From positions 2,699,586 through 2,763,585 of the forward strand of contig LR594584.1 of assembly GCA_901538445.1 (NCBI GenBank): a DNA stretch of 64,000 nucleotides, read 5' to 3'. The translations under genes and the position numbers were made by a program. The notes beneath the pieces are model-generated. The model had not been told where the DNA came from. It saw nothing but the letters and a program-made list of their open reading frames with translations, and ran no database searches. Shown here one piece after another: positions 1 to 64,000 of this stretch (positions are counted from its first letter, which is position 1; each line of letters starts with the position of its first letter). The stretch is from Gemmataceae bacterium. Its GTDB lineage: Bacteria > Planctomycetota > Planctomycetia > Gemmatales > Gemmataceae.

Positions 1-1
1 G

Positions 2-151
2 GAGCACTCGATCGTGCTCGTGCGCGGCGGCCGCGTCCGCGACCTCCCGGGCGTCCGGTACCACATCGTCCGCGGCGTCCTCGACTGCCAGGGCGTCGGC
101 GACCGCAAGCAGGCCCGCTCCAAGTACGGGGCGAAGAAGGAAGGCAAGTAA
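2..151 (+). CDS. rpsL: 30S ribosomal protein S12, C-terminal part (cut by window edge)
   Basis: The first 49 codons readable in the window give the C-terminal part of ribosomal protein S12, ending at TAA 149-151. Recognisable S12 segments are [20 protein letters not shown] and [11 protein letters not shown]12 sits at the decoding centre of the small subunit. The start lies outside the window to the left. The gene is followed in the same direction by rpsG and an EF-G gene, the classical str operon order, although a 134-base spacer with inverted repeats separates it from rpsG. The identity is seen directly in the sequence; only the length of the full gene is unknown. Confidence 0.97.
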
Positions 152-161
152 GCCGTTAGCC

Positions 162-266
162 GTCAGCTATCAGCTTCCAGCCAGGCCGTCCTCCGGGACG
201 CCGCTCGGCCGGGCCGATAGTGGGCAGATTGCGACATAGTATTCTGGCTGACAACTGAAAGCTGAA
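162..266. repeat. Word-array inverted repeat in the rpsL-rpsG spacer
   Basis: The arm at 162-184 and the arm at 244-266 are imperfect reverse complements (about 17 of 23 positions). Both are made of drifting copies of a word close to AGCTGAA. The right side continues as a near 7-base tandem array (AGCTGAA, AGCTGAA, AGCTGAG, AGCTTAA) up to the rpsG start at 286. It could fold in the transcript just before the rpsG start codon. Whether it terminates, attenuates or is only a repeat is not known. Confidence 0.6.
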
Positions 267-285
267 AGCTGAGAGCTTAAAGAAC

Positions 286-762
286 ATGGGTTCCAAAAAC
301 CGCACCGCCTCGTACACGAAGCTCGCCCCGGACACCCGGTACGGCTCGCTCCTCCTGAGCAAGTTCACCAACTGCCTCATGTACGACGGCAAGAAGTCCG
401 TCGCCACGCGCGTGGTGTACGACGCGCTGGACCAGATCAAGAAGCGGATGCCGGACGCCGACCCGATCGCGGTCTTCACCGACGCGCTGAACAACATCAA
501 GCCGACCCTCGAGGTCCGGTCCCGCCGCGTCGGCGGTGCGAACTACCAGGTCCCGATGCAGGTGAAGCCGAAGCGGGCCGAGAGCCTCGCGATCCGGTGG
601 CTCCTCGCCGCGATCCGCGGCAAGGCCGGCCGCCCGACCCACCTCCGCCTCGCCGAAGAGCTCATGGCCGCCTACCAGCGCCAGGGCGAGGCGATGGCCA
701 AGCGCGAGCAGACCATCAAGATGGCCGAGGCCAACAAGGCGTTTAGCCACTTCGCGTGGTGA
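286..762 (+). CDS. rpsG: 30S ribosomal protein S7
   Basis: The 158-residue product has the length and sequence of bacterial S7. Visible family segments include the N-terminal KFTNCLMYDGKKS region, the LEVRSRRVGGANYQVP segment and the ESLAIRWLLAAIRGK helix. S7 initiates assembly of the head of the small subunit and contacts E-site tRNA. The ATG follows a spacer lacking a clear Shine-Dalgarno sequence. It lies between rpsL and the EF-G gene, as in the str operon. In Escherichia coli S7 represses str translation by binding the rpsL-rpsG spacer. The spacer here is structured but made of repeats, so the same mechanism cannot be assumed. Confidence 0.97.
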   Translation: MGSKNRTASYTKLAPDTRYGSLLLSKFTNCLMYDGKKSVATRVVYDALDQIKKRMPDADPIAVFTDALNNIKPTLEVRSRRVGGANYQVPMQVKPKRAESLAIRWLLAAIRGKAGRPTHLRLAEELMAAYQRQGEAMAKREQTIKMAEANKAFSHFAW

Positions 763-773
763 CCGGACGAGTT

Positions 774-891
774 GGCAGTGGAAAGTGGTCAGTGGTCAGT
801 GCCGCGAACCCGGCACCGGCCGCTGACCTCTTTCCATTTCTGCCCCCCGCGTTCGTAAACTGACCACTGCCCACCGACCACTGATCACTGG
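774..891. repeat. Word-array inverted repeat in the rpsG-fusA spacer
   Basis: The left side (774-801) repeats the 7-base word AGTGGTC, and the right side (856-891) carries its reverse complement (GACCACT, with drift). The two sides can pair over about 25-30 bases with mismatches, around a loop of about 55 bases. The right arm ends eight bases before the EF-G start. The design is the same as the rpsL-rpsG spacer but with a different word. Confidence 0.6.
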
Positions 892-898
892 TGCGACG

Positions 899-3028
899 AT
901 GGCCAAGGCGAAATCGACGTTCGACCTCCCCAGGGTCCGCAACCTCGGTGTGATCGCGCACATCGACGCCGGCAAGACCACGACCACGGAGCACCTGCTC
1001 TACTACGCCGGGGCGATGCACAAGCTCGGCGGCGTGGACGACGGCAATACCGTCACCGACTACGACCAGGAGGAGCAGGAGCGCGGCATCACCATCTACT
1101 CGGCGTGCGTGCCGTTCGAGTGGGCCGGGTACACCATCAACCTGATCGACACCCCGGGCCACGTCGACTTCACCGCCGAGGTCGAGCGGAGCCTGCGCGT
1201 CCTCGACGGCGCGGTCGTCGTGTTCGACGGGCAGAAGGGGGTCGAGGCGCAGTCCGAGACGGTGTGGCGGCAGGCGAACAAGTACGGCGTCCCGCGGCTC
1301 GTGTTCGTCAACAAGATGGACGTCGTCGGGGCCAACTTCGCCAAGACGCTGGAGACGGTCCGCGCCCGGCTCACGCCCAACTTCGAGGACCACGGGCGGC
1401 CGGTGCCCATCGTCATCCCGATCGGCTCGGGCGGCGAGGCCGACAGCCGCACCCCGTTCCGCGGCGTCATCGACCTCGTGACGATGCGGGCCAAGTTCTT
1501 CGACGCCGGCGACCTGGGCAAGACCGTCCGCGACGCCGACATCCCCGAGGAGTGCCTCGACGAGGCGAAGGCGTACCGGGCCGAGATGTTCGACGTCCTG
1601 ACGCAGAGCGACGAGAAGGACCTCATCACGTCGGTCGTGCTCGACGACAAGGAGCCGGACCACGCGAAGGTCCGCCAGCTCATCCGCGAGCAGTGCCTGG
1701 CCGGCAAGATCTTCCCCGTGCTGTCCGGGTCGGGCCGCGAGCACATCGGCATTCAGCCGCTGCTCGACGCGGTGACGTACTACCTCCCGAGCCCGCTCGA
1801 CCGCCCGCCGGTCGTCGGCACCGACCCGAAGGGCCGGAGCAAGGAGCTGACGCGGAAGCCCGACCCGAAGGAGCCGTTCTGCGCGCTGGTGTTCAAGGCC
1901 GCGTGGCACCCGAGCGGGAACCGGTTCTTCCTCCGCGTGTACTCGGGCGTGCTGAAGCCGAACATGCGGGCGCTGAACCCCGGCAAGGACGTCAAGGAAA
2001 ACATTTCCAAGCCGTTCCACGTCCACGCCGACCCGGCCCGCGGCCTCGAAGAAGTCCCCGAGGGGCCGGCCGGCGACATCGTGTGCGTCGTCGGGCTGAA
2101 GGAGACCGCGACCGGCGACACGCTCTGCGAAACGGCCCACCCGATCCTGCTCGAAACGATCTCGTTCGCCGAGGCCGTCGTCAGCCAGTCCATCGAGCCG
2201 GACAGCGGGGCAGACCGCGACAAGCTCGGCCTCGCGCTCGAAGTGCTGCAACTCGAAGACCCGACGTTCAAGGTGAAGGCCGACAAGGACACGGGCCAGA
2301 CGCTCATGAGTGGCATGGGCACGCTGCACCTGGAGGTGAAGAAGCACCGCCTCGAGCGCGACTTCCGGCTCAAGGTGCGGGTCGGCAAGCCGAACGTGAG
2401 CTACCGCGAGATGCTGAAGGCCCCGCGGCAGGTCGAGGTGAAGCTCGACAAGCTCGGCGACAAGCCGGCGTTCGCGGAACTGAAGGTGTCGTTCACGAAC
2501 TTCAAGAGCGAGAAGCCGGTCGGCGTGTTCAACGTCGTGAACACCGACGAGAACCCGGTGCCGGTCGCGCTCATGGCGGCCGCCGAGCGTGCCCTGAACG
2601 ACGCGCTCCAGACCGGCGAACTCGGCTACCCGATGATGAACGCGCAGGCCCGCATCCTCGACGCCAAGTTCGACCCGCAGCTCTCCACCGACGACGCCTT
2701 CACCGCCGCCGCGATCCGCGCGTACCGGCAGGCGACCGAGGGCAACGTGCTGCTCCTCGAACCGATCATGAAGGTGACGGTCTCGACGCCGACGGAGTTC
2801 CTGGGGAACGTGATCGGCGACCTGAGTTCCCGCGGCGGGCTGATCGAGGACACGACCTCCGACGCCTCGGGCCGATCCGAGGTGATGGCGACCGTGCCGC
2901 TCGCGAAGCTGTTCACCTACGCGAACGAGGTCCGCAGTCTGAGCCAGGGCCGCGCCGCGATGAGCATGGAACCGCACAGCTACCAGCCTGCACCCGACGA
3001 AGTGCTGCGGCAACTGCGGGGAGAGTAG
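899..3028 (+). CDS. fusA: Elongation factor G, divergent form
   Basis: This 709-residue translational GTPase follows rpsG. It has G1 AHIDAGKTT (residues 20-28), G2 RGITI (62-66), G3 DTPGH (84-88) and G4 NKMD (138-141), then the EF-G domain order, with a recognisable C-terminal domain V (STPTEFLGNVIGDL). EF-G drives tRNA-mRNA translocation and ribosome recycling. Two features differ from canonical EF-G. The usual domain IV signature (SGGRGQYGHV) is replaced by a VKLDKLGDKPAFAELKV stretch. The VDSSE segment reads LSTDD. Planctomycetes are known to carry divergent spd-type EF-G proteins, and this may be one. tuf does not follow. The start ATG has no obvious Shine-Dalgarno sequence. Confidence 0.93.
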   Translation: MAKAKSTFDLPRVRNLGVIAHIDAGKTTTTEHLLYYAGAMHKLGGVDDGNTVTDYDQEEQERGITIYSACVPFEWAGYTINLIDTPGHVDFTAEVERSLRVLDGAVVVFDGQKGVEAQSETVWRQANKYGVPRLVFVNKMDVVGANFAKTLETVRARLTPNFEDHGRPVPIVIPIGSGGEADSRTPFRGVIDLVTMRAKFFDAGDLGKTVRDADIPEECLDEAKAYRAEMFDVLTQSDEKDLITSVVLDDKEPDHAKVRQLIREQCLAGKIFPVLSGSGREHIGIQPLLDAVTYYLPSPLDRPPVVGTDPKGRSKELTRKPDPKEPFCALVFKAAWHPSGNRFFLRVYSGVLKPNMRALNPGKDVKENISKPFHVHADPARGLEEVPEGPAGDIVCVVGLKETATGDTLCETAHPILLETISFAEAVVSQSIEPDSGADRDKLGLALEVLQLEDPTFKVKADKDTGQTLMSGMGTLHLEVKKHRLERDFRLKVRVGKPNVSYREMLKAPRQVEVKLDKLGDKPAFAELKVSFTNFKSEKPVGVFNVVNTDENPVPVALMAAAERALNDALQTGELGYPMMNAQARILDAKFDPQLSTDDAFTAAAIRAYRQATEGNVLLLEPIMKVTVSTPTEFLGNVIGDLSSRGGLIEDTTSDASGRSEVMATVPLAKLFTYANEVRSLSQGRAAMSMEPHSYQPAPDEVLRQLRGE

Positions 3029-3035
3029 GGACGCG

Positions 3036-3305
3036 ATGAACGTCACCGCCGAACTGTATCGCCGCGTTTGCGACGTTCTGTTCGACGAATGGGATCCGAT
3101 TGGCGTAAACGGCGTCGCGCCGCGAGACGAGTACGATTCGTATGCGTGGGGGTTGATCGCAGAGATCGTGAGTGGCGGTGACGAGACCGCTGTTTCCAAT
3201 CAGTTATCGCAAATCGCTCGCGTGAGCATGTGCCTAACGCACATCAATGAGGAGCGAGATCACCGCGTCGCGCGTCGGTTGATCGCGTTAGTTCGAGGGT
3301 CGTAG
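3036..3305 (+). CDS. Small uncharacterised protein, DUF1871-like
   Basis: This 89-residue protein begins 7 bases after the EF-G stop, with a weak purine-rich stretch before the ATG. It contains a DEWDPIGV segment and a DEYDSYAWGL segment, then a C-terminal helix with RVARRLIALV. The pairing of a WDP motif with a D-E-Y-D motif resembles the DUF1871 family, but this is a visual resemblance only. Codon use and GC content are clearly lower than in the flanking genes, suggesting a different origin from the str genes despite the tight spacing. No function can be given. No signal peptide or membrane segment is visible. Confidence 0.7.
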   Translation: MNVTAELYRRVCDVLFDEWDPIGVNGVAPRDEYDSYAWGLIAEIVSGGDETAVSNQLSQIARVSMCLTHINEERDHRVARRLIALVRGS

Positions 3306-3348
3306 GGACGAAGACACAACGCGAGCGACACGCACCCTCCCGAGATGC

Positions 3349-4089
3349 TTACACGTCGGCCCGTTCGCTCAGCAGCAGCCACCCGTAGGCCCGCGAGCCG
3401 GCCGCGGGGCGGCCGTCGTCGCCGGTCGCAAGCACCTCACGCACCGCGAACCCTGCGGCTTCAAGCAACCCGAGAACCTCTCGCTGCGTGAAGTGGTGGA
3501 GCGTGAGCGGAGCGCCGCCGTAGGCCTGCGGCATCGTGATGTCACCTGCGGTCGAACTGCCGATCAGGGTCTTCCAGCGCTGGGCGAGCACGCGCTTCTG
3601 CCCGAGGCCGCGGAAGAAGCGGTTGTGCGCGTGCAGCACGAACCGGCCGCCGGGCTTCAGCAGCCGAAAGGCGTTCGCGACCACCTTCGCACGGTTCTCG
3701 GCCCCGCGGACCATCCCGAGCGTGCTGAACAGGCACGCGGCGTAGTCGAAGCTCGCGGCCGGCAAGGCGGCAAGGTCGACAAGATTATCTCTCACCCATT
3801 CGACACGCGCGCCGCTCTCGCGGGCCCTCGCGAGCATCTCGTCGGACAGATCGACGCCGACGCAGTCGTACCCCTTCCCCGCAAAGTGAACGCATAACCG
3901 CCCGGTACCGCAGCCGAGATCGACGAGGCGCCCCGGCGTCGGGAACGCCCGCTCGCAGAACGCCACGTCGGCCCCGGCGAGGGGCGACGCCCTCATCTGC
4001 TCGTCGTACCCGGCGACCATCTCGGCCGCGTGAAGGTAGTCCCAGAGCCCGCGGTCCACGCCTTCGGGGAGTTGCCAGTCGGGGATCAT
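3349..4089 (-). CDS. Class I SAM-dependent methyltransferase
   Basis: The 246-residue product has the class I methyltransferase fold. Motif I reads LVDLGCGTGRL (residues 55-65), followed by the acidic end of strand 2 in VGVDLSDEMLARARE and the motif III-like LLKPGGRFVLHAHN. These residues bind S-adenosylmethionine; the methyl acceptor cannot be deduced. The frame is open 27 codons further upstream, but that part runs through a repeat-rich spacer shared with the divergent gene, so the ATG at 4087-4089 was chosen. It diverges from an enolase-superfamily gene across an inverted-repeat spacer and is convergent with the small gene after fusA. Confidence 0.85.
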   Translation of the reverse strand: MIPDWQLPEGVDRGLWDYLHAAEMVAGYDEQMRASPLAGADVAFCERAFPTPGRLVDLGCGTGRLCVHFAGKGYDCVGVDLSDEMLARARESGARVEWVRDNLVDLAALPAASFDYAACLFSTLGMVRGAENRAKVVANAFRLLKPGGRFVLHAHNRFFRGLGQKRVLAQRWKTLIGSSTAGDITMPQAYGGAPLTLHHFTQREVLGLLEAAGFAVREVLATGDDGRPAAGSRAYGWLLLSERADV

Positions 4090-4092
4090 CGT

Positions 4093-4190
4093 TGGGGGTG
4101 GGAGATCGGAGGTTGGAGATTGGGCAAACGCGCATACCCTATCGGCGTGTCGGCGGCTGCCAATCCCCAATTTCCAATCTCCAAATCTCC
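4093..4190. repeat. Word-array inverted repeat between divergent genes
   Basis: The arm at 4093-4123 and the arm at 4160-4190 are reverse-complementary with mismatches. Both are made of drifting copies of a word close to GGAGATTGG. The left arm abuts the start codon of the minus-strand methyltransferase and the right arm abuts the ATG at 4191. The whole divergent spacer is therefore one large imperfect palindrome that forms the leader of both genes. Confidence 0.65.
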
Positions 4191-5531
4191 ATGCGTTCCA
4201 CCGACGTCACCGTTCGCGACCTGTCGGTCAGCTACGACCACTACCGGTACCGCACGCCGATCAAGTTCGGCGGGGTCGCGCTCGACCGCGTCACGCTGCT
4301 GAACGTCCGCCTGACGGTGGAGGACACGCGGGGGAAGCAGAGCACCGGGTTCGGGTCGATGCCGCTCGGGAACATCTGGTCGTGGCCGTCGCGGTCGCTC
4401 GACTACACCACCACGCTCGCCGCGATGCAGAGCTTCGCGGCCGGGACCGCGGCGCTGTACCTCGCGTGCAAGCAGAGTGGGCACCCGATCGAGATCACGC
4501 ACACCCTCGAACCGGACGTGCTGGCGCTCGTCCCCAGCGGCGCGCCCACGGAGCCGATGCCGGCGCTGGCAAAGCTCGTCGTCGCGTCGGCGTTCGACGC
4601 GGCCCTGCACGACGCCTACGGCAAACTTCACGGGCGGAACTGCTTCGGCACCTACGGCCCCGAGTTCCTCGAACACGACCTCGGCCACTACCTCGGCAAG
4701 GAGTTCGCGGGCGACCGCCTCGACCGGTACATCACGACCGAGCCGAAGGCGACGATGCCGCTGTACCACCTCGTCGGCGCGCTCGACCCGATCACCAAGA
4801 GCGAGATCACCGCCGCGCTCGCCGACGGGTTGCCCGAGTCGCTCGACGAGTGGATCGCCCGGGACGGGCTCACCCACCTCAAGATCAAGCTCAACGGCGA
4901 CGACCTCGACTGGGACGTCCACCGCGTCGTCCACGTCGATCACGTCGCGGCGGAAGCACAGCGGCAGCGCGGCGACTCCGAATTGTGGTACTCGCTCGAC
5001 TTCAACGAGCGGTGCCAGAACGTCGAGTACCTGCTGGAGTTTTTGCGGCGGGTGAAGGACCGCACGCCGGCCGGGTACGACCGCGTGCAGTACGTCGAGC
5101 AACCGACGGCCCGCGACCTGAAGGCGAACCCCGCGAACCGTATGCACGAGGCCGCGAAGCTCAAGCCGGTGGTGATCGACGAGTCGCTGCTCGACCTGGA
5201 GAGCCTGCTGCTGTCGCGGGAGATGGGGTACACCGGCGTCGCGTTCAAGGCGTGCAAGGGGCAGACGCAGACGCTCCTGCTCGCGGCCGCGGCGCAGAAG
5301 TTCGGGCTGTTCCGTTGCGTTCAGGATCTCACGTGCGTCGGCGCGTCGCTGATCCACTCCGCGAGCATCGCGGCGCACGTTCCGGGCGTCGCGGCGATCG
5401 AGTCGAACGGGCGGCAGTACTGCCCGGCGGCGAACGCGCCGTGGGACGCGAAGTTCCCGGGGGTGTTCACGATCCGCGGCGGGGTGATGAACACCGCGGT
5501 CCTCAACGGGCCGGGGCTGGGGGCGGTGTGA
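4191..5531 (+). CDS. Enolase-superfamily enzyme, mandelate racemase/muconate-lactonizing type
   Basis: This 446-residue protein has the enolase-superfamily layout: an N-terminal capping region and a C-terminal barrel. Visible catalytic landmarks are a K-x-K motif in LKIKLNG (around residue 231), the metal-ligand strands SLDFNER (around 270), YVEQPT (around 303) and VIDESLL (around 330), and a Lys in GVAFKACKG (around 353). These residues bind Mg2+ and abstract a proton alpha to a carboxylate. The substrate is unknown; dipeptide epimerase, racemase and cycloisomerase activities all occur in this group. The frame is open upstream through the spacer palindrome, so the ATG that follows it was chosen. 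It is convergent with the next gene. Confidence 0.88.
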   Translation: MRSTDVTVRDLSVSYDHYRYRTPIKFGGVALDRVTLLNVRLTVEDTRGKQSTGFGSMPLGNIWSWPSRSLDYTTTLAAMQSFAAGTAALYLACKQSGHPIEITHTLEPDVLALVPSGAPTEPMPALAKLVVASAFDAALHDAYGKLHGRNCFGTYGPEFLEHDLGHYLGKEFAGDRLDRYITTEPKATMPLYHLVGALDPITKSEITAALADGLPESLDEWIARDGLTHLKIKLNGDDLDWDVHRVVHVDHVAAEAQRQRGDSELWYSLDFNERCQNVEYLLEFLRRVKDRTPAGYDRVQYVEQPTARDLKANPANRMHEAAKLKPVVIDESLLDLESLLLSREMGYTGVAFKACKGQTQTLLLAAAAQKFGLFRCVQDLTCVGASLIHSASIAAHVPGVAAIESNGRQYCPAANAPWDAKFPGVFTIRGGVMNTAVLNGPGLGAV

Positions 5532-5544
5532 CCGCGGCGGTCAC
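5528..5544. terminator. Hairpin covering two convergent stop codons
   Basis: GTGACC (5528-5533) and GGTCAC (5539-5544) pair around the loop GCGGC. The stem contains the TGA of the plus-strand gene (5529-5531) and the TGA of the minus-strand gene (5541-5543 on the plus strand). It could act as a short bidirectional terminator, although there is no T-tract. Confidence 0.4.
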
Positions 5545-6356
5545 CGGCCCTCGGCGACGATCCGCGCCCACACCCGGTCGATGGCCTTTTGGAGTTCCGG
5601 ACTCGCCTTCGCCCGCTGCTCGTCGAGGTACGGTTTGGCCGCGGACCCCATCACGCGGATGGACTGCTCCGCCATCTCGCGGACGATCGGGTCCGTATCG
5701 AGGAGCTTCGTCGCCTGGCACCGCGGGCGGATGCCCGGGGTCACGTTCACCTTTGTCTCGGCGGCGGTGAGCTTGCCGTCCTTGAACGCCAGCGCCGCCG
5801 TGATCTCGCCCTTGTTGCCGCCCTCAGGGGCGACCACGGCCCGCCCGGAACCCGTCACCGCCCCGCCGTCCACCTTCGGCTTGTCGTCGGTCTTCACGGT
5901 GAACTTGTAGAACCCGTCCTGGCTCAACTCGGCCGACGCCCGCAGGAACGCCTTGAGCGCCTCCTCGGCTTCGACTTCTGTCTTCACGGGGCGGGCGCTC
6001 GCTTTGAAGAACGCCTCCAGTTCCTTCGCGCTCGGGATCAGCACCGGTTTACCGTCCTTTTTCAACACGGCCACGACGTTGGACGGTGCGAACGGGGCCG
6101 GGGCGAGCCGCGCCACGGGGTACTGCGGGAACATCACCGCGAACAGCACGTGATCCGGGAACGTGGCGAACAACCCGTCGCCGGCGAGCGGGGTCACCCG
6201 CGCCGCGTCGGCCCCTTCGACGGCCTTGAGGTAGTCGGTCACGCGGGCGTGGGCCGCCTTCAGTTCCTCGTCGGTCGGGGGCTTCGGCTCCGCGGCTCGT
6301 GCGGAACCGGTCAGGAACCCCGCCGCAACGATCAGGAAGGACAGACGCATGAACAT
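5541..6356 (-). CDS. Secreted protein of unknown function
   Basis: The 271-residue product starts with a clear signal peptide (FLIVAAGFLTGSARAAEP), with cleavage expected after ARA. The ATG at 6354-6356 was chosen because a GGGAG lies 7-8 bases upstream; the ATG two codons later is the alternative. The mature protein is mixed alpha/beta, with Lys- and Ala-rich helices (EVEAEEALKAFLRASAEL) and a segment resembling a summary-statistic domain (YKFTVKTDDKPKVDGG). No catalytic motif is visible. It probably acts in the periplasm-like space. It is convergent with the enolase-superfamily gene and its promoter region faces a radical SAM gene. I do not recognise the family. Confidence 0.8.
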   Translation of the reverse strand: MFMRLSFLIVAAGFLTGSARAAEPKPPTDEELKAAHARVTDYLKAVEGADAARVTPLAGDGLFATFPDHVLFAVMFPQYPVARLAPAPFAPSNVVAVLKKDGKPVLIPSAKELEAFFKASARPVKTEVEAEEALKAFLRASAELSQDGFYKFTVKTDDKPKVDGGAVTGSGRAVVAPEGGNKGEITAALAFKDGKLTAAETKVNVTPGIRPRCQATKLLDTDPIVREMAEQSIRVMGSAAKPYLDEQRAKASPELQKAIDRVWARIVAEGR

Positions 6357-6477
6357 GAAGGCACTCCCGATCTGAAAGGTGCAACGCACCCGAGTGTATC
6401 CCCACGGTCCGCCGACACAAGCAACCGGTTCCAGCAAGTTACAGGGCATTCCCGTGACGGCGGGTTCCGGTGGCCGA

Positions 6478-6483
6478 TACACT
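6478..6483 (+). promoter_or_regulatory. Possible -10 element (TACACT)
   Basis: TACACT in the context CGATACACTCG lies 37 bases before the GTG at 6521. The same kind of element (TACAAT or TATCAT) recurs 35-65 bases before several other starts in this window. No convincing -35 element is visible. Confidence 0.35.
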
Positions 6484-6520
6484 CGATGGTAAGCCCCTCC
6501 GCACCCCACCGAGGCCCGCC

Positions 6521-7789
6521 GTGCTGCTCGCCACGCTGAAGCTCGCCCGCCGCGTCGTCGTCGAGACCGACAAGCGGCTCCTCTGGAAGCTCGCGTACAC
6601 GATGGGCGTGAAGGGAGCACTCTCCGTCCACAAGCACAAGCGGCGCTTGAAGCGCGGCGAGTTCTTCCCCCCGTTCCTGTACGTCTCGATCATCAACACC
6701 TGTAACCTGCGGTGCCAGGGGTGCTGGGTCGATGTGAGCATGAAGCAGCAGACGATCGCGCCCGAGGCGTTCCACAAGCTCGTCCGCGAGGCGAAGCGGA
6801 TGGGGAACGTGTTCTTCGGCATCGTCGGCGGCGAGCCGTTCATGCACCCGCACCTGCTCGACATGCTCGCCGAGCACCCGGACTGCTACTTTCAGATCTT
6901 CACCAACGGCCACTTCATCACCCCCGAGCGCGCCCGGCGAATGCGGCAACTCGGGAACATCACGCCGCTCGTCTCGGTCGAGGGCACGGAGATCAGCAGC
7001 GACGAGCGCCGCGGCCGCTCGGGGGTGCTCAGTAAGACGATGCAGGGGTTGCGGAACTGCCTCGACGCGGGCGTGTTCACGGGCGTCTGCACGAGCCTCG
7101 CCCGCACGAACATCGACGACACCTTGCGTGAAGAGTGGGTGGACACGCTGATCCGGATGGGCGTGCTCTACACCTGGTTCCACGTCTACCGGCCGATGGG
7201 ACCGAACCCGAACCCCGAACTGTGCCTCACGCCGGAACAGGCGGTGCGGGCGCGGAAGTTCGTCGTCGAGATGCGGGCGAAGAAGCCGATCGTGATCGTC
7301 GATGCGTACCACGACGGCGAGGGCAAGGCGCTGTGCCCCGCGGCGAACGGCATCAGCCACCACATCAACCCGTGGGGCGGAATCGAGCCGTGCCCGATCG
7401 TGCAGTTCTCGTCCGAGTCGATCCACTCGACCGAAACGGACCGCCGCTCGCTCAAGGAGAAGTTCACCCGCTCGGCGTTCCTCGCCGACTTCCGCAAGCT
7501 CGCCGCGACCACGACCCGCGGGTGCATCGTGCTGGAGCGGCCGGACCTGCTCAAGAAGCTCGTCGAGGCACACGGCGCGAGGGACGCGACCGCCCGGCAG
7601 ACGGCGCTCGCGGAGCTGGGCGCGATGGTGCCGAGGACGTCGCAGTACAACCCGGCGACCGAGATCCCCGAGAAGAACGTCTTCTACCGGATCGCAAAGC
7701 GGCTGTTCTTCAACGACTTCGGCGTGTACGCGGGGCTCGACGCCGAGCACGCGAAGCACTCGGCCCCGGCCGTCCTGAGCGGGAAGTAG
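6521..7789 (+). CDS. Radical SAM protein
   Basis: The radical SAM cluster motif CNLRCQGC (residues 61-68) matches CxxxCxxC, the three cysteines that hold the 4Fe-4S cluster used to cleave SAM. GGEPFMHPHLLDML matches the SAM-binding GGEP region. A later block with LCPAANG and WGGIEPCPIVQF supplies Cys residues and resembles part of a SPASM-type auxiliary cluster domain. The reaction is unknown. The GTG at 6521 was chosen because GAGG sits 6-7 bases upstream and a possible -10 element precedes it; an in-frame GTG at 6470 would add 17 residues. The N-terminal 50 residues are basic and helical. It reads away from a secreted protein gene. Confidence 0.88.
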   Translation: MLLATLKLARRVVVETDKRLLWKLAYTMGVKGALSVHKHKRRLKRGEFFPPFLYVSIINTCNLRCQGCWVDVSMKQQTIAPEAFHKLVREAKRMGNVFFGIVGGEPFMHPHLLDMLAEHPDCYFQIFTNGHFITPERARRMRQLGNITPLVSVEGTEISSDERRGRSGVLSKTMQGLRNCLDAGVFTGVCTSLARTNIDDTLREEWVDTLIRMGVLYTWFHVYRPMGPNPNPELCLTPEQAVRARKFVVEMRAKKPIVIVDAYHDGEGKALCPAANGISHHINPWGGIEPCPIVQFSSESIHSTETDRRSLKEKFTRSAFLADFRKLAATTTRGCIVLERPDLLKKLVEAHGARDATARQTALAELGAMVPRTSQYNPATEIPEKNVFYRIAKRLFFNDFGVYAGLDAEHAKHSAPAVLSGK

Positions 7790-7799
7790 TTTTTGATTT

Positions 7800-7868
7800 G
7801 TAGCTGGCCTCTGTGAGGCCGGTCTTGTGAGGGTTCAGGTGAACCGGGGTCGCAGACCCCGGCTACAG
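7800..7868. repeat. Structured intergenic element: two hairpins inside short outer arms
   Basis: Two perfect hairpins lie side by side: GGCCTC-tgt-GAGGCC (7806-7820) and CCGGGGTC-gca-GACCCCGG (7844-7862). They are flanked by GTAGC at 7800 and GCTAC near 7862, which can pair as outer arms. A related sequence, with the same CTGTGAGGCCGGCTACAG core, occurs at 53951-53978. It ends 16 bases before the Nudix gene. Confidence 0.6.
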
Positions 7869-7883
7869 TTGGAAGAGGGCCGC

Positions 7884-8477
7884 ATGCCACTGGACGAGCG
7901 CGTCCTCGTGATCCCGACCGAGCGGTTCCGGGCCGCGGGGTACTTCCACGGCTTCCGGAGCGCCGACGCCGCGCACCGCGACGCAATCCTCAACCCGGCG
8001 GCCTACTCCTTCCGCCCGCGGTCCGAGGTCGAGACGCAGCCCGAGTTCAAGCAACTCATCCCCTACGTCGTGCTGCGGTGCGGCGACGAAGTGTTCCACT
8101 ACCGCCGCGGGTCGAGCGGCACCGAAGCGCGACTGCGGGCGCTGCGTTCGGTCGGGATCGGCGGCCACATCAGCGAGGACGACGCCCGCGGCGACGATCC
8201 GTACCGCACCGGTATGCTCCGCGAGTTGACCGAAGAAGTGCGCATCGGCGGCTTGTGGACCGACACCTTTCTGGGGTTCATCAACGACGACCGCACGCCC
8301 GTCGGCAGCGTTCACCTCGGCGTGGTGCATCTGATCGAGTTGGCGGACCGCGACGTGAGTTCCCGCGAGGACGCGCTGGCCGACGCGGGGTTCTCGCCGC
8401 TGGCGGAACTGGCGGCACGCGCCGACGAGTTCGAGACGTGGTCCCAGTTCGTGCTCGAAGAGTTGAGCCGCGGCTAG
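7884..8477 (+). CDS. Nudix-family hydrolase, COG4112-like phosphoesterase
   Basis: The 197-residue product carries a Nudix box in which the RELTEE core is intact (YRTGMLRELTEEVRIG, about residues 110-125). A glycine-rich loop (GIGGHISEDD) precedes it. The spacing from the glycine to the core is longer than in the standard GX5EX7REUXEEXGU pattern, as in the group labelled MutT-family phosphoesterase (COG4112). Nudix enzymes cleave nucleoside diphosphates linked to another moiety, using Mg2+ held by the REXXEE glutamates. The ATG at 7884 is preceded by GGAAGAGGG. Its stop overlaps the stop of the convergent FtsQ-like gene by 4 bases (CTAG). The substrate is unknown. Confidence 0.82.
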   Translation: MPLDERVLVIPTERFRAAGYFHGFRSADAAHRDAILNPAAYSFRPRSEVETQPEFKQLIPYVVLRCGDEVFHYRRGSSGTEARLRALRSVGIGGHISEDDARGDDPYRTGMLRELTEEVRIGGLWTDTFLGFINDDRTPVGSVHLGVVHLIELADRDVSSREDALADAGFSPLAELAARADEFETWSQFVLEELSRG

Positions 8478-9163
8478 CGATCGACGAGGAGCGTCTTCCC
8501 GTCCGCGGCGGTGAGCCGCCAGCCGGTCGCGGCCTTCTCGATGCGCCGCGGGTCGTGCGACGCGACCAGTTCGACCGCACGCTTCACGTCGGCGTCGCGC
8601 CACACCTGTCCCGCCGCCGGCGGCCGCGTTCGCACGGCACCTTCCAGTTCGGCCACGTTCGCCGCTGATGCACCCGCGGGCAACACGACGCCGCCCGCAT
8701 CGATTAGGACCGCCCTGCCCTCGCTCCGCACGCGCAGGACCGGGACCCGGAACCGGAGCTTCACTTGCACGCCGCCGGTGGGGGTCACCGTCACGCCCTC
8801 TGTCGCCGCGACCCACGGGTGTGCCGCGAACGCCGCGATCAGCTTCGCACCGAGGTCCGAGTCGAGCGACTGAAACGTTTCAGGGAAGTTCGAGACGTAC
8901 CGCACCTCGGAGAGGAACGCGGGCCGCTCCAGTCCCGGCGGGACGGTGCAGTCGATGTCCCCGAAGTGAACGGTGTAGCGGTCACGGTTACCGATCCCGC
9001 GGCGGGCCTCGTCGCCGAGCCTTGCGACGCCCCACACCACCCCCGCGACGACCGTGAGGGTAAGCGCGACGATCAGCAACCGGCGCGCGAGCCCGGACCG
9101 GGGCGGGGAGGCCGCGGGGTCGGGCATCTCGGGCTGCGGCTTGGGTTCACGCTTGCGGGGCAT
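8474..9163 (-). CDS. FtsQ/DivIB-like cell division protein
   Basis: The 229-residue protein has a basic, proline-rich cytoplasmic tail (MPRKREPKPQ), one transmembrane helix at about residues 28-45 (LLIVALTLTVVAGVVWGV) and an extracytoplasmic part. The sequence AAHPWVAATEGVTV followed by VLIDAGGVVLPAG matches the POTRA/beta-domain transition of FtsQ, where an HPWV strand precedes a D-x-x-G-V-x strand. FtsQ links division proteins to septal peptidoglycan synthesis. It lies just downstream of a MurB-like gene in the same direction, as in many dcw clusters. Assignment rests on topology, motif and context. Planctomycetes generally lack FtsZ, so its role may differ. Confidence 0.65.
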   Translation of the reverse strand: MPRKREPKPQPEMPDPAASPPRSGLARRLLIVALTLTVVAGVVWGVARLGDEARRGIGNRDRYTVHFGDIDCTVPPGLERPAFLSEVRYVSNFPETFQSLDSDLGAKLIAAFAAHPWVAATEGVTVTPTGGVQVKLRFRVPVLRVRSEGRAVLIDAGGVVLPAGASAANVAELEGAVRTRPPAAGQVWRDADVKRAVELVASHDPRRIEKAATGWRLTAADGKTLLVDR

Positions 9164-9179
9164 CCGTCACCCGATGGTA

Positions 9180-9252
9180 GGCGTCACACTCCGTGTGACG
9201 CCAGTTCCGCGGCCGTCCGCAGAAGAAGCGGCGTCACACGGAGTGCGACGCC
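9180..9252. repeat. Pair of related palindromes between the MurB-like and FtsQ-like genes
   Basis: 9180-9202 reads GGCGTCACAC-tcc-GTGTGACGCC, a perfect 10-bp stem with a 3-base loop. 9230-9252 reads GGCGTCACAC-gga-GTGCGACGCC, the same stem with one mismatch and the complementary loop. The two copies are separated by 27 bases. They may form hairpins in the murB-ftsQ transcript or one larger cruciform. Confidence 0.65.
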
Positions 9253-9265
9253 GATCCTGGCGACC

Positions 9266-10144
9266 TCACCAGACGTGGAGTTCGCGCTCCAGATCGACAC
9301 CGGTCCGCTCGCGGACGCGGGTGCGGACCCGGTCGGCGAGCTGGATGATGTCCGACGCCGTGGTGCCCGGGTGGGCGACCACGTAGTTCGAGTTCCGCTC
9401 GCTCAGCTCGGCGTTGTTGACACGGGTCTTCGTCATCCCGGCGCGGTCGATGAGCGTCGCGGCGGTCTGCGCCGGCGGGTTGCGGAACAGCCGCACGGCC
9501 GCCTGGAAGCTCAGCGGTTCGGCGGCCTTCCGGAGGATCCACGCCTTCCGCATCCGCTTGAGGATCGCCGCCGCCGGTGCCTTCTCCAGCTCGAACACGA
9601 CGTTGAGAATCACCGGCTCGTCGATGTCGCTCTGGTGCTCGGAGAAGTTCAGCTCCTCCTTGGTCCGCACCTGCACCTTCCCCGTATCGGTAAGGACGGT
9701 GACGGAGCGCACGCCGTGCGCGATCTCGCCGGACCGGTCGCCGACGTTGCACCGCACGCTGCCCCCGACGGTGCCCCGCAGCCCGACGAGCGTCTCGAGC
9801 CCAGTCAGCCCCTGGCGCACCGCGAACGCGATGAGGTCGAACAGCGGGCCGCCGCCGCCGGCGGTGATGCGCTTGCCGTCCCACTCGATCATGGTGAACG
9901 CGGCCGCCATGAGCTGCACGACCGCCCCCGGGACCGGATCGTCGCGGACGAGCAGGTTGTTCCCGCCGCCGAGCATTCGCACCGGCACCTTCTGGGTCTG
10001 ACACGCGGTCAGGACGCTACGGAGTTCGTCCACGTCGCGGGGCTGGACGAGGAACTCGGCCGGCCCGCCGATCCGCAGGTGCGTGTACGGCGCGAGCGGC
10101 TCGTTCCGCTTCGTGATCTCGGGGAACTCGTCGGCGAGGGACAT
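9266..10144 (-). CDS. MurB-like FAD-dependent reductase with altered active site
   Basis: This 292-residue protein resembles UDP-N-acetylenolpyruvylglucosamine reductase. The FAD-binding part has RMLGGGNNLLV (residues 57-66) and GLRGTVGGSV (121-130), and the C-terminus keeps the GVDLERE glutamate region (282-288). Two catalytic segments are not standard. The YRxS segment reads FSEHQS (167-172), and the Ser or Cys before F-K-N-P is an Arg in AVRLFRNP (216-223). In classical MurB that Ser protonates the enzyme product, so activity is uncertain. The ATG at 10142-10144 follows GGAGG at 5 bases. An upstream ATG at 10156 lies four codons earlier. The next gene is FtsQ-like. Confidence 0.78.
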   Translation of the reverse strand: MSLADEFPEITKRNEPLAPYTHLRIGGPAEFLVQPRDVDELRSVLTACQTQKVPVRMLGGGNNLLVRDDPVPGAVVQLMAAAFTMIEWDGKRITAGGGGPLFDLIAFAVRQGLTGLETLVGLRGTVGGSVRCNVGDRSGEIAHGVRSVTVLTDTGKVQVRTKEELNFSEHQSDIDEPVILNVVFELEKAPAAAILKRMRKAWILRKAAEPLSFQAAVRLFRNPPAQTAATLIDRAGMTKTRVNNAELSERNSNYVVAHPGTTASDIIQLADRVRTRVRERTGVDLERELHVW

Positions 10145-10200
10145 GGGAGCCTCCATCGCGTTGCGCGATGGGGGAATCTTATCGGCGTTGTCCCGCGAGT

Positions 10201-10289
10201 TGAAGGGGTGAGCGGGTGCCGGGGTGGAGAGGTGACCGAACAGGCTCATCCAGGTCACCCCTCCACCCCGGCACCCGCTCACCCCTTCA
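10201..10289. terminator. 37-bp-arm hairpin between two minus-strand genes
   Basis: 10201-10237 and 10253-10289 are reverse complements at 36 of 37 positions, around a 15-base loop. The arms consist of a drifting GGGGTG-type word repeated every 8 bases or so. The hairpin overlaps the stop codon of the beta-propeller gene (10287) and lies upstream of the MurB-like gene, so it is well placed to end transcripts from the former. It is the strongest member of the word-array class seen in this window. Confidence 0.7.
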
Positions 10290-11528
10290 CTTCTTCTCCC
10301 CAATGCACCACAGGTGCTTGGCCCCGCGGAGGAAGATCTCGCCGTCGGAGAAGGCGGGGGACGAGAACACGCGCTCGCCGAGGGGGTTCTGGGCCAGCAC
10401 CTCGTACTCGGCGCTCGCCTTCAGCACGAACGTGACTCCTTCGTCGGAGGTGAAGTACACCCGCCCGTCGGCCGCGACGCCGGAGGCGTGGTGCCCCTTC
10501 CCGCTCAACCGCTCCTTCCAGTACTGCTTGCCGGTCTTCACGTCCCAGCAGCTCGCCACGCCGCGGTCGTCCACCAAGAACAGCTTGCCGGCGTGCGCCA
10601 CTGGCGACGGGACGTAGCCCCCCTCCTTCTGCTTCGACCACAGGACGTGCGACTTGGTCACGTTCCCGCTGCCGCTCGGGTCGATCGCCATGACCCAGTG
10701 CTCGGGGAACCCGGCCGTCATCAGCAAAACGCCGTCGTGCAGCACCATGCTCGACACGAACTGCTCGGTCGGCCCGTTGATGATCCAGTTCTGCTTCCCC
10801 GTGTCCGGGTCGTAGCTCGCGACGCACTTGCTGCCGGTCAGCACGAGTTGCTTCTTGCCGGCGGCGTCTATCACGACCGGCGGGCAGTACGACCGCAACT
10901 TCGTCGGGCGGTCGGCCCGCCACTTCTCCTCGCCGGTCTTCTTGTCGAACGCGACGATGTACGCCGAGAGGCCCTTCGGGGCGTCCTGGTCGCCGTTCAC
11001 GATGACGAGATCCTTGTACAGCATCGGCGGGCTGCAGAACCCGTGCTGGGAGTGGAACTCGCCCGGGGACTTCTCCCACACGAGGTTCCCGGCGTGGTCG
11101 TAGCAGAACACGCGGAGGTGCGGCTTGTCGAGGAAGGTGATGTACACGCGCTCCCCGTCGGCCGCCGGGGTGGAACTCGCCCAGCTGTTCTCGTTGTGCT
11201 TCTTCTCAAGTTCGGAGACGACCGCGGCCTTCTCCCACAGGATTTTGCCGGTCGCGCGGTCCACGCAATACAGAACGCGCTTCTTCTCGGCCTCGACGCA
11301 CCCGGCGACGAACACCTTTCCCTTGCCGACGACGGGCGACGAGTGCCCGGTGCCGGGCAGTTCGGTCTTCCAGCGGACGTTGTCCTTGGCGGTCCAGGTG
11401 AGTGGGAACCCGGTCTCGGTCACGGTGCCGTCCGACCGGGGGCCGCGCCACCCGGGCCAGTCCTCGGCGGCGGTCCATCCGGCCAGAGCGACCCCCACCG
11501 AGACGACCAACAACAATCGCGCGAGCAT
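10287..11528 (-). CDS. Secreted PQQ-like beta-propeller protein
   Basis: The 413-residue product starts with a signal peptide (MLARLLLVVSVGVALAGWTA) and continues DWPGWRGPRSDG, a common opening of planctomycete secreted quinoprotein-like propellers. Repeats of the type D-x-x-T-G-K-x-x-W recur (DRATGKILWEK, DKKTGEEKWRA, DPDTGKQNWII, DVKTGKQYWKE), consistent with a 7- or 8-bladed pyrroloquinoline-quinone-like beta-propeller. No dehydrogenase metal-binding residues were identified, so it is probably a binding or structural protein outside the inner membrane. The start chosen gives the signal peptide; a longer open frame upstream has no support. It diverges from a HEAT-repeat gene across about 165 bases. 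Confidence 0.85.
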   Translation of the reverse strand: MLARLLLVVSVGVALAGWTAAEDWPGWRGPRSDGTVTETGFPLTWTAKDNVRWKTELPGTGHSSPVVGKGKVFVAGCVEAEKKRVLYCVDRATGKILWEKAAVVSELEKKHNENSWASSTPAADGERVYITFLDKPHLRVFCYDHAGNLVWEKSPGEFHSQHGFCSPPMLYKDLVIVNGDQDAPKGLSAYIVAFDKKTGEEKWRADRPTKLRSYCPPVVIDAAGKKQLVLTGSKCVASYDPDTGKQNWIINGPTEQFVSSMVLHDGVLLMTAGFPEHWVMAIDPSGSGNVTKSHVLWSKQKEGGYVPSPVAHAGKLFLVDDRGVASCWDVKTGKQYWKERLSGKGHHASGVAADGRVYFTSDEGVTFVLKASAEYEVLAQNPLGERVFSSPAFSDGEIFLRGAKHLWCIGEKK

Positions 11529-11693
11529 CGGCGTGTTCTCCGACCCGAGAAGTGCTAAAGTGGTAGGCAGAACAGATTGAACCACATCCGCACCGATCCG
11601 GGAACGGGAAAACCGCCCGGAGCGTCCAAACGGAACGCGATCGCTCGCCCTGGGTTCAACCTCGTACCCGTCCCCCCCACCCGGAGTCCGTAA

Positions 11694-12209
11694 ATGGCTG
11701 CCACTCGGTTCGTAAAGTCTCTCGCCGCTGTCGCTTTGTTCAACGGCGTGCTGTACCTGAGCCTCCCGTCCGAGGCGCTGGCCGGCCCCGAGAAGGACGC
11801 GATCCGGTACACGGCGGAGTTGAAGACCGGGAAGGACGCCAAGACCAAGATCAACGCGCTGCACGAACTCGGCAAGCTCGCGGCGATCATGAAGAGCTAC
11901 GTCACGGACGCGCTGCCGGACATCTACAAGAGCCTCGACGACAAGGACGCCGGCATCCGGGCGGCCGCGGCCGAGGCCCTCGGCGCGTGCGACGAGCCGG
12001 CCGACAAGGCCGTCCCCGCCCTGACGAAGCTCCTCAAGGACGACAAGGAGGACTCGGTGAAGATCGGTGCGGCCAAGGGGCTCATGTCGATGGGGTCCAA
12101 CGCCAAGGCCGCCGTCCCGGCGCTCCGCGAGTACGCCGCCGACAAGAAGAGCAAGGTCGGCAACGCCGCCCAGGCCGCGCTCAAGGCGATCACCCGCAAG
12201 AACCAGTGA
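11694..12209 (+). CDS. Secreted HEAT-repeat protein
   Basis: The 171-residue protein has an N-terminal signal sequence (AAVALFNGVLYLSLPSEALA), followed by about three HEAT-like helical repeats. The repeat signature is seen in DKDAGIRAAAAEALGACDEP, then EDSVKIGAAKGLMSMGSNAK, then KSKVGNAAQAALKAI. HEAT arrays act as protein-binding scaffolds. The mature protein is very Lys- and Ala-rich. It is followed by a strong hairpin at 12234-12267, so it is probably transcribed alone. The partner is unknown. Confidence 0.82.
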   Translation: MAATRFVKSLAAVALFNGVLYLSLPSEALAGPEKDAIRYTAELKTGKDAKTKINALHELGKLAAIMKSYVTDALPDIYKSLDDKDAGIRAAAAEALGACDEPADKAVPALTKLLKDDKEDSVKIGAAKGLMSMGSNAKAAVPALREYAADKKSKVGNAAQAALKAITRKNQ

Positions 12210-12233
12210 TTCCACCACCGTGCGCAGCAGTCC

Positions 12234-12267
12234 CGAGCGGCCGCCGGTTGCAACCGGCGGCCGCTCG
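12234..12267 (+). terminator. Perfect 34-bp palindrome, probable terminator
   Basis: Bases 12234-12250 and 12251-12267 are exact reverse complements, with TTGCAA at the centre acting as the loop. The stem is almost entirely G and C. It begins 24 bases after the HEAT-gene stop, and no T-tract follows. Confidence 0.65.
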
Positions 12268-12359
12268 CCGTTGAGCGGTTCAGCGTCGTCCCACGCCGTT
12301 TCTAATTGCAGACGGCAACTTCCTCGGCTAACTTTGAATCAGAGCCGCCCTCCCGCCGG

Positions 12360-12365
12360 TATCAT
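12360..12365 (+). promoter_or_regulatory. Possible -10 element (TATCAT)
   Basis: TATCAT in the context CCGGTATCATTCCG lies 63 bases before the start at 12429. A TTGAAT at 12334-12339 is 20 bases upstream, longer than the usual spacing. Confidence 0.3.
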
Positions 12366-12428
12366 TCCGTACCCACCCGACCGCTCGCACCCGGCGGCCG
12401 CACGTTTCCCCGCTCGTGGAGCCCTCGT

Positions 12429-14948
12429 ATGGCGTTGCGCCCGGTCCTGATCCTGCTCGGCGCGGCCGTCGCGGCCAGCCTCGCCCTCGCCTGGGCAACA
12501 GGGTGGACGGACCGCTCCCCGCCGGCCGCGGCCGCGTCGCTGCCTTCAGTGGGAGAAGCGGCACCCGCGACCGAGCCGCAGACCTCGCTCCGCGACCGGC
12601 TCCGGCTCTCGACCGAACCCGCAGAACCAGTCGCCGCCGCTGTGCCGCCGGTGGCCGCCCTGCCGCCACTGCCGGTTGCAACCCTCGAGCCCATCGCAGC
12701 GGCCGCCCCGCCGGTCGAAGATCCCGCGTTCAAGTCGAAGATCTTGCCGTTCATCCAGAAGTACTGCGTCGATTGCCACAAGGGGGACAAGGCCGGCGGC
12801 GGGCTGTCGCTGGACGGGTACACGACCGAGGCGCAGGCCCGCAAGGCCCGCAAGGACTGGGGCGCGATGCAGCACGCCCTCGCGGCCGGCGAGATGCCCC
12901 CGCCGCGGACGAAGAAGCCGCAGCCGACCAAGGAGGAGCGAGCGTTCGTCGTCGAGTGGATCGAGAACTCGCTCACCCGGGTCGATTGCAGTGGCCCCCG
13001 CGACCCGGGCCGGGTGACCATCCGCCGGCTCAACCGGGCCGAGTACAACAACACCATCCGCGACCTGTGCGGGGTCGATTTCAAGCCCGCCGACGACTTC
13101 CCGTCCGACGACGTCGGGTACGGGTTCGACAACATCGGCGACGTCCTCTCGTTCCAGCCGATCCTGCTCGAAAAGTACCTGGCCGCGGCCGACAAGGTGC
13201 TCGCCGCTGCGCTCAAGGTGCCCGAGCCGCCCAAGAGCGTGAAGCAGTCGTTCGGCGCGCAGAACATCGTGGTGCTCCCGCGGTCCGCGAAGACCAAGGA
13301 CCCGGTCAAGATCGCGTTCAAGTCGGTCGGCCAGGCGAGCCTGGAGAAGTTCAACTTTCCGGCCGAGGGCGAGTACGTCATCCGGTTCCGCGGCTGGGGC
13401 ACAAAGGTCGGCGGCGAGTTCCCCAGCGCGACGCTGCGGGTCGCACGGAAGGACGTCAAGACGTTCACGGTTGAAGCAACCCCGGGCAAACCGCAGTTCT
13501 ACGAGGTGCGGACGAAGTTGCCGGCCGGGGAGAAGACCGTCGAGGTCGCGTTCACCAACGAGTTCGAGGACGTCGTCGATAAGAAGTTCCGCGAGTTCGG
13601 CATCGACCGCATCGAGATCGAGGGGCCGTTCAACCCCGTGCCCGCGCCGGAGCCCGCGTCGATCAAGTTGCTCCTCACCGCGAAGCCCTCGGACTCCGTC
13701 GCTCCGCGGGCGGCCGCCGAGAAGGTGCTGACAAACTTCGCCCGCCGCGCGTACCGCCGGCCGGTGAAGGGCGAAGAGGTGACCCGCCTGCTGAGCCTGT
13801 TCGACGTCGCCACGAAGCAGGGCGAGCCGTTCGACGCCGCGATCCGCCTGCCGATGAAGGCCGTGCTGGTGTCGCCGCACTTCCTCTATCGCATCGAGGA
13901 GGATCCGAAGGACCCGAACGGGGTCCGCACCATCAGCGACTTCGAGTTCGCGACGCGGCTCTCGTACTTCCTCTGGTCCACGATGCCGGACGAGGCGCTG
14001 TTCCAGCTCGCCGAGAAGGGCGAACTCCGCAAGCCCGCGGTACTGGAAGCGCAAGTCAAGCGGATGCTGAAGGACCCGAAGGCGAAGTCGCTGTCGGAGA
14101 ACTTCGCGTCGCAGTGGCTCCAACTCCGGATGCTCAAAACCCTGACGCCCGACAAGGGGTACTACCCCGGGTGGGACGACGCGCTGAAGATCGCGATGGC
14201 CCGCGAGGCCGAGGCGTACTTCGAGTACGTTGTTCAGAACGACCGCAGCATCCTGGAGTTCCTCGACTCGGACTACACGTTCGCCAACGACCGGCTCGCG
14301 AAGCACTACGGCCTCGCGAACGTGACCGGCCCGGAGTTCCGCAAGGTGGCGCTCGGCGACGGCCGCCGCGGCGGGGTGGTGACGATGGGCAGCACGCTCA
14401 CCGTGACCTCGAACCCGACCCGCACGAGCCCGGTGAAGCGCGGCAAGTGGATCCTCGAGAACGTGCTCGGCACGCCGCCCCCGCCCCCGGCCCCCGACGT
14501 GCCCGAACTGCCGCCGACGCCGCAACTGAAGGGCACGCTCCGCCAGCAGATGGAGCAGCACCGGGCGAACCCGGCGTGCGCCACCTGCCACGCGAAGATG
14601 GACCCGCTCGGGTTCGGGCTGGAGAACTTCGACGGCATCGGCGGCTGGCGCACCCAGGACAACAAGCAGCCGATCGACCCGTCGGGCACCCTCCCCGGCG
14701 GCGAGAAGTTCGCCGGCCCCGCGGAACTCCGAAAGGTGCTGATCGGCAAGGCCGATCTGTTCCGCCGGTGCTTCGCGGAAAAACTCATTACCTTCGGTCT
14801 GGGCCGCGGGTTAGAGTACTACGACAAGTGCGTCCTCGACGACATCGTTGCCGCCTCGAAGGCGAACAAGGACTCGTTCTCCGCAATCGTCCTCGCGATC
14901 GTGAAGTCCGACCCGTTCCAGAAGCGGAAGGGCAAGCGGACCGAGTGA
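12429..14948 (+). CDS. Planctomycete multidomain cytochrome (DUF1587-1595-1592-1588-1585)
   Basis: This 839-residue exported protein has an N-terminal membrane or signal segment, a Pro/Ala-rich linker, and a PSCyt1-type heme site CVDCH (about residues 113-117). The planctomycete domain series follows: DUF1587 (RVTIRRLNRAEYNNTIRDL), a jelly-roll-like stretch, DUF1595/1592 (FARRAYRRPV and FATRLSYFLWSTMPD), DUF1588 with a second heme-like CATCH motif (about 717-721), and DUF1585. These proteins occur next to DUF1552 genes, as here, and are thought to act on polymers in the periplasm-like space; the reaction is unproven. GGAG precedes the ATG by 8 bases. Confidence 0.9.
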   Translation: MALRPVLILLGAAVAASLALAWATGWTDRSPPAAAASLPSVGEAAPATEPQTSLRDRLRLSTEPAEPVAAAVPPVAALPPLPVATLEPIAAAAPPVEDPAFKSKILPFIQKYCVDCHKGDKAGGGLSLDGYTTEAQARKARKDWGAMQHALAAGEMPPPRTKKPQPTKEERAFVVEWIENSLTRVDCSGPRDPGRVTIRRLNRAEYNNTIRDLCGVDFKPADDFPSDDVGYGFDNIGDVLSFQPILLEKYLAAADKVLAAALKVPEPPKSVKQSFGAQNIVVLPRSAKTKDPVKIAFKSVGQASLEKFNFPAEGEYVIRFRGWGTKVGGEFPSATLRVARKDVKTFTVEATPGKPQFYEVRTKLPAGEKTVEVAFTNEFEDVVDKKFREFGIDRIEIEGPFNPVPAPEPASIKLLLTAKPSDSVAPRAAAEKVLTNFARRAYRRPVKGEEVTRLLSLFDVATKQGEPFDAAIRLPMKAVLVSPHFLYRIEEDPKDPNGVRTISDFEFATRLSYFLWSTMPDEALFQLAEKGELRKPAVLEAQVKRMLKDPKAKSLSENFASQWLQLRMLKTLTPDKGYYPGWDDALKIAMAREAEAYFEYVVQNDRSILEFLDSDYTFANDRLAKHYGLANVTGPEFRKVALGDGRRGGVVTMGSTLTVTSNPTRTSPVKRGKWILENVLGTPPPPPAPDVPELPPTPQLKGTLRQQMEQHRANPACATCHAKMDPLGFGLENFDGIGGWRTQDNKQPIDPSGTLPGGEKFAGPAELRKVLIGKADLFRRCFAEKLITFGLGRGLEYYDKCVLDDIVAASKANKDSFSAIVLAIVKSDPFQKRKGKRTE

Positions 14949-15168
14949 GGTGCCGAGAAGAGTATCGATCCGCAGATTTCGCAGACGGACACAGATTTTC
15001 AGACAGAGACGAACGCGGGCGGTGAGCAACAACTGATCTCGCGCCGCTGAACTCTGTCATCCGGTTTTAATGCGTGTCGCCTGCGTAATCTATGGGTAAC
15101 ACTGCCTGTGCCGCGCTGCTGCGACTGCCACGCTGCCCCCGCCTGAACCGCTCGTCCCCGGAGCTGCC

Positions 15169-16509
15169 ATGAACACCCGCATCACCCGCCGCACTGCTCT
15201 GAAGGGTCTGGGCACCACCCTCGCCCTTCCCTGGCTGGAGTCGCTCGCGGTCGCAGCGCCGGCAGCGGCCACCGCCCCGCCCCGACGGGCCGCGTTCATC
15301 TACGTCCCCAACGGCGTGAACATGGCCGAGTGGACGCCGAAGAGTGAGGGCAAGCTCGGCGACCTCCCCGGCGTCCTGAAGCCGCTGGAGGCGTTCAAGG
15401 ACTCGTTCAGCGTCTACAGCGGGCTGACGCTCGACAAGGCGCGGGCCAACGGCGACGGCCCCGGCGACCACGCCCGCGCGATGGCCGCGTTCCTCACCGG
15501 CCGCCAGCCCCGCAAGACCCACGGGGCCGACATCCGCGCCGGCATGTCCGCCGACCAGCACATCGCGAGCGTCGTCGGGCAGGTCACCCGGTTCCCGTCG
15601 CTCGAACTCGGCATCGACCGCGGCGGCAGCACCGGCAACTGCGACTCGGGCTACTCGTGCGCGTACTCGCACAACCTGTCGTGGCGCGGCGAGTCCACCC
15701 CGAACTCGAAGGAGGTGGACCCGAAGGCCGTGTTCGAGCGGCTGTTCGGCGGCAACGACCCCAAGGAGCAGGTCCAGGCGCGGGCCAAGCGCGACCTCTA
15801 CAACACCAGCATCCTCGACTTCGTCAACGAGGACGCGAAGGGGCTCAACAAGACCCTGGGCACCGCCGACCAGAAGAAGCTCGAGGAGTACCTCGCCAGC
15901 GTCCGCGAGGTCGAGCAGCGCATCCAGAAGGCGAAGGCCGCCGCGAGCGCCCCGGTCGCGAAGCCGAACATCCCCGCCCCGACCGGCATCCCAAAGGACT
16001 ACGCCGAACACATCCGGCTCATGGCCGACCTGATGGTGCTCGCGTTCCAGACCGACCTGACCCGCGTGGTCACCTTCCCCTTCGCCAACGAGGGGAGCAA
16101 CCGGCCGTACAAGTTCATCGAAGTGCCGGAGGGCCATCACGACCTGTCGCACCACGGCAGCGACCCGAAGAAGCTCGAGAAGATCAAGAAGATCAACACG
16201 TTCCACACGGAGCAACTCGCGTACGTCCTCGGCAAGATGAAGGGCACGAAGGAGGCCAACGGCACGACGCTCCTCGACAACGTGATGCTCGTGTACGGCA
16301 GCGGGAACGGCGACGGCAACCGGCACAACCACGACGAACTGCCGATCCTCCTGTGCGGCAAGGGCGGCGGCTCGGTCGCCAGCGGCAAGCACGCCGCGTT
16401 CCCGAAGCGGGCCGAGACCCCGCTCATGAACCTGTTCCTGGCGATCTTCGAGCGGATGGGCGCACCCGCCAACTCGTTCGGCGACAGCACCGGCACGCTG
16501 AAGATCTGA
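15169..16509 (+). CDS. DUF1552 exported protein
   Basis: The 446-residue product begins with a twin-arginine-like signal (ITRRTALKGLGTTLALPWLE), so it is probably exported folded by Tat. The remainder is DUF1552, recognisable from FIYVPNGVNMAEWTP, GDHARAMAAFLTG and the DNVMLVYGSGNGDGNRHNHD segment with its His-rich loop. The family is related in architecture to DUF1501 and sulfatase-like enzymes and usually partners the DUF1592-type cytochrome found immediately upstream. The substrate is not known. GGAG lies 6 bases before the ATG. The 220-base spacer from the previous stop has no obvious terminator, so co-transcription is possible. Confidence 0.9.
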   Translation: MNTRITRRTALKGLGTTLALPWLESLAVAAPAAATAPPRRAAFIYVPNGVNMAEWTPKSEGKLGDLPGVLKPLEAFKDSFSVYSGLTLDKARANGDGPGDHARAMAAFLTGRQPRKTHGADIRAGMSADQHIASVVGQVTRFPSLELGIDRGGSTGNCDSGYSCAYSHNLSWRGESTPNSKEVDPKAVFERLFGGNDPKEQVQARAKRDLYNTSILDFVNEDAKGLNKTLGTADQKKLEEYLASVREVEQRIQKAKAAASAPVAKPNIPAPTGIPKDYAEHIRLMADLMVLAFQTDLTRVVTFPFANEGSNRPYKFIEVPEGHHDLSHHGSDPKKLEKIKKINTFHTEQLAYVLGKMKGTKEANGTTLLDNVMLVYGSGNGDGNRHNHDELPILLCGKGGGSVASGKHAAFPKRAETPLMNLFLAIFERMGAPANSFGDSTGTLKI

Positions 16510-16521
16510 TTCTCTGCCTTC

Positions 16522-16592
16522 GAGCCACGGGGTTCACCCCCGTGGTCTTCTCAACACCAGAGCGAGGCCCACGGGGGTGAACCCCGTGGCTC
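16522..16592. repeat. 24-bp perfect inverted repeat between DUF1552 and DUF1549 genes
   Basis: 16522-16545 and 16569-16592 are exact reverse complements, separated by 23 bases. Each arm is itself partly palindromic (CCACGGGG and CCCCGTGG). It begins 13 bases after the DUF1552 stop and ends 8 bases before the ATG at 16601. It may serve as a terminator, as a transcript-stabilising hairpin, or be a mobile REP-like element. Confidence 0.65.
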
Positions 16593-16600
16593 ACGAAGCC

Positions 16601-18175
16601 ATGCCCCGCCTGCTCGCCACCCTCGCGCTCGCGGTTGCTCTCGCGTCGCCCACATCTGCGGCGGATCCTCTGCACGTTCGCATCGACGCCGCGATCGACG
16701 CGAAGGCGAAGGCCGAGAAGGTCGCGCTCGCACCGCCGGCCAGCGACGGCGAGTTCCTGCGTCGGGCGTACCTTGACTTCGCCGGTACACTGCCGCCCGT
16801 CAGCGTCACCAAGCAGTTCCTCGCCGATACAAGTACCGACAAGCGCGAAAAGCTCATCGACTCGCTCCTGAGCGGCCCGGGTTACGCCGATCGAATGGCC
16901 GACCTGTTCCACGTCGCGCTCCTGGAGCGGCTCGGCGACAGCCCCGAGTGGTCGAAGTACCTCCGCGAGTCGTTCGCGAAGAACAAGCCGTACGATCAGA
17001 TGGTCCGCGAGATTCTCAGGGCCGACGCCAAAGACGCCGCGAGCGCCGGGGCGGCGTTCTGGCTCTCGAAGCGGCTGGAGAACTACGGGCAGAACGCGGT
17101 CGATTACTCCGCCCTCACCCGCGACGCCGGCCGCTTGTTCCTCGGCAAGAACTTCCGGTGCTGCGAGTGCCACGACCATCTGTTCATCGACGACTACAAG
17201 CAGCAGCACTTCCAGGGGCTCCACACGTTCTTCAAGAACGTGTACCTCGTGAACGCGGCGAGGATGCTCGTCGCCGAGAAGGTGACGGCCGAGAAGACGC
17301 CGTTCGCGTCGGTGTTCACGAAAGTCCCGATGACGACCGGCCCTTCGCTGCCCGGTCTGATGATGGTTGACATCCCCGTGTTCCCGAAGGGGATGGAGTT
17401 CACCGTCGCGCCGGACCGCAAGACGAACGAGCCGGGCGTGCCGAAGTTCAGCACGCGGGCCGCGCTCGCGGAACAACTCCCGACCGCGAAGAACCCGGAC
17501 TTCGCCCGCAACGCGGTGAACCGCCTCTGGTTCGCGGTGATTGGCCGCGGGCTCGTTCACCCGCTCGACCTGCACCATTCGCGGAACCCGGCCTCGCACC
17601 CGGAACTGCTCACACTGCTGGCCGACGAGTTCGTCGCTCACAAGTTCGATGTGAAGTGGCTGCTCCGCGAGTTGGCCTTGACGAAAACCTACCAGCGAAC
17701 CAGCCTAGTGCCGGTCGGGACAGACGCGCCGGACCCGCGACTGTTCGCGGTCGCGCTGGAGAAGCGGCTGTCGGCCGAGCAGTTGCTGAACGCGATGCTC
17801 ACGGCGACCGGCACCGGCGCGAAGGCGGCCGACGCGCTGAGGCCGAAGTTCCTGAAAGCGTTCGCGAACCAGGCCCGCGAGCCGGAAGACGAAGTGACGC
17901 CATCGCTGAAGGGCGCACTGTTTGTGCTCCACGACGCGGCGGTCCTCGACCTCGTGACCGCGAAGCCCGGGAACCTCGTCGAGCGCGCCTCCAAGTTGAG
18001 CGACGCCGACGCCGCGACCGAGTTGTACCTCGCGGTGCTGGTACGCGAGCCGAGCGCCGAGGAGCGTGCGGCGGTCGCGAAGGTGCTCGCGAAGCACCCG
18101 GACAAGCGCCCGGAAGCGGTCGGCCGCGTCGCATGGGCGCTGCTCGCGTCGATGGAGTTTGGGGTGAATCACTGA
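16601..18175 (+). CDS. DUF1549/DUF1553 exported cytochrome-like protein
   Basis: The 524-residue product has a signal peptide (LLATLALAVALASPTSAADP). DUF1549 follows (FLRRAYLDFAGTLP, then YADRMADLFHVALLERLG), with a CCECHDH heme-type site at about residues 187-193. DUF1553 follows, with AVNRLWFAVIGRGLVHPLD and LLRELALTKTYQRTS. Such proteins are typical partners of DUF1501 proteins in planctomycetes. Upstream in-frame GTG codons lie inside the 24-bp inverted repeat, so the ATG after the repeat was chosen, though it lacks a strong ribosome-binding site. A lipoprotein, a DUF1501 protein and a WD40 protein follow in the same direction. The role is uncharacterised. Confidence 0.9.
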   Translation: MPRLLATLALAVALASPTSAADPLHVRIDAAIDAKAKAEKVALAPPASDGEFLRRAYLDFAGTLPPVSVTKQFLADTSTDKREKLIDSLLSGPGYADRMADLFHVALLERLGDSPEWSKYLRESFAKNKPYDQMVREILRADAKDAASAGAAFWLSKRLENYGQNAVDYSALTRDAGRLFLGKNFRCCECHDHLFIDDYKQQHFQGLHTFFKNVYLVNAARMLVAEKVTAEKTPFASVFTKVPMTTGPSLPGLMMVDIPVFPKGMEFTVAPDRKTNEPGVPKFSTRAALAEQLPTAKNPDFARNAVNRLWFAVIGRGLVHPLDLHHSRNPASHPELLTLLADEFVAHKFDVKWLLRELALTKTYQRTSLVPVGTDAPDPRLFAVALEKRLSAEQLLNAMLTATGTGAKAADALRPKFLKAFANQAREPEDEVTPSLKGALFVLHDAAVLDLVTAKPGNLVERASKLSDADAATELYLAVLVREPSAEERAAVAKVLAKHPDKRPEAVGRVAWALLASMEFGVNH

Positions 18176-18181
18176 CGGGAA

Positions 18182-18230
18182 TTGCGGAACGCGGAATTCG
18201 GAATGAACTCCGCGGCGTTCCGCGGGTCGA
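18182..18230 (+). repeat. Copy of the GCGGAACGCGGA word repeat
   Basis: 18186-18210 contains GCGGAACGCGGAATTCGGAA, then CTCCGCGGCGTTCCGCGG in the opposite sense, so a short hairpin can form. The same words make up the long inverted repeat between argD and argF (26147-26244), about 8 kb away. Confidence 0.5.
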
Positions 18231-18253
18231 GGAACACAGGATTGGGAGAAGCG

Positions 18254-19528
18254 ATGTCACGGACGATCGTTGCGGCGGGGCTGTGCCTCGGGTTGGCGGG
18301 GCTAATCGGGTGCGGGTCGAAGCCGCCGGCGCAACAGGAGCAGCCGACCGCCACACCGACGCCCGAACCGAAGGTCGATCTACCCCCGCAACCAACCCCG
18401 CTCGCGCACGAGATGGACCCGGCGAAGCACGCGATCCCGAGCGCGCCGGTTCGTGGGCGGCTCGGCAATACCGACGTCGCGCTCGCCGACGCCCGCATCG
18501 AGGGCCACAACCTCGTGTTCCAGAAGCCCGCGGACCTGCCCGGTCCGGCGTGGCGGGTTGCGATCGAGCTCCCGGCCGAGCCGGGCCGCGAGGGGTCGCC
18601 CGCGAAAATGGTCCTCGCCCCGATGGACCCGGTCACGGGCACCGCGTGGACGGTGAACATCGACTTCCCCAAGCCGCTCTCGCTCAAGGAGGGAGACGGC
18701 AAAACGTGGAAAGAACACCCCAACCTCGGGTGGCAGGGCGGGTACGCGGCCACAGTCGAGTTGGGCAAACGCGAGGGCGGAAAGCTGCCGGGGAAGGTGT
18801 ACTTGTGCGTCCCAAACATTGACACCGCGCACCCGAATACGCCAACAACGAGCGTCCTCGCCGGCACGTTCGTCGCCGAGTACGCCCGCCAGCCGGGCGA
18901 CCCGCCTGGGCCGGACGAGGTGCCGTACATCAAGGGGACGGTCGGCCTCAAGGTGCCCTCCCCCGGTGCAAACCTGCGGGTCGGTTACGTCGGCGAGTTG
19001 CCGATGGACGGGCTCGCGCTCGGCGTGGTTAGCGCCGACCTCGACGGCAAGCAACAGGCCCGTGCGAACTACGACAAGCCGCACGTCAGCACGCTCGCGT
19101 CCGGCGACGGCAAAGCAGCCCCGAGCCACTACGAGCACACCAAACTCACGCCGGGGCGTTACCTCGTGTTCGCGTTCCTCCCCGGCGGCCCGGTCGCGTG
19201 GAAGTGGGCGGACGTGAAGCCCGGTGACACGCTCACCGTGGACTTGTCCATCGACGCCTCGCAGGTCGGTAGCCTGGAGGTCACGGCCCCACTGGAAGCG
19301 GTCGGAAAGGTCCAGCTCGCCCCGGCCAACGAGGACGGGAAGCCGGCGAGCGACGCGGCCTTCCAGGGGCGGACCCTGCAACTGGCGCTGGAGGCGGACA
19401 TTGTGAACCGGAAGGCGAAGTTCACCAACCTCGCCCCCGGCAAGTACGAGGTCCGCGCCGCTAAGCAGTCCCGGATCGTGGACGTCACTGCCGGGAAGAC
19501 CGCGGAAGTGGACTTCGAGAAGAAGTAG
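18254..19528 (+). CDS. Lipoprotein of unknown function in the DUF1501 gene set
   Basis: The 424-residue product begins with a lipoprotein signal ending in the lipobox LIGC (Cys20), then a Pro/Gln/Thr-rich linker. The middle is rich in beta-strand. The C-terminal part (LTPGRYLVFAFLPGGP, NLAPGKYEVRAAKQ) looks like carboxypeptidase-regulatory or transthyretin-type folds. It would be anchored in a membrane facing the periplasm-like space. GGGAGAA sits 4 bases before the ATG. An upstream in-frame ATG falls in a repeat and is not favoured. It lies between DUF1549/1553 and DUF1501 genes, which suggests a structural or substrate-binding partner. I do not recognise the N-terminal domain. Confidence 0.82.
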   Translation: MSRTIVAAGLCLGLAGLIGCGSKPPAQQEQPTATPTPEPKVDLPPQPTPLAHEMDPAKHAIPSAPVRGRLGNTDVALADARIEGHNLVFQKPADLPGPAWRVAIELPAEPGREGSPAKMVLAPMDPVTGTAWTVNIDFPKPLSLKEGDGKTWKEHPNLGWQGGYAATVELGKREGGKLPGKVYLCVPNIDTAHPNTPTTSVLAGTFVAEYARQPGDPPGPDEVPYIKGTVGLKVPSPGANLRVGYVGELPMDGLALGVVSADLDGKQQARANYDKPHVSTLASGDGKAAPSHYEHTKLTPGRYLVFAFLPGGPVAWKWADVKPGDTLTVDLSIDASQVGSLEVTAPLEAVGKVQLAPANEDGKPASDAAFQGRTLQLALEADIVNRKAKFTNLAPGKYEVRAAKQSRIVDVTAGKTAEVDFEKK

Positions 19529-19547
19529 TCGAACCGGAGCCCCGGTC

Positions 19548-20816
19548 ATGCTCTGCACCCCCGCCGACCACCGCCTCTCGCGCCGCCGGTTCCTCGGGGC
19601 CGCGGGCGGGTCGGCCCTCTCCCTCGGCGGGCTCGCGACCCCCGCGGTCGCCGAGAAGCTCAAGAAGGAGCGGCGGCAGGTGCTGTTCGTCTGGCTCGAC
19701 GGCGGCATGAGCCAGCTCGAATCGTGGGACCCGAAGCCGAACACGCCGTTCGGCGGGCCGTTCCGGGCGATCAAGACCGCCGTGCCCGGCACGCACATCT
19801 CGGAACTGCTCCCCGAGTCCGCGAAGCTGATGAAGCACCTCGCGGTCGTGCGGAGCGTCTCGACGCAGGACAACTCGCACTCGGCCGGCGTGGACCGCAT
19901 CAACCGCGGCGACCCGAAGAACCGCGGGGTGGTCTACCCGTACTTCGGCTCGGCGGTCGCGAAGCTCGTCGGGGCCGGCGACAGTGGGCTCCCGCCCTAC
20001 GTCTGGGTGAAGCCGCTGAGCGGCGGGTTCATCTACAAGGACTCCGGGTTCCTCGGGCCGAAGTACGGCGCGCTCGCGCTGGGCGACGGCAAGCCGCCCG
20101 AGAACCTGCTCCGCCCGAAGGAACTGTCGGCCGCGGACGACGACGAGCGCAACGAGTTGCGGAAACTGTTCGACGCCAAGTACGCCGAGCAGCGCCGCAG
20201 GGAGGCGACCGAGGCGAACACGCACGCCTTCGAGATGGCCGCGCAGCTCCAGAGGAAGATCGAACTGTTCGACCTCTCGAAGCTCCCGCAGAAGGACCAG
20301 GACCGGTACGGCACGCACGACCTCGGCCGGCACATGCTCCTCGCCCGGCGGTTGCTCGAAGAGGGCGTGACGTTCGTGAAGGTGACCAGCTACGGCTGGG
20401 ACACCCACGGCGACCACTTCAACGGTGCGGCGAGCCTGCACCCGAAGTTCGACCGGCCGTTCGCGGCGATCATCGAGGACCTGCGGGACCGCGGGATGCT
20501 CGATAACGTGCTGGTGATCGCGTGCGCCGAGTTCGGCCGCACCCCGCGGATCAACGGGCACATCGGCCGCGACCACTGGCCCGAGGCGTGGAGCGTGTGC
20601 ATGGCCGGCCGCGGCATGAGAGGCGGCGTGGTCGCGGGTAAGACTAACGACAAGGGCACGGAGGTCGCGACCGACCCGGTGGACATCGGCGGGCTGTTCC
20701 ACACCTGGTACAAAGCGCTGGGCATCGACCCGGCCGACACCGAGTTCCGCAATGGCGGCCAGCCGCTGCCCATCGCCCACGAGGAGATGAAGCCGGTGAA
20801 GGAGGTGTTGGCGTGA
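19548..20816 (+). CDS. DUF1501 exported protein
   Basis: The 422-residue product has a twin-arginine signal (SRRRFLGAAGG) and the DUF1501 core. LFVWLDGGMSQLESWDPKP carries the metal-site Asp; THGDHFNG, ACAEFGRTPRING and GRDHWP supply the later His and Asp residues. The fold is related to alkaline phosphatases and sulfatases, so a metal-dependent hydrolase is likely, but the substrate is unknown. GGAG is placed 8 bases before the ATG. It follows the lipoprotein gene after 19 bases. Its TGA overlaps the GTG start of the WD40 gene by 4 bases, so the two are translationally coupled. Confidence 0.92.
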   Translation: MLCTPADHRLSRRRFLGAAGGSALSLGGLATPAVAEKLKKERRQVLFVWLDGGMSQLESWDPKPNTPFGGPFRAIKTAVPGTHISELLPESAKLMKHLAVVRSVSTQDNSHSAGVDRINRGDPKNRGVVYPYFGSAVAKLVGAGDSGLPPYVWVKPLSGGFIYKDSGFLGPKYGALALGDGKPPENLLRPKELSAADDDERNELRKLFDAKYAEQRRREATEANTHAFEMAAQLQRKIELFDLSKLPQKDQDRYGTHDLGRHMLLARRLLEEGVTFVKVTSYGWDTHGDHFNGAASLHPKFDRPFAAIIEDLRDRGMLDNVLVIACAEFGRTPRINGHIGRDHWPEAWSVCMAGRGMRGGVVAGKTNDKGTEVATDPVDIGGLFHTWYKALGIDPADTEFRNGGQPLPIAHEEMKPVKEVLA

Positions 20817-21889
20817 CCACCCAACCACCGAAGAAAGACACCCCCGCAAACGCCCCGAAAGAACTCGGAAAGCCGCTGGTCCCGCCGGTGCAGGTGAGCC
20901 GCGTTCGCTTCTCGCCCGACGGCACGTTGCTCGTCGCCGCGTGCTTCGACGGGACCGTGCGGCGCTGGGACGTAAGCGGCAAGGAACCCGTCGAGTTGCC
21001 CGCAATCACCGGGCACAACGGCTGGGTCACGAACGTGATGTTCATGTCCCTACCGCCCAAGATCGGCGACAAGATCTATTCCACCGATAGTTGGGGGCGG
21101 TTGACGGCGTCTGACATCGACGGGAAGCAACGCTGGACGGTCGAGTCCGCACACGATGGATGGGTGCGAGGGCTTGCCCAGAGTCCAGACAAAGCCGTCG
21201 TGGCAACGTGCGGGAAAGATGGGATCGTTCGCCTCTGGAGAGCAGCCACCGGAAAGCCCGACATCAAGTTCAAGCTCGGCTCTGACCTGCTCTCACTCGC
21301 TTTCGCTCCAGACGGGACAGACCTCTTCGTGGGTGATCAGTTTGGCGTTGTCCACGTCTTAAATTACGCCAGCGGTGAACCCGTTCGCACGATCGAGGCG
21401 AGAGAGTTGTTCAAGCTCGACCGCATTCAGGACGTCGGCGGCGTGAAAAACCTGATGCTCTCGGCCGACGGCAAGACGCTGTTCGCCGCGGGCGCCGAGC
21501 CGAAATCTGGCGGGTTCGTGCAGTGCGTTCCGCTGCTGATCGCCTTCGACCGGTCCGGCAAGCGGCTGTCGCAGTACAAGGGAGCGAACGACAACGAGGG
21601 GTACGTTACCGACCTCGCGTGGCACCCGGACGGGTACGTCATCGGCACCACGTCGGGGCAGCCGGGCCAGGGGAAGTTCTTCTTCTGGAAGCCGGGCGAC
21701 GCGGCCGCGTTCGTCACCGGCGGGAAGCACCCGAACTGCCACAGCGTGGCGCTCGCCCCAGAGGGGGACGTGATGGCCGTGAGCGCGACGAACGCGAACA
21801 GCAGCGGCAACGGCCGCGTGAAGGGCACGGGCGGCGACTACCCTGCGAACAACTCGCCGATCCAGTTGTGGACGGTGCCGAAGGCGTGA
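20813..21889 (+). CDS. WD40-repeat protein
   Basis: The 358-residue product starts at a GTG within GTGA shared with the DUF1501 stop. WD40-type repeats are visible as VSRVRFSPDGTLLVAACFDG, TVRRWDVSG, GWVRGLAQSPDKAVVATCGK, GIVRLWRAATG and LLSLAFAPDGTDLFVGDQFG, giving roughly seven blades. There is no signal peptide, unlike its neighbours, so it may stay in the cytoplasm or be exported with a partner. WD40 proteins are scaffolds. The coupling to DUF1501 suggests a shared complex or pathway. A compact hairpin follows at 21900-21924. Confidence 0.85.
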   Translation: MTTQPPKKDTPANAPKELGKPLVPPVQVSRVRFSPDGTLLVAACFDGTVRRWDVSGKEPVELPAITGHNGWVTNVMFMSLPPKIGDKIYSTDSWGRLTASDIDGKQRWTVESAHDGWVRGLAQSPDKAVVATCGKDGIVRLWRAATGKPDIKFKLGSDLLSLAFAPDGTDLFVGDQFGVVHVLNYASGEPVRTIEARELFKLDRIQDVGGVKNLMLSADGKTLFAAGAEPKSGGFVQCVPLLIAFDRSGKRLSQYKGANDNEGYVTDLAWHPDGYVIGTTSGQPGQGKFFFWKPGDAAAFVTGGKHPNCHSVALAPEGDVMAVSATNANSSGNGRVKGTGGDYPANNSPIQLWTVPKA

Positions 21890-21899
21890 TGTGACGGGG

Positions 21900-21924
21900 G
21901 AGCGGCGGGTTCACCCCGCCGCTC
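21900..21924. terminator. Bidirectional terminator between convergent genes
   Basis: GAGCGGCGGG (21900-21909) pairs with CCCGCCGCTC (21915-21924) around a 5-base loop. It lies 10 bases beyond each of the two convergent stop codons. Confidence 0.65.
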
Positions 21925-21934
21925 GCCCTGCGCG

Positions 21935-22927
21935 TCAGTCGTTCGACTTGAACCGGAACGTCCAGTCCCCGAACTCGTCCTTGAAGAACACGTAGGTCTG
22001 CTTCTTCTCTTCTTTCTTGCTCGTCCCGTCGTTGAACGTGCGGGTCACCTCGACGACGACGCGGACCGGGTACACCACCGTCTCGCGGTTGGCCGGGATG
22101 CCGTCGGTCTTGAAGTCGCCCTTCCGGGGTTCGCCGAACTTGAACGTCTTGTAGTCGTAGGTGTGCGTCACCCCGCCCGTCGCAGGCGGTCCCCACATCT
22201 TCTTCTCCAGTTGGGCCTTTACCTCCTTCGCGGGCGGGGCACCCTTGGGGCCTTCGACCTCGGCGGGCTCCTTCTTCGGGTCGGGCTGCGGCACAGGGGC
22301 CGCTGCGGTCGGCGGGTCCGCTTTCGCGACCGGGTCGGGGTCGGTCTCCGTGAGTACCGCCCCCGAGTTCTCCAGATCGAACCCCTTGAACCACTTCGTG
22401 TTCTTGTCGTACTTGGCCCCCTTGAACTTGGCGGACGGAGCCGCGTAGTCCTTGGCACCGAGGAGGTTGGCACCCCGAAGGTCGGCGTCGCGGAGGTCGG
22501 CCCTCGTGATGTCCCCGAGTGCCTTGATGTTCCGCAGGTTCGCGCCCCGCAGGTCGGCGCGCTGGAGCGACGTCTCGCTCAGGTCGAGCCCCGACAGGTT
22601 CGCCTTCGCCAGCACCGCGGTTTGGAAGCTCGCCTTCGCGAGCGTGGCGTCGCGGAAGTCAGCACCGGTCAGATCCGCCCCGTCGAGCGAGGCACTGGTG
22701 AGGTCGGCGTCGCGGAAGCTCGCCCCCGCCGCCTTGACGTCCTTGAGGTTCGTGAGGAACATTTTCGCGTCGTCGAGGACCGCTCCCTCCAGGTTCTCCT
22801 GGCGCAGGTCGCGCTTCTCCAGGTCCTTCCCCTTCCAGTTCTTCCCCTTGCCGGGCTGGGCGCTCACGCCGGCCGCGGGCACGAGCCCCACCGCGGCCCC
22901 GAGCAGGAGGAGACACACCGTTCGCAT
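21935..22927 (-). CDS. Secreted pentapeptide-repeat protein
   Basis: The 330-residue protein starts with a signal peptide (TVCLLLLGAAVGLVPAAGVSA). From about residue 35 to 165 it is a run of A(D/N)LXX pentapeptides (DADLTSASLDGADLTGADF, LSETSLQRADLRGANLRN), which fold into a right-handed quadrilateral beta-helix. A Pro/Asp/Lys-rich linker follows, then a C-terminal beta-rich domain (THTYDYKTFKFGEP to DWTFRFKSND). The ATG at 22925-22927 was chosen because the signal peptide follows directly; the frame is open 16 codons upstream. It probably acts outside the inner membrane. The binding partner is unknown. Confidence 0.85.
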   Translation of the reverse strand: MRTVCLLLLGAAVGLVPAAGVSAQPGKGKNWKGKDLEKRDLRQENLEGAVLDDAKMFLTNLKDVKAAGASFRDADLTSASLDGADLTGADFRDATLAKASFQTAVLAKANLSGLDLSETSLQRADLRGANLRNIKALGDITRADLRDADLRGANLLGAKDYAAPSAKFKGAKYDKNTKWFKGFDLENSGAVLTETDPDPVAKADPPTAAAPVPQPDPKKEPAEVEGPKGAPPAKEVKAQLEKKMWGPPATGGVTHTYDYKTFKFGEPRKGDFKTDGIPANRETVVYPVRVVVEVTRTFNDGTSKKEEKKQTYVFFKDEFGDWTFRFKSND

Positions 22928-23061
22928 CGTCAGGTTCCCCCGCCAGAGTGGTACGTGAAGGTCCGGGCGCGGCACAGTGCCGGCGCGGACCGATCGGCGG
23001 GTGCATCCTAAGTCGCGAACGGGGGGAACGCAAACGATTGGCTTATCTTGTCAGCGTGGGG

Positions 23062-23376
23062 TCACTCGGTGGCCGGCTCGGTGACCTGCAACTTCACGCC
23101 CGTGACGTAGTCCTTCACCTTCACCCGGTACTCGGCCATGTGCGGCATCGCGCCGTGCGCGTAGAGCGCCTCCAGCGTCTCCCACTTCTCGACCACGGTG
23201 ACCACGTCGGGCCGCGGCGGGTCCTGCACGGCGATGGTGGTGGGCACGTCGGTCGTGGCCTGGTACTCGACGCACCCCGGCTCGGCCCGCACGAGCGGCG
23301 TGAGCCAGCGGAACACGTCGAGGAACGGCCCGCGGACGCCCGGCTTCAGGGTGATGGTGGCGACGACGTGAATCAT
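23062..23376 (-). CDS. Antibiotic biosynthesis monooxygenase (ABM) domain protein
   Basis: This 104-residue protein is a single ABM domain, the dimeric alpha/beta ferredoxin-like fold of small cofactor-free monooxygenases. Typical segments are IHVVATITLKPG at the N-terminus, the PLVRAEPGCVEYQ helix-strand turn, VVTVVEKWETLEALYAHG and PHMAEY. Family members oxidise quinols or aromatic polyketides, degrade heme, or have stress roles; no substrate can be assigned. It is a minus-strand gene between two other minus-strand genes, separated from the upstream gene by a terminator hairpin, so it may have its own promoter. Confidence 0.85.
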   Translation of the reverse strand: MIHVVATITLKPGVRGPFLDVFRWLTPLVRAEPGCVEYQATTDVPTTIAVQDPPRPDVVTVVEKWETLEALYAHGAMPHMAEYRVKVKDYVTGVKLQVTEPATE

Positions 23377-23408
23377 GTGTGCGGCTCGCGGGGGGGGTGA
23401 AAGAAGAA

Positions 23409-23430
23409 CGCCACCCGAAATCGGGTGGCG
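23409..23430 (-). terminator. Rho-independent-like terminator
   Basis: CGCCACCC (23409-23416) pairs with GGGTGGCG (23423-23430), and the pairing can extend inwards by two bases. Read on the minus strand, the stem is followed by TTCTTCTTTCAC, a pyrimidine-rich tail. It begins 25 bases after the stop of the secreted Cys-rich protein. Confidence 0.65.
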
Positions 23431-23455
23431 TCGCGTGGACCCGGTTGTGGGGTAC

Positions 23456-23803
23456 TCACTTCGGCAGGGTGACCTTGGCGTCCTCGATCGTCTTCTTGCC
23501 GTCCTTCTCGGTGACCTTCCCGGCCACCTTGACGCCGTCGACGTCGGCGGTGCAGCACGCCTTGTGGTACGGCTCCTTGCCGCCCTTGTCGGAGATGTAG
23601 TACGTGACCTTCTTGTCGCCTTCCTTCACGATGAGGGCGTGGCCGCACACCTTCGTTTCCTTGAGCGCGCACTTGGTGCAGGTGAGCGTGCCTTCGAGGG
23701 TCTTGGCCTCGGCCTTCTTGTCTTCGGCGCGGACGTTGTTGGTCGCACCCGACAGGGTGAGGGCGGCAACGCCGAGGGCGAGCGCCAGCGTGATACGCAG
23801 CAT
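23456..23803 (-). CDS. Small secreted Cys-rich protein
   Basis: The 115-residue product has a signal peptide (LRITLALALGVAALTLSGAT). The mature part contains CTKCALKETKVCGHA, a cluster with three Cys and one His, then a second Cys pair in HKACCTADVDG. It ends in a Lys-rich segment (KVAGKVTEKDGKKTIEDAKV) with an OB-fold-like strand pattern. The Cys/His cluster could bind a metal or form disulfides in the periplasm-like space. The ATG at 23801-23803 gives the signal peptide; the longer frame is not supported. A promoter with good spacing lies upstream (23874-23902). Confidence 0.8.
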   Translation of the reverse strand: MLRITLALALGVAALTLSGATNNVRAEDKKAEAKTLEGTLTCTKCALKETKVCGHALIVKEGDKKVTYYISDKGGKEPYHKACCTADVDGVKVAGKVTEKDGKKTIEDAKVTLPK

Positions 23804-23873
23804 GAGAGGAACCCGTGTTGTTGACCCGATCGGGCGACCACCCACGGCGGTCCGCCCCCAATCGTTCCGGGAC

Positions 23874-23902
23874 ACTATACCTATCGGCTTCCGCCTGAGC
23901 AA
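23874..23902 (-). promoter_or_regulatory. Sigma70-like promoter for the secreted Cys-rich protein
   Basis: Read on the minus strand, TTGCTC (23897-23902) and TATAGT (23874-23879) are separated by 17 bases. The start codon at 23803 lies about 70 bases downstream of the -10 element. Confidence 0.5.
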
Positions 23903-23945
23903 CAACTGCTCAAAATGTTCTGTGGGGATATCTCGGGACCCATCG

Positions 23946-23972
23946 TTGACGCCCCGGGGCGGCAGCTATACC
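23946..23972 (+). promoter_or_regulatory. Possible promoter for argB
   Basis: TTGACG (23946-23951) and TATACC (23967-23972) are separated by 15 bases, slightly short for a sigma70 promoter. The argB start is about 40 bases further on. The divergent promoter on the other strand lies within 50-100 bases. Confidence 0.4.
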
Positions 23973-24013
23973 ATGTTTTTTCCGACACACCCCAGATTGT
24001 CTGGTCATCGTCG

Positions 24014-24877
24014 ATGCCCGGTCCTTCCGTGTCCGCCGAAGCGTTCGCCGCCGCCGTTGAGCGGGTGGCCGCACACCGCAACAAAACGGTCGTGGTGAAA
24101 CTCGGCGGCAGCGCGATGGAAGACCCGGCCGCCACCGACGCCTGCCTCAAGTCCGTTGCAGTTCTCAACCGCCTCGGCGTCCCACTCGTCCTCGTCCACG
24201 GCGGCGGCAAGCCGATCGACCGCGCGATGGCCGAAGCCGGCCTCACCCCCAAGAAGGTCGCCGGCCGCCGCTACACCGACGACGCCACACTCGAAATCGT
24301 CGTGCGGGTTTTGAAGGACGAGATCAACAAGGGATTGGTCGAAACTCTTGTTCGCCAAGACACGAACGCCCTGGCAGTGAGCTCTCTTTTGTCCGGTTCC
24401 AGGCTCACGCTCTCGGGGCCGGATGGGCAATCAATCGACTTGGGGCGTGTCGGCCGCATCACCGGAGTGGACGGCAGGCACCTCCACTCGCTTTTCAACC
24501 AGGCGTTCCTTCCCGTCGTTCCGTCGCTCGCACTCGACGCCGACGGAGGTTGGCTGAACGTGAACGCCGACACCGCGGCGTCCGCGGTCGCCGGCGCGCT
24601 CAAGGCCGATAAGGCCATCTTCCTCACCGACACGCCGGGCGTGCTCCGCGACCGTGCGGACCCGGCGTCGCTGATCCCGAAGCTCACCGAGGCGCAGTGC
24701 CGCGAGTTGATCGCAGCGGGCGTCATCGACGGCGGCATGGTGCCCAAGGTTGAGGCCTGCTTCGAGGCGCTCGCGGCCGGCGCGAACTCCGCCCTCATCC
24801 TCGACGGCCGGGTGCCCTACTCTCTTCTCGACGTGTTCCTCCACGACACCTTCACGGGCACCGAAATTACGCGGTGA
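24014..24877 (+). CDS. argB: Acetylglutamate kinase
   Basis: The 287-residue protein is a member of the amino-acid kinase family. The phosphate-binding loop KLGGSAM, the substrate-binding VLVHGGGKPIDRAM and the late ATP-site segment VNADTAASAVAGAL with FLTDTPGVL are all present. ArgB phosphorylates N-acetyl-L-glutamate with ATP in the second step of arginine synthesis, in the cytoplasm. The length is normal. The frame extends 33 codons upstream through the promoter region, so the ATG at 24014 is preferred despite weak ribosome-binding sequence. It is the first gene of argB-argD-argF, all in the same direction. Whether arginine inhibits it cannot be read from the sequence. Confidence 0.95.
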   Translation: MPGPSVSAEAFAAAVERVAAHRNKTVVVKLGGSAMEDPAATDACLKSVAVLNRLGVPLVLVHGGGKPIDRAMAEAGLTPKKVAGRRYTDDATLEIVVRVLKDEINKGLVETLVRQDTNALAVSSLLSGSRLTLSGPDGQSIDLGRVGRITGVDGRHLHSLFNQAFLPVVPSLALDADGGWLNVNADTAASAVAGALKADKAIFLTDTPGVLRDRADPASLIPKLTEAQCRELIAAGVIDGGMVPKVEACFEALAAGANSALILDGRVPYSLLDVFLHDTFTGTEITR

Positions 24878-24926
24878 CTCGTTCTGGCCGGTCTTTCCAA
24901 CGTCCAACTTCCCACTCCCGGACACC

Positions 24927-26132
24927 ATGACCACCGACACCCTCAGTACCGAGCAGGTCATTTCGCTCGCCAAGAAGTACCTGACGCAGAACTACACCCG
25001 GTACCCGGTGTGCCTCGTTCGCGGCGAGAACTCGTGGGTGTGGGACGCCGAGGGGAACCGCTACCTCGACTTCTTCCCCGGGTGGGGCTGCGGGCTGCTC
25101 GGTCACTGCCCCCCGCGGGTCGTGCAGGCGGTGCAGGAGCAGGTCGCGAGCCTGATCCACGTCCCGAACACCTGGTACACCGAGGCGCAGGCGCTGCTCG
25201 GCCAGGCGCTCAGCGAGCGCACCGACTTCGGCGGCGTGTGCTTCTTCTGCAACAGCGGCACCGAGGCGAACGAGGCCGCGATCAAGCTCGCCCGGCTCAA
25301 CGGCAAGCCGAAGGGCCGGTACAAGATCGTCACCCTCACCGGCGGGTTCCACGGCCGCACGATGGGTGCGCTCACAGCCACGGCGCAGCCAAAGTACCAC
25401 GCGGGCGTCGAGCCGATGCTCCCGGGGTTCAACTACGCCCCGTTCGGCGACCTCGCGGCCATCGAGAAGGCCATTGACGGCGAGACGTGCGCCGTGATGC
25501 TGGAGCCGATCCAGGGCGAGGGCGGGATCAACCTGCCGCCGGCCGGGTTCCTCGAAGGGCTCCGCGACCTGTGCGACAAGCAGGGGCTGCTGCTGATCCT
25601 CGACGAGGTGCAGACCGGCATGGGCCGCACCGGGAAGTGGTTCGCCCACCAGCACTGGAACATCAAGCCGGACATCGTGACGCTCGCGAAGGCGCTGGCC
25701 GGCGGCGTGGCGATGGGCGGGCTGATCGCGAAGCCCGAGGTCGGGGACAAGCTCAAGCCCGGCACGCACGCCGCGACGTTCGGCGGCAACCCGATCGCCG
25801 CCCGTGCCGCGCTCGCCACCATCGAGACGATCGACGCCGAAAACCTGCTGGAACGCGCCACGCAGATCGGCGAGCGGTTCCACGCCCGGTTCACCGCGCT
25901 GAAGGAGAAGTGCCCGCTCATCACGGACGTGCGGGCGAAGGGGACGATGATCGGCGTCGAGCTGTCGGTAGAAGGCGCGCCGGTCGTCGAGGCGTGCCTG
26001 AAGCGCGGCCTGCTCATCAACTGCACGCACCAGACCGTACTGCGGCTCCTCCCGGCGCTGACGATCTCCGACGAGCAGATCGACGACGGCTGCGACATCA
26101 TGAGCGAGGCGCTGCAGGCGCTGAAGGCCTGA
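24927..26132 (+). CDS. argD: Acetylornithine aminotransferase
   Basis: The 401-residue product is a class III PLP-dependent aminotransferase. Seen are FFCNSGTEANEAAIKLAR (phosphate-binding region), GGFHGRTMGAL, LLILDEVQTGMGRTG with the PLP-nitrogen Asp, and the PLP Lys in VTLAKALAGG. ArgD converts N-acetylglutamate semialdehyde to N-acetylornithine with glutamate as amino donor. It begins 49 bases after argB and is followed by argF, which supports argD over a generic omega-aminotransferase. The ATG at 24927 gives the standard N-terminus; a longer open frame overlaps argB and is not favoured. Confidence 0.93.
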   Translation: MTTDTLSTEQVISLAKKYLTQNYTRYPVCLVRGENSWVWDAEGNRYLDFFPGWGCGLLGHCPPRVVQAVQEQVASLIHVPNTWYTEAQALLGQALSERTDFGGVCFFCNSGTEANEAAIKLARLNGKPKGRYKIVTLTGGFHGRTMGALTATAQPKYHAGVEPMLPGFNYAPFGDLAAIEKAIDGETCAVMLEPIQGEGGINLPPAGFLEGLRDLCDKQGLLLILDEVQTGMGRTGKWFAHQHWNIKPDIVTLAKALAGGVAMGGLIAKPEVGDKLKPGTHAATFGGNPIAARAALATIETIDAENLLERATQIGERFHARFTALKEKCPLITDVRAKGTMIGVELSVEGAPVVEACLKRGLLINCTHQTVLRLLPALTISDEQIDDGCDIMSEALQALKA

Positions 26133-26146
26133 TCGGGCCGAATGCG

Positions 26147-26244
26147 GAGTGCGGAACGCGGAGTTCGGAGTGAAGACCCGGACCCGCTGCCCGCGATTCC
26201 GCCCCTTGTGGGATTCCGCACTCCGCACTCCGCGTTCCGCACTC
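26147..26244. repeat. 26-bp-arm inverted repeat between argD and argF
   Basis: 26147-26164 and 26227-26244 are exact 18-base reverse complements. After one mismatch the pairing continues for 7 more bases (26166-26172 with 26219-26225), giving 26-base arms around a 46-base loop. The arms repeat a word close to GCGGAGT or GCGGAAC. The right arm ends 4 bases before the argF ATG and occupies the place of its ribosome-binding site, so folding could limit argF translation. Confidence 0.65.
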
Positions 26245-26248
26245 GACT

Positions 26249-27160
26249 ATGAAGCACTTCCTGAACATCATTGACCTCTCGAACGACGAGCTGAACGGGC
26301 TCCTGTCGGAGGCGGCCCGCCTCAAAGCGGCGCACGCGCGGCGGATCCCCGCACACAGCCTCAAGGGCCGGGTCGTCGCGCTGATCTTCGAGAAGCCGAG
26401 CCTGCGGACGCGGGTGAGCTTCGAGAGCGGCGTGGCCCAGCTCGAGGGCACGAGCATGTACCTCCCCGGTAACGAGGTCGGCCTCGGGTGGCGCGAGACC
26501 CTCGCCGACTTCTCGCGCACGATCAGCCAGTACGTCGATATGCTCGTGCTCCGCGTGTACCGCCACGAGACGCTCGACGGCCTCGCGGCGCACTCGACGA
26601 TCCCGATCATCAACGCGCTCTCGGACTGGTCGCACCCGTGCCAGGGGCTGGCCGACGTGCTGACGATCCGCGAGCTGTTCGGCACCGAGACCGGCCGCAC
26701 GGTCGCCTTCGTCGGCGACGGCAACAACGTCGCCCGGTCGCTGGCGGTCGCGTGCGGGAAGCTCGGGATGCGGTTCGTGCTGGCGTGCCCGATCGGGTAC
26801 GGGTTCGACGACAAGTTCCTGGCCCAGTACCGCACCCGCGTCGGCGAGAACCTCCCCGTCGAGGTGAACGACCCGACCGCGGCCGTGGCGCAGGCCGACG
26901 TGATTTACACCGACGTGTGGACGAGCATGGGCCAGGAGGCCGAGCGCGAGGAGCGGCTGCGGCGGTTCACCGGTTTCCAGGTGAACGCCGGCCTGCTGGC
27001 GAAGGCCCCGCCGCACTGCAAGGTGCTGCACTGCCTCCCGGCGCACCGCGGCGAGGAGGTCACCGACGACGTGATGGACGGCCCCGCGTGCGCCGCGTTC
27101 CAACAGGCCGGCAACCGCCTCCACACCCAGAAGGCCGTCATGGAGTGGCTGTTGAAGTGA
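26249..27160 (+). CDS. argF: Ornithine carbamoyltransferase
   Basis: The 303-residue protein carries the carbamoyl-phosphate motif FEKPSLRTRVSFE (the S-x-R-T-R element), the second-domain DWSHPCQGLADVLT with an HPxQ variant (HPCQ), VAFVGDGNNVARSL, and the ornithine-binding HCLPAHRGEEVTDDV. It transfers the carbamoyl group to ornithine to make citrulline, acting as a cytoplasmic trimer. The HCLPAHR motif distinguishes it from aspartate carbamoyltransferase. The start codon has no Shine-Dalgarno sequence; instead, the arm of a long hairpin lies directly upstream. It is the last gene of the arginine cluster. Confidence 0.95.
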   Translation: MKHFLNIIDLSNDELNGLLSEAARLKAAHARRIPAHSLKGRVVALIFEKPSLRTRVSFESGVAQLEGTSMYLPGNEVGLGWRETLADFSRTISQYVDMLVLRVYRHETLDGLAAHSTIPIINALSDWSHPCQGLADVLTIRELFGTETGRTVAFVGDGNNVARSLAVACGKLGMRFVLACPIGYGFDDKFLAQYRTRVGENLPVEVNDPTAAVAQADVIYTDVWTSMGQEAEREERLRRFTGFQVNAGLLAKAPPHCKVLHCLPAHRGEEVTDDVMDGPACAAFQQAGNRLHTQKAVMEWLLK

Positions 27161-27166
27161 GCAAGT

Positions 27167-27187
27167 CGCAGGATTCGTAAACCTGCG
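27167..27187 (+). terminator. Short hairpin after argF
   Basis: CGCAGG (27167-27172) pairs with CCTGCG (27182-27187) around a 9-base loop, 6 bases after the argF stop, followed by CCCTATTAG. The stem is only 6 bp, so this is a weak candidate. Confidence 0.35.
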
Positions 27188-27332
27188 CCCTATTAGACGA
27201 TGGAACAAAAAAATCGCCAATCGGCCTTGCGCTTCTCGACCACATCTGGCATACTGCGGTCAAAAACACCGCTGGAGTTCACCGCTCGTGATTTGCGTCA
27301 CAGTGCGCGCATCATGAGAAGGAGGAACTTCA

Positions 27333-27671
27333 ATGGTCGCTCAACTGCTTCTCAACCTCGGTGGCGAGGGTGAAATTCCCGGCGTCATCAACCAGCAAGG
27401 CCAGTGGGTTCTCGCTCCAGGCTGGCGGTGCAGTCGCGATGGGAGAACGTTTCAAGACCTCGTCAACGATGGGCACGTCTTCATTATCTGCATGAACACC
27501 CAGCTTCCCTTCCCGGATGCCTCCGTTGACGTGGTGTACACCAACGGGGTTCCCATCGACCGCAACTCGCTCCTCGGGCCGGGGGTGCAATCGTCGGAGA
27601 TCAAGCGTATCCTGAAGTCGGGTGGGCTGTGGATCGCCGACTACGGGGCTGTGACATGGACCAAGCCGTGA
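27333..27671 (+). CDS. Uncharacterised protein resembling the C-terminal half of a methyltransferase
   Basis: The 112-residue product starts at an ATG preceded by a strong GGAGG. The region QLPFPDASVDVVYTNG followed by SSEIKRILKSGGLWIADYG resembles the motif II-III part of class I methyltransferases (strand D-V-V, then R-x-L-K-x-G-G). The glycine-rich SAM-binding motif I is absent, so it is either a degenerate or truncated methyltransferase or an unrelated fold. GC content is lower than in the neighbours. Its 3' end overlaps the next gene by 16 bases, so the two are probably made together. Confidence 0.65.
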   Translation: MVAQLLLNLGGEGEIPGVINQQGQWVLAPGWRCSRDGRTFQDLVNDGHVFIICMNTQLPFPDASVDVVYTNGVPIDRNSLLGPGVQSSEIKRILKSGGLWIADYGAVTWTKP

Positions 27672-28132
27672 ATAGCTTCCGAACGCTCCTGATGCCAGCG
27701 GTCGGCGAGTTGCCGGGCGAGACGCAACTCCGGGCCGCGCGGCTCCTCCCCGAACGAGTCAAGGCCGGTCCGCTCGACTGGTGGCCTACCGACGCGGTGC
27801 CCAACGGCACAGGAGACCGGCTCCTTGTCGGCGTCGCGGTGTGGTCGGTCTACGACCTGACGATGCTCGACCTTCTCGAAAGCGCGGTTCGACACGGTCA
27901 GGGTGCGGGCGTCCCGGTCGGGGTATTCAACATCGACCAACTTGCAGCGGCGGACTTTGAACGCTTGATGCCGGGAATCGGGTTCGTTCACCACCCCCCG
28001 GTCGTCGGTCACTGGGTCGGCGGGAAGCTCATCGAGAAGGCGTGCGGCTTTCACGCCCGCGAACTCGTCGCACGTCTCTTCGGGCTCGATCCCAAAGCGA
28101 TGATCGAGCGCCCCACGCCTGCGGGCGCGTAG
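27656..28132 (+). CDS. Uncharacterised protein, second gene of a coupled pair
   Basis: The 158-residue product begins at an ATG inside the end of the preceding gene. The C-terminal half (VPVGVFNIDQLAAADFERLM, then HHPPVVGHWVGGKLIEKACG) has the look of a thioredoxin-like fold: a strand with Asp, a helix, a cis-Pro-like PPVVG turn and a final strand ending W-V-G-G-K. There is no CxxC pair. This is a pattern resemblance only, and no function is assigned. There is no signal peptide. It is convergent with a DUF429-like gene, with one base between the stops. Confidence 0.65.
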   Translation: MDQAVNSFRTLLMPAVGELPGETQLRAARLLPERVKAGPLDWWPTDAVPNGTGDRLLVGVAVWSVYDLTMLDLLESAVRHGQGAGVPVGVFNIDQLAAADFERLMPGIGFVHHPPVVGHWVGGKLIEKACGFHARELVARLFGLDPKAMIERPTPAGA

Positions 28133-28133
28133 T

Positions 28134-28982
28134 TCACACGAACAGATGGCCCTCGTGGCGGTAGCGGGGGTGCGTGGCGATCGCGCGGTGGTCCGCGGTG
28201 CGGACCGCCCGCAGCGCGCCGGCCGCGGCGATCACCGCGTCGATCGCGTCGCCGCCGGGGTTCCGCATCATCACCCGCCGGAACCGGTCGTCAAACCGGA
28301 TCACGCCGCCGAGCCAGTCCAGGATCGCGTGCCGCGTCAGCCGCCGCTTGCGGGTCAGCGGTCCGCCCTTCGGCTGCTTGTAGTTCTGGTGCGGCACCCC
28401 TTCCCGCTTCAGCACCGATCCCGGGCAGCACTCGACCAGCACCCGCTTTGCGGTGCGGAGCTTCCGGTACTGGAACGGCAGCACCGCCGTGCCGCGCGTC
28501 CCCCGCAACGGGCCGATCACGTCGCGCATCCCGTAGAAGGTCTGGTAGATCATGCGGTAGTGGAACGCATCGAACGGGGCCTTCGCCTCGCTATCGGTCG
28601 CGCGGCGCAGGTGCTTCCGCTGGTATCGTTCAACGGCCCGCCGCACGCACTCCAGCCCGCACGCATACGCCTCCTCGCCCCACTCGCCGAGGAACGTGAA
28701 GTGGTCGGGCCAGGGTGTCTCGGCGGGGAACAGTTCGAGGGGGAGGCCGAAGGGGAAGTCGCAGCCCCAGAGCGCCTCTTCGGAGGCGAGGACCATCTCG
28801 ACGAGGTGCCGGAGTGCCGGCCCGCGGTCGGGCGTGCCGCAGAGGCGCGTGAGCGGTTGGAGCGTGACGAGCTTCAGGCCGCGGCTCGTGACCGTGGCCT
28901 CGGCGACCCAGATCGTGTCGCCCGCCTTCCTCGCTCCGCTGAAATCGACACCGAAGACGCGCGTGATGCTCGGCAGTTCCAT
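28134..28982 (-). CDS. DUF429-like protein (RNase H-like fold)
   Basis: The 282-residue product opens with VFGVDFSGARKAGDTIWVAE, an Asp-containing first strand typical of DUF429 and RNase H-like proteins. It continues with WGCDFPFGLPLELF and ends with GGDAIDAVIAAAGAL, where Asp residues sit at the expected third acidic position. VLVECCPGSVLKREG lies between. The predicted fold would support a metal-dependent nuclease or related activity; no enzymology is known. The start ATG has no strong ribosome-binding site. It is adjacent to a minus-strand small membrane protein gene that reads in the same direction and could be co-transcribed. Confidence 0.72.
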   Translation of the reverse strand: MELPSITRVFGVDFSGARKAGDTIWVAEATVTSRGLKLVTLQPLTRLCGTPDRGPALRHLVEMVLASEEALWGCDFPFGLPLELFPAETPWPDHFTFLGEWGEEAYACGLECVRRAVERYQRKHLRRATDSEAKAPFDAFHYRMIYQTFYGMRDVIGPLRGTRGTAVLPFQYRKLRTAKRVLVECCPGSVLKREGVPHQNYKQPKGGPLTRKRRLTRHAILDWLGGVIRFDDRFRRVMMRNPGGDAIDAVIAAAGALRAVRTADHRAIATHPRYRHEGHLFV

Positions 28983-29031
28983 CCCATCATTGTCGGTGGT
29001 GAAGTGCCGGCGGCGATGTCAGAAGGGACAG

Positions 29032-29178
29032 TCAGTCCCAGTTGTACGGGACCGGTTCTTGCCGCGTGCGGTGGCTCACGATCGCCTCGCGGACCAGCGC
29101 CAGGACGAGGAGCGCCATCAGTCCGGCAATGGAGGTGAGGACAGGTTCAGCGATCCACAAGTCGCGGAGCAGGGACAT
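29032..29178 (-). CDS. 48-residue single-pass membrane protein
   Basis: This short frame has an ATG at 29176-29178 preceded by GGAGGAT about 8 bases upstream. The product is 48 residues. It starts MSLLRDLWIAEP, runs into one strongly hydrophobic helix (SIAGLMALLVLALV, about residues 16-29), and ends with a charged tail containing REAIVSHRTRQEP. Positive charges after the helix suggest that the C-terminus is inside. The gene ends 49 bases upstream of the DUF429-like gene. The size is similar to small membrane subunits or regulators. It is too short for routine gene calling. The function is unknown. Confidence 0.68.
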   Translation of the reverse strand: MSLLRDLWIAEPVLTSIAGLMALLVLALVREAIVSHRTRQEPVPYNWD

Positions 29179-29673
29179 GGGCGGATCCTCCGGGCCAACG
29201 GGTCCGTGGGCGGACCGTTCGCGGGGTTCAGATGAAAGGACTCGTCACGGGTGACCGCGCGAAATCGCAGGTCGGTCAACCCAACGGGACAAACGCCGTC
29301 AGTTCAAGATTCGACCACAGGGCGAAAGTAATGCCGCGAGTCCAGGCGAGAGACGTGTTCAGCCTGGGACGCGATCGTAGAGAGCGCTGGGTGTTACTCG
29401 GGAGAGCCACCAACACGAACACTTTAGCCTAGCACAGAGTTGGTGCGGTGTTTGCGAAAACCACGCTCCACGCTCACGATTTCTTCTTCGACGTCGCGGC
29501 CTTACCTCGATCACGATGTGGTCGAATTACTTCAATTGCGGAGGGGAAAAAAGTCGAACCGGACGCCCGCACGGCCCAGATTCGAGTGAACGATCGGGTT
29601 TCCCGAGCTGGGTGCGACTGCCGCGGTACAATTTCGGAATCGCGCGAACAATCACGACCCTCAGGTGTCCACG
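29179..29673. other. Gene-poor, lower-GC spacer before rph
   Basis: These 495 bases hold no frame with a plausible start, ribosome-binding site and coding character on either strand. Base composition is less GC-rich than the surroundings. The only signal seen is the TACAAT element near its right end. No tRNA-like cloverleaf or clear terminator was recognised. Confidence 0.5.
29627..29632 (+). promoter_or_regulatory. Possible -10 element for rph (TACAAT)
   Basis: TACAAT in GCGGTACAATTTCGG lies 41 bases before the rph start. No matching -35 element is visible. Confidence 0.4.
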
Positions 29674-30405
29674 ATGCCCCGTCCCGACGACCGCAAGCCC
29701 GGCCAGCTCCGCCCGCTCTCGTTCAAGCGCAAGTACACCGGCAGCGCTCCCGGCTCGGTGCTGGTGAAGGCCGGCCGCACCACGGTCCTCTGCACCTGCA
29801 CCGTGGACCCGAAGGTGCCCGAGTGGATGGCCGGCCGCGGCAAGGGGTGGATGACTGCAGAGTACGGGATGCTGCCGGGTTCCACCGGCACCCGCAAGCC
29901 CCGCGACAAGGCCGGGAAGATCGACGGGCGCACGGTCGAGATCCAGCGGCTCATCGGCCGCAGCCTGCGGGCGGTCGTGGACCTCACCAAGCTGGGTGAG
30001 CGCACCCTCTGGATCGACTGCGACGTGCTCGAGGCCGACGGCGGCACCCGCACCGCGAGCATCACCGGCGCGTTCGTGGCCGTGGTCGATGCACTAACGT
30101 CCGTGAAGAAGACGCTCCCGGCCGGGATCGACGAGATCCTGACGGACAGCGTCGCGGCGATCAGCGTCGGGGTCGTGGACGGCGAGGAGCGGCTCGACCT
30201 GGAGTACGTCGAGGACCGCGACGCGGAGGTGGACGCGAACCTCGTGATGACCGGCACGGGCAAGTTCATCGAGGTCCAGGGGAGCGGCGAGGAGGCGACG
30301 TTCACACGCGCGCAACTCGACGCCCTCCTCGGGCTGGGCGAGGCCGGCATCCGGGCCGTAACCGCCGCACAGAAGGCCGCGCTCGGGAAAGCGTGGCCGT
30401 TCTGA
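29674..30405 (+). CDS. rph: Ribonuclease PH
   Basis: The 243-residue product matches RNase PH. Visible features are PLSFKRKYTGSAPGSVLVKAG at the N-terminus, the GKGWMTAEYGMLPGST loop, RTVEIQRLIGRSLRAVVDL with the Arg residues that bind phosphate, and the VDALTSVKKT and GEERLDLEYVEDRDA segments of the PH core. The enzyme trims tRNA 3' ends by phosphorolysis as a hexameric ring. The ATG at 29674 fits the usual N-terminus; a GTG three codons upstream is possible. It stands alone between a lower-GC spacer and a convergent secreted esterase gene. Confidence 0.95.
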   Translation: MPRPDDRKPGQLRPLSFKRKYTGSAPGSVLVKAGRTTVLCTCTVDPKVPEWMAGRGKGWMTAEYGMLPGSTGTRKPRDKAGKIDGRTVEIQRLIGRSLRAVVDLTKLGERTLWIDCDVLEADGGTRTASITGAFVAVVDALTSVKKTLPAGIDEILTDSVAAISVGVVDGEERLDLEYVEDRDAEVDANLVMTGTGKFIEVQGSGEEATFTRAQLDALLGLGEAGIRAVTAAQKAALGKAWPF

Positions 30406-30413
30406 GCCGCCGG

Positions 30414-31403
30414 TCACTTCTTCAAGAACTCGATCAGGAACGCCGTGGCGTTGGGGAACTTGGCGTTCGGCTCGGTGTTCGAGTGGAACTCGACGGGCAC
30501 CCCGGTCTCCTTGAGCTTCTCGGCGAGCTTGACGCCCAGGATCGGGGAGTGGGTCGGGTCGGGGTGGGTCTCGCCGACCTTCGCGCCCTTCACGCCGCCG
30601 TAGTACAGGCCGATGGGCGGGTCGTCCTTGGTCACGTGGGAGATCGGCGAGTACTCCTTGATCCACTCGGCGATCTTCTCCCGCTGGGCCTCGACCTCGT
30701 CCAGGTTCTTCAGCCCGAAGGCGTGCGCGCCGTAGGTGTAGTTCGGGAGCCACTCGCGGGTGACCTTCGGGTCGAGCGACACCTGCGCGCCGTCCACGGC
30801 GGCGCAGTACAGGCGGGTCGATTCGCGGCGGACCGGATCGTCGCTCTTCGGGTCGGCCATGTCGTCGTGGAACGCGAGCCACAGCGACGAGCACCCGCCG
30901 GCCGAGCCGCCGGTCGCGCCGATCCGCTTCTTGTCGATGTTCCAGTCGGCGGCCTTGGACCGGATGAACTGGAGCGCGCGTGCGGCGTCCTCGAGGGGGG
31001 CCTTCACAGGGGGCGTCACCTTCTGCGCGTTGGCCTGGGCCATGAGCCGGTAGTTGATCGTCGCGACCGAGATGCCGTTGTCGAGGAACGTCTTCACGCG
31101 GCCGTAGTACCCGCTCTTGTCGCCGGCGTTCCACCCGCCGCCGTGGATGCACAGGACGAGCGGGGTGGGCTTGTCGGACTTGGCCTGCCAGAAGTCCAGG
31201 ACGTTCCGCGGGTCCGGCCCGTAGGAGACGCTCGCAGCGGTCGGCGCTATCGCCGGTACCGGGAGCTTCTTCTCCTCCTTCTTTTCAAGCTTCTTGTCGT
31301 CCTTCTTGTCGGTCTTCTCGTCCTTCTTGTCCTCCGCGAGTCCGCCCCCAAGGGCGGTCAGGGTGAACGCGAGGGTGAGCAGCGCGAGCCAACGGGGCAG
31401 CAT
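30414..31403 (-). CDS. Secreted alpha/beta-hydrolase, esterase/lipase type
   Basis: The 329-residue protein has a signal peptide (ALLTLAFTLTALGGGLA), then a 25-residue linker almost entirely of Lys, Asp and Glu. The alpha/beta-hydrolase fold follows, with the oxyanion-hole motif HGGGW and the nucleophile motif GGSAGG, which resemble the hormone-sensitive-lipase or carboxylesterase group. A His near the C-terminus (VEFHSN) is the likely catalytic His. It probably cleaves small esters in the periplasm-like space. The ATG at 31401-31403 was chosen because the signal peptide starts there; the frame is open 69 codons upstream without support. It diverges from an ABC-F gene. Confidence 0.88.
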   Translation of the reverse strand: MLPRWLALLTLAFTLTALGGGLAEDKKDEKTDKKDDKKLEKKEEKKLPVPAIAPTAASVSYGPDPRNVLDFWQAKSDKPTPLVLCIHGGGWNAGDKSGYYGRVKTFLDNGISVATINYRLMAQANAQKVTPPVKAPLEDAARALQFIRSKAADWNIDKKRIGATGGSAGGCSSLWLAFHDDMADPKSDDPVRRESTRLYCAAVDGAQVSLDPKVTREWLPNYTYGAHAFGLKNLDEVEAQREKIAEWIKEYSPISHVTKDDPPIGLYYGGVKGAKVGETHPDPTHSPILGVKLAEKLKETGVPVEFHSNTEPNAKFPNATAFLIEFLKK

Positions 31404-31686
31404 GTGTTCTCCAGCAGCGGAGTGAGTGGGAGCAGGCAGCGACCTCACTGCCGCCCCGACGGTATCACGCCGGACGCACGCCCGCAACACGCTGCCCAAC
31501 GGGTCCGCGTGAACTTGCCGAGTCCCGACCGCGTGCCAACCCGCTCGGCCCAGGACCGACTCAGCCCCATCCCGGCTCGGCGGGTTGCGGGGGACAGGCC
31601 CACCAGGCACCGCACCCCAGGGACCACCTCACACGCGAACAATTCCGCCTTCTTGATACCGACACGAGCCGCCGGGGCCGGGCGGA

Positions 31687-31692
31687 TACAAT
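31687..31692 (+). promoter_or_regulatory. Possible -10 element for the ABC-F gene (TACAAT)
   Basis: TACAAT in GCGGATACAATGACC lies 39 bases before the start at 31732, matching the position of the same element before rph and the esterase gene at 41223. Confidence 0.45.
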
Positions 31693-31731
31693 GACCCCTT
31701 CCACACGGCTCCCCGAGGGTTCCCCGCACCG

Positions 31732-33525
31732 ATGGCCAGTCTGATCCAGCTCACGCGAGCGTCCAAGCACTACGGCGACCAGGTCCTGCTCGACGGGGCC
31801 GAGGCGACCATCAGCGACAACACCAAGGTCGGGTTCATCGGCCGCAACGGGGCCGGCAAGAGCACCACCCTCCGCATCATCCTGGGCGAGGAGGAACTCG
31901 ACAGCGGCGAGGTCTCGCTCCACCCGAGCCTCCGCGTCGGCTACCTGCGGCAGCACGACCCGTTCCTCCCCGGGGAGACCTCCCTCGAGTTCCTCATGCG
32001 GGACAGCGGGCAGCCGGACTGGAAGTGCGGCGAGGTGGCCGGGCAGTTCGAAATCAAGGGCGCGTACCTCGACGGCCCCGTCGCCAAGCTGTCCGGCGGG
32101 TGGCAGACGCGCCTCAAGCTCGCCGCCCTGCTCCTCCACGAGCCGAACCTGCTGGTCCTCGACGAGCCGACCAACTTCCTCGACCTGCGCACGCAGATCC
32201 TCCTCGAGCACTTCCTCCGCGACTTCCGGGCCGCGTGCCTCATCGTGTCCCACGACCGGGCCTTCCTGAACGCCACCTGCACCCACACGCTGTGCCTGTC
32301 GCGCGGGAAGCTCACCGCGTTCCCCGGCAAGGTCGATGCGTTCCTCGACTTCCAGAGGGAGAACCGCGAGCGCGACGAGCGGTCGAACGCCGCCGTCATG
32401 GCGAAGCGGAAGCATTTGGAGGACTTCATCGCGCGGAACAAGGCCCGCGCCGCGACCGCCGGCCTCGCGCAGTCGAAGGCCAAGGCGCTGGAGAAGCTCG
32501 AACTCACCGAGGTGAGCGGCGACGAGCCCGTGCCCACCATCCGCCCGCCCCGGGTCGAGCCCCGCAAGGGGACCGCGCTGCGGTGCCGCGACCTCACCAT
32601 CGGGTACCCGGACCGGGCCATCGCGACCGACGTGCAACTGGAGATCGAGCACGGGTCGCGGGCCGCGGTCGTCGGCGACAACGGCCAGGGGAAGACGACG
32701 TTCCTCCGCACCCTCGTGGACTCGCTCAAGCCGCTCGCCGGCGAGGTCCGGTGGGGCCACGGGTGCAAGGTCGGGGTGTACGCCCAGCACGTCTACACAA
32801 GCCTCCCCGAGAAGAAGACGGTCGTGGACCACCTCCGCGACGTGGCCGCGTTCGGCAAGAAGGAGCAGGAGATCCTCGAGGTCGCCGGGTCGCTGTTGTT
32901 CCGCGGGTCGGACGTCAAGAAGCCGGTCTCGATCCTCTCCGGGGGCGAGCGGGCCCGCCTGTGCCTCGCGGGGCTGCTCCTCAGCGACTACAACGTGCTG
33001 ATCCTCGACGAACCCGGGAACCACCTCGACGTGGACACCGTGGACGCGCTCGTGGACGCGCTCCGGGAGTACCAGGGCACGGTCATCTTCACCAGCCACG
33101 ACCGGCACTTCACGACCCGCGTCGCGACCTGCATCATCGAGGTCCGCGAGGGAAAGGTGCTCAACTACACCGGGAAGTACGAGGACTACGTCTACCGGGT
33201 CAACAAGGAGATCGAGGCAGGCGAGCGCGAACAGGCCGCGACACGGGCCAAGCTCCCGGACGAGGTCGCGAAGGCCCGCCCCGCGGCCCGCGGCCCGCAG
33301 AAGACCGAGAAGGAACTCCGCAAGGAGCTGAAGGCGCTGGAGCGAACCATCGCCCAGCTCGACGAGCAGCGCCGCGGGCTGACCACGGCCCTCGCGAAGA
33401 CGACCAACCCGACCGAAGCGGCCCGGCTCCAGAGCCAGATCGACGACCTCACGCTCCAGATCGACCCGGCCGAGGAGCGGTGGGTCGAGTTGAACGCCGA
33501 GATCGAGGGCATGGAGGAGGCGTGA
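31732..33525 (+). CDS. ABC-F family ATPase
   Basis: The 597-residue protein has two ABC ATPase domains and no membrane segments. Domain 1 has Walker A GRNGAGKST, signature LSGGWQTRL and Walker B LLVLDEPTNFLD. Domain 2 has Walker A GDNGQGKTT, signature LSGGERARL and Walker B VLILDEPGNHLD. A Lys/Arg-rich interdomain linker holds FIARNKARAATAGLAQSKA, and a C-terminal coiled coil ends the protein. This is the ABC-F layout, whose members bind the ribosomal E site to regulate translation or protect it from antibiotics. Which subfamily it belongs to is not certain. No resistance role can be claimed. Confidence 0.93.
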   Translation: MASLIQLTRASKHYGDQVLLDGAEATISDNTKVGFIGRNGAGKSTTLRIILGEEELDSGEVSLHPSLRVGYLRQHDPFLPGETSLEFLMRDSGQPDWKCGEVAGQFEIKGAYLDGPVAKLSGGWQTRLKLAALLLHEPNLLVLDEPTNFLDLRTQILLEHFLRDFRAACLIVSHDRAFLNATCTHTLCLSRGKLTAFPGKVDAFLDFQRENRERDERSNAAVMAKRKHLEDFIARNKARAATAGLAQSKAKALEKLELTEVSGDEPVPTIRPPRVEPRKGTALRCRDLTIGYPDRAIATDVQLEIEHGSRAAVVGDNGQGKTTFLRTLVDSLKPLAGEVRWGHGCKVGVYAQHVYTSLPEKKTVVDHLRDVAAFGKKEQEILEVAGSLLFRGSDVKKPVSILSGGERARLCLAGLLLSDYNVLILDEPGNHLDVDTVDALVDALREYQGTVIFTSHDRHFTTRVATCIIEVREGKVLNYTGKYEDYVYRVNKEIEAGEREQAATRAKLPDEVAKARPAARGPQKTEKELRKELKALERTIAQLDEQRRGLTTALAKTTNPTEAARLQSQIDDLTLQIDPAEERWVELNAEIEGMEEA

Positions 33526-33614
33526 TGCCGTGTCGTCGGGGACCGGAACCCTACTGAAGCCGATCCCGATGACGCCGGGGCATCCCGGATCGCGGTGATG
33601 CATCCCCGCAGCGG

Positions 33615-33656
33615 CCCTCTCCCCGTTGCGGGAGAGGGTGGCCGCGCTTCGCGGCC
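33615..33656 (+). terminator. Double hairpin after the ABC-F gene
   Basis: CCCTCTCCC (33615-33623) pairs with GGGAGAGGG (33630-33638). Immediately after it, GGCCGCG (33640-33646) pairs with CGCGGCC (33650-33656). Similar CCCTCTCC/GGAGAGGG modules are common dispersed repeats in GC-rich bacteria. It could end the ABC-F transcript. Confidence 0.5.
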
Positions 33657-33758
33657 GGGTGAGGGGTCGAGCCTGAACGCCTCGAACGCGGCCACCCCTT
33701 ACTCGCCGCTCGCCGACTTGGCGGCACCCTCTCCCGCTGGTTACCAACCAACCCGAAG

Positions 33759-34996
33759 CCAGTAGTTTCAAGTTCGGCGTTGAGGAGTAGCGGGCCGCAT
33801 GGGTTTCGCCGTGAATGGAGGTTGCCACACCGCCGTCACGGAGATCACCCATGCGTTCCGCTCCCCAGTCTATCCCCCGCGGCCGGGCGGCTGCTTCCCG
33901 CCACCTGCGGGTCGTGCTGACCACGTGGCTGTCGGCCGCCGTTCGCCTCCCGGCCAACCGACGCGCCTGTACCCCGGCCGCCGTCTGGCAACTCCTGCTG
34001 TGGGCCGCCGCGTTCGCCCGCTCGCTCGCCGCGGCGTGTGCCGTCACCCCCGGTGCCCCGACCGGGCAGGCCGTCTGGAACGCCCTCCGGGCCGCCCTTC
34101 CGAAGCGCCGCCGCACCCTCGAACGCTGGCTCCTCCCGGCCCTCCACGCCCCACTTCCGAAGCGGCCCAAGGGGGCGTGCGTCGCGCTCGACTACCACCG
34201 CATCCCGTACTACGGCGCGCCGGACCGGAACACCACCCGAGCGAAGTCGTCGGCCGGTACCCACACGTTCCACACGTACGCCACCGCCTGTGTGGTCGGC
34301 GGGCCGGGGCGGTACACCCTCGGGCTGACCGCGGTCGCCGAGAAGGAGCCGATGGCCGACGTCCTGGCCCGCCTACTCGATCAGGTCGCGGCGTCCCGGG
34401 TGCCGGTCCGGGCGGTTCTGCTCGACCGGGCGTTCTTCTCGATCGCCGTGATGCGCCTGCTCCAGGCCCGCCGGGTGCCGTTCGTGATCCCGGCCGTCGT
34501 CCGCGGGCGCAAGCCCCGGCCGGGCGTGCCGGCGCTCGGACTTCGGGCCGTCCGACGACGGGGGGCCGGGCGGTACGGGTACACCCACGCCGACCGCGGG
34601 CAGTCGGTTCGGGTCGCGGTCGTGGTCGCCCACAAGAGCTACCGCCACGCCCGGACCGGGCGGCGGCACACCCGCAAGCTGCTGTACCTGACGTGGCGTG
34701 TGGGCGGCGGACCGGTCGCCGTTCGGGATCTGTACCGAACCCGGTTCGGGATCGAGAGCAGCTACCGCCAACTCGGCGAGGCGCGCCCTCGAACCGCCTG
34801 CCGGGACGGGGTGGTGCGGCTGTTGTGGGTGGCGCTGGGGCTGATCATCCGCAACGCCTGGGTGTGGGCCAACCGGGGCGAGACGCGGCCGTGGTCGCTC
34901 GCCTCGACCCGGCTCATCCTGCTGCTGGACATCCTGGTCACCTTCACCCGTCAAACGACCGACCTCCAACCAAGACCCGCAACTTGAAACTACTGG
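33759..34996 (+). mobile_element. Intact insertion sequence with 16-bp terminal inverted repeats
   Basis: The 1238-bp element is bounded by CCAGTAGTTTCAAGTT (33759-33774) and its exact reverse complement (34981-34996). It contains one transposase gene that fills almost all of it. The bases AAG flank both ends directly (33756-33758 and 34997-34999), a possible 3-bp target duplication, though so short a match could be chance. It lies after the ABC-F gene and its repeat-rich 3' region and appears to have disrupted no gene. The complete ends and open transposase frame suggest recent activity. Confidence 0.85.
33851..34987 (+). CDS. DDE transposase, ISH3-like
   Basis: The 378-residue product has a DDE-type catalytic triad in a plausible arrangement: Asp in VALDYHRIPYYG, Asp in VRAVLLDRAFFS, and Glu in RFGIESSYRQ. 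The DYHxIPYYG and IESSYRQ motifs resemble the ISH3 and IS4-like transposases. The N-terminal 90 residues are very basic, suiting DNA binding. GGAG precedes the ATG by 7 bases; an in-frame ATG at 33815 would add 12 residues. The stop is 9 bases from the right inverted repeat's end. Family placement is inferred from motifs only. Confidence 0.88.
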   Translation: MRSAPQSIPRGRAAASRHLRVVLTTWLSAAVRLPANRRACTPAAVWQLLLWAAAFARSLAAACAVTPGAPTGQAVWNALRAALPKRRRTLERWLLPALHAPLPKRPKGACVALDYHRIPYYGAPDRNTTRAKSSAGTHTFHTYATACVVGGPGRYTLGLTAVAEKEPMADVLARLLDQVAASRVPVRAVLLDRAFFSIAVMRLLQARRVPFVIPAVVRGRKPRPGVPALGLRAVRRRGAGRYGYTHADRGQSVRVAVVVAHKSYRHARTGRRHTRKLLYLTWRVGGGPVAVRDLYRTRFGIESSYRQLGEARPRTACRDGVVRLLWVALGLIIRNAWVWANRGETRPWSLASTRLILLLDILVTFTRQTTDLQPRPAT

Positions 34997-35096
34997 AAGC
35001 GATATCACGGCGTACCCAGGTAACTCACGGGATCCGACGTCTCGGCCCGCTCCCGATCAAAGCTCCTCGGCGCACCGACGCACCGAGGGGCAGAAT

Positions 35097-35274
35097 CCGA
35101 CATGGTGTCGGGCCGCGCCGGGCGATACGCTGGGTTTGGGGTTGAAGGAGACTTTCGTCTGGCGAGGGGCGGTTTGGTTCTGGAGAGTTTCGGGTCTTTC
35201 TGGAGAGTTTTGGCTGGTTCTGGAGAGTTTTCGTTGGTTCTGGACACCCCACCCCCCACTTCGCCCAGAACCAT
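35097..35274 (+). repeat. Dispersed element with 20-bp internal period, copy 1
   Basis: From CCGACATGGT (35097) to the GAACCAT end (35274), this segment matches the reverse complement of 53674-53877. Its core is a strict 20-base tandem repeat: 35176-35195, 35196-35215, 35216-35235 and a partial unit from 35236, each built on GGTTCTGGAGAGTT. The edge sequences (CGACATGG, and CACTTCGCCCAGAACCAT) are shared with the other copy. It lies in the spacer between the insertion sequence and the kinase gene. The function is unknown. Confidence 0.7.
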
Positions 35275-35597
35275 CTCCCACCACACCACATCAGACGCAA
35301 CCGAATCGCCACGACGAGTCACCGCGACCGGTCGGTGTGAGGCCGGGCGCGGCAGCGTCCTCGTCGTCAGGGCCACGGGACCGGTCGCCCGCCCCCCACA
35401 ATGTCATTGACGATCGCCACCGCTTGCAACCGCGGACCATTGCGCTCCAGGGGGTAAGCCCGACCGTGGTTCTCAACTCGCTCCTCGGAAGTGCTCGGAA
35501 CGAGATTTTGTGCCGGGCGTGTTGCCCACGAATTCAGGGGCGGCGACAATCGGGTTTCCCGTCTACGGAGACCCTCGGTGCCGGCGGGACGAGTCCG
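35275..35597. other. Spacer before the kinase gene, no gene seen
   Basis: These 323 bases follow the 20-bp-period element. An open frame runs through them into the kinase gene, but the encoded sequence is unlike any kinase N-terminus and is rich in Pro, Arg and Thr. No convincing promoter was identified. Confidence 0.4.
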
Positions 35598-36443
35598 ATG
35601 CTGGGCCTCGCGGGCGGTCCACCGGTGGTTCCCGGGTACCGCGTCGGTGACGAACTGGGTCGCGGGGCGATGGGGGTGGTGTACCGGGCAGTCCAGCAAT
35701 CCGATGGCGAAACGGTAGCTATCAAGACGATCCTGCCGGCGATCGCACCGTACCCGCTCGTGGTCGGGCGCTTCTGCCGCGAGGCCGAGATCCTCGGGCG
35801 GTTCACCCACCCGAACGTCGTCGGACACCGGGCGAGCGGAGCGGCCGGGCCGCTGCTGTACGTGGTGATGGAGTACGTTCCGGGAGAACCCGGGGCCGCG
35901 ATCCTCGACCGCGAAGGCCCGCTCGCACCGGCACGGGTGCTGCACTGGGCGGGGCGGATTCTCGACGCCCTGGCGCACGCCCACGGCAGCGGATTCGTCC
36001 ACCGCGACGTGAAGCCGGGCAACATGCTGGTGGTCGCGGGAGCGACCGGTGAGGTGGTGAAGGTGAGCGACTTTGGCCTGGCGCGGGCCTACGAGTCGAG
36101 CGGGCTGAGCGGACTCACGACCGATGGTTCGGCGGGGGGCACCCCCGCCATCATGCCGCCGGAACAAGTCACGGACTTCAAACGTGTGAAGCCCGCGGCC
36201 GACCAGTACTCCGCGGCGGCGACACTGTACTATTTGCTCACCGGGAGCGGGGTCTACGAGCCGACCAAATCGGCGGGGGCGATGCTCGAGCAGATCCTGT
36301 ACGCCGACCCGATTCCGCTCCGGCCCGGAGCGCCGCCGCTACCCGGACCGTTCGGGCCGGTGGTCCGCCGCGCTCTGGCCCGCGACCCGGCGGCCCGCTT
36401 TCCGGACGTCAGGGCCATGCGACGCGCCCTCCTCGACGGCTGA
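35598..36443 (+). CDS. Serine/threonine protein kinase, catalytic domain only
   Basis: The 281-residue product is a Hanks-type kinase domain: glycine loop ELGRGAMGVVY, ATP Lys in VAIK, catalytic loop HRDVKPGN and DFGLA. The activation segment reads GGTPAIMPPEQ, so the usual APE is PPE. It has no transmembrane helix and no sensor domain after the kinase, unlike most planctomycete kinases. It would phosphorylate Ser or Thr in cytoplasmic targets, which are unknown. The ATG at 35598 was chosen because the kinase fold begins about 15 residues later; a longer upstream frame crosses the 20-bp-period repeat and is not supported. Confidence 0.85.
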   Translation: MLGLAGGPPVVPGYRVGDELGRGAMGVVYRAVQQSDGETVAIKTILPAIAPYPLVVGRFCREAEILGRFTHPNVVGHRASGAAGPLLYVVMEYVPGEPGAAILDREGPLAPARVLHWAGRILDALAHAHGSGFVHRDVKPGNMLVVAGATGEVVKVSDFGLARAYESSGLSGLTTDGSAGGTPAIMPPEQVTDFKRVKPAADQYSAAATLYYLLTGSGVYEPTKSAGAMLEQILYADPIPLRPGAPPLPGPFGPVVRRALARDPAARFPDVRAMRRALLDG

Positions 36444-36453
36444 ACGGGCCCGG

Positions 36454-37857
36454 TCAGTGCGCGGGCGGGTTCACGGGTGGCAGACTCATCCCCGCGGGAC
36501 CCGCCCCGCTCGGGGCCGGCATCCCGCCCTCCGGAACCACCTCGTGGATGCCAGCCGCCAGGCTGTTCATGGGCGTCGCCTTGGAGGGCTCACCCGTGAT
36601 CAGCCGGGCCGTCCGGTTGTAGGTGATGAAGTTCCAGAACCACTGCCACACCACCACGACGCGGTTCGAGAACTGTACCAGGAACATGACGTGGACGAAG
36701 AGCCACGCGAGCCAGGCCGGGAACCCGGACAGGCGGAACCCCTTGGCCTCGGCGACCGCCCGCGCCCGCCCGATCGTCGCCATGTTCCCCTTGTCCCAGT
36801 ACTTGAACGGGGCGGTCTCGCGGCCGGCGAGCCGGTCCTTGACCACGCGGGCGGCGTAGGCCCCCATCTGCATCGCCGCCGGGGCCACTCCCGGGACCTG
36901 CCCGCCGGCCGGGTGGGCGGCCACGGCGAGGTCTCCGACCACGAACACGTCCGGCCGGCCCGGCAGCGTCAGGTCCGGGCCGACCGGCACCCGCCCGGCC
37001 CGGTCCACCTCGGTCCCAGCCGCGGCCGCCAGGCGCTCCCCGAGCGGGGACGCCTGCACGCCCGCGGCCCACACGACGGTCGAGGCCAGCACGTCCTCCG
37101 GACCCGCGGCCCCCTTGAGCGTGACCGCGTGCTTCCGCACGTCCGTCACCCGCGTGTTCAGCCGGACCTCGACGCCCATCCGCTCCAGCGCCGCATTCGC
37201 CCGGAGGGACGACTTCTCGTGGAACGCGGGCAGCACGCGGTCGGCGCTCTGAACGAGCAGCACCCGGGCGCGGCCCGGGTCGATGGTGCGGAAGTTCTTC
37301 CGCAGCGTGTCCCGGGCGAGTTCGCTAATGGCCCCGGCCATCTCCACCCCGGTCGGCCCGCCGCCGACGACCACGAACGTGAGCCAGCAGTCGCACAGCA
37401 TCGGGGTCTCGGCGGTCCGCTCGGCCATTTCGAAGGCGTACAGCACCCGCCGGCGGATCTCGGTGGCGTCCTCGACCGACTTCAGCCCCGGGGCGAGGTC
37501 CTCCCACTCCGGGCGGCCGAAGTACGCGTGCCGGGCACCAGCCGCGACGATCAGTGTGTCGAACCGCACCCGCCCGTCGGTCAGCACGACCTCCTTGGCG
37601 GCGAGGTCGAACCCCTCGACCTCGCCGAGCAGGACGCGGGCGTTCGCCTGGTTCTTGAGGATCGCCCGGAGCGGGGTGGCGATGTTGGCCGGGGCCAGCG
37701 CCCCGGTCGCCACCTGGTACAGTAGCGGCTGGAACAGGTGGAAGTTGCGGCGGTCGATCAGCGTCACCCTGACGTCCGCCCGGCGGAGCCCGCGGGCCGC
37801 ATACAGCCCGCCGAACCCGCCGCCCACAATCACCACCTCGTGAACCGGCTCGCCCAT
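36454..37857 (-). CDS. ndh: Type II NADH dehydrogenase (NDH-2)
   Basis: The 467-residue product is a flavoprotein of the pyridine nucleotide-disulfide oxidoreductase group. It has an N-terminal FAD-binding GGGFGGLYAARGL, a second dinucleotide fold VVVGGGPTGVEMAGAISEL, and an FAD segment with VFVVGDLAV. The C-terminus contains membrane-associated hydrophobic stretches (PAWLAWLFVHVMFLVQF). NDH-2 passes electrons from NADH to quinone without pumping protons. The frame is open through the upstream DoxX gene, but the ATG at 37855-37857 starts just before the FAD fold. It is followed by a kinase gene on the opposite strand, 10 bases from stop to stop. Confidence 0.9.
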   Translation of the reverse strand: MGEPVHEVVIVGGGFGGLYAARGLRRADVRVTLIDRRNFHLFQPLLYQVATGALAPANIATPLRAILKNQANARVLLGEVEGFDLAAKEVVLTDGRVRFDTLIVAAGARHAYFGRPEWEDLAPGLKSVEDATEIRRRVLYAFEMAERTAETPMLCDCWLTFVVVGGGPTGVEMAGAISELARDTLRKNFRTIDPGRARVLLVQSADRVLPAFHEKSSLRANAALERMGVEVRLNTRVTDVRKHAVTLKGAAGPEDVLASTVVWAAGVQASPLGERLAAAAGTEVDRAGRVPVGPDLTLPGRPDVFVVGDLAVAAHPAGGQVPGVAPAAMQMGAYAARVVKDRLAGRETAPFKYWDKGNMATIGRARAVAEAKGFRLSGFPAWLAWLFVHVMFLVQFSNRVVVVWQWFWNFITYNRTARLITGEPSKATPMNSLAAGIHEVVPEGGMPAPSGAGPAGMSLPPVNPPAH

Positions 37858-37916
37858 GTGTCGCCCCCTGCCGCCGGCTGATGCCGGCGGGGTGTTTCCG
37901 ATGCGCACCGCGGCAC

Positions 37917-38366
37917 TCACCCGGCCATTGCCGGGGTTTCCTCCGCGGCGGTCGCGGCCCGGTCCGCACTGAACGCGCCGGCCCCCAGCCACGTCACAAC
38001 GGCGGACGCCACGAGCACCGCGACCGGCAGTGGCAGCGGCGGGACGAACGGGTGTTCGGGCACCCCCATGAACTTGACCGTGGTGAGGATCGCGGGGATC
38101 ATCGTGGCGACCCCGAGCAGCCCACCGATCCGGGCGAAGAAACCGGTCAGGAGCAGCAGCCCGGCGGCCATCTCGGCGGCCGACGCGGCGACCACCGTGA
38201 GGTCGACCATCGGTGCACCGGACGCGGTCAGGATGTCGCGGAAGTGCTGCGGGTTCATGAAGTGCATCGCGCTGAACGCGACGAGCGGCCCCCCGGCAAG
38301 CAGCCGGGGCAGCAGCAGGAGCTTCGACGGGCCGGTTCGGCGGACACTGTGAACGAGCGAACTCAT
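37917..38366 (-). CDS. DoxX-family membrane protein
   Basis: The 149-residue protein has four hydrophobic stretches, typical of the DoxX family: LLAGGPLVAFSAMHF, DLTVVAASAAEMAAGLLLL, GGLLGVATMIPAILTTV and LPVAVLVASAVVTWLG. A GFFARIGGLLG turn, a common DoxX feature, is present. GAGG lies 9 bases before the ATG. DoxX proteins are small inner-membrane proteins linked to quinone or thiosulfate oxidation and oxidative stress. It stands between the NAD(P)HX epimerase gene and the NDH-2 gene in one direction, so a redox role is reasonable. Confidence 0.85.
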   Translation of the reverse strand: MSSLVHSVRRTGPSKLLLLPRLLAGGPLVAFSAMHFMNPQHFRDILTASGAPMVDLTVVAASAAEMAAGLLLLTGFFARIGGLLGVATMIPAILTTVKFMGVPEHPFVPPLPLPVAVLVASAVVTWLGAGAFSADRAATAAEETPAMAG

Positions 38367-38421
38367 GGGTCACACCTCTCGTGTCTGTCGGGCGAACGGT
38401 CGGCCCGTGGCGGGCCGTTGG

Positions 38422-39150
38422 TCAGGTCAGTCGAACGATCTCGCTGCGCGCGAAGATCGGTCCCACGTCCAGCCCGAGGCGGGCGTACAGCTCCGGTGGA
38501 ACACTGATGTCGGCCAAGTACAGTTCTCCGGTCCAGTGGGCGGCCGCCGGTTCCCGGAGCCCGTGCTTGGGCAACGCGAGCGTGAGGGTCGCGGCCGCAC
38601 GCACGGTCGGGTCGAAGGCGGCCCCGGTGCCCGCGTCCATCCCAGAGGGCACGTCCAGTGCGAGCACCCTCTCGGAACGGTCGGTGGCCCACCGGATCAG
38701 GTCGGCGGTCGGCCCGCGCGGCGCGCCCCGGAGGCTGTACCCGATAAGCCCGTCGAGCACCGCAACCGGCGATGCAAGGTCCGCCACCGCGTCCGCACCG
38801 AGCACCCTGACGCCCATGTGCCGAAGTATGCCGAGTTGCTGTGCGGGAACGGGAGTCAGGTTGGGGGACGCGAGTATTACGCTCACGTCCGCCCCCCAGT
38901 TCGCCAATCGCCGCGCTGCCACCAGCACGCCGCCCCCGTTGCCGCCGGGGCCGGCCAGGACCGTGACCGACTTCTCGCGGGGATCGCGGCCCAGAAACCG
39001 ATCCCGTGCCAGGGCGGCGACCGACCTTCCGGCACTTTCCATCATCCGCGTCAGGTCGATCCCGTACTCCTCCACCATCAACCGATCGACCTCAACCATC
39101 TGCGCGGTGGTCAGGGACGGCACGTCGGTGTCGGACAGCGGGAATGACAT
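38422..39150 (-). CDS. nnrE: NAD(P)H-hydrate epimerase (YjeF N-terminal type)
   Basis: The 242-residue product is a stand-alone YjeF N-terminal domain. Seen are TAQMVEVDRLMVEEYGIDLT with an early MESAGRSVA, the AGPGGNGGGVLVAARRL nucleotide-binding loop, and LALDVPSGMDAGTG. The enzyme interconverts the S and R forms of damaged NAD(P)H hydrates so that the dehydratase can repair them. No dehydratase domain is fused, unlike in E. coli YjeF. The GNGGGVL loop departs from the more usual GNNGGDG, which weakens the assignment slightly. It is the first gene of the minus-strand group with DoxX and NDH-2. Confidence 0.82.
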   Translation of the reverse strand: MSFPLSDTDVPSLTTAQMVEVDRLMVEEYGIDLTRMMESAGRSVAALARDRFLGRDPREKSVTVLAGPGGNGGGVLVAARRLANWGADVSVILASPNLTPVPAQQLGILRHMGVRVLGADAVADLASPVAVLDGLIGYSLRGAPRGPTADLIRWATDRSERVLALDVPSGMDAGTGAAFDPTVRAAATLTLALPKHGLREPAAAHWTGELYLADISVPPELYARLGLDVGPIFARSEIVRLT

Positions 39151-39372
39151 GCGGGCGTCGCTCGCGGGGGCACTGGTTCGGGTCGGCGTGTGGGTTCGGG
39201 GATTAAAGATATGGAGTAGTGTTTCGGTTCCACGAGCAATCTTCCATCCCGCTGTTTGGCGGGATTGACAGCGGCCGGACCAAGCGTCGGGTTCGCCCCT
39301 TTGTGTACTTCCCGTGGTCTCCCCTAACAGTTACACTTTTCACAGCGTCTCAGAGTCGCCCGAAAGGTACGC

Positions 39373-40251
39373 ATGCGAAAGTCGCAGCGGGTCCGAGCGG
39401 CCGACGTCGCGTTCGTCGATCGGCTGTTCGACGAACTCGGTCGGTTGCCCGTGGACAACCCGCGGGTGTGGAGCGGCCACTTGCTCGACACCCTCCGGCG
39501 GCTCCTCGGTTGCCCCCACACGGGCGTCTGGCTACGCGTCGTCCCTGCCGACGGAAGGGTAGCCCCCGGGCCAATGCGGTTCTTCGAGCAGTCCGGGCTG
39601 ACGCCCGGGCAGCGGACCGACTTCCACCGGCTGTTTGTGAGCAACCCGGGTGCGCGCCACGACCCGCTCCTCGCCGCGGCCAGGTCGCGGTTCCGGCCCG
39701 GAACGCCGGTCACGTACCGGCGGGAGGAACTGGTGCCCGAGCGGGACTGGTACCGCAGTCACTATGTGGACGGGTTCCGCCGGTCGATCGGCTTCGACCA
39801 CACCCTCACCTCTGCGGTGCGGTTGGGCGACGGTCTCGTGTTCGGGATCGGGGGGTGGCACGAGTGGGGGCAGCGGCGTCCGTTCGGGGAGCGGTCCCAC
39901 GCCCTGCTGCACCACGTGGTCGGTCGGCTCGGCTGGATGGCCGGTCAACTCGCCCACGCCCAGCCGCCCGCCTCTCCACCGCCCGTTCGGATCACCGGGA
40001 CCGCACCGCGACTGTCGCCGCGAGAAGGGGACACCCTGTCGCTCCTGCTTGCGGGGTGCTCGGAGAAGGAGGTGGCCGCGAGGCTGCGCCTGAGCCCACG
40101 AACCGTTCACGAGTACGTCACTGCTCTGTACCGGAAGTTCGGTGTCCACTCACGGAGCGAACTTCTGGCGTGCTGGGTCGGGGACGCCCTCGCGACCCCA
40201 ATCGGGGAGCCTACCGCCACGCCACGTCTCTCCGCCCCAGCGGAAGATTAG
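39373..40251 (+). CDS. LuxR-type transcriptional regulator
   Basis: The 292-residue protein ends in a LuxR/GerE helix-turn-helix: LSPREGDTLSLLLAGCSEKE, then VAARLRLSPRTVHEYVTALY and RKFGVHSRSELLA (about residues 215-267). The N-terminal 190 residues have no clear homology. They include a GHLLDTLRRLLGCPHTGVWLR segment and look like a ligand-binding (GAF- or autoinducer-type) domain. AAGG lies 5 bases before the ATG. It diverges from the NAD(P)HX epimerase gene across 222 bases. What it senses is unknown. Confidence 0.85.
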   Translation: MRKSQRVRAADVAFVDRLFDELGRLPVDNPRVWSGHLLDTLRRLLGCPHTGVWLRVVPADGRVAPGPMRFFEQSGLTPGQRTDFHRLFVSNPGARHDPLLAAARSRFRPGTPVTYRREELVPERDWYRSHYVDGFRRSIGFDHTLTSAVRLGDGLVFGIGGWHEWGQRRPFGERSHALLHHVVGRLGWMAGQLAHAQPPASPPPVRITGTAPRLSPREGDTLSLLLAGCSEKEVAARLRLSPRTVHEYVTALYRKFGVHSRSELLACWVGDALATPIGEPTATPRLSAPAED

Positions 40252-40319
40252 TGGCAGACTGACACGTCGCTGCCGCAGGACCGCCCGGACGACTCCCAAC
40301 CGGAGCACCTCGAGAGAAG

Positions 40320-40997
40320 TTACCAGTTCGGTGGGTCCTCATGTCGTGGGACGTCGAGGCCGCCGTACACGTCTTCGAGCTTCAATTTGCCGCGGGCAAA
40401 CAGCATGTGGTCGGTTGCCCGGCGGTAGAAGTCGATGAGTGGCCCGGGGACCGCATCCCCTTCGAGAACCGCAAGCGCCTGAGCAACTGCCTCGTCAGTG
40501 GACATGTGACGGTCTGAACGGTTGCGCCGCAACGCGGCCCCCGCGAACGCCCGGTGCGGCAGCGCGACCTTAGCGCGACCTTTACCCCGCCGGCGAGGGG
40601 CGGCAGCCGCTTCACCATCCGGCTCGCCTGCCGCCAGTTGCCGTCCGGAACGACGAGGGCCAGCGGCGACGGCAGAGCGGCGGCGAGTTCCGCCGTCAGC
40701 GGCCTGGCCCCATGGCCCGGGAAGAGAATGAGCGGGGTTGGGCCCGTGGGCGCGTGGAACGCGGGGTCGGCCGGGGCAGGGAACACTTCGTGGCAGACGA
40801 CGGATGCCGAGGGAACTGCCAGCGCAAGTAGGCGGACGGAGTTGCTCGTCCGGCCCAGCACGTGGACGTGGCCGACAAGGATGAGCGGGGTGCGGGGCTC
40901 AACCCGCGGCGCGAGGCCGCACACGCACAGGCCACCCGACAGGCGGCACGTAGGGCACTGGGCGGGTCGGCCGGCGGGGGACGCGCATCGGGTTCAT
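40320..40997 (-). pseudogene. DTW-domain tRNA aminocarboxypropyltransferase, frameshifted
   Basis: Three minus-strand frames together give a DTW-domain protein. The start is ATG at 40995-40997 (MNPMRV...). The middle frame has CRLSGGLCVCGLAP and LALVVPDGNWRQASRMVKR. The end frame has STDEAVAQALAVLEG. The DTW motif appears as DGNW. The shift between middle and end is explained exactly by a tandem duplication of an 11-base block (40561-40571 and 40572-40582). Removing one copy restores VALPHRAFAGAALRR into the end frame. The first shift coincides with a run of five G (40976-40980). DTW enzymes modify tRNA uridine with an aminocarboxypropyl group. The gene is probably inactive here. Confidence 0.75.
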
Positions 40998-41153
40998 GAT
41001 TTACGCGTCCGTCGAGTTGGTGCGGCACCTCGCAGGGGCGGATGGCACCTCATTTACGGTAGAGGGTTTGTTCGTAGAAGTCGGGCCGAGTGCAGAATCG
41101 CGGTCTGTTGTGCCGCGTGTTGACGAGCGCCGATCGAAACCGAGACCAATCCG

Positions 41154-41159
41154 TACAAT
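41154..41159 (+). promoter_or_regulatory. Possible -10 element for the esterase gene (TACAAT)
   Basis: TACAAT in ATCCGTACAATCCCC lies 63 bases before the start at 41223. No -35 element is evident. Confidence 0.35.
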
Positions 41160-41222
41160 CCCCCGCGACGCGCCCGGGTGTCCCCCGGGCACTCTCCAAA
41201 CGAAAGAACCATCGAGGGGCTC

Positions 41223-42317
41223 ATGTTCAACCTGCGGATGGCCGTTCTGCTCACCGCGTTTACCTGCGCCGGACCTGCGTTCGCACAACCTGTGCGTAAG
41301 TACGACGACAAGGGCGCGCCGCCGTTCAAGGTACTCAAGGAGGGCGAGAACCCGCCGCTCGACGCATACGACAACTTTGTCATCGGGCCGAAGTACGTGC
41401 CCGCACCGGAGCGCACGAAGGGCAAGGACGTGCCCGAGGGCAAGGTGGAGCAGTTCGAGATCGACTCGAAGGAGACCAAGCTGTTCAACCCCGGCATCGC
41501 CCGCAAGGTGTTCGGGAAGGTCGATCCGAACAACCCGAAAACGCTGATCGTCGAGACCCACACCATCGACTATAAGCGCAAGATCGGCGTGTACGTTCCC
41601 CCGGGGTACAAGGAAGGCACCGAGGCACCGTTCATGGTCGTCCACGACGGCCCCGGCCAGGCCGGCGGCTACAAGACGATCCTCGACAACCTGATCGCTC
41701 AGAAGCGGATCCCGCCGATCGTGCTGATCGCGATTCAGAACGGCGGCGGCGACGCCCAGGGGCACGAGCGGGGCAAGGAGTACGACAACATGAACGGCGA
41801 CTACGCCACGTACATCGAGGACGAGGTGCTCCCGCGCGTCGAGAAGCACTGCAAGGTAAAGTTGACCAAGGATCCCGACGGCCGCGCGGCGATGGGGTGC
41901 AGCTCCGGCGGGTCGGCGGCGCTCATCATGGCGTGGTTCCGCAACGACCTGTACCACCGCGTCCTGACCACGTCGGGTACGTTCGTGAACCAGGCGTGGC
42001 CCTTCGACCCCAAGTTCCCCGACGGCGCGTGGGGCTTCCACGAGACGCTGATCCCCAAGGAGCCGAAAAAACCGATCCGCCTGTTCATCCAGGTCGGCGA
42101 CCGGGACCTGCTCAACCCGAACGTGATGCGGGACAACATGCACGACTGGGTCGAGGCCAACCACCGGATGGCGAAGGTGCTCAAGGAGAAGGGTTACGAG
42201 TACCAGTACCTCTTCTGTCAGGGGTCCGGCCACTGCGACGGCAAGGCCCAGGCGCAGTTCCTGCCGCACGCGATCGAATGGGTGTGGAAGGGGTACGCCC
42301 CGAAGAAGGACAAGTAG
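41223..42317 (+). CDS. Secreted esterase, enterochelin esterase/EstA-like
   Basis: The 364-residue protein has a signal peptide (MAVLLTAFTCAGPAFA). The C-terminal two-thirds is an esterase-D or Fes-like alpha/beta-hydrolase: RKIGVYVPPGYKEG, FMVVHDGPGQAGG, a nucleophile elbow in AAMGCSSGGSAAL, and a late GSGHCDG segment holding the catalytic His. The likely substrate is an ester in the periplasm-like space; siderophore or polymer esters are both possible. GAGGGG lies just before the ATG. The gene diverges from the DTW pseudogene. A hairpin at 42367-42393 follows. Confidence 0.85.
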   Translation: MFNLRMAVLLTAFTCAGPAFAQPVRKYDDKGAPPFKVLKEGENPPLDAYDNFVIGPKYVPAPERTKGKDVPEGKVEQFEIDSKETKLFNPGIARKVFGKVDPNNPKTLIVETHTIDYKRKIGVYVPPGYKEGTEAPFMVVHDGPGQAGGYKTILDNLIAQKRIPPIVLIAIQNGGGDAQGHERGKEYDNMNGDYATYIEDEVLPRVEKHCKVKLTKDPDGRAAMGCSSGGSAALIMAWFRNDLYHRVLTTSGTFVNQAWPFDPKFPDGAWGFHETLIPKEPKKPIRLFIQVGDRDLLNPNVMRDNMHDWVEANHRMAKVLKEKGYEYQYLFCQGSGHCDGKAQAQFLPHAIEWVWKGYAPKKDK

Positions 42318-42366
42318 AACTCATTCGGAGCAGGCAGGTCGGCGCGTGCCGGTGTCGTCGGTGATT

Positions 42367-42393
42367 GTGGGGTGGGTCGATCACCCGCCCCAC
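42367..42393. terminator. Hairpin between the esterase and a convergent small gene
   Basis: GTGGGGTGGGT (42367-42377) pairs with ACCCGCCCCAC (42383-42393), one mismatch, around CGATC. It lies 50 bases after the esterase stop and 88 before the stop of the minus-strand gene. Confidence 0.5.
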
Positions 42394-42480
42394 CCGAGAA
42401 TGGTCCGCAGTGAACCGCAGGCGCCCAAAGTACAAGCCCGCCGACGCTCACCGTTTCGGGCCAGAAATGATGGCGGGTGG

Positions 42481-42783
42481 CTACGCGCGAGCGGCGGACG
42501 CGTCGGCGAGGCGGAACCCTCGCTCCCCTGCGGTCGCCAGGTCGAACACCTCCTGCGCCGTGGACCGGACCGCGCCCGACGGGCCGGTCCAACACAACAC
42601 GTTCCGCAGCACATCGAGCTTCGCCCCGTCCGGGACGGTGACCTGAACTTCCCGACAACTCGACTCGTACACCTTGCCCTCCGCGGTGAAGGTGTGCCGC
42701 TGGCTCGCCTGATCGGGGGCGAACGAGTGGGCGACCGGGGAGCCCGCGATGGGGTACGAGCGGCGGTACAGTGTGATCTGCAT
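42481..42783 (-). CDS. Small uncharacterised protein
   Basis: The 100-residue product begins MQITLYRRSYPIAG and has a beta-rich pattern followed by DGAKLDVLRNVLCWTGPSG and a C-terminal Ala-rich helix. GAGG lies 5 bases before the ATG, and a TACAAT element is 55 bases upstream, both supporting a real gene. No signal peptide, membrane segment or catalytic motif is visible. I do not recognise the family. It is convergent with the secreted esterase gene and diverges from the first giant secreted protein. Confidence 0.65.
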   Translation of the reverse strand: MQITLYRRSYPIAGSPVAHSFAPDQASQRHTFTAEGKVYESSCREVQVTVPDGAKLDVLRNVLCWTGPSGAVRSTAQEVFDLATAGERGFRLADASAARA

Positions 42784-42837
42784 GTGAGCCTCGACCGCAG
42801 CCCGGTGACCGCACGTCGCCGGTTAGCCGCTACCACC

Positions 42838-42843
42838 ATTGTA
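42838..42843 (-). promoter_or_regulatory. Possible -10 element for the small minus-strand gene (TACAAT)
   Basis: Read on the minus strand, TACAAT in CTCGTACAATGGTGG lies 54 bases before the start at 42783. Confidence 0.4.
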
Positions 42844-42920
42844 CGAGATCGGGCCCTTCTCCCGCGACCATCGTTGAGTGTTCTTTTCGTAATCGACGGT
42901 CCCGTCCGGGGTCACGGATC

Positions 42921-42959
42921 GCGCGTCGGAACGTCGTCTCAACGAGCGTTCCGACGCGC
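42921..42959. repeat. Perfect 13-bp inverted repeat upstream of the giant gene
   Basis: GCGCGTCGGAACG (42921-42933) and CGTTCCGACGCGC (42947-42959) are exact reverse complements with a 13-base loop. The repeat lies about 85 bases before the giant gene start and upstream of its possible -10 element. It could be a regulator site or a DNA hairpin. Confidence 0.5.
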
Positions 42960-43002
42960 GAAGCGCCGTTCGGTGGCTGGTTGCTCCGCCGGACGAGGAC
43001 GG

Positions 43003-43008
43003 TATCAT
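43003..43008 (+). promoter_or_regulatory. Possible -10 element for the giant gene (TATCAT)
   Basis: TATCAT in GACGGTATCATGAGG lies 35 bases before the start at 43044. No -35 element is evident. Confidence 0.35.
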
Positions 43009-43043
43009 GAGGTCCCCGCCTCACCCTCCCTCGCGAGCAATCC

Positions 43044-46000
43044 ATGCGAATTGCCCCGACCCGATGGTGGTCATCACTGACGGCCCTCGTCGCAGTGATC
43101 GGCACGCCCGGCGCTCAGGCCCAGCACACCTCACCTCTTGCGGTGCGGACAACCGACATCGACGCCGAGAAGTCGCTCCTGACAGTGAACGGGAAGCCCG
43201 AGGTGCCGACCCCCGCCGCGCTGCGTGCGGTGCTGGGGCTCTCGGCACCGAAGGACGCCGGCGGGGCGCGGCAGGCCGAGGCGTGGGAGTTGCGGATCGC
43301 GTTCCGCGAGCCGGTCACGGTCGGCACGGTGGTGTTCCTCACCGGTAACGACCGGAACACCGCATCGGTTCTCCGTCCGGACTCCGAGGGCGAACCCGCC
43401 AAGGCCGCCGACGCCGACTGGCTCCCGATCGGTCCGTCTCGGGTGCTGCCACCCGGGACGCGGGTCCGCGCCGTTCGCCTTACTGGACGGCACTCGAACT
43501 GGCACCCTAACCTGGTCCGGTGCCTGCTCCTCGCACCCCGATTCGACAGCGCCACGCCCGACGCAGTCGGCAGCGGCGAGCCCGGCCCGTTCGGGTCGCA
43601 CCCCAACGCGATCCCCAACGGCGAGGTCTGGGTCAATGCCGCTCCCGATCCCAACCCTGGTGCGGCGAAGCAGACACCCCGCGGTCCGGTCAGCGACGCG
43701 CTGCCATCGTGGTACATCCTCTCGTGGGACAAGCCGCAGGCGCTCCGCGGCCTGCGGGTCCGCGGGAACGCCGAGAAGTACGCGCTCTTCGCGTACCGCG
43801 GCGACCCGAAGCAGAACCCCGCTTTGGCCGGCCCCCGCGACTGGGAGGCGCTGCCGCTCGACGTAGTGATCGAGGTCGGCGAGAGTGCCTCTGACCGCTT
43901 CATCCCGCTGCCGCCGACGGAGACGCTGGCCGTTCGCCTCACGATGACGAAGACCCGCGGCGGGGCCGTCGCGTCCGTCGAACGGTTCGACGCGCTCACC
44001 GACCTCGGCGACCGCCCCGTCCCCGCCCGCAAAAGCGAACTCGCCCCGTTCCCGATCGCCTACGACCAACCGTTCGACGGGACGCTGGCGATGGCCATCA
44101 CCGACGCGGCCGGGAAGCCCGTTCGCACCCTCGTCGCTCAGGTGGACCGACAAAAGGGAAAGCGGGTCGAGAACTGGAACCTGCGCGACGACGAGGGCAA
44201 CGTCGTCTCACCCGGCGAGTACCGGTGGAAGGCGATCACCGCTCCGCCGCTCGACCTGCGGTATCAGTTCAGCGTGTACCCGAACGTCGCGAACCACCAC
44301 CCGGACCGGCTCCCGTGGCTCACCGGCGAGTCCGGCCCGAACGGGTGGCTCGCGGACCACTCGTCGCCGTCGTCCGGCGCGGCCCGCGGCGACAAGGTGT
44401 ACTTCGCCGCACCGTGGGTCGAGTCCGGCGTGTCGCTCATCGAGTGCGACCAGACCGGGAAGAAGCTCTGGGCGCGGCACAGCTTCGCCGGCTTCTCCGG
44501 CCCGGATCACGTCGCTGCAGAGGCCGACGCGGTGTACATCCTCTGCCGCGACAAGCTCGAACGCATGGACCCGGCGACGCACGAGTGGACCCGGTTCGGC
44601 TCGGTCTCCCGGCCCGGCCGCGGCGGGGCGGTGACCGGAATGGCCGCGCACGGCGGGAAACTGTTCGTCGCCTTCCACGGAGCCGATCCGGCATTTGAGA
44701 ACGCGGCACGCGCCGGCGACGTGGACGTCGAGCGCTGCCTCCCGGTGTACCCCGAGCGAATCGCCGACCCGACCGGCACGCGGCGGGTGGCCCCCAACCC
44801 GCGGCAGGAGTTCTTGCGCCTGCTTCGACTTACGGGGTCGCCCTCGGGCCAGAACTACCCCCCGAAGGACCGCCGCGAGGGGCACTTCCCCATCGACCTC
44901 GAAACCGTCGGCGACGCCCGCGAGCAGTTCGTCCTCGTCGCGTTCAAGACCGCCGTCCCGCTCGGCAGCATCGTCTTCCCGTGCCCCGGCCCCGAGTACC
45001 GGGTCGAACTCGCGGCGCTCAAGGCGAACGCGGCGTACCCGGCAAATCCGAAGGACACGAAGGCGTGGGAGCCGTTCGCGACCAAGCCGACGGCCGGGTG
45101 GGTGTGCGTGGCCGCACCGCCCGAGACGACGACACGCGCCCTGCGGGTCCGGGTCACCAGGGCCGGCGACACCAAGGTTGCGGACGACTTGTTGACCGAT
45201 CTGCTCGACACGAAGCCGAAGGTGACCGACACGCCGAGCATCGACGGCGGCCTCGGCGGCAAGAAGGATCCTTCGGGGATCGGCGGCCCGGCGGCGGCCG
45301 AGTGGTTCGCGCGGATCGAGGGGATGCGGCTCCTCCGCCGCCGGTTCGAGCCGGTGGCCGACGTGCGGGTCCGCGTGAACTCCGGGTCGGTCGGCAGGGA
45401 CGGCGTGTGGGACGCGGCCCGCACCGAAGCGCTTTCGCAGGAGAAGCCCGGCGTGTACGTCCTCGAATGGGACAAGGCGCAGCCGGTCAGCGGCCTCGCG
45501 ATCAAGGAGATCGACGGGGCACGGACCGAGATCGACGTGTGGGACGGAGCCGTGGCCGGCCCGGTCGCACTCGATGGCGCGACCGGATGGAAACACCTCG
45601 CGACCTACAACCAGGTGCGCCGCGACTCTTACGAGCCCGGCTTCGAGCGGAACGACTGCGCCCGCTACCTTGATGGAATGGTGGACTTCGGAGGGCCGGT
45701 CACAACCCGTGCGGTCCGGCTCCGGGTCGTGGCGCAGTGGACCGACAACGGCGAGCGCGGCACCGCGTCCGGGCAACGAAACCGAGAGGGCCGGTCGCTC
45801 GACCTGCGGCGGTGCAAGGTCCACGGCGTTCTGGCGCTCAAGCCGCTCGGCGGGGAGCCCGCGCTCGACCCGGTCGCCAACCGCCGGATCGAGGTGCGCG
45901 ACGGCAAGACCGGAGTGTTGAAGAAGGAACTTTCCGCGACCGCCATGGGCGGCCTCGTGGTCGGGCCAGCGGGCGAGCTGTACACGGTCCGGGCCGGCCG

Positions 46001-48278
46001 CGTTACGCAGATCGACCCGGAGACCGGAGCCGCGAAGGCTGTCATTCCTGCGGTGAATGGCACCGATATCAAAGCCTCGCGGGTCGCGGTCGGTCCCGAC
46101 GGCACCTTCTTCGTCCACGTCCTCCCGCAGCACGTCGTTCAGGTCTACAAGCCGAACGGCGACCTCGTGCGGACGATCGGCAAGCCCGGCGGTCAGCGGC
46201 CCGGCCCGTGGGATCCGGAGAAGTTCGCGTCCATCTCGGCACTCGTCGCGGACGGCCGCGGCGGGCTGTGGGTGGTCGAGAACCAGGACAAGCCGCGCCG
46301 CATCGTGCAGTACGCACCGGACGGCGCGCTCGTGGCCGAGCACCTCGGTAACACGAACTACGGCGGCGGCGGCGTCCTCGACCGGTTCGACAAGTCGCGG
46401 CTGTTCTTCGGCCGAGTGCAGTTTGAGATCGACTGGGCGACCGGTAAGTCGCGGGTGAAGAACCTGCTCGCGGAGCACCTCCCCGACGACCTCGTGCCGG
46501 TGCGGTTCCGCGGCCGCACGTACCTCGCGTCCGCCCCGCTGTCGCACCAGCCGACGATGTCCTCCGCTCGCGTCTACCTGCTCGACGAGGCCGCCGGGAC
46601 GGCGCGCCCGGTGGCCGCGTTCGGTGAAGCGGAAAACGTCGAGCTGCTCGAAGTCACCTCGGTGCTTGCGAAGCTCGCGCCGGGGAAGGTGCCCGCCGAT
46701 TACACGTTCCTGTGGACCGACCGCAACGGCGACGGCAGAGCGAGCGCCGACGAGGTCGAGTGGGAGTTGAAGCCGGCCGTTACGGGCCGCTCGCAGCTCG
46801 GCCGGTTCAACGAGGCGTTCCGCCTGCGCGCCGGCCCGTGGCTCTACGAGCCGACCGACGTGCTGCCGGGCGGCGCGCCGGTGTTCGTGAAAAAGGCCGC
46901 CCCCGCCCCAGGCCTCTACGAACTGGCCGGCGGGCGCGTCCTGGCGATGAACGAGCGTAACAAATCGACCGGTCGCGACGGCGCTCCGGGCCACACCGTG
47001 GTTCGCTCACCGGACGGCAAGCCGGTGTGGAAGTACGAGACGTCGTACTCCGGCGTGTCGGGGCTCTTCCTCCCGCCTTGGAGCCCAGGATACGTGACGA
47101 ACGAGTTCGGCGTCATCGGGCACGAGACCGAGACCCGCGGCGACCTCGGCGAGTTCTTCGTCACGAGCGGCAACAACGGCCGGTGGAACCTGTGGACCGC
47201 CGACGGCCTGCTCGCGGGGCACGTGTTGCGGCACAAGCTCGACCCGCGGGGCCGCGACCTCAACACGTTCCGCGACGGGAGCCGCGGGGCCGAACTGAAC
47301 GACCTGACCGGCGGCCAGGAGCACTTCCACGCCTTCCTCACGCGCACGGACGCCGACGGCAAGACGTACATCGTCCACGGGCACAACCTGATCGCGGTCA
47401 CCGAGGTGCTCGGCCTCGACCGCTTCAAGCGGCTGTCCGGGGCGCTCACCGTTTCGGCCGACGACATCCGCCGCGTGCGCGCGTGGGACACCGAGCAGGC
47501 CCGCAAGGAGGTGAAGAGCCGCGCCCGGGTCGCGGAGTGCGTGCTGACCAAGTCGCAAACGCCGCTCGAAGCGGCCGCGATGGACGGCGCGAAACTCGCG
47601 CTGGGGTACGACGACAAGTTCCTCTACGCGAAGTGGACCGTCGAGAGCCAGGGGCAACTGAAGAACGCGGGGACGGACTTTCACCGGTACTTTAAGACCG
47701 GCGCGTACGTCGATCTTGTAATCGGGGCCGACCCGGCCGCGGACGCGACCCGCCGGGCTCCGGTCGCCGGCGACGTGCGGGTGCTCATCACCACTGTTGA
47801 TGGCAAGTCGCAGGTCGTGCTGTACCAGGCAGTCGCACCCGGCGGCGCGGGAGCGGACGCCTGGGAGACCACGACCCCGGCCGCGGGGACGACGAGATTC
47901 GACCGCGTCGTGCGGTTCCCGGACGCGGTGGTCGCGGTGCGCCCGACGAACGGCGGCGGCTACACCGTCGAGGCCGCGCTCCCGCTCGCGGCGCTCGGAC
48001 TCAAGCCGGCCGACGGGGCCCGCCTGCGGTTCGACTGGGGCGTCCAATCCACCGACGACGGCGCGACCGCGAAGCGCCGGGGGTACTGGAGCAACGTCCT
48101 CGCGAACGGGACCACCGACGAGGCGATCGAGGCCCGCCTCGAACCGCACCTGTGGGGCACGCTAGTGTTCGCGCTGAAGTCGGCCGAGGAGCGCCGCATC
48201 GACGGCCCCACCGGGTCTGGTCGCGACCCGAAGAACGACCTCGACTCGATCCTCGACGGTCTGAAGAAAAAGCCGTGA
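43044..48278 (+). CDS. Giant secreted multidomain protein A (FlgD-like, propeller, CBM9-like)
   Basis: The 1744-residue product starts with a signal peptide (SLTALVAVIGTPGAQAQ). An N-terminal beta-rich region is followed by an FlgD-like Ig fold at about residues 340-400 (ITDAAGKPVRTLVAQ, then VVSPGEYRWKAI). The centre holds discoidin-like stretches and NHL/WD-like blades (SRVAVGPDGTFFVHVLP, RIVQYAPDGALVAEHLG). An EF-hand-type loop DRNGDGRASADE lies at about 1226-1237. The C-terminus resembles a CBM9-like sugar-binding domain (GADPAADATRRAPVAGDVRV). It probably binds or processes a polysaccharide outside the inner membrane. A paralogue lies immediately downstream in reverse orientation. No catalytic residues are identified. 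Confidence 0.82.
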   Translation: MRIAPTRWWSSLTALVAVIGTPGAQAQHTSPLAVRTTDIDAEKSLLTVNGKPEVPTPAALRAVLGLSAPKDAGGARQAEAWELRIAFREPVTVGTVVFLTGNDRNTASVLRPDSEGEPAKAADADWLPIGPSRVLPPGTRVRAVRLTGRHSNWHPNLVRCLLLAPRFDSATPDAVGSGEPGPFGSHPNAIPNGEVWVNAAPDPNPGAAKQTPRGPVSDALPSWYILSWDKPQALRGLRVRGNAEKYALFAYRGDPKQNPALAGPRDWEALPLDVVIEVGESASDRFIPLPPTETLAVRLTMTKTRGGAVASVERFDALTDLGDRPVPARKSELAPFPIAYDQPFDGTLAMAITDAAGKPVRTLVAQVDRQKGKRVENWNLRDDEGNVVSPGEYRWKAITAPPLDLRYQFSVYPNVANHHPDRLPWLTGESGPNGWLADHSSPSSGAARGDKVYFAAPWVESGVSLIECDQTGKKLWARHSFAGFSGPDHVAAEADAVYILCRDKLERMDPATHEWTRFGSVSRPGRGGAVTGMAAHGGKLFVAFHGADPAFENAARAGDVDVERCLPVYPERIADPTGTRRVAPNPRQEFLRLLRLTGSPSGQNYPPKDRREGHFPIDLETVGDAREQFVLVAFKTAVPLGSIVFPCPGPEYRVELAALKANAAYPANPKDTKAWEPFATKPTAGWVCVAAPPETTTRALRVRVTRAGDTKVADDLLTDLLDTKPKVTDTPSIDGGLGGKKDPSGIGGPAAAEWFARIEGMRLLRRRFEPVADVRVRVNSGSVGRDGVWDAARTEALSQEKPGVYVLEWDKAQPVSGLAIKEIDGARTEIDVWDGAVAGPVALDGATGWKHLATYNQVRRDSYEPGFERNDCARYLDGMVDFGGPVTTRAVRLRVVAQWTDNGERGTASGQRNREGRSLDLRRCKVHGVLALKPLGGEPALDPVANRRIEVRDGKTGVLKKELSATAMGGLVVGPAGELYTVRAGRVTQIDPETGAAKAVIPAVNGTDIKASRVAVGPDGTFFVHVLPQHVVQVYKPNGDLVRTIGKPGGQRPGPWDPEKFASISALVADGRGGLWVVENQDKPRRIVQYAPDGALVAEHLGNTNYGGGGVLDRFDKSRLFFGRVQFEIDWATGKSRVKNLLAEHLPDDLVPVRFRGRTYLASAPLSHQPTMSSARVYLLDEAAGTARPVAAFGEAENVELLEVTSVLAKLAPGKVPADYTFLWTDRNGDGRASADEVEWELKPAVTGRSQLGRFNEAFRLRAGPWLYEPTDVLPGGAPVFVKKAAPAPGLYELAGGRVLAMNERNKSTGRDGAPGHTVVRSPDGKPVWKYETSYSGVSGLFLPPWSPGYVTNEFGVIGHETETRGDLGEFFVTSGNNGRWNLWTADGLLAGHVLRHKLDPRGRDLNTFRDGSRGAELNDLTGGQEHFHAFLTRTDADGKTYIVHGHNLIAVTEVLGLDRFKRLSGALTVSADDIRRVRAWDTEQARKEVKSRARVAECVLTKSQTPLEAAAMDGAKLALGYDDKFLYAKWTVESQGQLKNAGTDFHRYFKTGAYVDLVIGADPAADATRRAPVAGDVRVLITTVDGKSQVVLYQAVAPGGAGADAWETTTPAAGTTRFDRVVRFPDAVVAVRPTNGGGYTVEAALPLAALGLKPADGARLRFDWGVQSTDDGATAKRRGYWSNVLANGTTDEAIEARLEPHLWGTLVFALKSAEERRIDGPTGSGRDPKNDLDSILDGLKKKP

Positions 48279-48330
48279 CCGGTTTGTTCGGCCCCTTTCG
48301 GTGGGACCGAACGCACGTCACGGAAAGGGC

Positions 48331-48375
48331 GAGGCCCGTCACCCGCGCTCGCAAGTGCGGCGGGTGACGGGCCTC
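48331..48375. terminator. Perfect 16-bp-stem terminator shared by the giant genes
   Basis: 48331-48346 (GAGGCCCGTCACCCGC) pairs exactly with 48360-48375 around a 13-base loop. It lies 52 bases from the stop of gene A and 28 bases from the stop of gene B, and is symmetrical, so it can end transcription from both sides. Confidence 0.7.
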
Positions 48376-48403
48376 GTCTCATCTCGCACGAACCGGAAGC
48401 GGA

Positions 48404-51400
48404 TCACGGCTCGAGCAGCGCGTCCACAGACGCCTCCTCGAAACGGAACTCGCCCCACAGGTTCGGGTGGACGCGTGCCTCGGACGGCAGGTCGCTCAGC
48501 ACGACCAGCGACCGGTTCGCCCAGTAGTACCGGCCAACGGTGGCGACGCCGTTCGGGTCGGCCGTCAGGAACCCGAGGTCGCCGCGGAGGACGCCGCCCT
48601 TCGCGGGCGGCTTACCGCCGAGCGCCGCCCACGGCACCGCCGCTTCCAGCGCCCACCCGTTCGGCCCCTGCCGCACCTGTCCCTTTACCTTCGCCAGCAC
48701 GCGGACCTCGTCCACCTCCAGTTCGCCGACGGGCGACTTGAACACGGTCGGCCTCGCGGGCCGCGGCGCGAGGCGGTAGCGGTACAACAGGGCGACCGGT
48801 TTGCCCCCGACGACCGAGAACACGACCCGCACGTCGCCCGGGACGGCGTCGGCGCGCGTCGCGTCGGCGGCCGGGTCGAGCCCCAGGTGCAGGTCGAGCC
48901 CGTCCCCCTTCTGGAACAGGACCGACGTGTCGGTCGCCGCGTTCCGCAGCGGGCGGTCGCCAGTCACGGTTCCCGCGACGTACAGGTGATCCGCGTCGTA
49001 GGCGAGCTTCGCCCGCCACTCACCGGCCGGCTTGCCGCTCACGTCTCGGGTCGTGCGGACGGTCACCTCGGGCACGCCCTTCCAGTCGGTCAGGACGTCG
49101 CCGTCCAGCACGGGCGGCCTGGTGAGCGGGCGGACCGGGTACACCTTCGGCCCCTCGGCGGCGAGGAACCGCTCGACGCGGGCCTTCGTTGCGACCCACG
49201 CCCCGGCCTTCTCCAGGTCCGCCGCGGGGACGGTCACGGTGCCCTTCACCCGCTGCATCCGCTCCAGGCCGTCGACGCGCATCACGGTAATGTGGTTCTT
49301 GCCTGCGATGGCGTACACCTTCCCGTCGTTCGCCTTCGTGACGTGCCCGTGAAAGTTCTCGACTGTCTTACGCAGGTCCGACAGGTCGGTGACCCCCGGC
49401 TCGCAGTCCGAGATCGAGAAGTACCGCTTGCCGTACCCCCGCGGGCCGCCGACGATCGCGGCCGCCAGGAGTCCGTCGGCGGTGAAGGCGTAGTAGTCGC
49501 CGTTGTTGCCGTTCACGCACAGGAGCTTTTCGCCGCCGACCTCGAACTGCCCGACCGGCCCGAGGCTGCCCGCAACCACGCCCGGCGGCCGGTCGGTGAA
49601 CCCCCACGGCGTCATGTACGACGCCTGGACCCCGGCGTAGCGGTCGGGGTAGGTCCACTGCGGCTTGCCGTCGCGGTCGAGGAACGTGTGCCCCATCACC
49701 AGCGTCTCGCCCGTGTTCGTGACCAGCGTCTCGCCCGTGAGGGCGGCGACTTCCTCGGGTTTCGCGGCGTCGTAGGCTGGCACGCCGTCCTTCCCGAACC
49801 CCGTGGTCCGCAGCCGCAAGCCCGGTGCGCCCCCGCCGCGGACGAAGTTCAGCGACAGGTCGTCGCCGATGTACGGCGACCGCGTGAGCGCCGCCGCGAG
49901 GAGTTGCACCTCGCTTGCGCCGGGCTTGCCGTCGCCGTCGGCGTCGCACCACACGAACGCGGTCGCGGCGGCGTTGCGGCCCTTCGCGGCCTGCTGGAGG
50001 TCCGGGCTGCGGGCGAACTCCTTCCAGTCCGAGAGCAGGCCTGTGGCGACGAGCGGCACGGCCACGCCGGCGCGCTCGACGCAGATGACCGCGGTCGGCC
50101 CCGCGTCGCCGAACGGGGTGACGACCGGGCGGTCGCCGACGAGGTAGCGCCGGCCGCCGACGTAGGTGGTGCGGTCCGGCAGGTACGAGCCGCCGCCGTA
50201 GGGCGCGAGCCGCGCTTCGAGCCGCGCCGTCCGCTTCTCCCAGTCGAGCCGGAACTTCATGCCCAGGTGGTTGACAACGGTGCGGTCGCCCGGGTCCATT
50301 ATCCCGCCCCCGCCGTAGTGCGTCGGTCCGAGCCACTCGGCCTCGTACTGGCCCTCGCGGGTCCACCGGCTGATCCGCTTCGGCTGGAACGTCTGCTCAA
50401 CGACCCACAGCTTGCCCGCGGTGTCGATGGTCATCGCGACCGGTTCGGTGAACGTCGCCGGGTCGTAGCGGCCGACCCCGCCGCCGGGCTTGCCGATGGT
50501 GCGGACGCCCTTCCCCGTCGCCGGGTCGAACACCTTGATCTGCTTCGCCTCGCCGTCGAGGACGTAGAGCAACCCGTCGGCGTCGAACACCAGCGCCCGC
50601 GGCCGCCCGGTTTGCTCGGGCGGAATCACGACCTCCAGGTCCGGGGCGCGGTCGAACTTGGTCAGGTCGCGGACCCGCACGACCCCCTTCGCGCACGCGG
50701 CGTACAGCACGCCGGACCGGTCGAACGCGAGCGCCGACGGTGCGGGCACGGCGAGGTGCCCGCGGACCTTTGCCTCCTTCCGGTCGCCTTCGGGCAGGTC
50801 CACAACGGTGATGCGCTGGGCGAGGTCGCCGCTGGCCTCGGTCTCTCTGCCGACCGGCTCCAGCGCGACGAGCCGCTCGAACCCGCCGGCCGCGGGCTTT
50901 CCAGCCCCGCTGCCCGACGGCCCCTCGACGATCCGCACCCGCAGCGCGCGGACGCTCAGGGTCGCACCGAAGTCACCGAGCAGCGCCCGCGGCGTGTGCC
51001 ACGAGAACCGGATGTCCGAGCGGTTCTGGCGGTGCTGGTACACCGGCTTCCACTTCGCGTCGTCGGCCAGGTCGGTCGCCGCGATCGCGGCGTCCTCGGG
51101 GCCGGTCCACACGTCCACGGTGACCCCGGCCCACTCCATCGGCCGCAGCAGGTTGAACCCGCGGAGCTTGACGGGCTTGTCCCACACGAGCGCCGCCGTC
51201 GCCGGATCAGCGGGCGAGAGCGGGCGGTCCGCTCCGCGGCGCACGTCCCACCCGCCGGCGTTTGTCGCCCGCCCCTCGCGGACGATCAACTTCGCCCCCT
51301 CCGCCGCGTCGCGGTAAGGCCGGTCGAGGACCAACGCATAATCGAGCGCCTTCAACTTGGGGCCGGTGAACACCAGCACTTTCGTGGTGACCGCCTCGGC

Positions 51401-53380
51401 GGGGACCGCGAGCCCCGGGCGCCCGGCGGGTGCCTTGAGCCGGACCCACAGCGCCGGGTCGTAGCGGTTCTTGAGGTCGTCGAGCAGGTCGAGCGGGTCG
51501 CCCTTCGCGGCCGGTGCGGTCGGCCCGTCGAGCGACGCGGCCGCCTCCTTGAACGCCGCCGGCAGCGCCTTGCCCTGCCGCAGCGCCCAGACCTCGACAT
51601 CCCCGTCGGGGACCACCACGCCGCCGACCGGCACCTCGCGGGTGAGCGCCAGCACCAGGGTGTTCGCGAGCGGTCCTTTCGTCGGGGCCGGGCCGAACGC
51701 GGCGGCGGTCGAACTCGTCATCGCCTGGAACGCCGAGAAGAACTGCTCGTACCTGTTCAACTCGGTGACGTGGACCTTGTGCGGCAGGATCTGCGGGACC
51801 GTCGCCTTCGTATCGAAATCGCCGGGGGCGATTGCCGACCGCACCCACGCGGGCGGGGTCGAGTTGACGCTCATGCACAGCGTCCCCGGCTTCGCGGCCG
51901 CACCGCTCTGCTCCGAGTGAATCCAGCTCTGCGACGGGGGCGGGACCTTGTCGCTGTGCTGCCACTTCAGCAGCGGCGTGCGGGCGAACCCGGCGGCCGG
52001 GTCGATGCGCGTCACCGCGTCGTTGTTGACCGCGTAGGCGTACCGCCCGTCGGACACGAGCCGCAGCGCACCCGGCGGATCCTGCCACACCTTCTTGCCG
52101 TCGCGGTCGGTCGCGATGAGCGCGACGCCAAACTCCGCGCCGCTCGCTCCGAAGAACAGCGTATCCCCCACGGAGCACACTGAGGTCGGCGGAGCGTGGT
52201 CGGCCATCCACCCGCCGCCGCCCGGCACCGGTGCGGCCCACGCGGGCTTGCCGGGGTTGTACACGGTCATCTCGTAGGTGAGCTTGAGTGGCGGCCGGGC
52301 GATGCCGCGGAAGTGGTACGTCCCCGGTTGAACCGGGCGGCCGTCGTCGTCGCGGAGGTCCCACGGTTCGAGGACCGGACCCTTGTTGCGTTCGACCTCG
52401 GCAACGAGCCGTCGGACGTGCTTGCCGGTCGCGTCGGTCACGTTGACCGCGACGAACCCGTCGAACGGCATCTCGAACGGCACGGCGAAGGGCGACGGGG
52501 GAACGAATGAGGTCGGTGAATGATCCTTGTCGCCGAGTGCGACGAGCGGGATCACACCCGCCTCGCCCTGCGAGTGGACGCGGACCGCCCGGGTGCGGGT
52601 TGCGGCCGTCGGCACCAGCACGAACGGCCCGCCGTCGGTGGTGACGGGCTTCCAGTCGGCCGGCTTCGCGAGCCGCGGGTGGACCTCGCTGGCGTCGGGG
52701 AGCGCGGCCACGGTCACCGGCTTCACCGGCGGCCGCGTCAGCACGACGCCCGCGATCGGCAGAGCATCGGGCCAGTAGCCGATCCACTCGTCAACCGGCG
52801 CGCCGCCGCGGGCGGTCGGCGGGAGCCGCCGCGTGGTGCGGCCGCCGATCGGTTCCGGGCTGTAGAAGCGCTGCTTCAAGAGGATGACGGGGTCGAGTAC
52901 GCTCGATCGGGCGACCGCGTCCCACGGAAAGTTGTGGACCTCGTAGGTGAACCGCAGTGCCCGCACCGTCGTGCCGGCGGGGAGCGTGCGGACCGGTCCG
53001 GCCGCGAGCGGCTGCCAGTGCGCCTCGTTGAGCGGGTCGCCGGGGAGCGGCGCGTCGGCCCTCAGGACTGCGACGAGCGGGCACGCGGTGCAGACGGTTC
53101 CGAGGGCGACCGGCTTCTGAAATGCCACACGGAAGTGCCGCCGCTCGCGCGCCACCGGGCCGGTCGACCACGCGCCGGAGTCGGCCGGCGGCGCGAGGCC
53201 CAGGAGCGCCGCAAGCGCCCCCTTCGGGGCCGGCCCGAGGTCGCGGCCGTCGCCGTGCGCAGTGCAGCGAGCGTAGTCGATGTCGGCGGCGGTCACCGCC
53301 AGGGGCGCGTCCGCGGCCGCGAGCGGCGGCGCGGCGAGGAGCGCAAGCAGGAGCCCGGGGAGGAGGCGGGTGGGTGGCAT
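48404..53380 (-). CDS. Giant secreted multidomain protein B, paralogue of A
   Basis: The 1658-residue product has a signal peptide (LLPGLLLALLAAPPLAAA). It repeats the layout of protein A: the opening VTAADIDYARC region, an FlgD-like fold (VTDATGKHVRRLVAEVERN, then PVQPGTYHFRGI), NHL-like blades (PSALAFDRSGVLYAACAKG, ARALVFDADGLLYVLDGEA), an EF-hand-type loop DADGDGKPGASE (about 1146-1157) and a CBM9-like C-terminus (GLDPAADATRADAVPGDVRV). The match to A runs nearly end to end, so duplication is clear. The ATG at 53378-53380 gives the signal peptide; a longer upstream frame is not supported. The two genes converge on one hairpin. Likely a polymer-binding exported protein. Confidence 0.82.
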   Translation of the reverse strand: MPPTRLLPGLLLALLAAPPLAAADAPLAVTAADIDYARCTAHGDGRDLGPAPKGALAALLGLAPPADSGAWSTGPVARERRHFRVAFQKPVALGTVCTACPLVAVLRADAPLPGDPLNEAHWQPLAAGPVRTLPAGTTVRALRFTYEVHNFPWDAVARSSVLDPVILLKQRFYSPEPIGGRTTRRLPPTARGGAPVDEWIGYWPDALPIAGVVLTRPPVKPVTVAALPDASEVHPRLAKPADWKPVTTDGGPFVLVPTAATRTRAVRVHSQGEAGVIPLVALGDKDHSPTSFVPPSPFAVPFEMPFDGFVAVNVTDATGKHVRRLVAEVERNKGPVLEPWDLRDDDGRPVQPGTYHFRGIARPPLKLTYEMTVYNPGKPAWAAPVPGGGGWMADHAPPTSVCSVGDTLFFGASGAEFGVALIATDRDGKKVWQDPPGALRLVSDGRYAYAVNNDAVTRIDPAAGFARTPLLKWQHSDKVPPPSQSWIHSEQSGAAAKPGTLCMSVNSTPPAWVRSAIAPGDFDTKATVPQILPHKVHVTELNRYEQFFSAFQAMTSSTAAAFGPAPTKGPLANTLVLALTREVPVGGVVVPDGDVEVWALRQGKALPAAFKEAAASLDGPTAPAAKGDPLDLLDDLKNRYDPALWVRLKAPAGRPGLAVPAEAVTTKVLVFTGPKLKALDYALVLDRPYRDAAEGAKLIVREGRATNAGGWDVRRGADRPLSPADPATAALVWDKPVKLRGFNLLRPMEWAGVTVDVWTGPEDAAIAATDLADDAKWKPVYQHRQNRSDIRFSWHTPRALLGDFGATLSVRALRVRIVEGPSGSGAGKPAAGGFERLVALEPVGRETEASGDLAQRITVVDLPEGDRKEAKVRGHLAVPAPSALAFDRSGVLYAACAKGVVRVRDLTKFDRAPDLEVVIPPEQTGRPRALVFDADGLLYVLDGEAKQIKVFDPATGKGVRTIGKPGGGVGRYDPATFTEPVAMTIDTAGKLWVVEQTFQPKRISRWTREGQYEAEWLGPTHYGGGGIMDPGDRTVVNHLGMKFRLDWEKRTARLEARLAPYGGGSYLPDRTTYVGGRRYLVGDRPVVTPFGDAGPTAVICVERAGVAVPLVATGLLSDWKEFARSPDLQQAAKGRNAAATAFVWCDADGDGKPGASEVQLLAAALTRSPYIGDDLSLNFVRGGGAPGLRLRTTGFGKDGVPAYDAAKPEEVAALTGETLVTNTGETLVMGHTFLDRDGKPQWTYPDRYAGVQASYMTPWGFTDRPPGVVAGSLGPVGQFEVGGEKLLCVNGNNGDYYAFTADGLLAAAIVGGPRGYGKRYFSISDCEPGVTDLSDLRKTVENFHGHVTKANDGKVYAIAGKNHITVMRVDGLERMQRVKGTVTVPAADLEKAGAWVATKARVERFLAAEGPKVYPVRPLTRPPVLDGDVLTDWKGVPEVTVRTTRDVSGKPAGEWRAKLAYDADHLYVAGTVTGDRPLRNAATDTSVLFQKGDGLDLHLGLDPAADATRADAVPGDVRVVFSVVGGKPVALLYRYRLAPRPARPTVFKSPVGELEVDEVRVLAKVKGQVRQGPNGWALEAAVPWAALGGKPPAKGGVLRGDLGFLTADPNGVATVGRYYWANRSLVVLSDLPSEARVHPNLWGEFRFEEASVDALLEP

Positions 53381-53673
53381 GCGGGGTCCAAGGTGACATT
53401 CGGCGGGAGGGCGAGCACGTCGGCAGACCAGGATGGTCGAGTGCGACCCGCAGAATGTCAAACAGATTCCCGCGTGGGTGAACGAAGAAGTGGCTGAGAA
53501 CACACGCACAAGGCAATGGCGCGGCGGGTGGAAGCCCGCACCTCTGGGAGATCCCACGAGGATTGCTGTGGTGCCGAGCCGGACGCCCGTAACCAAAGCC
53601 AGCGAATCACGGGCGCTTCTCGTGACGACTCGCGGGGCTTCGGATTTTGTCAGTCGGAAGGGTCGTGTGAGAA

Positions 53674-53877
53674 ATGGTTCTGGGCGAAGTGGGGGGACCG
53701 GTCTCCAGAATCAACGCGAACTCCTCAGAAACAGCTACAACTCTCCAGAACCAACGCGAACTCCTCAGAACCACGGCCAACTCTTCAGAACCAAACTGCA
53801 GGTCGCCAGAAGGAAAGCGACCCGCGCCCCAAAACCCGACCCAGAGTACCTCCCGGCGAGGTGCGGGACCATGTCGG
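53674..53877 (-). repeat. Dispersed element with 20-bp internal period, copy 2
   Basis: This segment is the reverse-complement partner of 35097-35274. Read on the plus strand, tandem units run at 53706-53725, 53726-53745, 53746-53765, 53766-53785 and 53786-53805, all starting CAGAA, so the period is exactly 20. It has about one unit more than copy 1. The shared edges (ATGGTTCTGGGCGAAGTG and ACCATGTCGG) mark its ends. Confidence 0.7.
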
Positions 53878-53950
53878 ATGCTTCACAGTTCGCAAAGAGA
53901 TATGGGCAGCGGAACCGCGACACCGATTCGCGCTGATCTGCATCCGTTCT

Positions 53951-54040
53951 GGAGCCGGCTCTGTGAGGCCGGCTACAGTTAGCGATCACCGTGAACTGGT
54001 ACAACACAGCATCTCGCGGGTCGTACCGGCTCACGGTGAT
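53951..54040. repeat. Structured intergenic repeat with GCCGGC core plus 18-bp inverted repeat
   Basis: 53951-53978 carries GAGCCGGCTCTGTGAGGCC and GGCTACAG, a relative of the element at 7800-7868. It is followed by ATCACCGTGAACTGGTAC (53985-54002) and its near-perfect reverse complement (54023-54040; two mismatches), with a 20-base loop. Confidence 0.55.
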
Positions 54041-54123
54041 TGGCGACTGTTATGTCTGGTTCACCGGCCCACTCCCGCGAAGGGAACGGGGACCTGCACC
54101 TGAGGTTGCGGACCCACCCCGGG

Positions 54124-55716
54124 TCACGCACGCTGGGCCGGTTCGAACGACAGGTCGCCGGTCCGGCTCTCGGGCCGGGCACGGGGAACGATTTCCCCCG
54201 AACCGGCCGCCTTCTGGGCGTCGGCCGCTGCGTCCGGGTGGGTCGACTGCCACAGCAGGTCGAGGGCGAGCTGGGCGCACCGCTCCTGGAACTGGGCGGG
54301 CGTCTCCTTGCGGTTCGGCTCCAGTTCGACCGTCCGGCAGATGCGGCGGAACCCGGCCTCGTCGTCGAAGAAGATCCGCCGGGCGAGCTTCAGCTTGTCG
54401 GCGTCGTCCATGTAGCCGAGTTCGATCGCCTTGTCGATCCGCCCGGGTCGGGTCGAGATGAACTCGACGCTCCCGTCGTCCTTCTTCCGCGGCTGCCCCA
54501 GCGCCGGGTCGAGCGTGTCGATGTGGTTGGTCGTGATGACCGTGAACACGCCGCTACTCTTCTCGACGCCGTCGAGGCAGTTCAGCAGGCAGTCGAAGCT
54601 CAACTTGCCGGTGTTGAGCACCGACGCCGCCTGGTTCTGGTTGTTCGCCCCGCCGGCGGCCGCGGCGGCGGGCGCAGCGGGCTTGGCGGCCGCGGCGGTC
54701 GCGGTCACGAGGTCCGCCAGCTTCGGCTTTCCGTACACGTTCTCGCGGCCGTGGAACACGTTGTCGAAGTCCTCGAACAGCGCGATGCACGGAACGTGCG
54801 CCTGCAACTCGGCCCACGACTGCTCGAGGTCCTCGTTGAGCATCTGGCCGAGCGAGAACACGAACAGCGGCAGGTCGAGGTCCTCGGCGATGGCCCGGGT
54901 GACGGCGCTCTTGCCGGTGCCGGGAGGGCCGTACAGCACCCACCCCCGCTTCCACGGGATGTCCCGCTCCTGGTACCACGTCCGCAGGTTCCGCCACATC
55001 TCGACCTCGCGGATCAGCCTGCGGACGTGTTCCGGGAAGTACAGCTTTTCGGTGGACCGACCTGGCGAGAGCGGCGACGCGCCGCGGCCGAGTTGCTCCG
55101 GCGTGTGCGCGAGGAGCCGGTACAGCCCCTCGTGGTACCACGCGAGGTTCGTCCCGGCCGAGTAGCGGTGCATCCCTTTCTGCGTCACGTCCGGCACCCG
55201 CTTGATGAAGAACCGCTTGTGCCGGGCCAGGCCGTTCGCCCAGTACAGTTGGTTCCGCGACTCCGACGCGGCGCGGACGAGTTCTTCGACGTTCACCGTG
55301 CCCCGGAAGAACGAGAGACTCGCCTCGGCCTCCGGCCCGCTCCGCCCGCCCCCCTCGGCCTTCTCGGCGGCGACGTTGAACCATAGCGGCACGCGGCCGA
55401 CCCAGAACAGGATGCGGTGCCCGCCGAAGTACTCGAACGGGACGTGCCCGTACTTGCCGTCGCGGAACGCCTCGTGCCGGCCGCCGAACACCTTTTCGCA
55501 CGCCGCCGAGCGCCGGTGCGTGCGGATCAGGTGCGCGAGCACGGCCTCGGCCGTCGCGTCGTCCTGCAGGTGGACCCGCGTCACGACGACGCGGAACGCG
55601 CCGTTCACGAAGCCCTTGATGCTCGACCAGCCGCGCAGGACCATGCCCAGGACGGTTCCCAGGATGGCGAACCCGGCGAGCATGGGCGCAATGGCTTCGA
55701 CTTTCATTTCGGTCAT
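54124..55716 (-). CDS. BCS1-like AAA ATPase with N-terminal membrane anchor
   Basis: The 530-residue product has one N-terminal transmembrane helix (about residues 10-27, LAGFAILGTVLGMVL). A region follows that resembles the BCS1 N-terminal domain (WFNVAAEKAEGG). The AAA domain contains Walker A GPPGTGKSAV (about 264-272), a BCS1-type Walker B CIALFEDFD (about 313-318, with ED rather than DE), ITTNHIDTLDPAL and RPGRID. The Walker B ED order and membrane anchor match the BCS1 family, whose mitochondrial member extracts or inserts a folded iron-sulfur protein. An Ala-rich insertion lies inside the AAA domain. The bacterial partner is unknown. No strong ribosome-binding site precedes the ATG. 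Confidence 0.85.
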   Translation of the reverse strand: MTEMKVEAIAPMLAGFAILGTVLGMVLRGWSSIKGFVNGAFRVVVTRVHLQDDATAEAVLAHLIRTHRRSAACEKVFGGRHEAFRDGKYGHVPFEYFGGHRILFWVGRVPLWFNVAAEKAEGGGRSGPEAEASLSFFRGTVNVEELVRAASESRNQLYWANGLARHKRFFIKRVPDVTQKGMHRYSAGTNLAWYHEGLYRLLAHTPEQLGRGASPLSPGRSTEKLYFPEHVRRLIREVEMWRNLRTWYQERDIPWKRGWVLYGPPGTGKSAVTRAIAEDLDLPLFVFSLGQMLNEDLEQSWAELQAHVPCIALFEDFDNVFHGRENVYGKPKLADLVTATAAAAKPAAPAAAAAGGANNQNQAASVLNTGKLSFDCLLNCLDGVEKSSGVFTVITTNHIDTLDPALGQPRKKDDGSVEFISTRPGRIDKAIELGYMDDADKLKLARRIFFDDEAGFRRICRTVELEPNRKETPAQFQERCAQLALDLLWQSTHPDAAADAQKAAGSGEIVPRARPESRTGDLSFEPAQRA

Positions 55717-55749
55717 AATGGCGTCTGTGTCCGTGTTGGTTGGTGCGAT

Positions 55750-55766
55750 GGCGGGCGCGGCCCGCC
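55750..55766 (-). terminator. Short GC hairpin between the NlpC-like and AAA genes
   Basis: GGCGGGC (55750-55756) pairs with GCCCGCC (55760-55766) with a 3-base loop. There is no T-tract. It could weakly separate the NlpC/P60-like gene from the AAA gene, which reads on the same strand. Confidence 0.3.
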
Positions 55767-55936
55767 CCGGCGTCGCCCGGGAGACTGGCGAGCCCGCGAT
55801 TGTGATGCTGACGGGGCAACGGACACTGAGGCGGGTTCCCGCCGCGAGGTTCGCGGGAAAACGGCGGGACCGCCCGGGTGCCGCGTCGCAGCGAGACAGG
55901 CACCCGGGTCGGCCGGAGACGTGTCGACCGGGGCGC

Positions 55937-56791
55937 TCACTTCTCGTGGAACACGCGGAGCGCATGGCTGGCGCTGTGGTAGTACCACGACTTCTCGTGG
56001 AACGGTCGGAGGTGGATGCCGCACGGGATGTCCTTGCCGTCGCTGTCCTTCACGCCCTCGCCGTGACTGTCGATGATGAGCGGCGCGCCGTCGGGCGAGT
56101 GACCGATCGCCCCCACCCAGAGCACGACGTGGGCGAGTTCGCCCTTGTTGTTGCGGATGTACAACAGGTCACCGGTTTGGAGCGCCGCGACCAGTTCCTT
56201 GTACGTGGCCGGCTTGCGGATCAACTCGACGCTGTGCTGCCGCTTCTCCCCCGGCAGCGCGAACGCGCGCTCCTCGGCCTGCTTGGCAACGGCGCTGTTG
56301 GGCTTGATGCCGAACCCGAGGTTGTACACGAACGCGGTGAAGTTGCTGCAATCGACGCCCTTCCCGTTGTGCCCCACGGCGGTCTTCTGCCACGGCCACC
56401 CCTGGGCCGGGCTCCAGTCCGGAACGTGGTGGTGCTGGTACCCGTAGCCCTCGAAGTGGAGAGCGATCGCGATGACGCGCTGCTGCTTCCAGTCGCGGGC
56501 CTTGCTGGCGATCCCCTCCGGTTCGGGGTAGTGCCGCTGCGGCGGCCCCCACGAGCCGCACTGCTTGCGGCACGCCTCCGAGTTCCACTCGCGGTACGGG
56601 ATCTCGGACTGCTGCCGCGGGTCGCCCCGCGGGCCTTCGAGGTCGCCGACCAGTTCCTTGACCGGGTGCGTGAACTTCACCGAGTACGGCGACTTGTACG
56701 GTTCCGTCGGCTTGGGGTCGTCGCCCGACGCGGTCGAGAGTAACAGAACTGCAACCATCACGGGTACGGCGGTGAGGCGGTGGGCGGTCAT
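55937..56791 (-). CDS. Secreted NlpC/P60-like cysteine hydrolase
   Basis: The 284-residue product has a signal peptide (LTAVPVMVAVLLLSTASG). The C-terminal part shows the NlpC/P60 papain-like core: nucleophile Cys148 in GKGVDCSNFTAFVYNLG, then ALQTGDLLYIRN, His221 in GELAHVVLWVG, and a DSHGEG segment. Enzymes of this fold usually cut peptide bonds in peptidoglycan stem peptides or hydrolyse amides. Whether Gemmataceae peptidoglycan is its target is not established by sequence. It lies upstream of a BCS1-like ATPase and downstream of an exported chorismate mutase on the same strand, with gaps over 100 bases. Confidence 0.83.
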   Translation of the reverse strand: MTAHRLTAVPVMVAVLLLSTASGDDPKPTEPYKSPYSVKFTHPVKELVGDLEGPRGDPRQQSEIPYREWNSEACRKQCGSWGPPQRHYPEPEGIASKARDWKQQRVIAIALHFEGYGYQHHHVPDWSPAQGWPWQKTAVGHNGKGVDCSNFTAFVYNLGFGIKPNSAVAKQAEERAFALPGEKRQHSVELIRKPATYKELVAALQTGDLLYIRNNKGELAHVVLWVGAIGHSPDGAPLIIDSHGEGVKDSDGKDIPCGIHLRPFHEKSWYYHSASHALRVFHEK

Positions 56792-56897
56792 GGGCGATCG
56801 TGGGGTGGGGTTGAGGTGTGCGCGTCGAGCGGCGCACTCGAACGAGCGAACTTGAACGTAGCTCGCTCGCAGAGCGGAAGCAAGGAGCGGGCGCGGA

Positions 56898-57452
56898 TCA
56901 GTTCCGGGCGAGCGGCCGCACGGCGAGCGAGCGGGCCTCGGGGGTGACCCCGTCGCCGGTGAGTCGCGGTTCTGCAAGTGCGCTGACCTCGACCCGCGTG
57001 AGGCGGCCGGTGGCGAGGTACGACTTGAGACCTGTGAGCAGTTCGCGGCCCACGGCGTCGATCTTCGGGCGCAGGTCGCGAACGAGGTCCGGCGCGTCGG
57101 GGAACGGCCCGCGGCCAGCGGCCTCCCACTCGCGGAAGCACTCGCGCTGCACGGCCTTCGCGGCCTCGATCTGTGCGGCGAAGAACGCGGTTGTGTCGGC
57201 CGGGTCGAGACCAAACTCGCGGCCGGCCTCGGCGACGGCTGCGAGCAGCGCGCGTTCGCGGGGCGGGTCGTCGATTGGCGAGCGGGTGTTCCACTTCGCC
57301 CGCGCCACGTCGGCCATGAGCTCGAGCCGGCGGTTCATGAGGTCGAGCAGGCGCTCGGCCGCGGCCGTGTCGGGCCGTGCCTGCGGCGGTCGCCAGCACC
57401 CCGGAGCGAGCCCGGCGGCGATCAGCGAGCGAACAAACCGGCGGCGGTCCAT
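56898..57452 (-). CDS. Exported chorismate mutase, AroQ gamma type
   Basis: The 184-residue product has an N-terminal Tat-like and lipobox-like signal (DRRRFVRSLIAAGLAPGC). The mature part matches the gamma subclass of AroQ chorismate mutase: LLDLMNRRLELMADVARAKW, then TRSPIDDPPRERALLAAV, then GLDPADTTAFFAAQIEAAKA and VQRECFREWEAAG. The all-helical enzyme converts chorismate to prephenate. Gamma-type enzymes are exported in several bacteria. GGAGG lies 8 bases before the ATG. The downstream gene is an NlpC/P60-like protein. Why an amino-acid enzyme should be exported here is unclear; chorismate is not expected outside the cytoplasm. Confidence 0.83.
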   Translation of the reverse strand: MDRRRFVRSLIAAGLAPGCWRPPQARPDTAAAERLLDLMNRRLELMADVARAKWNTRSPIDDPPRERALLAAVAEAGREFGLDPADTTAFFAAQIEAAKAVQRECFREWEAAGRGPFPDAPDLVRDLRPKIDAVGRELLTGLKSYLATGRLTRVEVSALAEPRLTGDGVTPEARSLAVRPLARN

Positions 57453-57609
57453 TGCGGCACCCTCCCCTTGTGCGGGCGGCACGCGCCGGCCGCGAACGAA
57501 GGGGCATGGTACGGACCGCTCGTGCGGGCGGCGCGAGGGCGCTATTCGGGCAACCGCGGGAATGACTCGCGCAGCGGCGAGTTCGGGGGCACCGACACGG
57601 GAGTCGCTG

Positions 57610-58027
57610 TCACTTCGTGGTGAGATCGAAGTTGAACTCCTGCAGCGGTTGGTCGGTGACCTCCGCGGACAGGCCGGACTTGTCGCAGAAGAAGTATTTC
57701 TCGGGCAACGCTTTCTTGTCCCAGTTCATCTGCCCCTTCTCCTCGACGCCCCACACGTCGAAGGACACCAGGTACTTTCCCGGCTTGATCCCGTCCTCGG
57801 GCTTCAGGGAGCCGAGGCGGTAGCGGCCGTCCGCCCCGATGTTTGAAGAGCACGGGCGGAGTCCGATGTTGCTTTCGGCCGGGAAGAACACGATCAGCCC
57901 CTGAGTCAGCGGCTTCCCGTTGAGCTGGACGCGGCCGACAACCTGGACCCGGCCACCGTTGTCCGAACACCCCGCCGCGAGAAGTGTGGCGAAAAAGAGT
58001 ACGGTAGAGGCGATGAACTGGCACCGC

Positions 58028-58038
<11 letters not shown>
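57610..58038 (-). CDS. Lipoprotein with transthyretin-like fold
   Basis: The 142-residue product has a lipobox-type signal ([14 protein letters not shown], Cys at about residue 23), then a beta-sandwich with [40 protein letters not shown] and [10 protein letters not shown]. This is the carboxypeptidase-regulatory/transthyretin-like pattern common in planctomycete lipoproteins. It overlaps the preceding DUF1559 gene by 11 bases and is therefore in the same transcript. It probably sits on a membrane facing the periplasm-like space and may be a cargo or partner of the pilin-like protein. The upstream in-frame ATG adds only unsupported residues. Confidence 0.82.
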
Positions 58039-59050
<1,012 letters not shown>

Positions 59051-59080
59051 GGGGCACCTCCGTTGGTGGAAGGGAGTCGG

Positions 59081-60604
59081 TCAGCGGGTGCCGGGGGCGA
59101 GCCAGTCGGCCCGGCCCCACCGGCGGGCGTTGTGGAACACGAGCCCGGTCTCGCCGGGGGTCAGCACCTCGATCAACTGTCCCCGCCACACGCGGCCGGC
59201 GGCGTCGGCCCAGTGGACCTGCCAGCAGATGCCGGTCGCGTCGCCGGGGCGGGGGCGGGCGTCCGGCCCGGCGAGCGCGGCCCACGGCACCGCGTACTCC
59301 ATCGTGTACCCGCGGCCGTCGGGCCACCGCTTCGCCGCGCCGGACACGCCCGCGGGGTTGCGGCGCTTGCCGTGCTCGTCCATGCCGAACGAGGCGTCGA
59401 GGCACGCCCGGTCGTCGGGCCGCGAGTACCACAGGATGAGGTGGTTCAGCCGCTCGCTCGTGTTCTGCGGGGTCGGCGGCCGCTTCAAGTTCAGGTCCGG
59501 CTTCCGCTGATCGACGGGGTAGCCGAGAGTCGCGTCGGTGCTCAGGCGGACGATCACGGAGCCGCCGGCCCACGTCTCGATGCCGGTCGCGACGTCAGCC
59601 CGGTTCCGAAGCGGGTTCGGGTCGGCGACCTCGGCCGCGAGGTACAGAGCGGTGTCGTCATACGCCGCGAACAGCGTCGCCCGGTACGCCTCGTCGAACG
59701 GCGGGTCGCACCGCCCGCTCACGGCGAGGGCGCGGTCCCACTCGCCGAGGTCAGCGTCGATCCGCGGGGGCCGCGGGGCGAACGGGATCCGCATCCCGCT
59801 GCTCGTCGCCTGGTTGTACGGCGTCTTCTGGTCGTTGCCGGTCCCCGGGCGGGTCTCGAACGGTGGCATCTCGCGGACGAACCGGGTCGCGTCGAACGCG
59901 ACCGCCCGGCCCGAGTCCGTTCCGCCGAACCGGACCGCGTCGCCGGCCGCGATCTCGCGGTCCCCGGCGCGAACCGTGCCACCGTAGACCTGCACGACAG
60001 TTTCCCCATCGGAAGACACCGCGACACCGAACTCGGACGCGCCCTCGGTGACGCGCGCGGCTGGGGTATCGAGCGCAAACTCGCCCGCGTCCGCCGGAAC
60101 CTTCGCCGCGAGCCGACCGTTCACCAGCACGCCGCGGGCCGGCCCGGCGAGGTCGAGTTCCGCCGGGCCTTCGAGGACGACGACGGTCCCGCTCTGGAAC
60201 GTCACCTCGGCGAGCCCGGCGACGAGCCGCACCCGGCCGCTGGTCAGCGCCGCGTCGCCGTCGGCGAGTTCGCCCTGGAGTGCGGTCAGCGTCGCGAACG
60301 CCCGCGGGCTCGCGGCCGGCCGCAGCGCCACCCACGCAATGAGAACCGCCGCGGCGCACCCGGCCAGTGCGAAGGCCGCACGCCGCCAGGTTCGCCGGAC
60401 CGGCGGCGCGGCGGGCGCGGGCAGGGCCGCGAACCGCTGCCGCAGGCACACGTGCAGGTGGACCGCGTCCTGGTACGCCGGCCACAGGTCGGGGTGGGCC
60501 GCGAGCAACTCGTCGAGCGCGGCGAGGTCACCCGGCGTCGCTTCGCGCCAGCAGAGCCTCTCGACAACGGCGGCGAGTCGTGCCGCGGGGGTCTCGTCGG
60601 TCAT
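59081..60604 (-). CDS. FecR-like membrane protein with CBM9-like C-terminal domain
   Basis: The 507-residue product has a cytoplasmic N-terminal region (VVERLCWREATPGDLAALDE), a transmembrane helix at about residues 73-91 (AAFALAGCAAAVLIAWVAL), then a FecR domain (LTSGRVRLVAGLAEVTFQSG, VVLEGPAELDL). The C-terminus is CBM9-like (RIDADLGEWDRALAVSG, TALYLAAEVADPNPLRNRAD). FecR proteins usually control the ECF sigma factor encoded upstream. The fusion to a sugar-binding-like domain suggests a ligand-sensing role. The ATG overlaps the sigma stop in an ATGA, so the two are coupled. The C-terminus resembles the same region of the giant paralogues. Confidence 0.82.
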   Translation of the reverse strand: MTDETPAARLAAVVERLCWREATPGDLAALDELLAAHPDLWPAYQDAVHLHVCLRQRFAALPAPAAPPVRRTWRRAAFALAGCAAAVLIAWVALRPAASPRAFATLTALQGELADGDAALTSGRVRLVAGLAEVTFQSGTVVVLEGPAELDLAGPARGVLVNGRLAAKVPADAGEFALDTPAARVTEGASEFGVAVSSDGETVVQVYGGTVRAGDREIAAGDAVRFGGTDSGRAVAFDATRFVREMPPFETRPGTGNDQKTPYNQATSSGMRIPFAPRPPRIDADLGEWDRALAVSGRCDPPFDEAYRATLFAAYDDTALYLAAEVADPNPLRNRADVATGIETWAGGSVIVRLSTDATLGYPVDQRKPDLNLKRPPTPQNTSERLNHLILWYSRPDDRACLDASFGMDEHGKRRNPAGVSGAAKRWPDGRGYTMEYAVPWAALAGPDARPRPGDATGICWQVHWADAAGRVWRGQLIEVLTPGETGLVFHNARRWGRADWLAPGTR

Positions 60605-61164
60605 CGCCGGCCCTCCGCGGCCAGTGTTCGGGTCACGCAGTCCGCGAGCATCTCGCGGACGCGAGCGGCCGCCTTGTAGACCGCCTTCGCGGTCATCTTG
60701 AGGCGCTCGGCCGCCGCGCCGATGGTGCTGTCGGCCGCGTAGCACGTCTCGATCAGTGTCCGGTCGGAGGGGGAGAGCTTCTCCAGGCACCCGGCGAGCG
60801 CGTCGCGGCGGGCCTCGTGGTGGGCGGTCCGGTCCGCGGCCGCCAGCAGCGCCGCCTCGAACCGCTCGCCGAAGGCGTGCCGGTCGCGGCCCTTCGCCCG
60901 GCGGTCCCGCAGCACCCGGTGGTACGCGACCCCGCACGCCCACGCCGGGAAGTTGCCGCCCGAGGTGAACCGCGGGAAGTTCTTCCACAGGGCGAGGCTC
61001 GTTTCCTGCATCACCTCGTCCGCGTCGTGCCAGTCCCGCACGAGCGAGAACACGTAGGCGTAGATCTCGCGCTGGTACTGCGTGAAGAGGCGCAGGAACT
61101 CGGCGTGCCGGGAGGGGTCTTCCGGCACCGGGAGTTCATCGGTTGGTGGGCGTTCCGGCGACAC
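60601..61164 (-). CDS. ECF RNA polymerase sigma factor
   Basis: The 187-residue product has sigma region 2 (LFTQYQREIYAYVFSLVRD, then DADEVMQETSLALWKNF) and region 4 (LSPSDRTLIETCYAADSTIG, then AAERLKMTAKAVYKAAARVR). The lack of a long N-terminal domain and the distance between regions place it among the ECF group found in planctomycetes. The start is GTG, with GAGGGGG about 5 bases upstream. Its stop overlaps the FecR-like gene by 4 bases. It most likely transcribes a group including the downstream FecR, DUF1559 and lipoprotein genes, although no own-promoter motif was identified. Confidence 0.88.
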   Translation of the reverse strand: MSPERPPTDELPVPEDPSRHAEFLRLFTQYQREIYAYVFSLVRDWHDADEVMQETSLALWKNFPRFTSGGNFPAWACGVAYHRVLRDRRAKGRDRHAFGERFEAALLAAADRTAHHEARRDALAGCLEKLSPSDRTLIETCYAADSTIGAAAERLKMTAKAVYKAAARVREMLADCVTRTLAAEGRR

Positions 61165-61242
61165 GCGGCCCCCTCTTGCCGCCAGTACCTACGCCGGCGG
61201 CCGCGGATTTTCCCCGCGATTTTTCCGCCGCCGGTGCCGCGG

Positions 61243-62004
61243 TCACGCGGTGCGGAACCGCTGGCGGTACTTGAGCGGCGTCAGGCCGGTGAGCGTCTTG
61301 AAGTGGTGGTTGAAGTGGCTCTGGTCGTAGAACCCGCAGTCGAGGGCGATCTGCGACACGGACTTGTCGCTGGTCTCCAGGAGGTAGCGGGCCATCCCGA
61401 TCCGCACCTCGCGGACGTAGTTCGTCGGGGTGATCCCGAAGTGCCGCGAGAACTCGCGCTGGAGCTGGCTCACCGAGAGCCCGGCCCGCTCGGCGAGGTC
61501 GCCGACCTCGATGTTCTCGCGGTACCGCTCGGTGACGAACGCGACGACGTTCAGGAGCCGGCTGTACCCCTCGACCTTCCCGGCCGAGTGCTCGAACGGC
61601 CGCTTCACCCCCGCGATCCCCGCGACGCCGCCGCTCTTGTTGTGGAGCGGGATCTTGTTGCACAGGTACAATCGCGGGAGGCCGTCGTTACCCGGGACGA
61701 GCCACACCTGGTTCGCGAGCGGCTTGTCGGCGGCGATGACCCGGCGGTCCTCGGCGACGTACTGTGCGGCGATCGCGGGCGGGAAGAAGTCGAAGTCGGT
61801 CTTCCCGACGAGGGCCGCGGGCGACTTCGCGCCGACGACGTCGCACACGACCTGGTTGGCGCGCACGAACCGGCTCTCGACGTCCTTCACGTACAAATAA
61901 ATGCCCGGGAGCGCGTCGAACAGGTCGAACAGCTCGTCGGGCCGCGTGAGGCGGTCGAAGAAGGCGGTCGCCCAAGCCGCGGGGTCGTCCGAGATCGCAG
62001 CCAT
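61243..62004 (-). CDS. AraC-family regulator with N-terminal PAS domain
   Basis: The 253-residue product has an N-terminal PAS domain (about residues 25-135: LFDALPGIYLYVKDVESRFV, GKTDFDFFPPAIAAQYV). The C-terminus is an AraC/XylS helix-turn-helix pair: VGDLAERAGLSVSQLQREF, RHFGITPTNYVREVRIGMAR, and VSQIALDCGFYDQSHFNHHF. The AraC pair is complete, so it can bind DNA. The PAS domain may sense a small molecule or redox state. The gene diverges from a cytochrome/WD40 protein gene across 179 bases that contain a TTGACA, so it may regulate that gene. The ATG at 62004 has no clear ribosome-binding site. Confidence 0.85.
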   Translation of the reverse strand: MAAISDDPAAWATAFFDRLTRPDELFDLFDALPGIYLYVKDVESRFVRANQVVCDVVGAKSPAALVGKTDFDFFPPAIAAQYVAEDRRVIAADKPLANQVWLVPGNDGLPRLYLCNKIPLHNKSGGVAGIAGVKRPFEHSAGKVEGYSRLLNVVAFVTERYRENIEVGDLAERAGLSVSQLQREFSRHFGITPTNYVREVRIGMARYLLETSDKSVSQIALDCGFYDQSHFNHHFKTLTGLTPLKYRQRFRTA

Positions 62005-62183
62005 GCGGTAAAATTACAAAATCTCGCGGCTATTTGACAAGACACAGCTCCTGCCGCAGGGGAAAATTACTCACACTGCCCGCCTGCCAGCACGGACCGC
62101 TCGACACACGGCGCGCCGGACTGCCCCGGTGATGCGGGCCGTCTGAACATCGGTTGCACCCCACACCCGTAGGACACCGAACC
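62005..62183. promoter_or_regulatory. Divergent promoter region between the AraC gene and the cytochrome gene
   Basis: The 179 bases start with an AT-rich stretch (62009-62036) that is unusual for this GC-rich genome. It contains TTGACA at 62034-62039, but no clear -10 partner at 17 bases. An AraC-type operator would be expected here; no clear direct repeat was identified by eye. Confidence 0.35.
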
Positions 62184-64000
62184 GTGACCGCTCGTCTCCT
62201 CCCCACCCTCCTCCTGGGGGCTGCGTTCGCGTCCGCGGCCCCGGCTGCCGACACCAAGCCCGCCCCGGCCGCGGGGCCGGTCAGCTTCTCCAAAAGCGTC
62301 CGCCCGGTCCTCCAGGCCAAGTGCCAGGGGTGCCACCAGCCCGCGAAGCCGCAGGGCGGGTACGTGATGACCGAGTTCGCCAGGCTCCTCGGGGCCGGCG
62401 ACTCTGGCACCCGCGCCGTCGTCCCCGGCAAGCCGAAGGAGAGTGAACTCCTGCGCCAAATCACCCCGGACGCCAAGACCCACAAGGCGCTGATGCCGAA
62501 GAACGCAGACCCGCTCCACGAGAGCGAGGTCGAGCTGATCGCCCGGTGGGTCGCGGAGGGGGCAAAGGACGACACCCCGGCCAACGCCGTGGTCCACTTC
62601 GACGCCGAGCACCCGCCGACGTACACCCGGCCCCCGGTGATCACCGGGCTCGACTTCGCTCCGGACGGCAAGACGCTCGCCGTCGCCGGGTTCCACGAGG
62701 TGCTGCTTACCGACCCCGAAGCGGGGAAGCTCGTCGGGCGGCTCGTCGGCCTGTCGGAGCGCGTCCAGTCCGTGCGGTTCTCGCCCGACGGCAAGACGCT
62801 CGCCGTCGCCGGCGGCAACCCCGGCCGCATGGGCGAGCTCCAGCTCTGGGACGTCGAGAAGTCGAAGCTCAAGCTGTCGATCGCCGTGGGGTACGACACC
62901 GTCTACGGCGTGAGCTGGTCGCCGGACAGCAAGCACGTCGCGGTCGGCTGCCCGGACAACACCGTGCGGGCGTTCGACGCCGTGACCGGCAAGCAGATAC
63001 TCCAACAGGGCGCGCACTCGGACTGGGTGCTCGGCACCGTGTTCTCCGCGGACGGCTCGCACATCGTGTCCATCGGCCGCGACATGACCGCCAAGCTGAC
63101 CGAGGTCGCCACACAGCGGTTCGTCGACAACGTTACCAGCATCACCCCGGGCGCGCTCAAGGGCGGCATCCAGGCCGTCGACCGGCACCCGACCCGCGAC
63201 GAGATCGTGACCGGCGGCTCGGACGGCACCCCCCGCGTGTACCGGATGCACCGCAAGACGGCCCGGCAGATCGGCGACGACGCGAACCTTGTCAAGGCGC
63301 TGCCGGCCCTCACCGGCCGGGTGTTCGACGTGACCGTCAGCAGGGACGGCACCCGCGTCGCCGCGGCGTCGGCGCTCGACGCCGCGGGCCAGATCAGCAT
63401 CGCCGCGTACCCCGGCGACCCCGACCCGAAGACCTCCGAGCGGATCAAGCAGATCGAGTCGAAGCGCGTCGCGCAGCGGACCCCGGCCGAGGTCGCCGAG
63501 CTGGCCCGACTCCGGCCGCAGGTCTCGACCGACAAGGGCGTGACCGCCAACATCCCCGCGGGCCAGTACGCGGTGGCGTTCCGGCCCGACGGTGCGGTCG
63601 TCGCCGCGGCCGGGGCCGACGGCACTGTACGGCTGATCGACCCCCTGACCGGTGCGGTCACCAAGGAGTTCTCCCCGGCCCCGGTGACCAAACCGGCGGC
63701 GGGCGCCGAGGTCGCGGCCGTGCCGGACTTCGTCCGCGACGTCAACCCGGTCCTGTCGCGGCTGGGCTGCAACGCCGGCACGTGCCACGGCGCGCAGGCC
63801 GGTAAGAACGGGTTCAAGCTCTCGCTCCGGGGGTACGACCCGATCTTCGACGTCCGGGCGCTCACCGACGACCTCGCCGGCCGCCGGGTGAACGTCGCCG
63901 CACCCGACGACAGCCTCATGCTGCTCAAGACGACCGGCGCGACCCCGCACGTCGGCGGCGGCCTCATCACGACCGACGACCCGTACTACAAGATCATCCG
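62184..64000 (+). CDS. Cytochrome/WD40 exported protein, N-terminal part (runs off the window)
   Basis: At least 605 codons are present and the frame is open at the window end. The GTG start at 62184 opens a signal peptide ([20 protein letters not shown]). A PSCyt1-type heme site CQGCH follows (about residues 47-51). WD40-like blades come next ([58 protein letters not shown]). A second Cys/His site CNAGTCHG at about 529-536 is a planctomycete-type variant, in which four residues separate the Cys. DUF1549/1553 domains are likely beyond the window edge. The gene diverges from a PAS/AraC regulator. Confidence 0.85.

What the first reader, a model, noticed from the sequence alone, without database searches (positions are those of the whole stretch)
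43044..53380. Two giant secreted paralogues placed tail to tail
Proteins of 1744 and 1658 residues share nearly end-to-end architecture: opening beta region, FlgD-like fold, propeller blades, one EF-hand-type loop and a CBM9-like end. They account for about 10 kb and converge on a single exact 16-bp stem. An inverted duplication with divergence suggests a two-component surface or polysaccharide-handling machine that I cannot match to a named system. The FecR-like protein at 59081-60604 carries a similar C-terminal domain.
Basis: partly seen in the sequence, partly recalled or inferred. Interest (0 to 1): 0.7.

Follow-up and report, generated by a model that had tools for sequence, protein, structure and literature searches.

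The report
Two ancient giant glycan-binding-type secreted paralogues
Two neighbouring giant secreted proteins belong to an unnamed family, found across the Planctomycetes/Verrucomicrobia group, that is built from sugar-binding-type domains around a beta-propeller; they are old relatives that ended up side by side, not a recent mirror-image duplication, and they probably help hold or sense polysaccharides outside the cell.

Summary
A (1744 aa, +) and B (1658 aa, -) are convergent, similar along their whole length (24-50% identity by domain), each with a signal-peptide-like start, and share one order: jelly-roll, discoidin-like domain, FlgD-type Ig, beta-propeller, a second discoidin-like domain, NHL blades, one conserved EF-hand-type loop, a genuine CBM9 fold. 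The hairpin between them is a perfect 17-bp stem, unique in the genome and terminator-like. The 'inverted duplication' reading fails: A sits in a clade spanning Planctomycetota, Verrucomicrobiota and Lentisphaerota; B, known only here and in one congener, lies outside it, and A+B as a genus-level duplication is rejected (AU p about 1e-64). In the congener both genes exist but are not adjacent. Both belong to an unnamed PVC-wide family (27/392 Planctomycetota genomes sampled; 59 database loci). Members of different subfamilies recur side by side in other genomes (9 of 81 loci), once around an alpha-L-fucosidase gene; other members lie in sugar-transport or glycosidase loci. A third homologue in this genome is fused to an ECF sigma factor but broken by one stop codon. 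Best reading: secreted glycan-binding or sensing scaffolds. A dedicated two-component machine is not supported.

The parts
43044..48278 (+). Gene A, 1744-aa secreted-type protein of the FlgD-Ig / propeller / EF-loop / CBM9 family (A-clade)
   Evidence: 84% identical orthologue in G016
43044..43124 (+). A: signal-peptide-like leader (residues 1-27, ...GAQAQ)
   Evidence: read from sequence; no signal-peptide predictor was available
43125..43538 (+). A: N-terminal jelly-roll region (res. 28-165)
   Evidence: mapped from B's model and alignment
43539..44027 (+). A: discoidin/CBM32-like domain 1 (res. 166-328)
   Evidence: the model of B has a fucolectin/CBM32-type hit for this half
44040..44267 (+). 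A: FlgD-type Ig domain (res. 333-408), the best conserved domain between A and B (50%)
45351..45875 (+). A: discoidin-like domain 2 (res. 770-944)
   Evidence: model of B; family alignment; assignment by position and strand pattern, not by a separate fold search
45876..46445 (+). A: NHL propeller blades (res. 945-1134)
46719..46754 (+). A: EF-hand-type loop DRNGDGRASADE (res. 1226-1237)
47511..48173 (+). A: CBM9-fold domain (res. about 1490-1710)
   Evidence: Pfam CBM9_1 18.9 bits, under cut-off; fold on B model; family alignment
48174..48275 (+). A: charged linker and C-terminal tail ...DLDSILDGLKKKP, typical of the A-clade
48330..48376 (.). 17-bp perfect hairpin between the convergent genes, bidirectional terminator-like, unique in genome
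48404..53380 (-). Gene B, 1658-aa secreted-type paralogue
   Evidence: 68% identical orthologue in G016
53309..53380 (-). B: signal-peptide-like leader (res. 1-24)
   Evidence: read from sequence
52511..53308 (-). B: jelly-roll and discoidin/CBM32-like domain 1 (res. 25-290)
   Evidence: AlphaFold model, mean pLDDT 74; Foldseek hits fucolectin 3cqo E 2.9e-5, CBM32 pair 7jnb E 8e-4
52271..52498 (-). B: FlgD-type Ig (res. 295-370)
   Evidence: Pfam 21 bits; FlgD 7eha rmsd 2.7 over 68 columns
50825..51310 (-). B: discoidin-like domain 2 (res. 691-852), inside the insert that splits the propeller
   Evidence: model; by position and strand pattern
50231..50824 (-). B: NHL blades (res. 853-1050)
49910..49945 (-). 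B: EF-hand-type loop DADGDGKPGASE (res. 1146-1157)
48443..49171 (-). B: CBM9 fold (res. 1404-1646)
   Evidence: VIA-align Z 17.5 to 7nwn (179 aligned, rmsd 2.7), Z 17.2 to 1i82
59081..60604 (-). FecR-like protein with C-terminal CBM9 domain, in an ECF-sigma gene row 10 kb away; relative of the FecR-CBM9 gene beside a family member in G049

Best explanation
A and B are two anciently diverged members of an undescribed PVC-superphylum family of giant exported proteins whose invariant core is FlgD-type Ig, NHL-type propeller with one calcium-type loop, and CBM9 fold, decorated in the long subfamily with discoidin/CBM32-like modules. The most likely role is non-catalytic glycan handling outside the cytoplasm: the CBM9 and discoidin-like modules grip polysaccharide or released oligosaccharide, while the propeller and Ig part form a rigid scaffold that presents it to separate enzymes, transport or sensors. 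The two genes are independent transcription units ending at a shared hairpin; their adjacency is not a duplication scar. Shown here: architecture, folds, distribution, phylogeny, recurring co-location, sugar-type neighbourhoods of relatives. Inferred: export, glycan binding, scaffold or sensor role.
For: CBM9 fold at Z 17; fucolectin/CBM32 and FlgD hits in the N-half; NHL profile hits in the PDB sequence search. Core residues and EF loop invariant or nearly so in the relatives. Extra N-terminal CBM9 copies in relatives L045, L096, L100. Neighbourhoods: two members flank and nearly overlap an alpha-L-fucosidase gene in L082; apiosidase and F5/8-domain nucleoside-hydrolase-like genes in a row with a member in L044; sugar-type ABC transporter and AraC regulator before a member in L152; LacI regulator, aldo-keto reductase and GHL15/GHL6-like protein in L153; enolase-superfamily genes right after members in L131 and L150; glucose/sorbosone dehydrogenase after the L100 pair. 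Among 73 immediate neighbours LacI-type, GntR and AraC regulators are the commonest (6, 4, 3).
Against: No catalytic or transport gene lies beside A and B themselves except a PF00756 esterase 0.7 kb upstream of A. Long-type members have no single conserved neighbour (at most 7 of 48 loci). LacI regulators are abundant in some of the genomes concerned (58 in G157, at least 150 in G453), which weakens that part. Sugar-contact residues of CBM9 could not be mapped; the profile match to CBM9 sequences is weak (E 0.003). CBM9-like and discoidin folds can also bind non-sugars.
Confidence: 0.6

Rival explanations
1. The two proteins form a dedicated two-part machine: A and B (or an A-type with a second-type member) assemble as a hetero-complex on the cell surface.
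For: Members of different subfamilies lie side by side in the window, G321 (L081/L104), G162 (L175), L082, L097, L098, L100 and in three Phycisphaerae with a conserved tandem pair (L154, L155, L157). Nine of 81 loci hold a second member in the flanks against roughly 1% expected for scattered copies (inference from copy numbers). G105 and G299 share one pair type.
Against: The exact A+B pair was found in one more genome and is not adjacent there; A-type genes occur without B in dozens of genomes; the window pair is convergent, not an operon; most members are solitary.
Confidence: 0.15
2. The family is mainly sensory: the propeller/CBM9 module reads a carbohydrate signal outside the membrane and passes it to ECF-type transcription control.
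For: A third homologue in this genome is an ECF sigma factor with a hydrophobic, TM-like stretch joined to the FlgD/NHL/CBM9 module; a member in G049 follows an ECF sigma gene and a FecR-CBM9 gene; many ECF proteins with large C-terminal parts exist in these bacteria.
Against: The fused gene is interrupted by one in-frame TAG and the fusion was found in no other of 102 Gemmatales genomes; A and B carry signal-like leaders and no sigma part.
Confidence: 0.15
3. Local inverted duplication in this lineage followed by divergence.
For: Tail-to-tail placement and end-to-end similarity.
Against: A groups with genes from several phyla and B lies outside; forcing A, B and their congener orthologues together costs 154 log-likelihood units, AU p 1.7e-64; the congener lacks the arrangement.
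Confidence: 0.03
4. Structural surface or cell-envelope proteins without specific glycan function (adhesion, coat).
For: Giant size, many beta domains, a conserved charged C-terminal tail in the A-clade, giant TPR neighbours in 7 of 48 long-type loci.
Against: Sugar-utilisation neighbourhoods of several relatives and the CBM9 fold.
Confidence: 0.2

Closest known systems
CBM9 carbohydrate-binding modules (Thermotoga maritima Xyn10A CBM9-2, PDB 1i82; Caldicellulosiruptor 7nwn)
   Same: Fold of the C-terminal 240 residues, Z 17
   Different: Not attached to a catalytic domain in A or B; sequence match weak; sugar-contact residues not checked
FlgD Ig-like domain (PF13860)
   Same: Sequence and fold of res. 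295-370 of B
   Different: No flagellar context; part of a secreted-type giant protein
NHL-repeat propellers (PF01436; PknD, TRIM2, BRAT)
   Same: Repeat signature and blade fold
   Different: The propeller is split by an insert of about 300 residues and carries an EF-type loop
Planctomycete ECF sigma factors with C-terminal WD40 parts (described in PMC8567305)
   Same: The third homologue has the same plan: ECF, hydrophobic stretch, propeller
   Different: Its propeller module is the FlgD/NHL/CBM9 type, found fused only here, and the gene is interrupted
Bacteroidetes surface glycan-binding proteins and periplasmic propeller sensors (BT4663-type)
   Same: Possible analogy in role: non-catalytic glycan capture; BT4663 appears only as a generic propeller hit
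   Different: No homology over length; no SusCD or hybrid two-component partner seen

Membership tests
CBM9 (fold) | beta-sandwich CBM9 fold | tested here: met
   Z 17.5, 179 residues aligned, rmsd 2.7 to 7nwn; Foldseek TMt 0.72
CBM9 (sequence family PF06452) | score above Pfam gathering cut-off | tested here: not met
   A 18.9 bits against 23.4; no listed hit for B
CBM9 (function) | conserved aromatic/polar sugar-contact residues and sugar binding | tested here: inconclusive
   weak profile alignment to 1i82 does not cover the contact loops; no binding assay possible
FlgD_ig PF13860 | score above cut-off | tested here: not met
   24 and 21 bits against 27 for A and B; a relative passes at 38 bits
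NHL PF01436 | score above cut-off | tested here: not met
   19.3 bits against 20 for B; a relative passes at 26.9
Any named full-length family (NCBIfam, Pfam) | whole-protein model above cut-off | tested here: not met
Unnamed PVC FlgD/propeller/EF/CBM9 family defined here | collinear core with conserved EF loop and CBM9 end | tested here: met
Recent tandem/inverted duplicate pair | the two copies are each other's closest relatives | tested here: not met
Polysaccharide utilisation locus | co-located CAZymes and transporter | tested here: not met
   scanned window neighbours carry only one esterase; seen in part in some relatives' loci

The most novel reading that the evidence does not exclude
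This is a PVC-centred, modular class of giant extracytoplasmic glycan scaffolds whose members work as heterologous neighbours (different subfamilies encoded side by side, once around a fucosidase) and whose core module has also been placed on an ECF sigma factor as a carbohydrate sensor: a planctomycete counterpart of the Sus-type capture-and-sense apparatus.
Probability: 0.15. Interest if true: 0.7.

Novelty: new variant of a known kind. Interest (0 to 1): 0.42.

Why it matters
How planctomycetes capture large polysaccharides is poorly understood, and in Gemmatales CAZymes are not especially co-localised (PMC11131199). A widespread, unnamed family of giant exported-type proteins with CBM9 and discoidin-like folds, repeatedly found in sugar loci, is a concrete candidate for the capture step. 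It would let a large block of 'hypothetical' sequence across Planctomycetota, Verrucomicrobiota and Lentisphaerota be annotated, and it gives testable binding modules.

Tried and rejected
The first genome-contig scan with B alone found nothing, because B is nearly private to this genus; an alignment of all members was too divergent for patterns, and the A-clade alignment then gave 59 loci. A conserved partner gene was sought by clustering neighbours of 81 loci: none is general; the commonest, giant TPR proteins, occur in 7 of 48 long-type loci. An enzyme domain in the long N-terminal parts of L081 and L094 was sought by Pfam and not found; L094's shows a weak propeller-type (SGL) match. The LacI/GntR neighbour enrichment was checked against genome counts and is weaker than it looks. 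PDB sequence search with A and B alone gave nothing solid. No plasmid record encodes A. Literature searches found no description of the architecture. Absence of fold hits for other parts is not taken as evidence.

Full report
What is there. Gene A (43044-48278, +) and gene B (48404-53380, -) are convergent open frames of 1744 and 1658 residues. Both begin with a signal-peptide-like leader. They align in two long collinear blocks at 31-32% identity. Measured by domain, identity runs from 24 to 50%, highest in the FlgD-type Ig domain. So the paralogy is real and covers the whole length.

Architecture. Pfam finds FlgD_ig, CBM9_1 and NHL only below cut-off; NCBIfam finds no family over its cut-off. 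AlphaFold models built on family alignments gave mean pLDDT 74 for B 1-600 and 79 for B 470-1658. The first matches fucolectin/CBM32-type jelly rolls and FlgD. The second contains NHL-type propeller blades and a CBM9 domain at Z 17 to 7nwn and 1i82. The EF-hand-type loop is conserved in 13-15 of 15 relatives. Relatives without the long insert (L044, L043 and others) show that the core is FlgD Ig, propeller, EF loop and CBM9, and that the middle is an insertion in the long subfamily. The second discoidin-like label rests on position and strand pattern, not on a fold search of its own.

The stem. Arms of 17 nt, perfectly paired, lie at 48330-48346 and 48360-48376. They fold far better than shuffles and are unique in the genome. 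The congener's A gene also ends at a hairpin, of unrelated sequence. This is a terminator-like gene end, not a duplication joint.

Distribution. 11 of 102 Gemmatales genomes and 27 of 392 genomes sampled across Planctomycetota carry the family; a pattern scan of GTDB contigs gave 59 loci, including Verrucomicrobiota, Lentisphaerota, Zavarzinella formosa and one assigned to Armatimonadota. Some genomes hold six or seven members. Several record titles in that list (for instance Proteobacteria, Klebsiella, Akkermansia) are MAG names and are not used as taxonomy here.

History. In two trees A belongs to a fully supported clade of 16 to 22 rows from several planctomycete families and other PVC phyla; B pairs only with its congener orthologue and branches outside. 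An AU test rejects A, B and their congener orthologues as one clade (p 1.7e-64). In the congener G016, A (84% identical) and B (68%) lie on different contigs, each with about 3 kb of unrelated sequence downstream. The inverted-duplication reading is therefore rejected; how the two came to be neighbours here is not known.

Pairs. Neighbouring members recur: tandem in L081/L104, L082, L097, L098, L100, L154, L155, L157 and L175. In those placed in the tree the neighbours fall in different clades; for L082, L097 and L100 one partner is very divergent and its place is unsure. In L082 the two members flank and nearly overlap an alpha-L-fucosidase gene. This keeps alive the idea of cooperation between different members, though not of a specific A+B system.

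Function. Relatives sit in sugar contexts: apiosidase row (L044), sugar-type ABC transporter with AraC regulator (L152), LacI regulator with a glycosidase-like gene (L153), enolase-superfamily genes (L131, L150), glucose/sorbosone dehydrogenase (L100). Regulators of LacI, GntR and AraC type are the commonest immediate neighbours, but LacI genes are numerous in some of those genomes. The long subfamily has no constant neighbour. Glycan binding by non-catalytic exported scaffolds is the best inference; binding itself is untested.

A sensor variant. The own genome's third homologue (L036:4258-8427, -) joins an ECF sigma factor and a hydrophobic, TM-like stretch to the FlgD/NHL/CBM9 module. One in-frame TAG interrupts it. 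Its closest relatives in other genomes lack the sigma part. ECF factors with WD40 parts are known in planctomycetes (PMC8567305). In G049 an ECF gene and a FecR-CBM9 gene related to window 59081-60604 precede a family member.

Limits. Gene calls in relatives come from a simple codon-usage script. Signal peptides were read by eye. Models are multi-domain, and whole-chain TM scores are low; domain assignments rest on the local matches. The pair statistic is rough, and some pair genomes were examined because a pair was already visible.

Noticed in passing
L036:4258-8427 (-), own genome contig C3 about 1497257-1501426: ECF sigma factor fused through a hydrophobic stretch to a FlgD/NHL/CBM9 module, interrupted by one in-frame TAG at L036:6241-6243; fusion seen in no other Gemmatales genome searched.
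   Followed up: partly
window 48174-48275 (A tail) and C-termini of the A-clade: Charged linker plus a C-terminal motif such as DILDDLK or EDLLNDLK (at the very end in Verrucomicrobiota) in 32 of 85 complete members against 8 of 639 neighbouring proteins; possible docking or sorting signal, absent from the short subfamilies.
   Followed up: partly
L082:5613-14049 (+): Two family members directly flank an alpha-L-fucosidase (GH29-type) gene with gaps of 15 and -3 bases.
   Followed up: partly
L106, L118, L122, L125, L132, L137 and L111: Giant TPR-repeat proteins (up to 2603 aa) lie next to or near A-clade members in several PVC phyla.
   Followed up: partly
L114, L131, L134 (and L150 for the MoxR-like gene): MoxR ATPase / DUF58 / BatA-VWA type gene clusters lie close to A-clade members.
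   Followed up: partly
window 57610-61164: ECF sigma, FecR-CBM9, DUF1559 pilin-like and small protein genes in one direction; a similar ECF plus FecR-CBM9 pair stands before a giant family member in G049 (L045:7152-9310).
   Followed up: partly
L154, L155, L157: A tandem pair of members from two subfamilies with the surrounding gene order conserved in three Phycisphaerae genomes.
   Followed up: no
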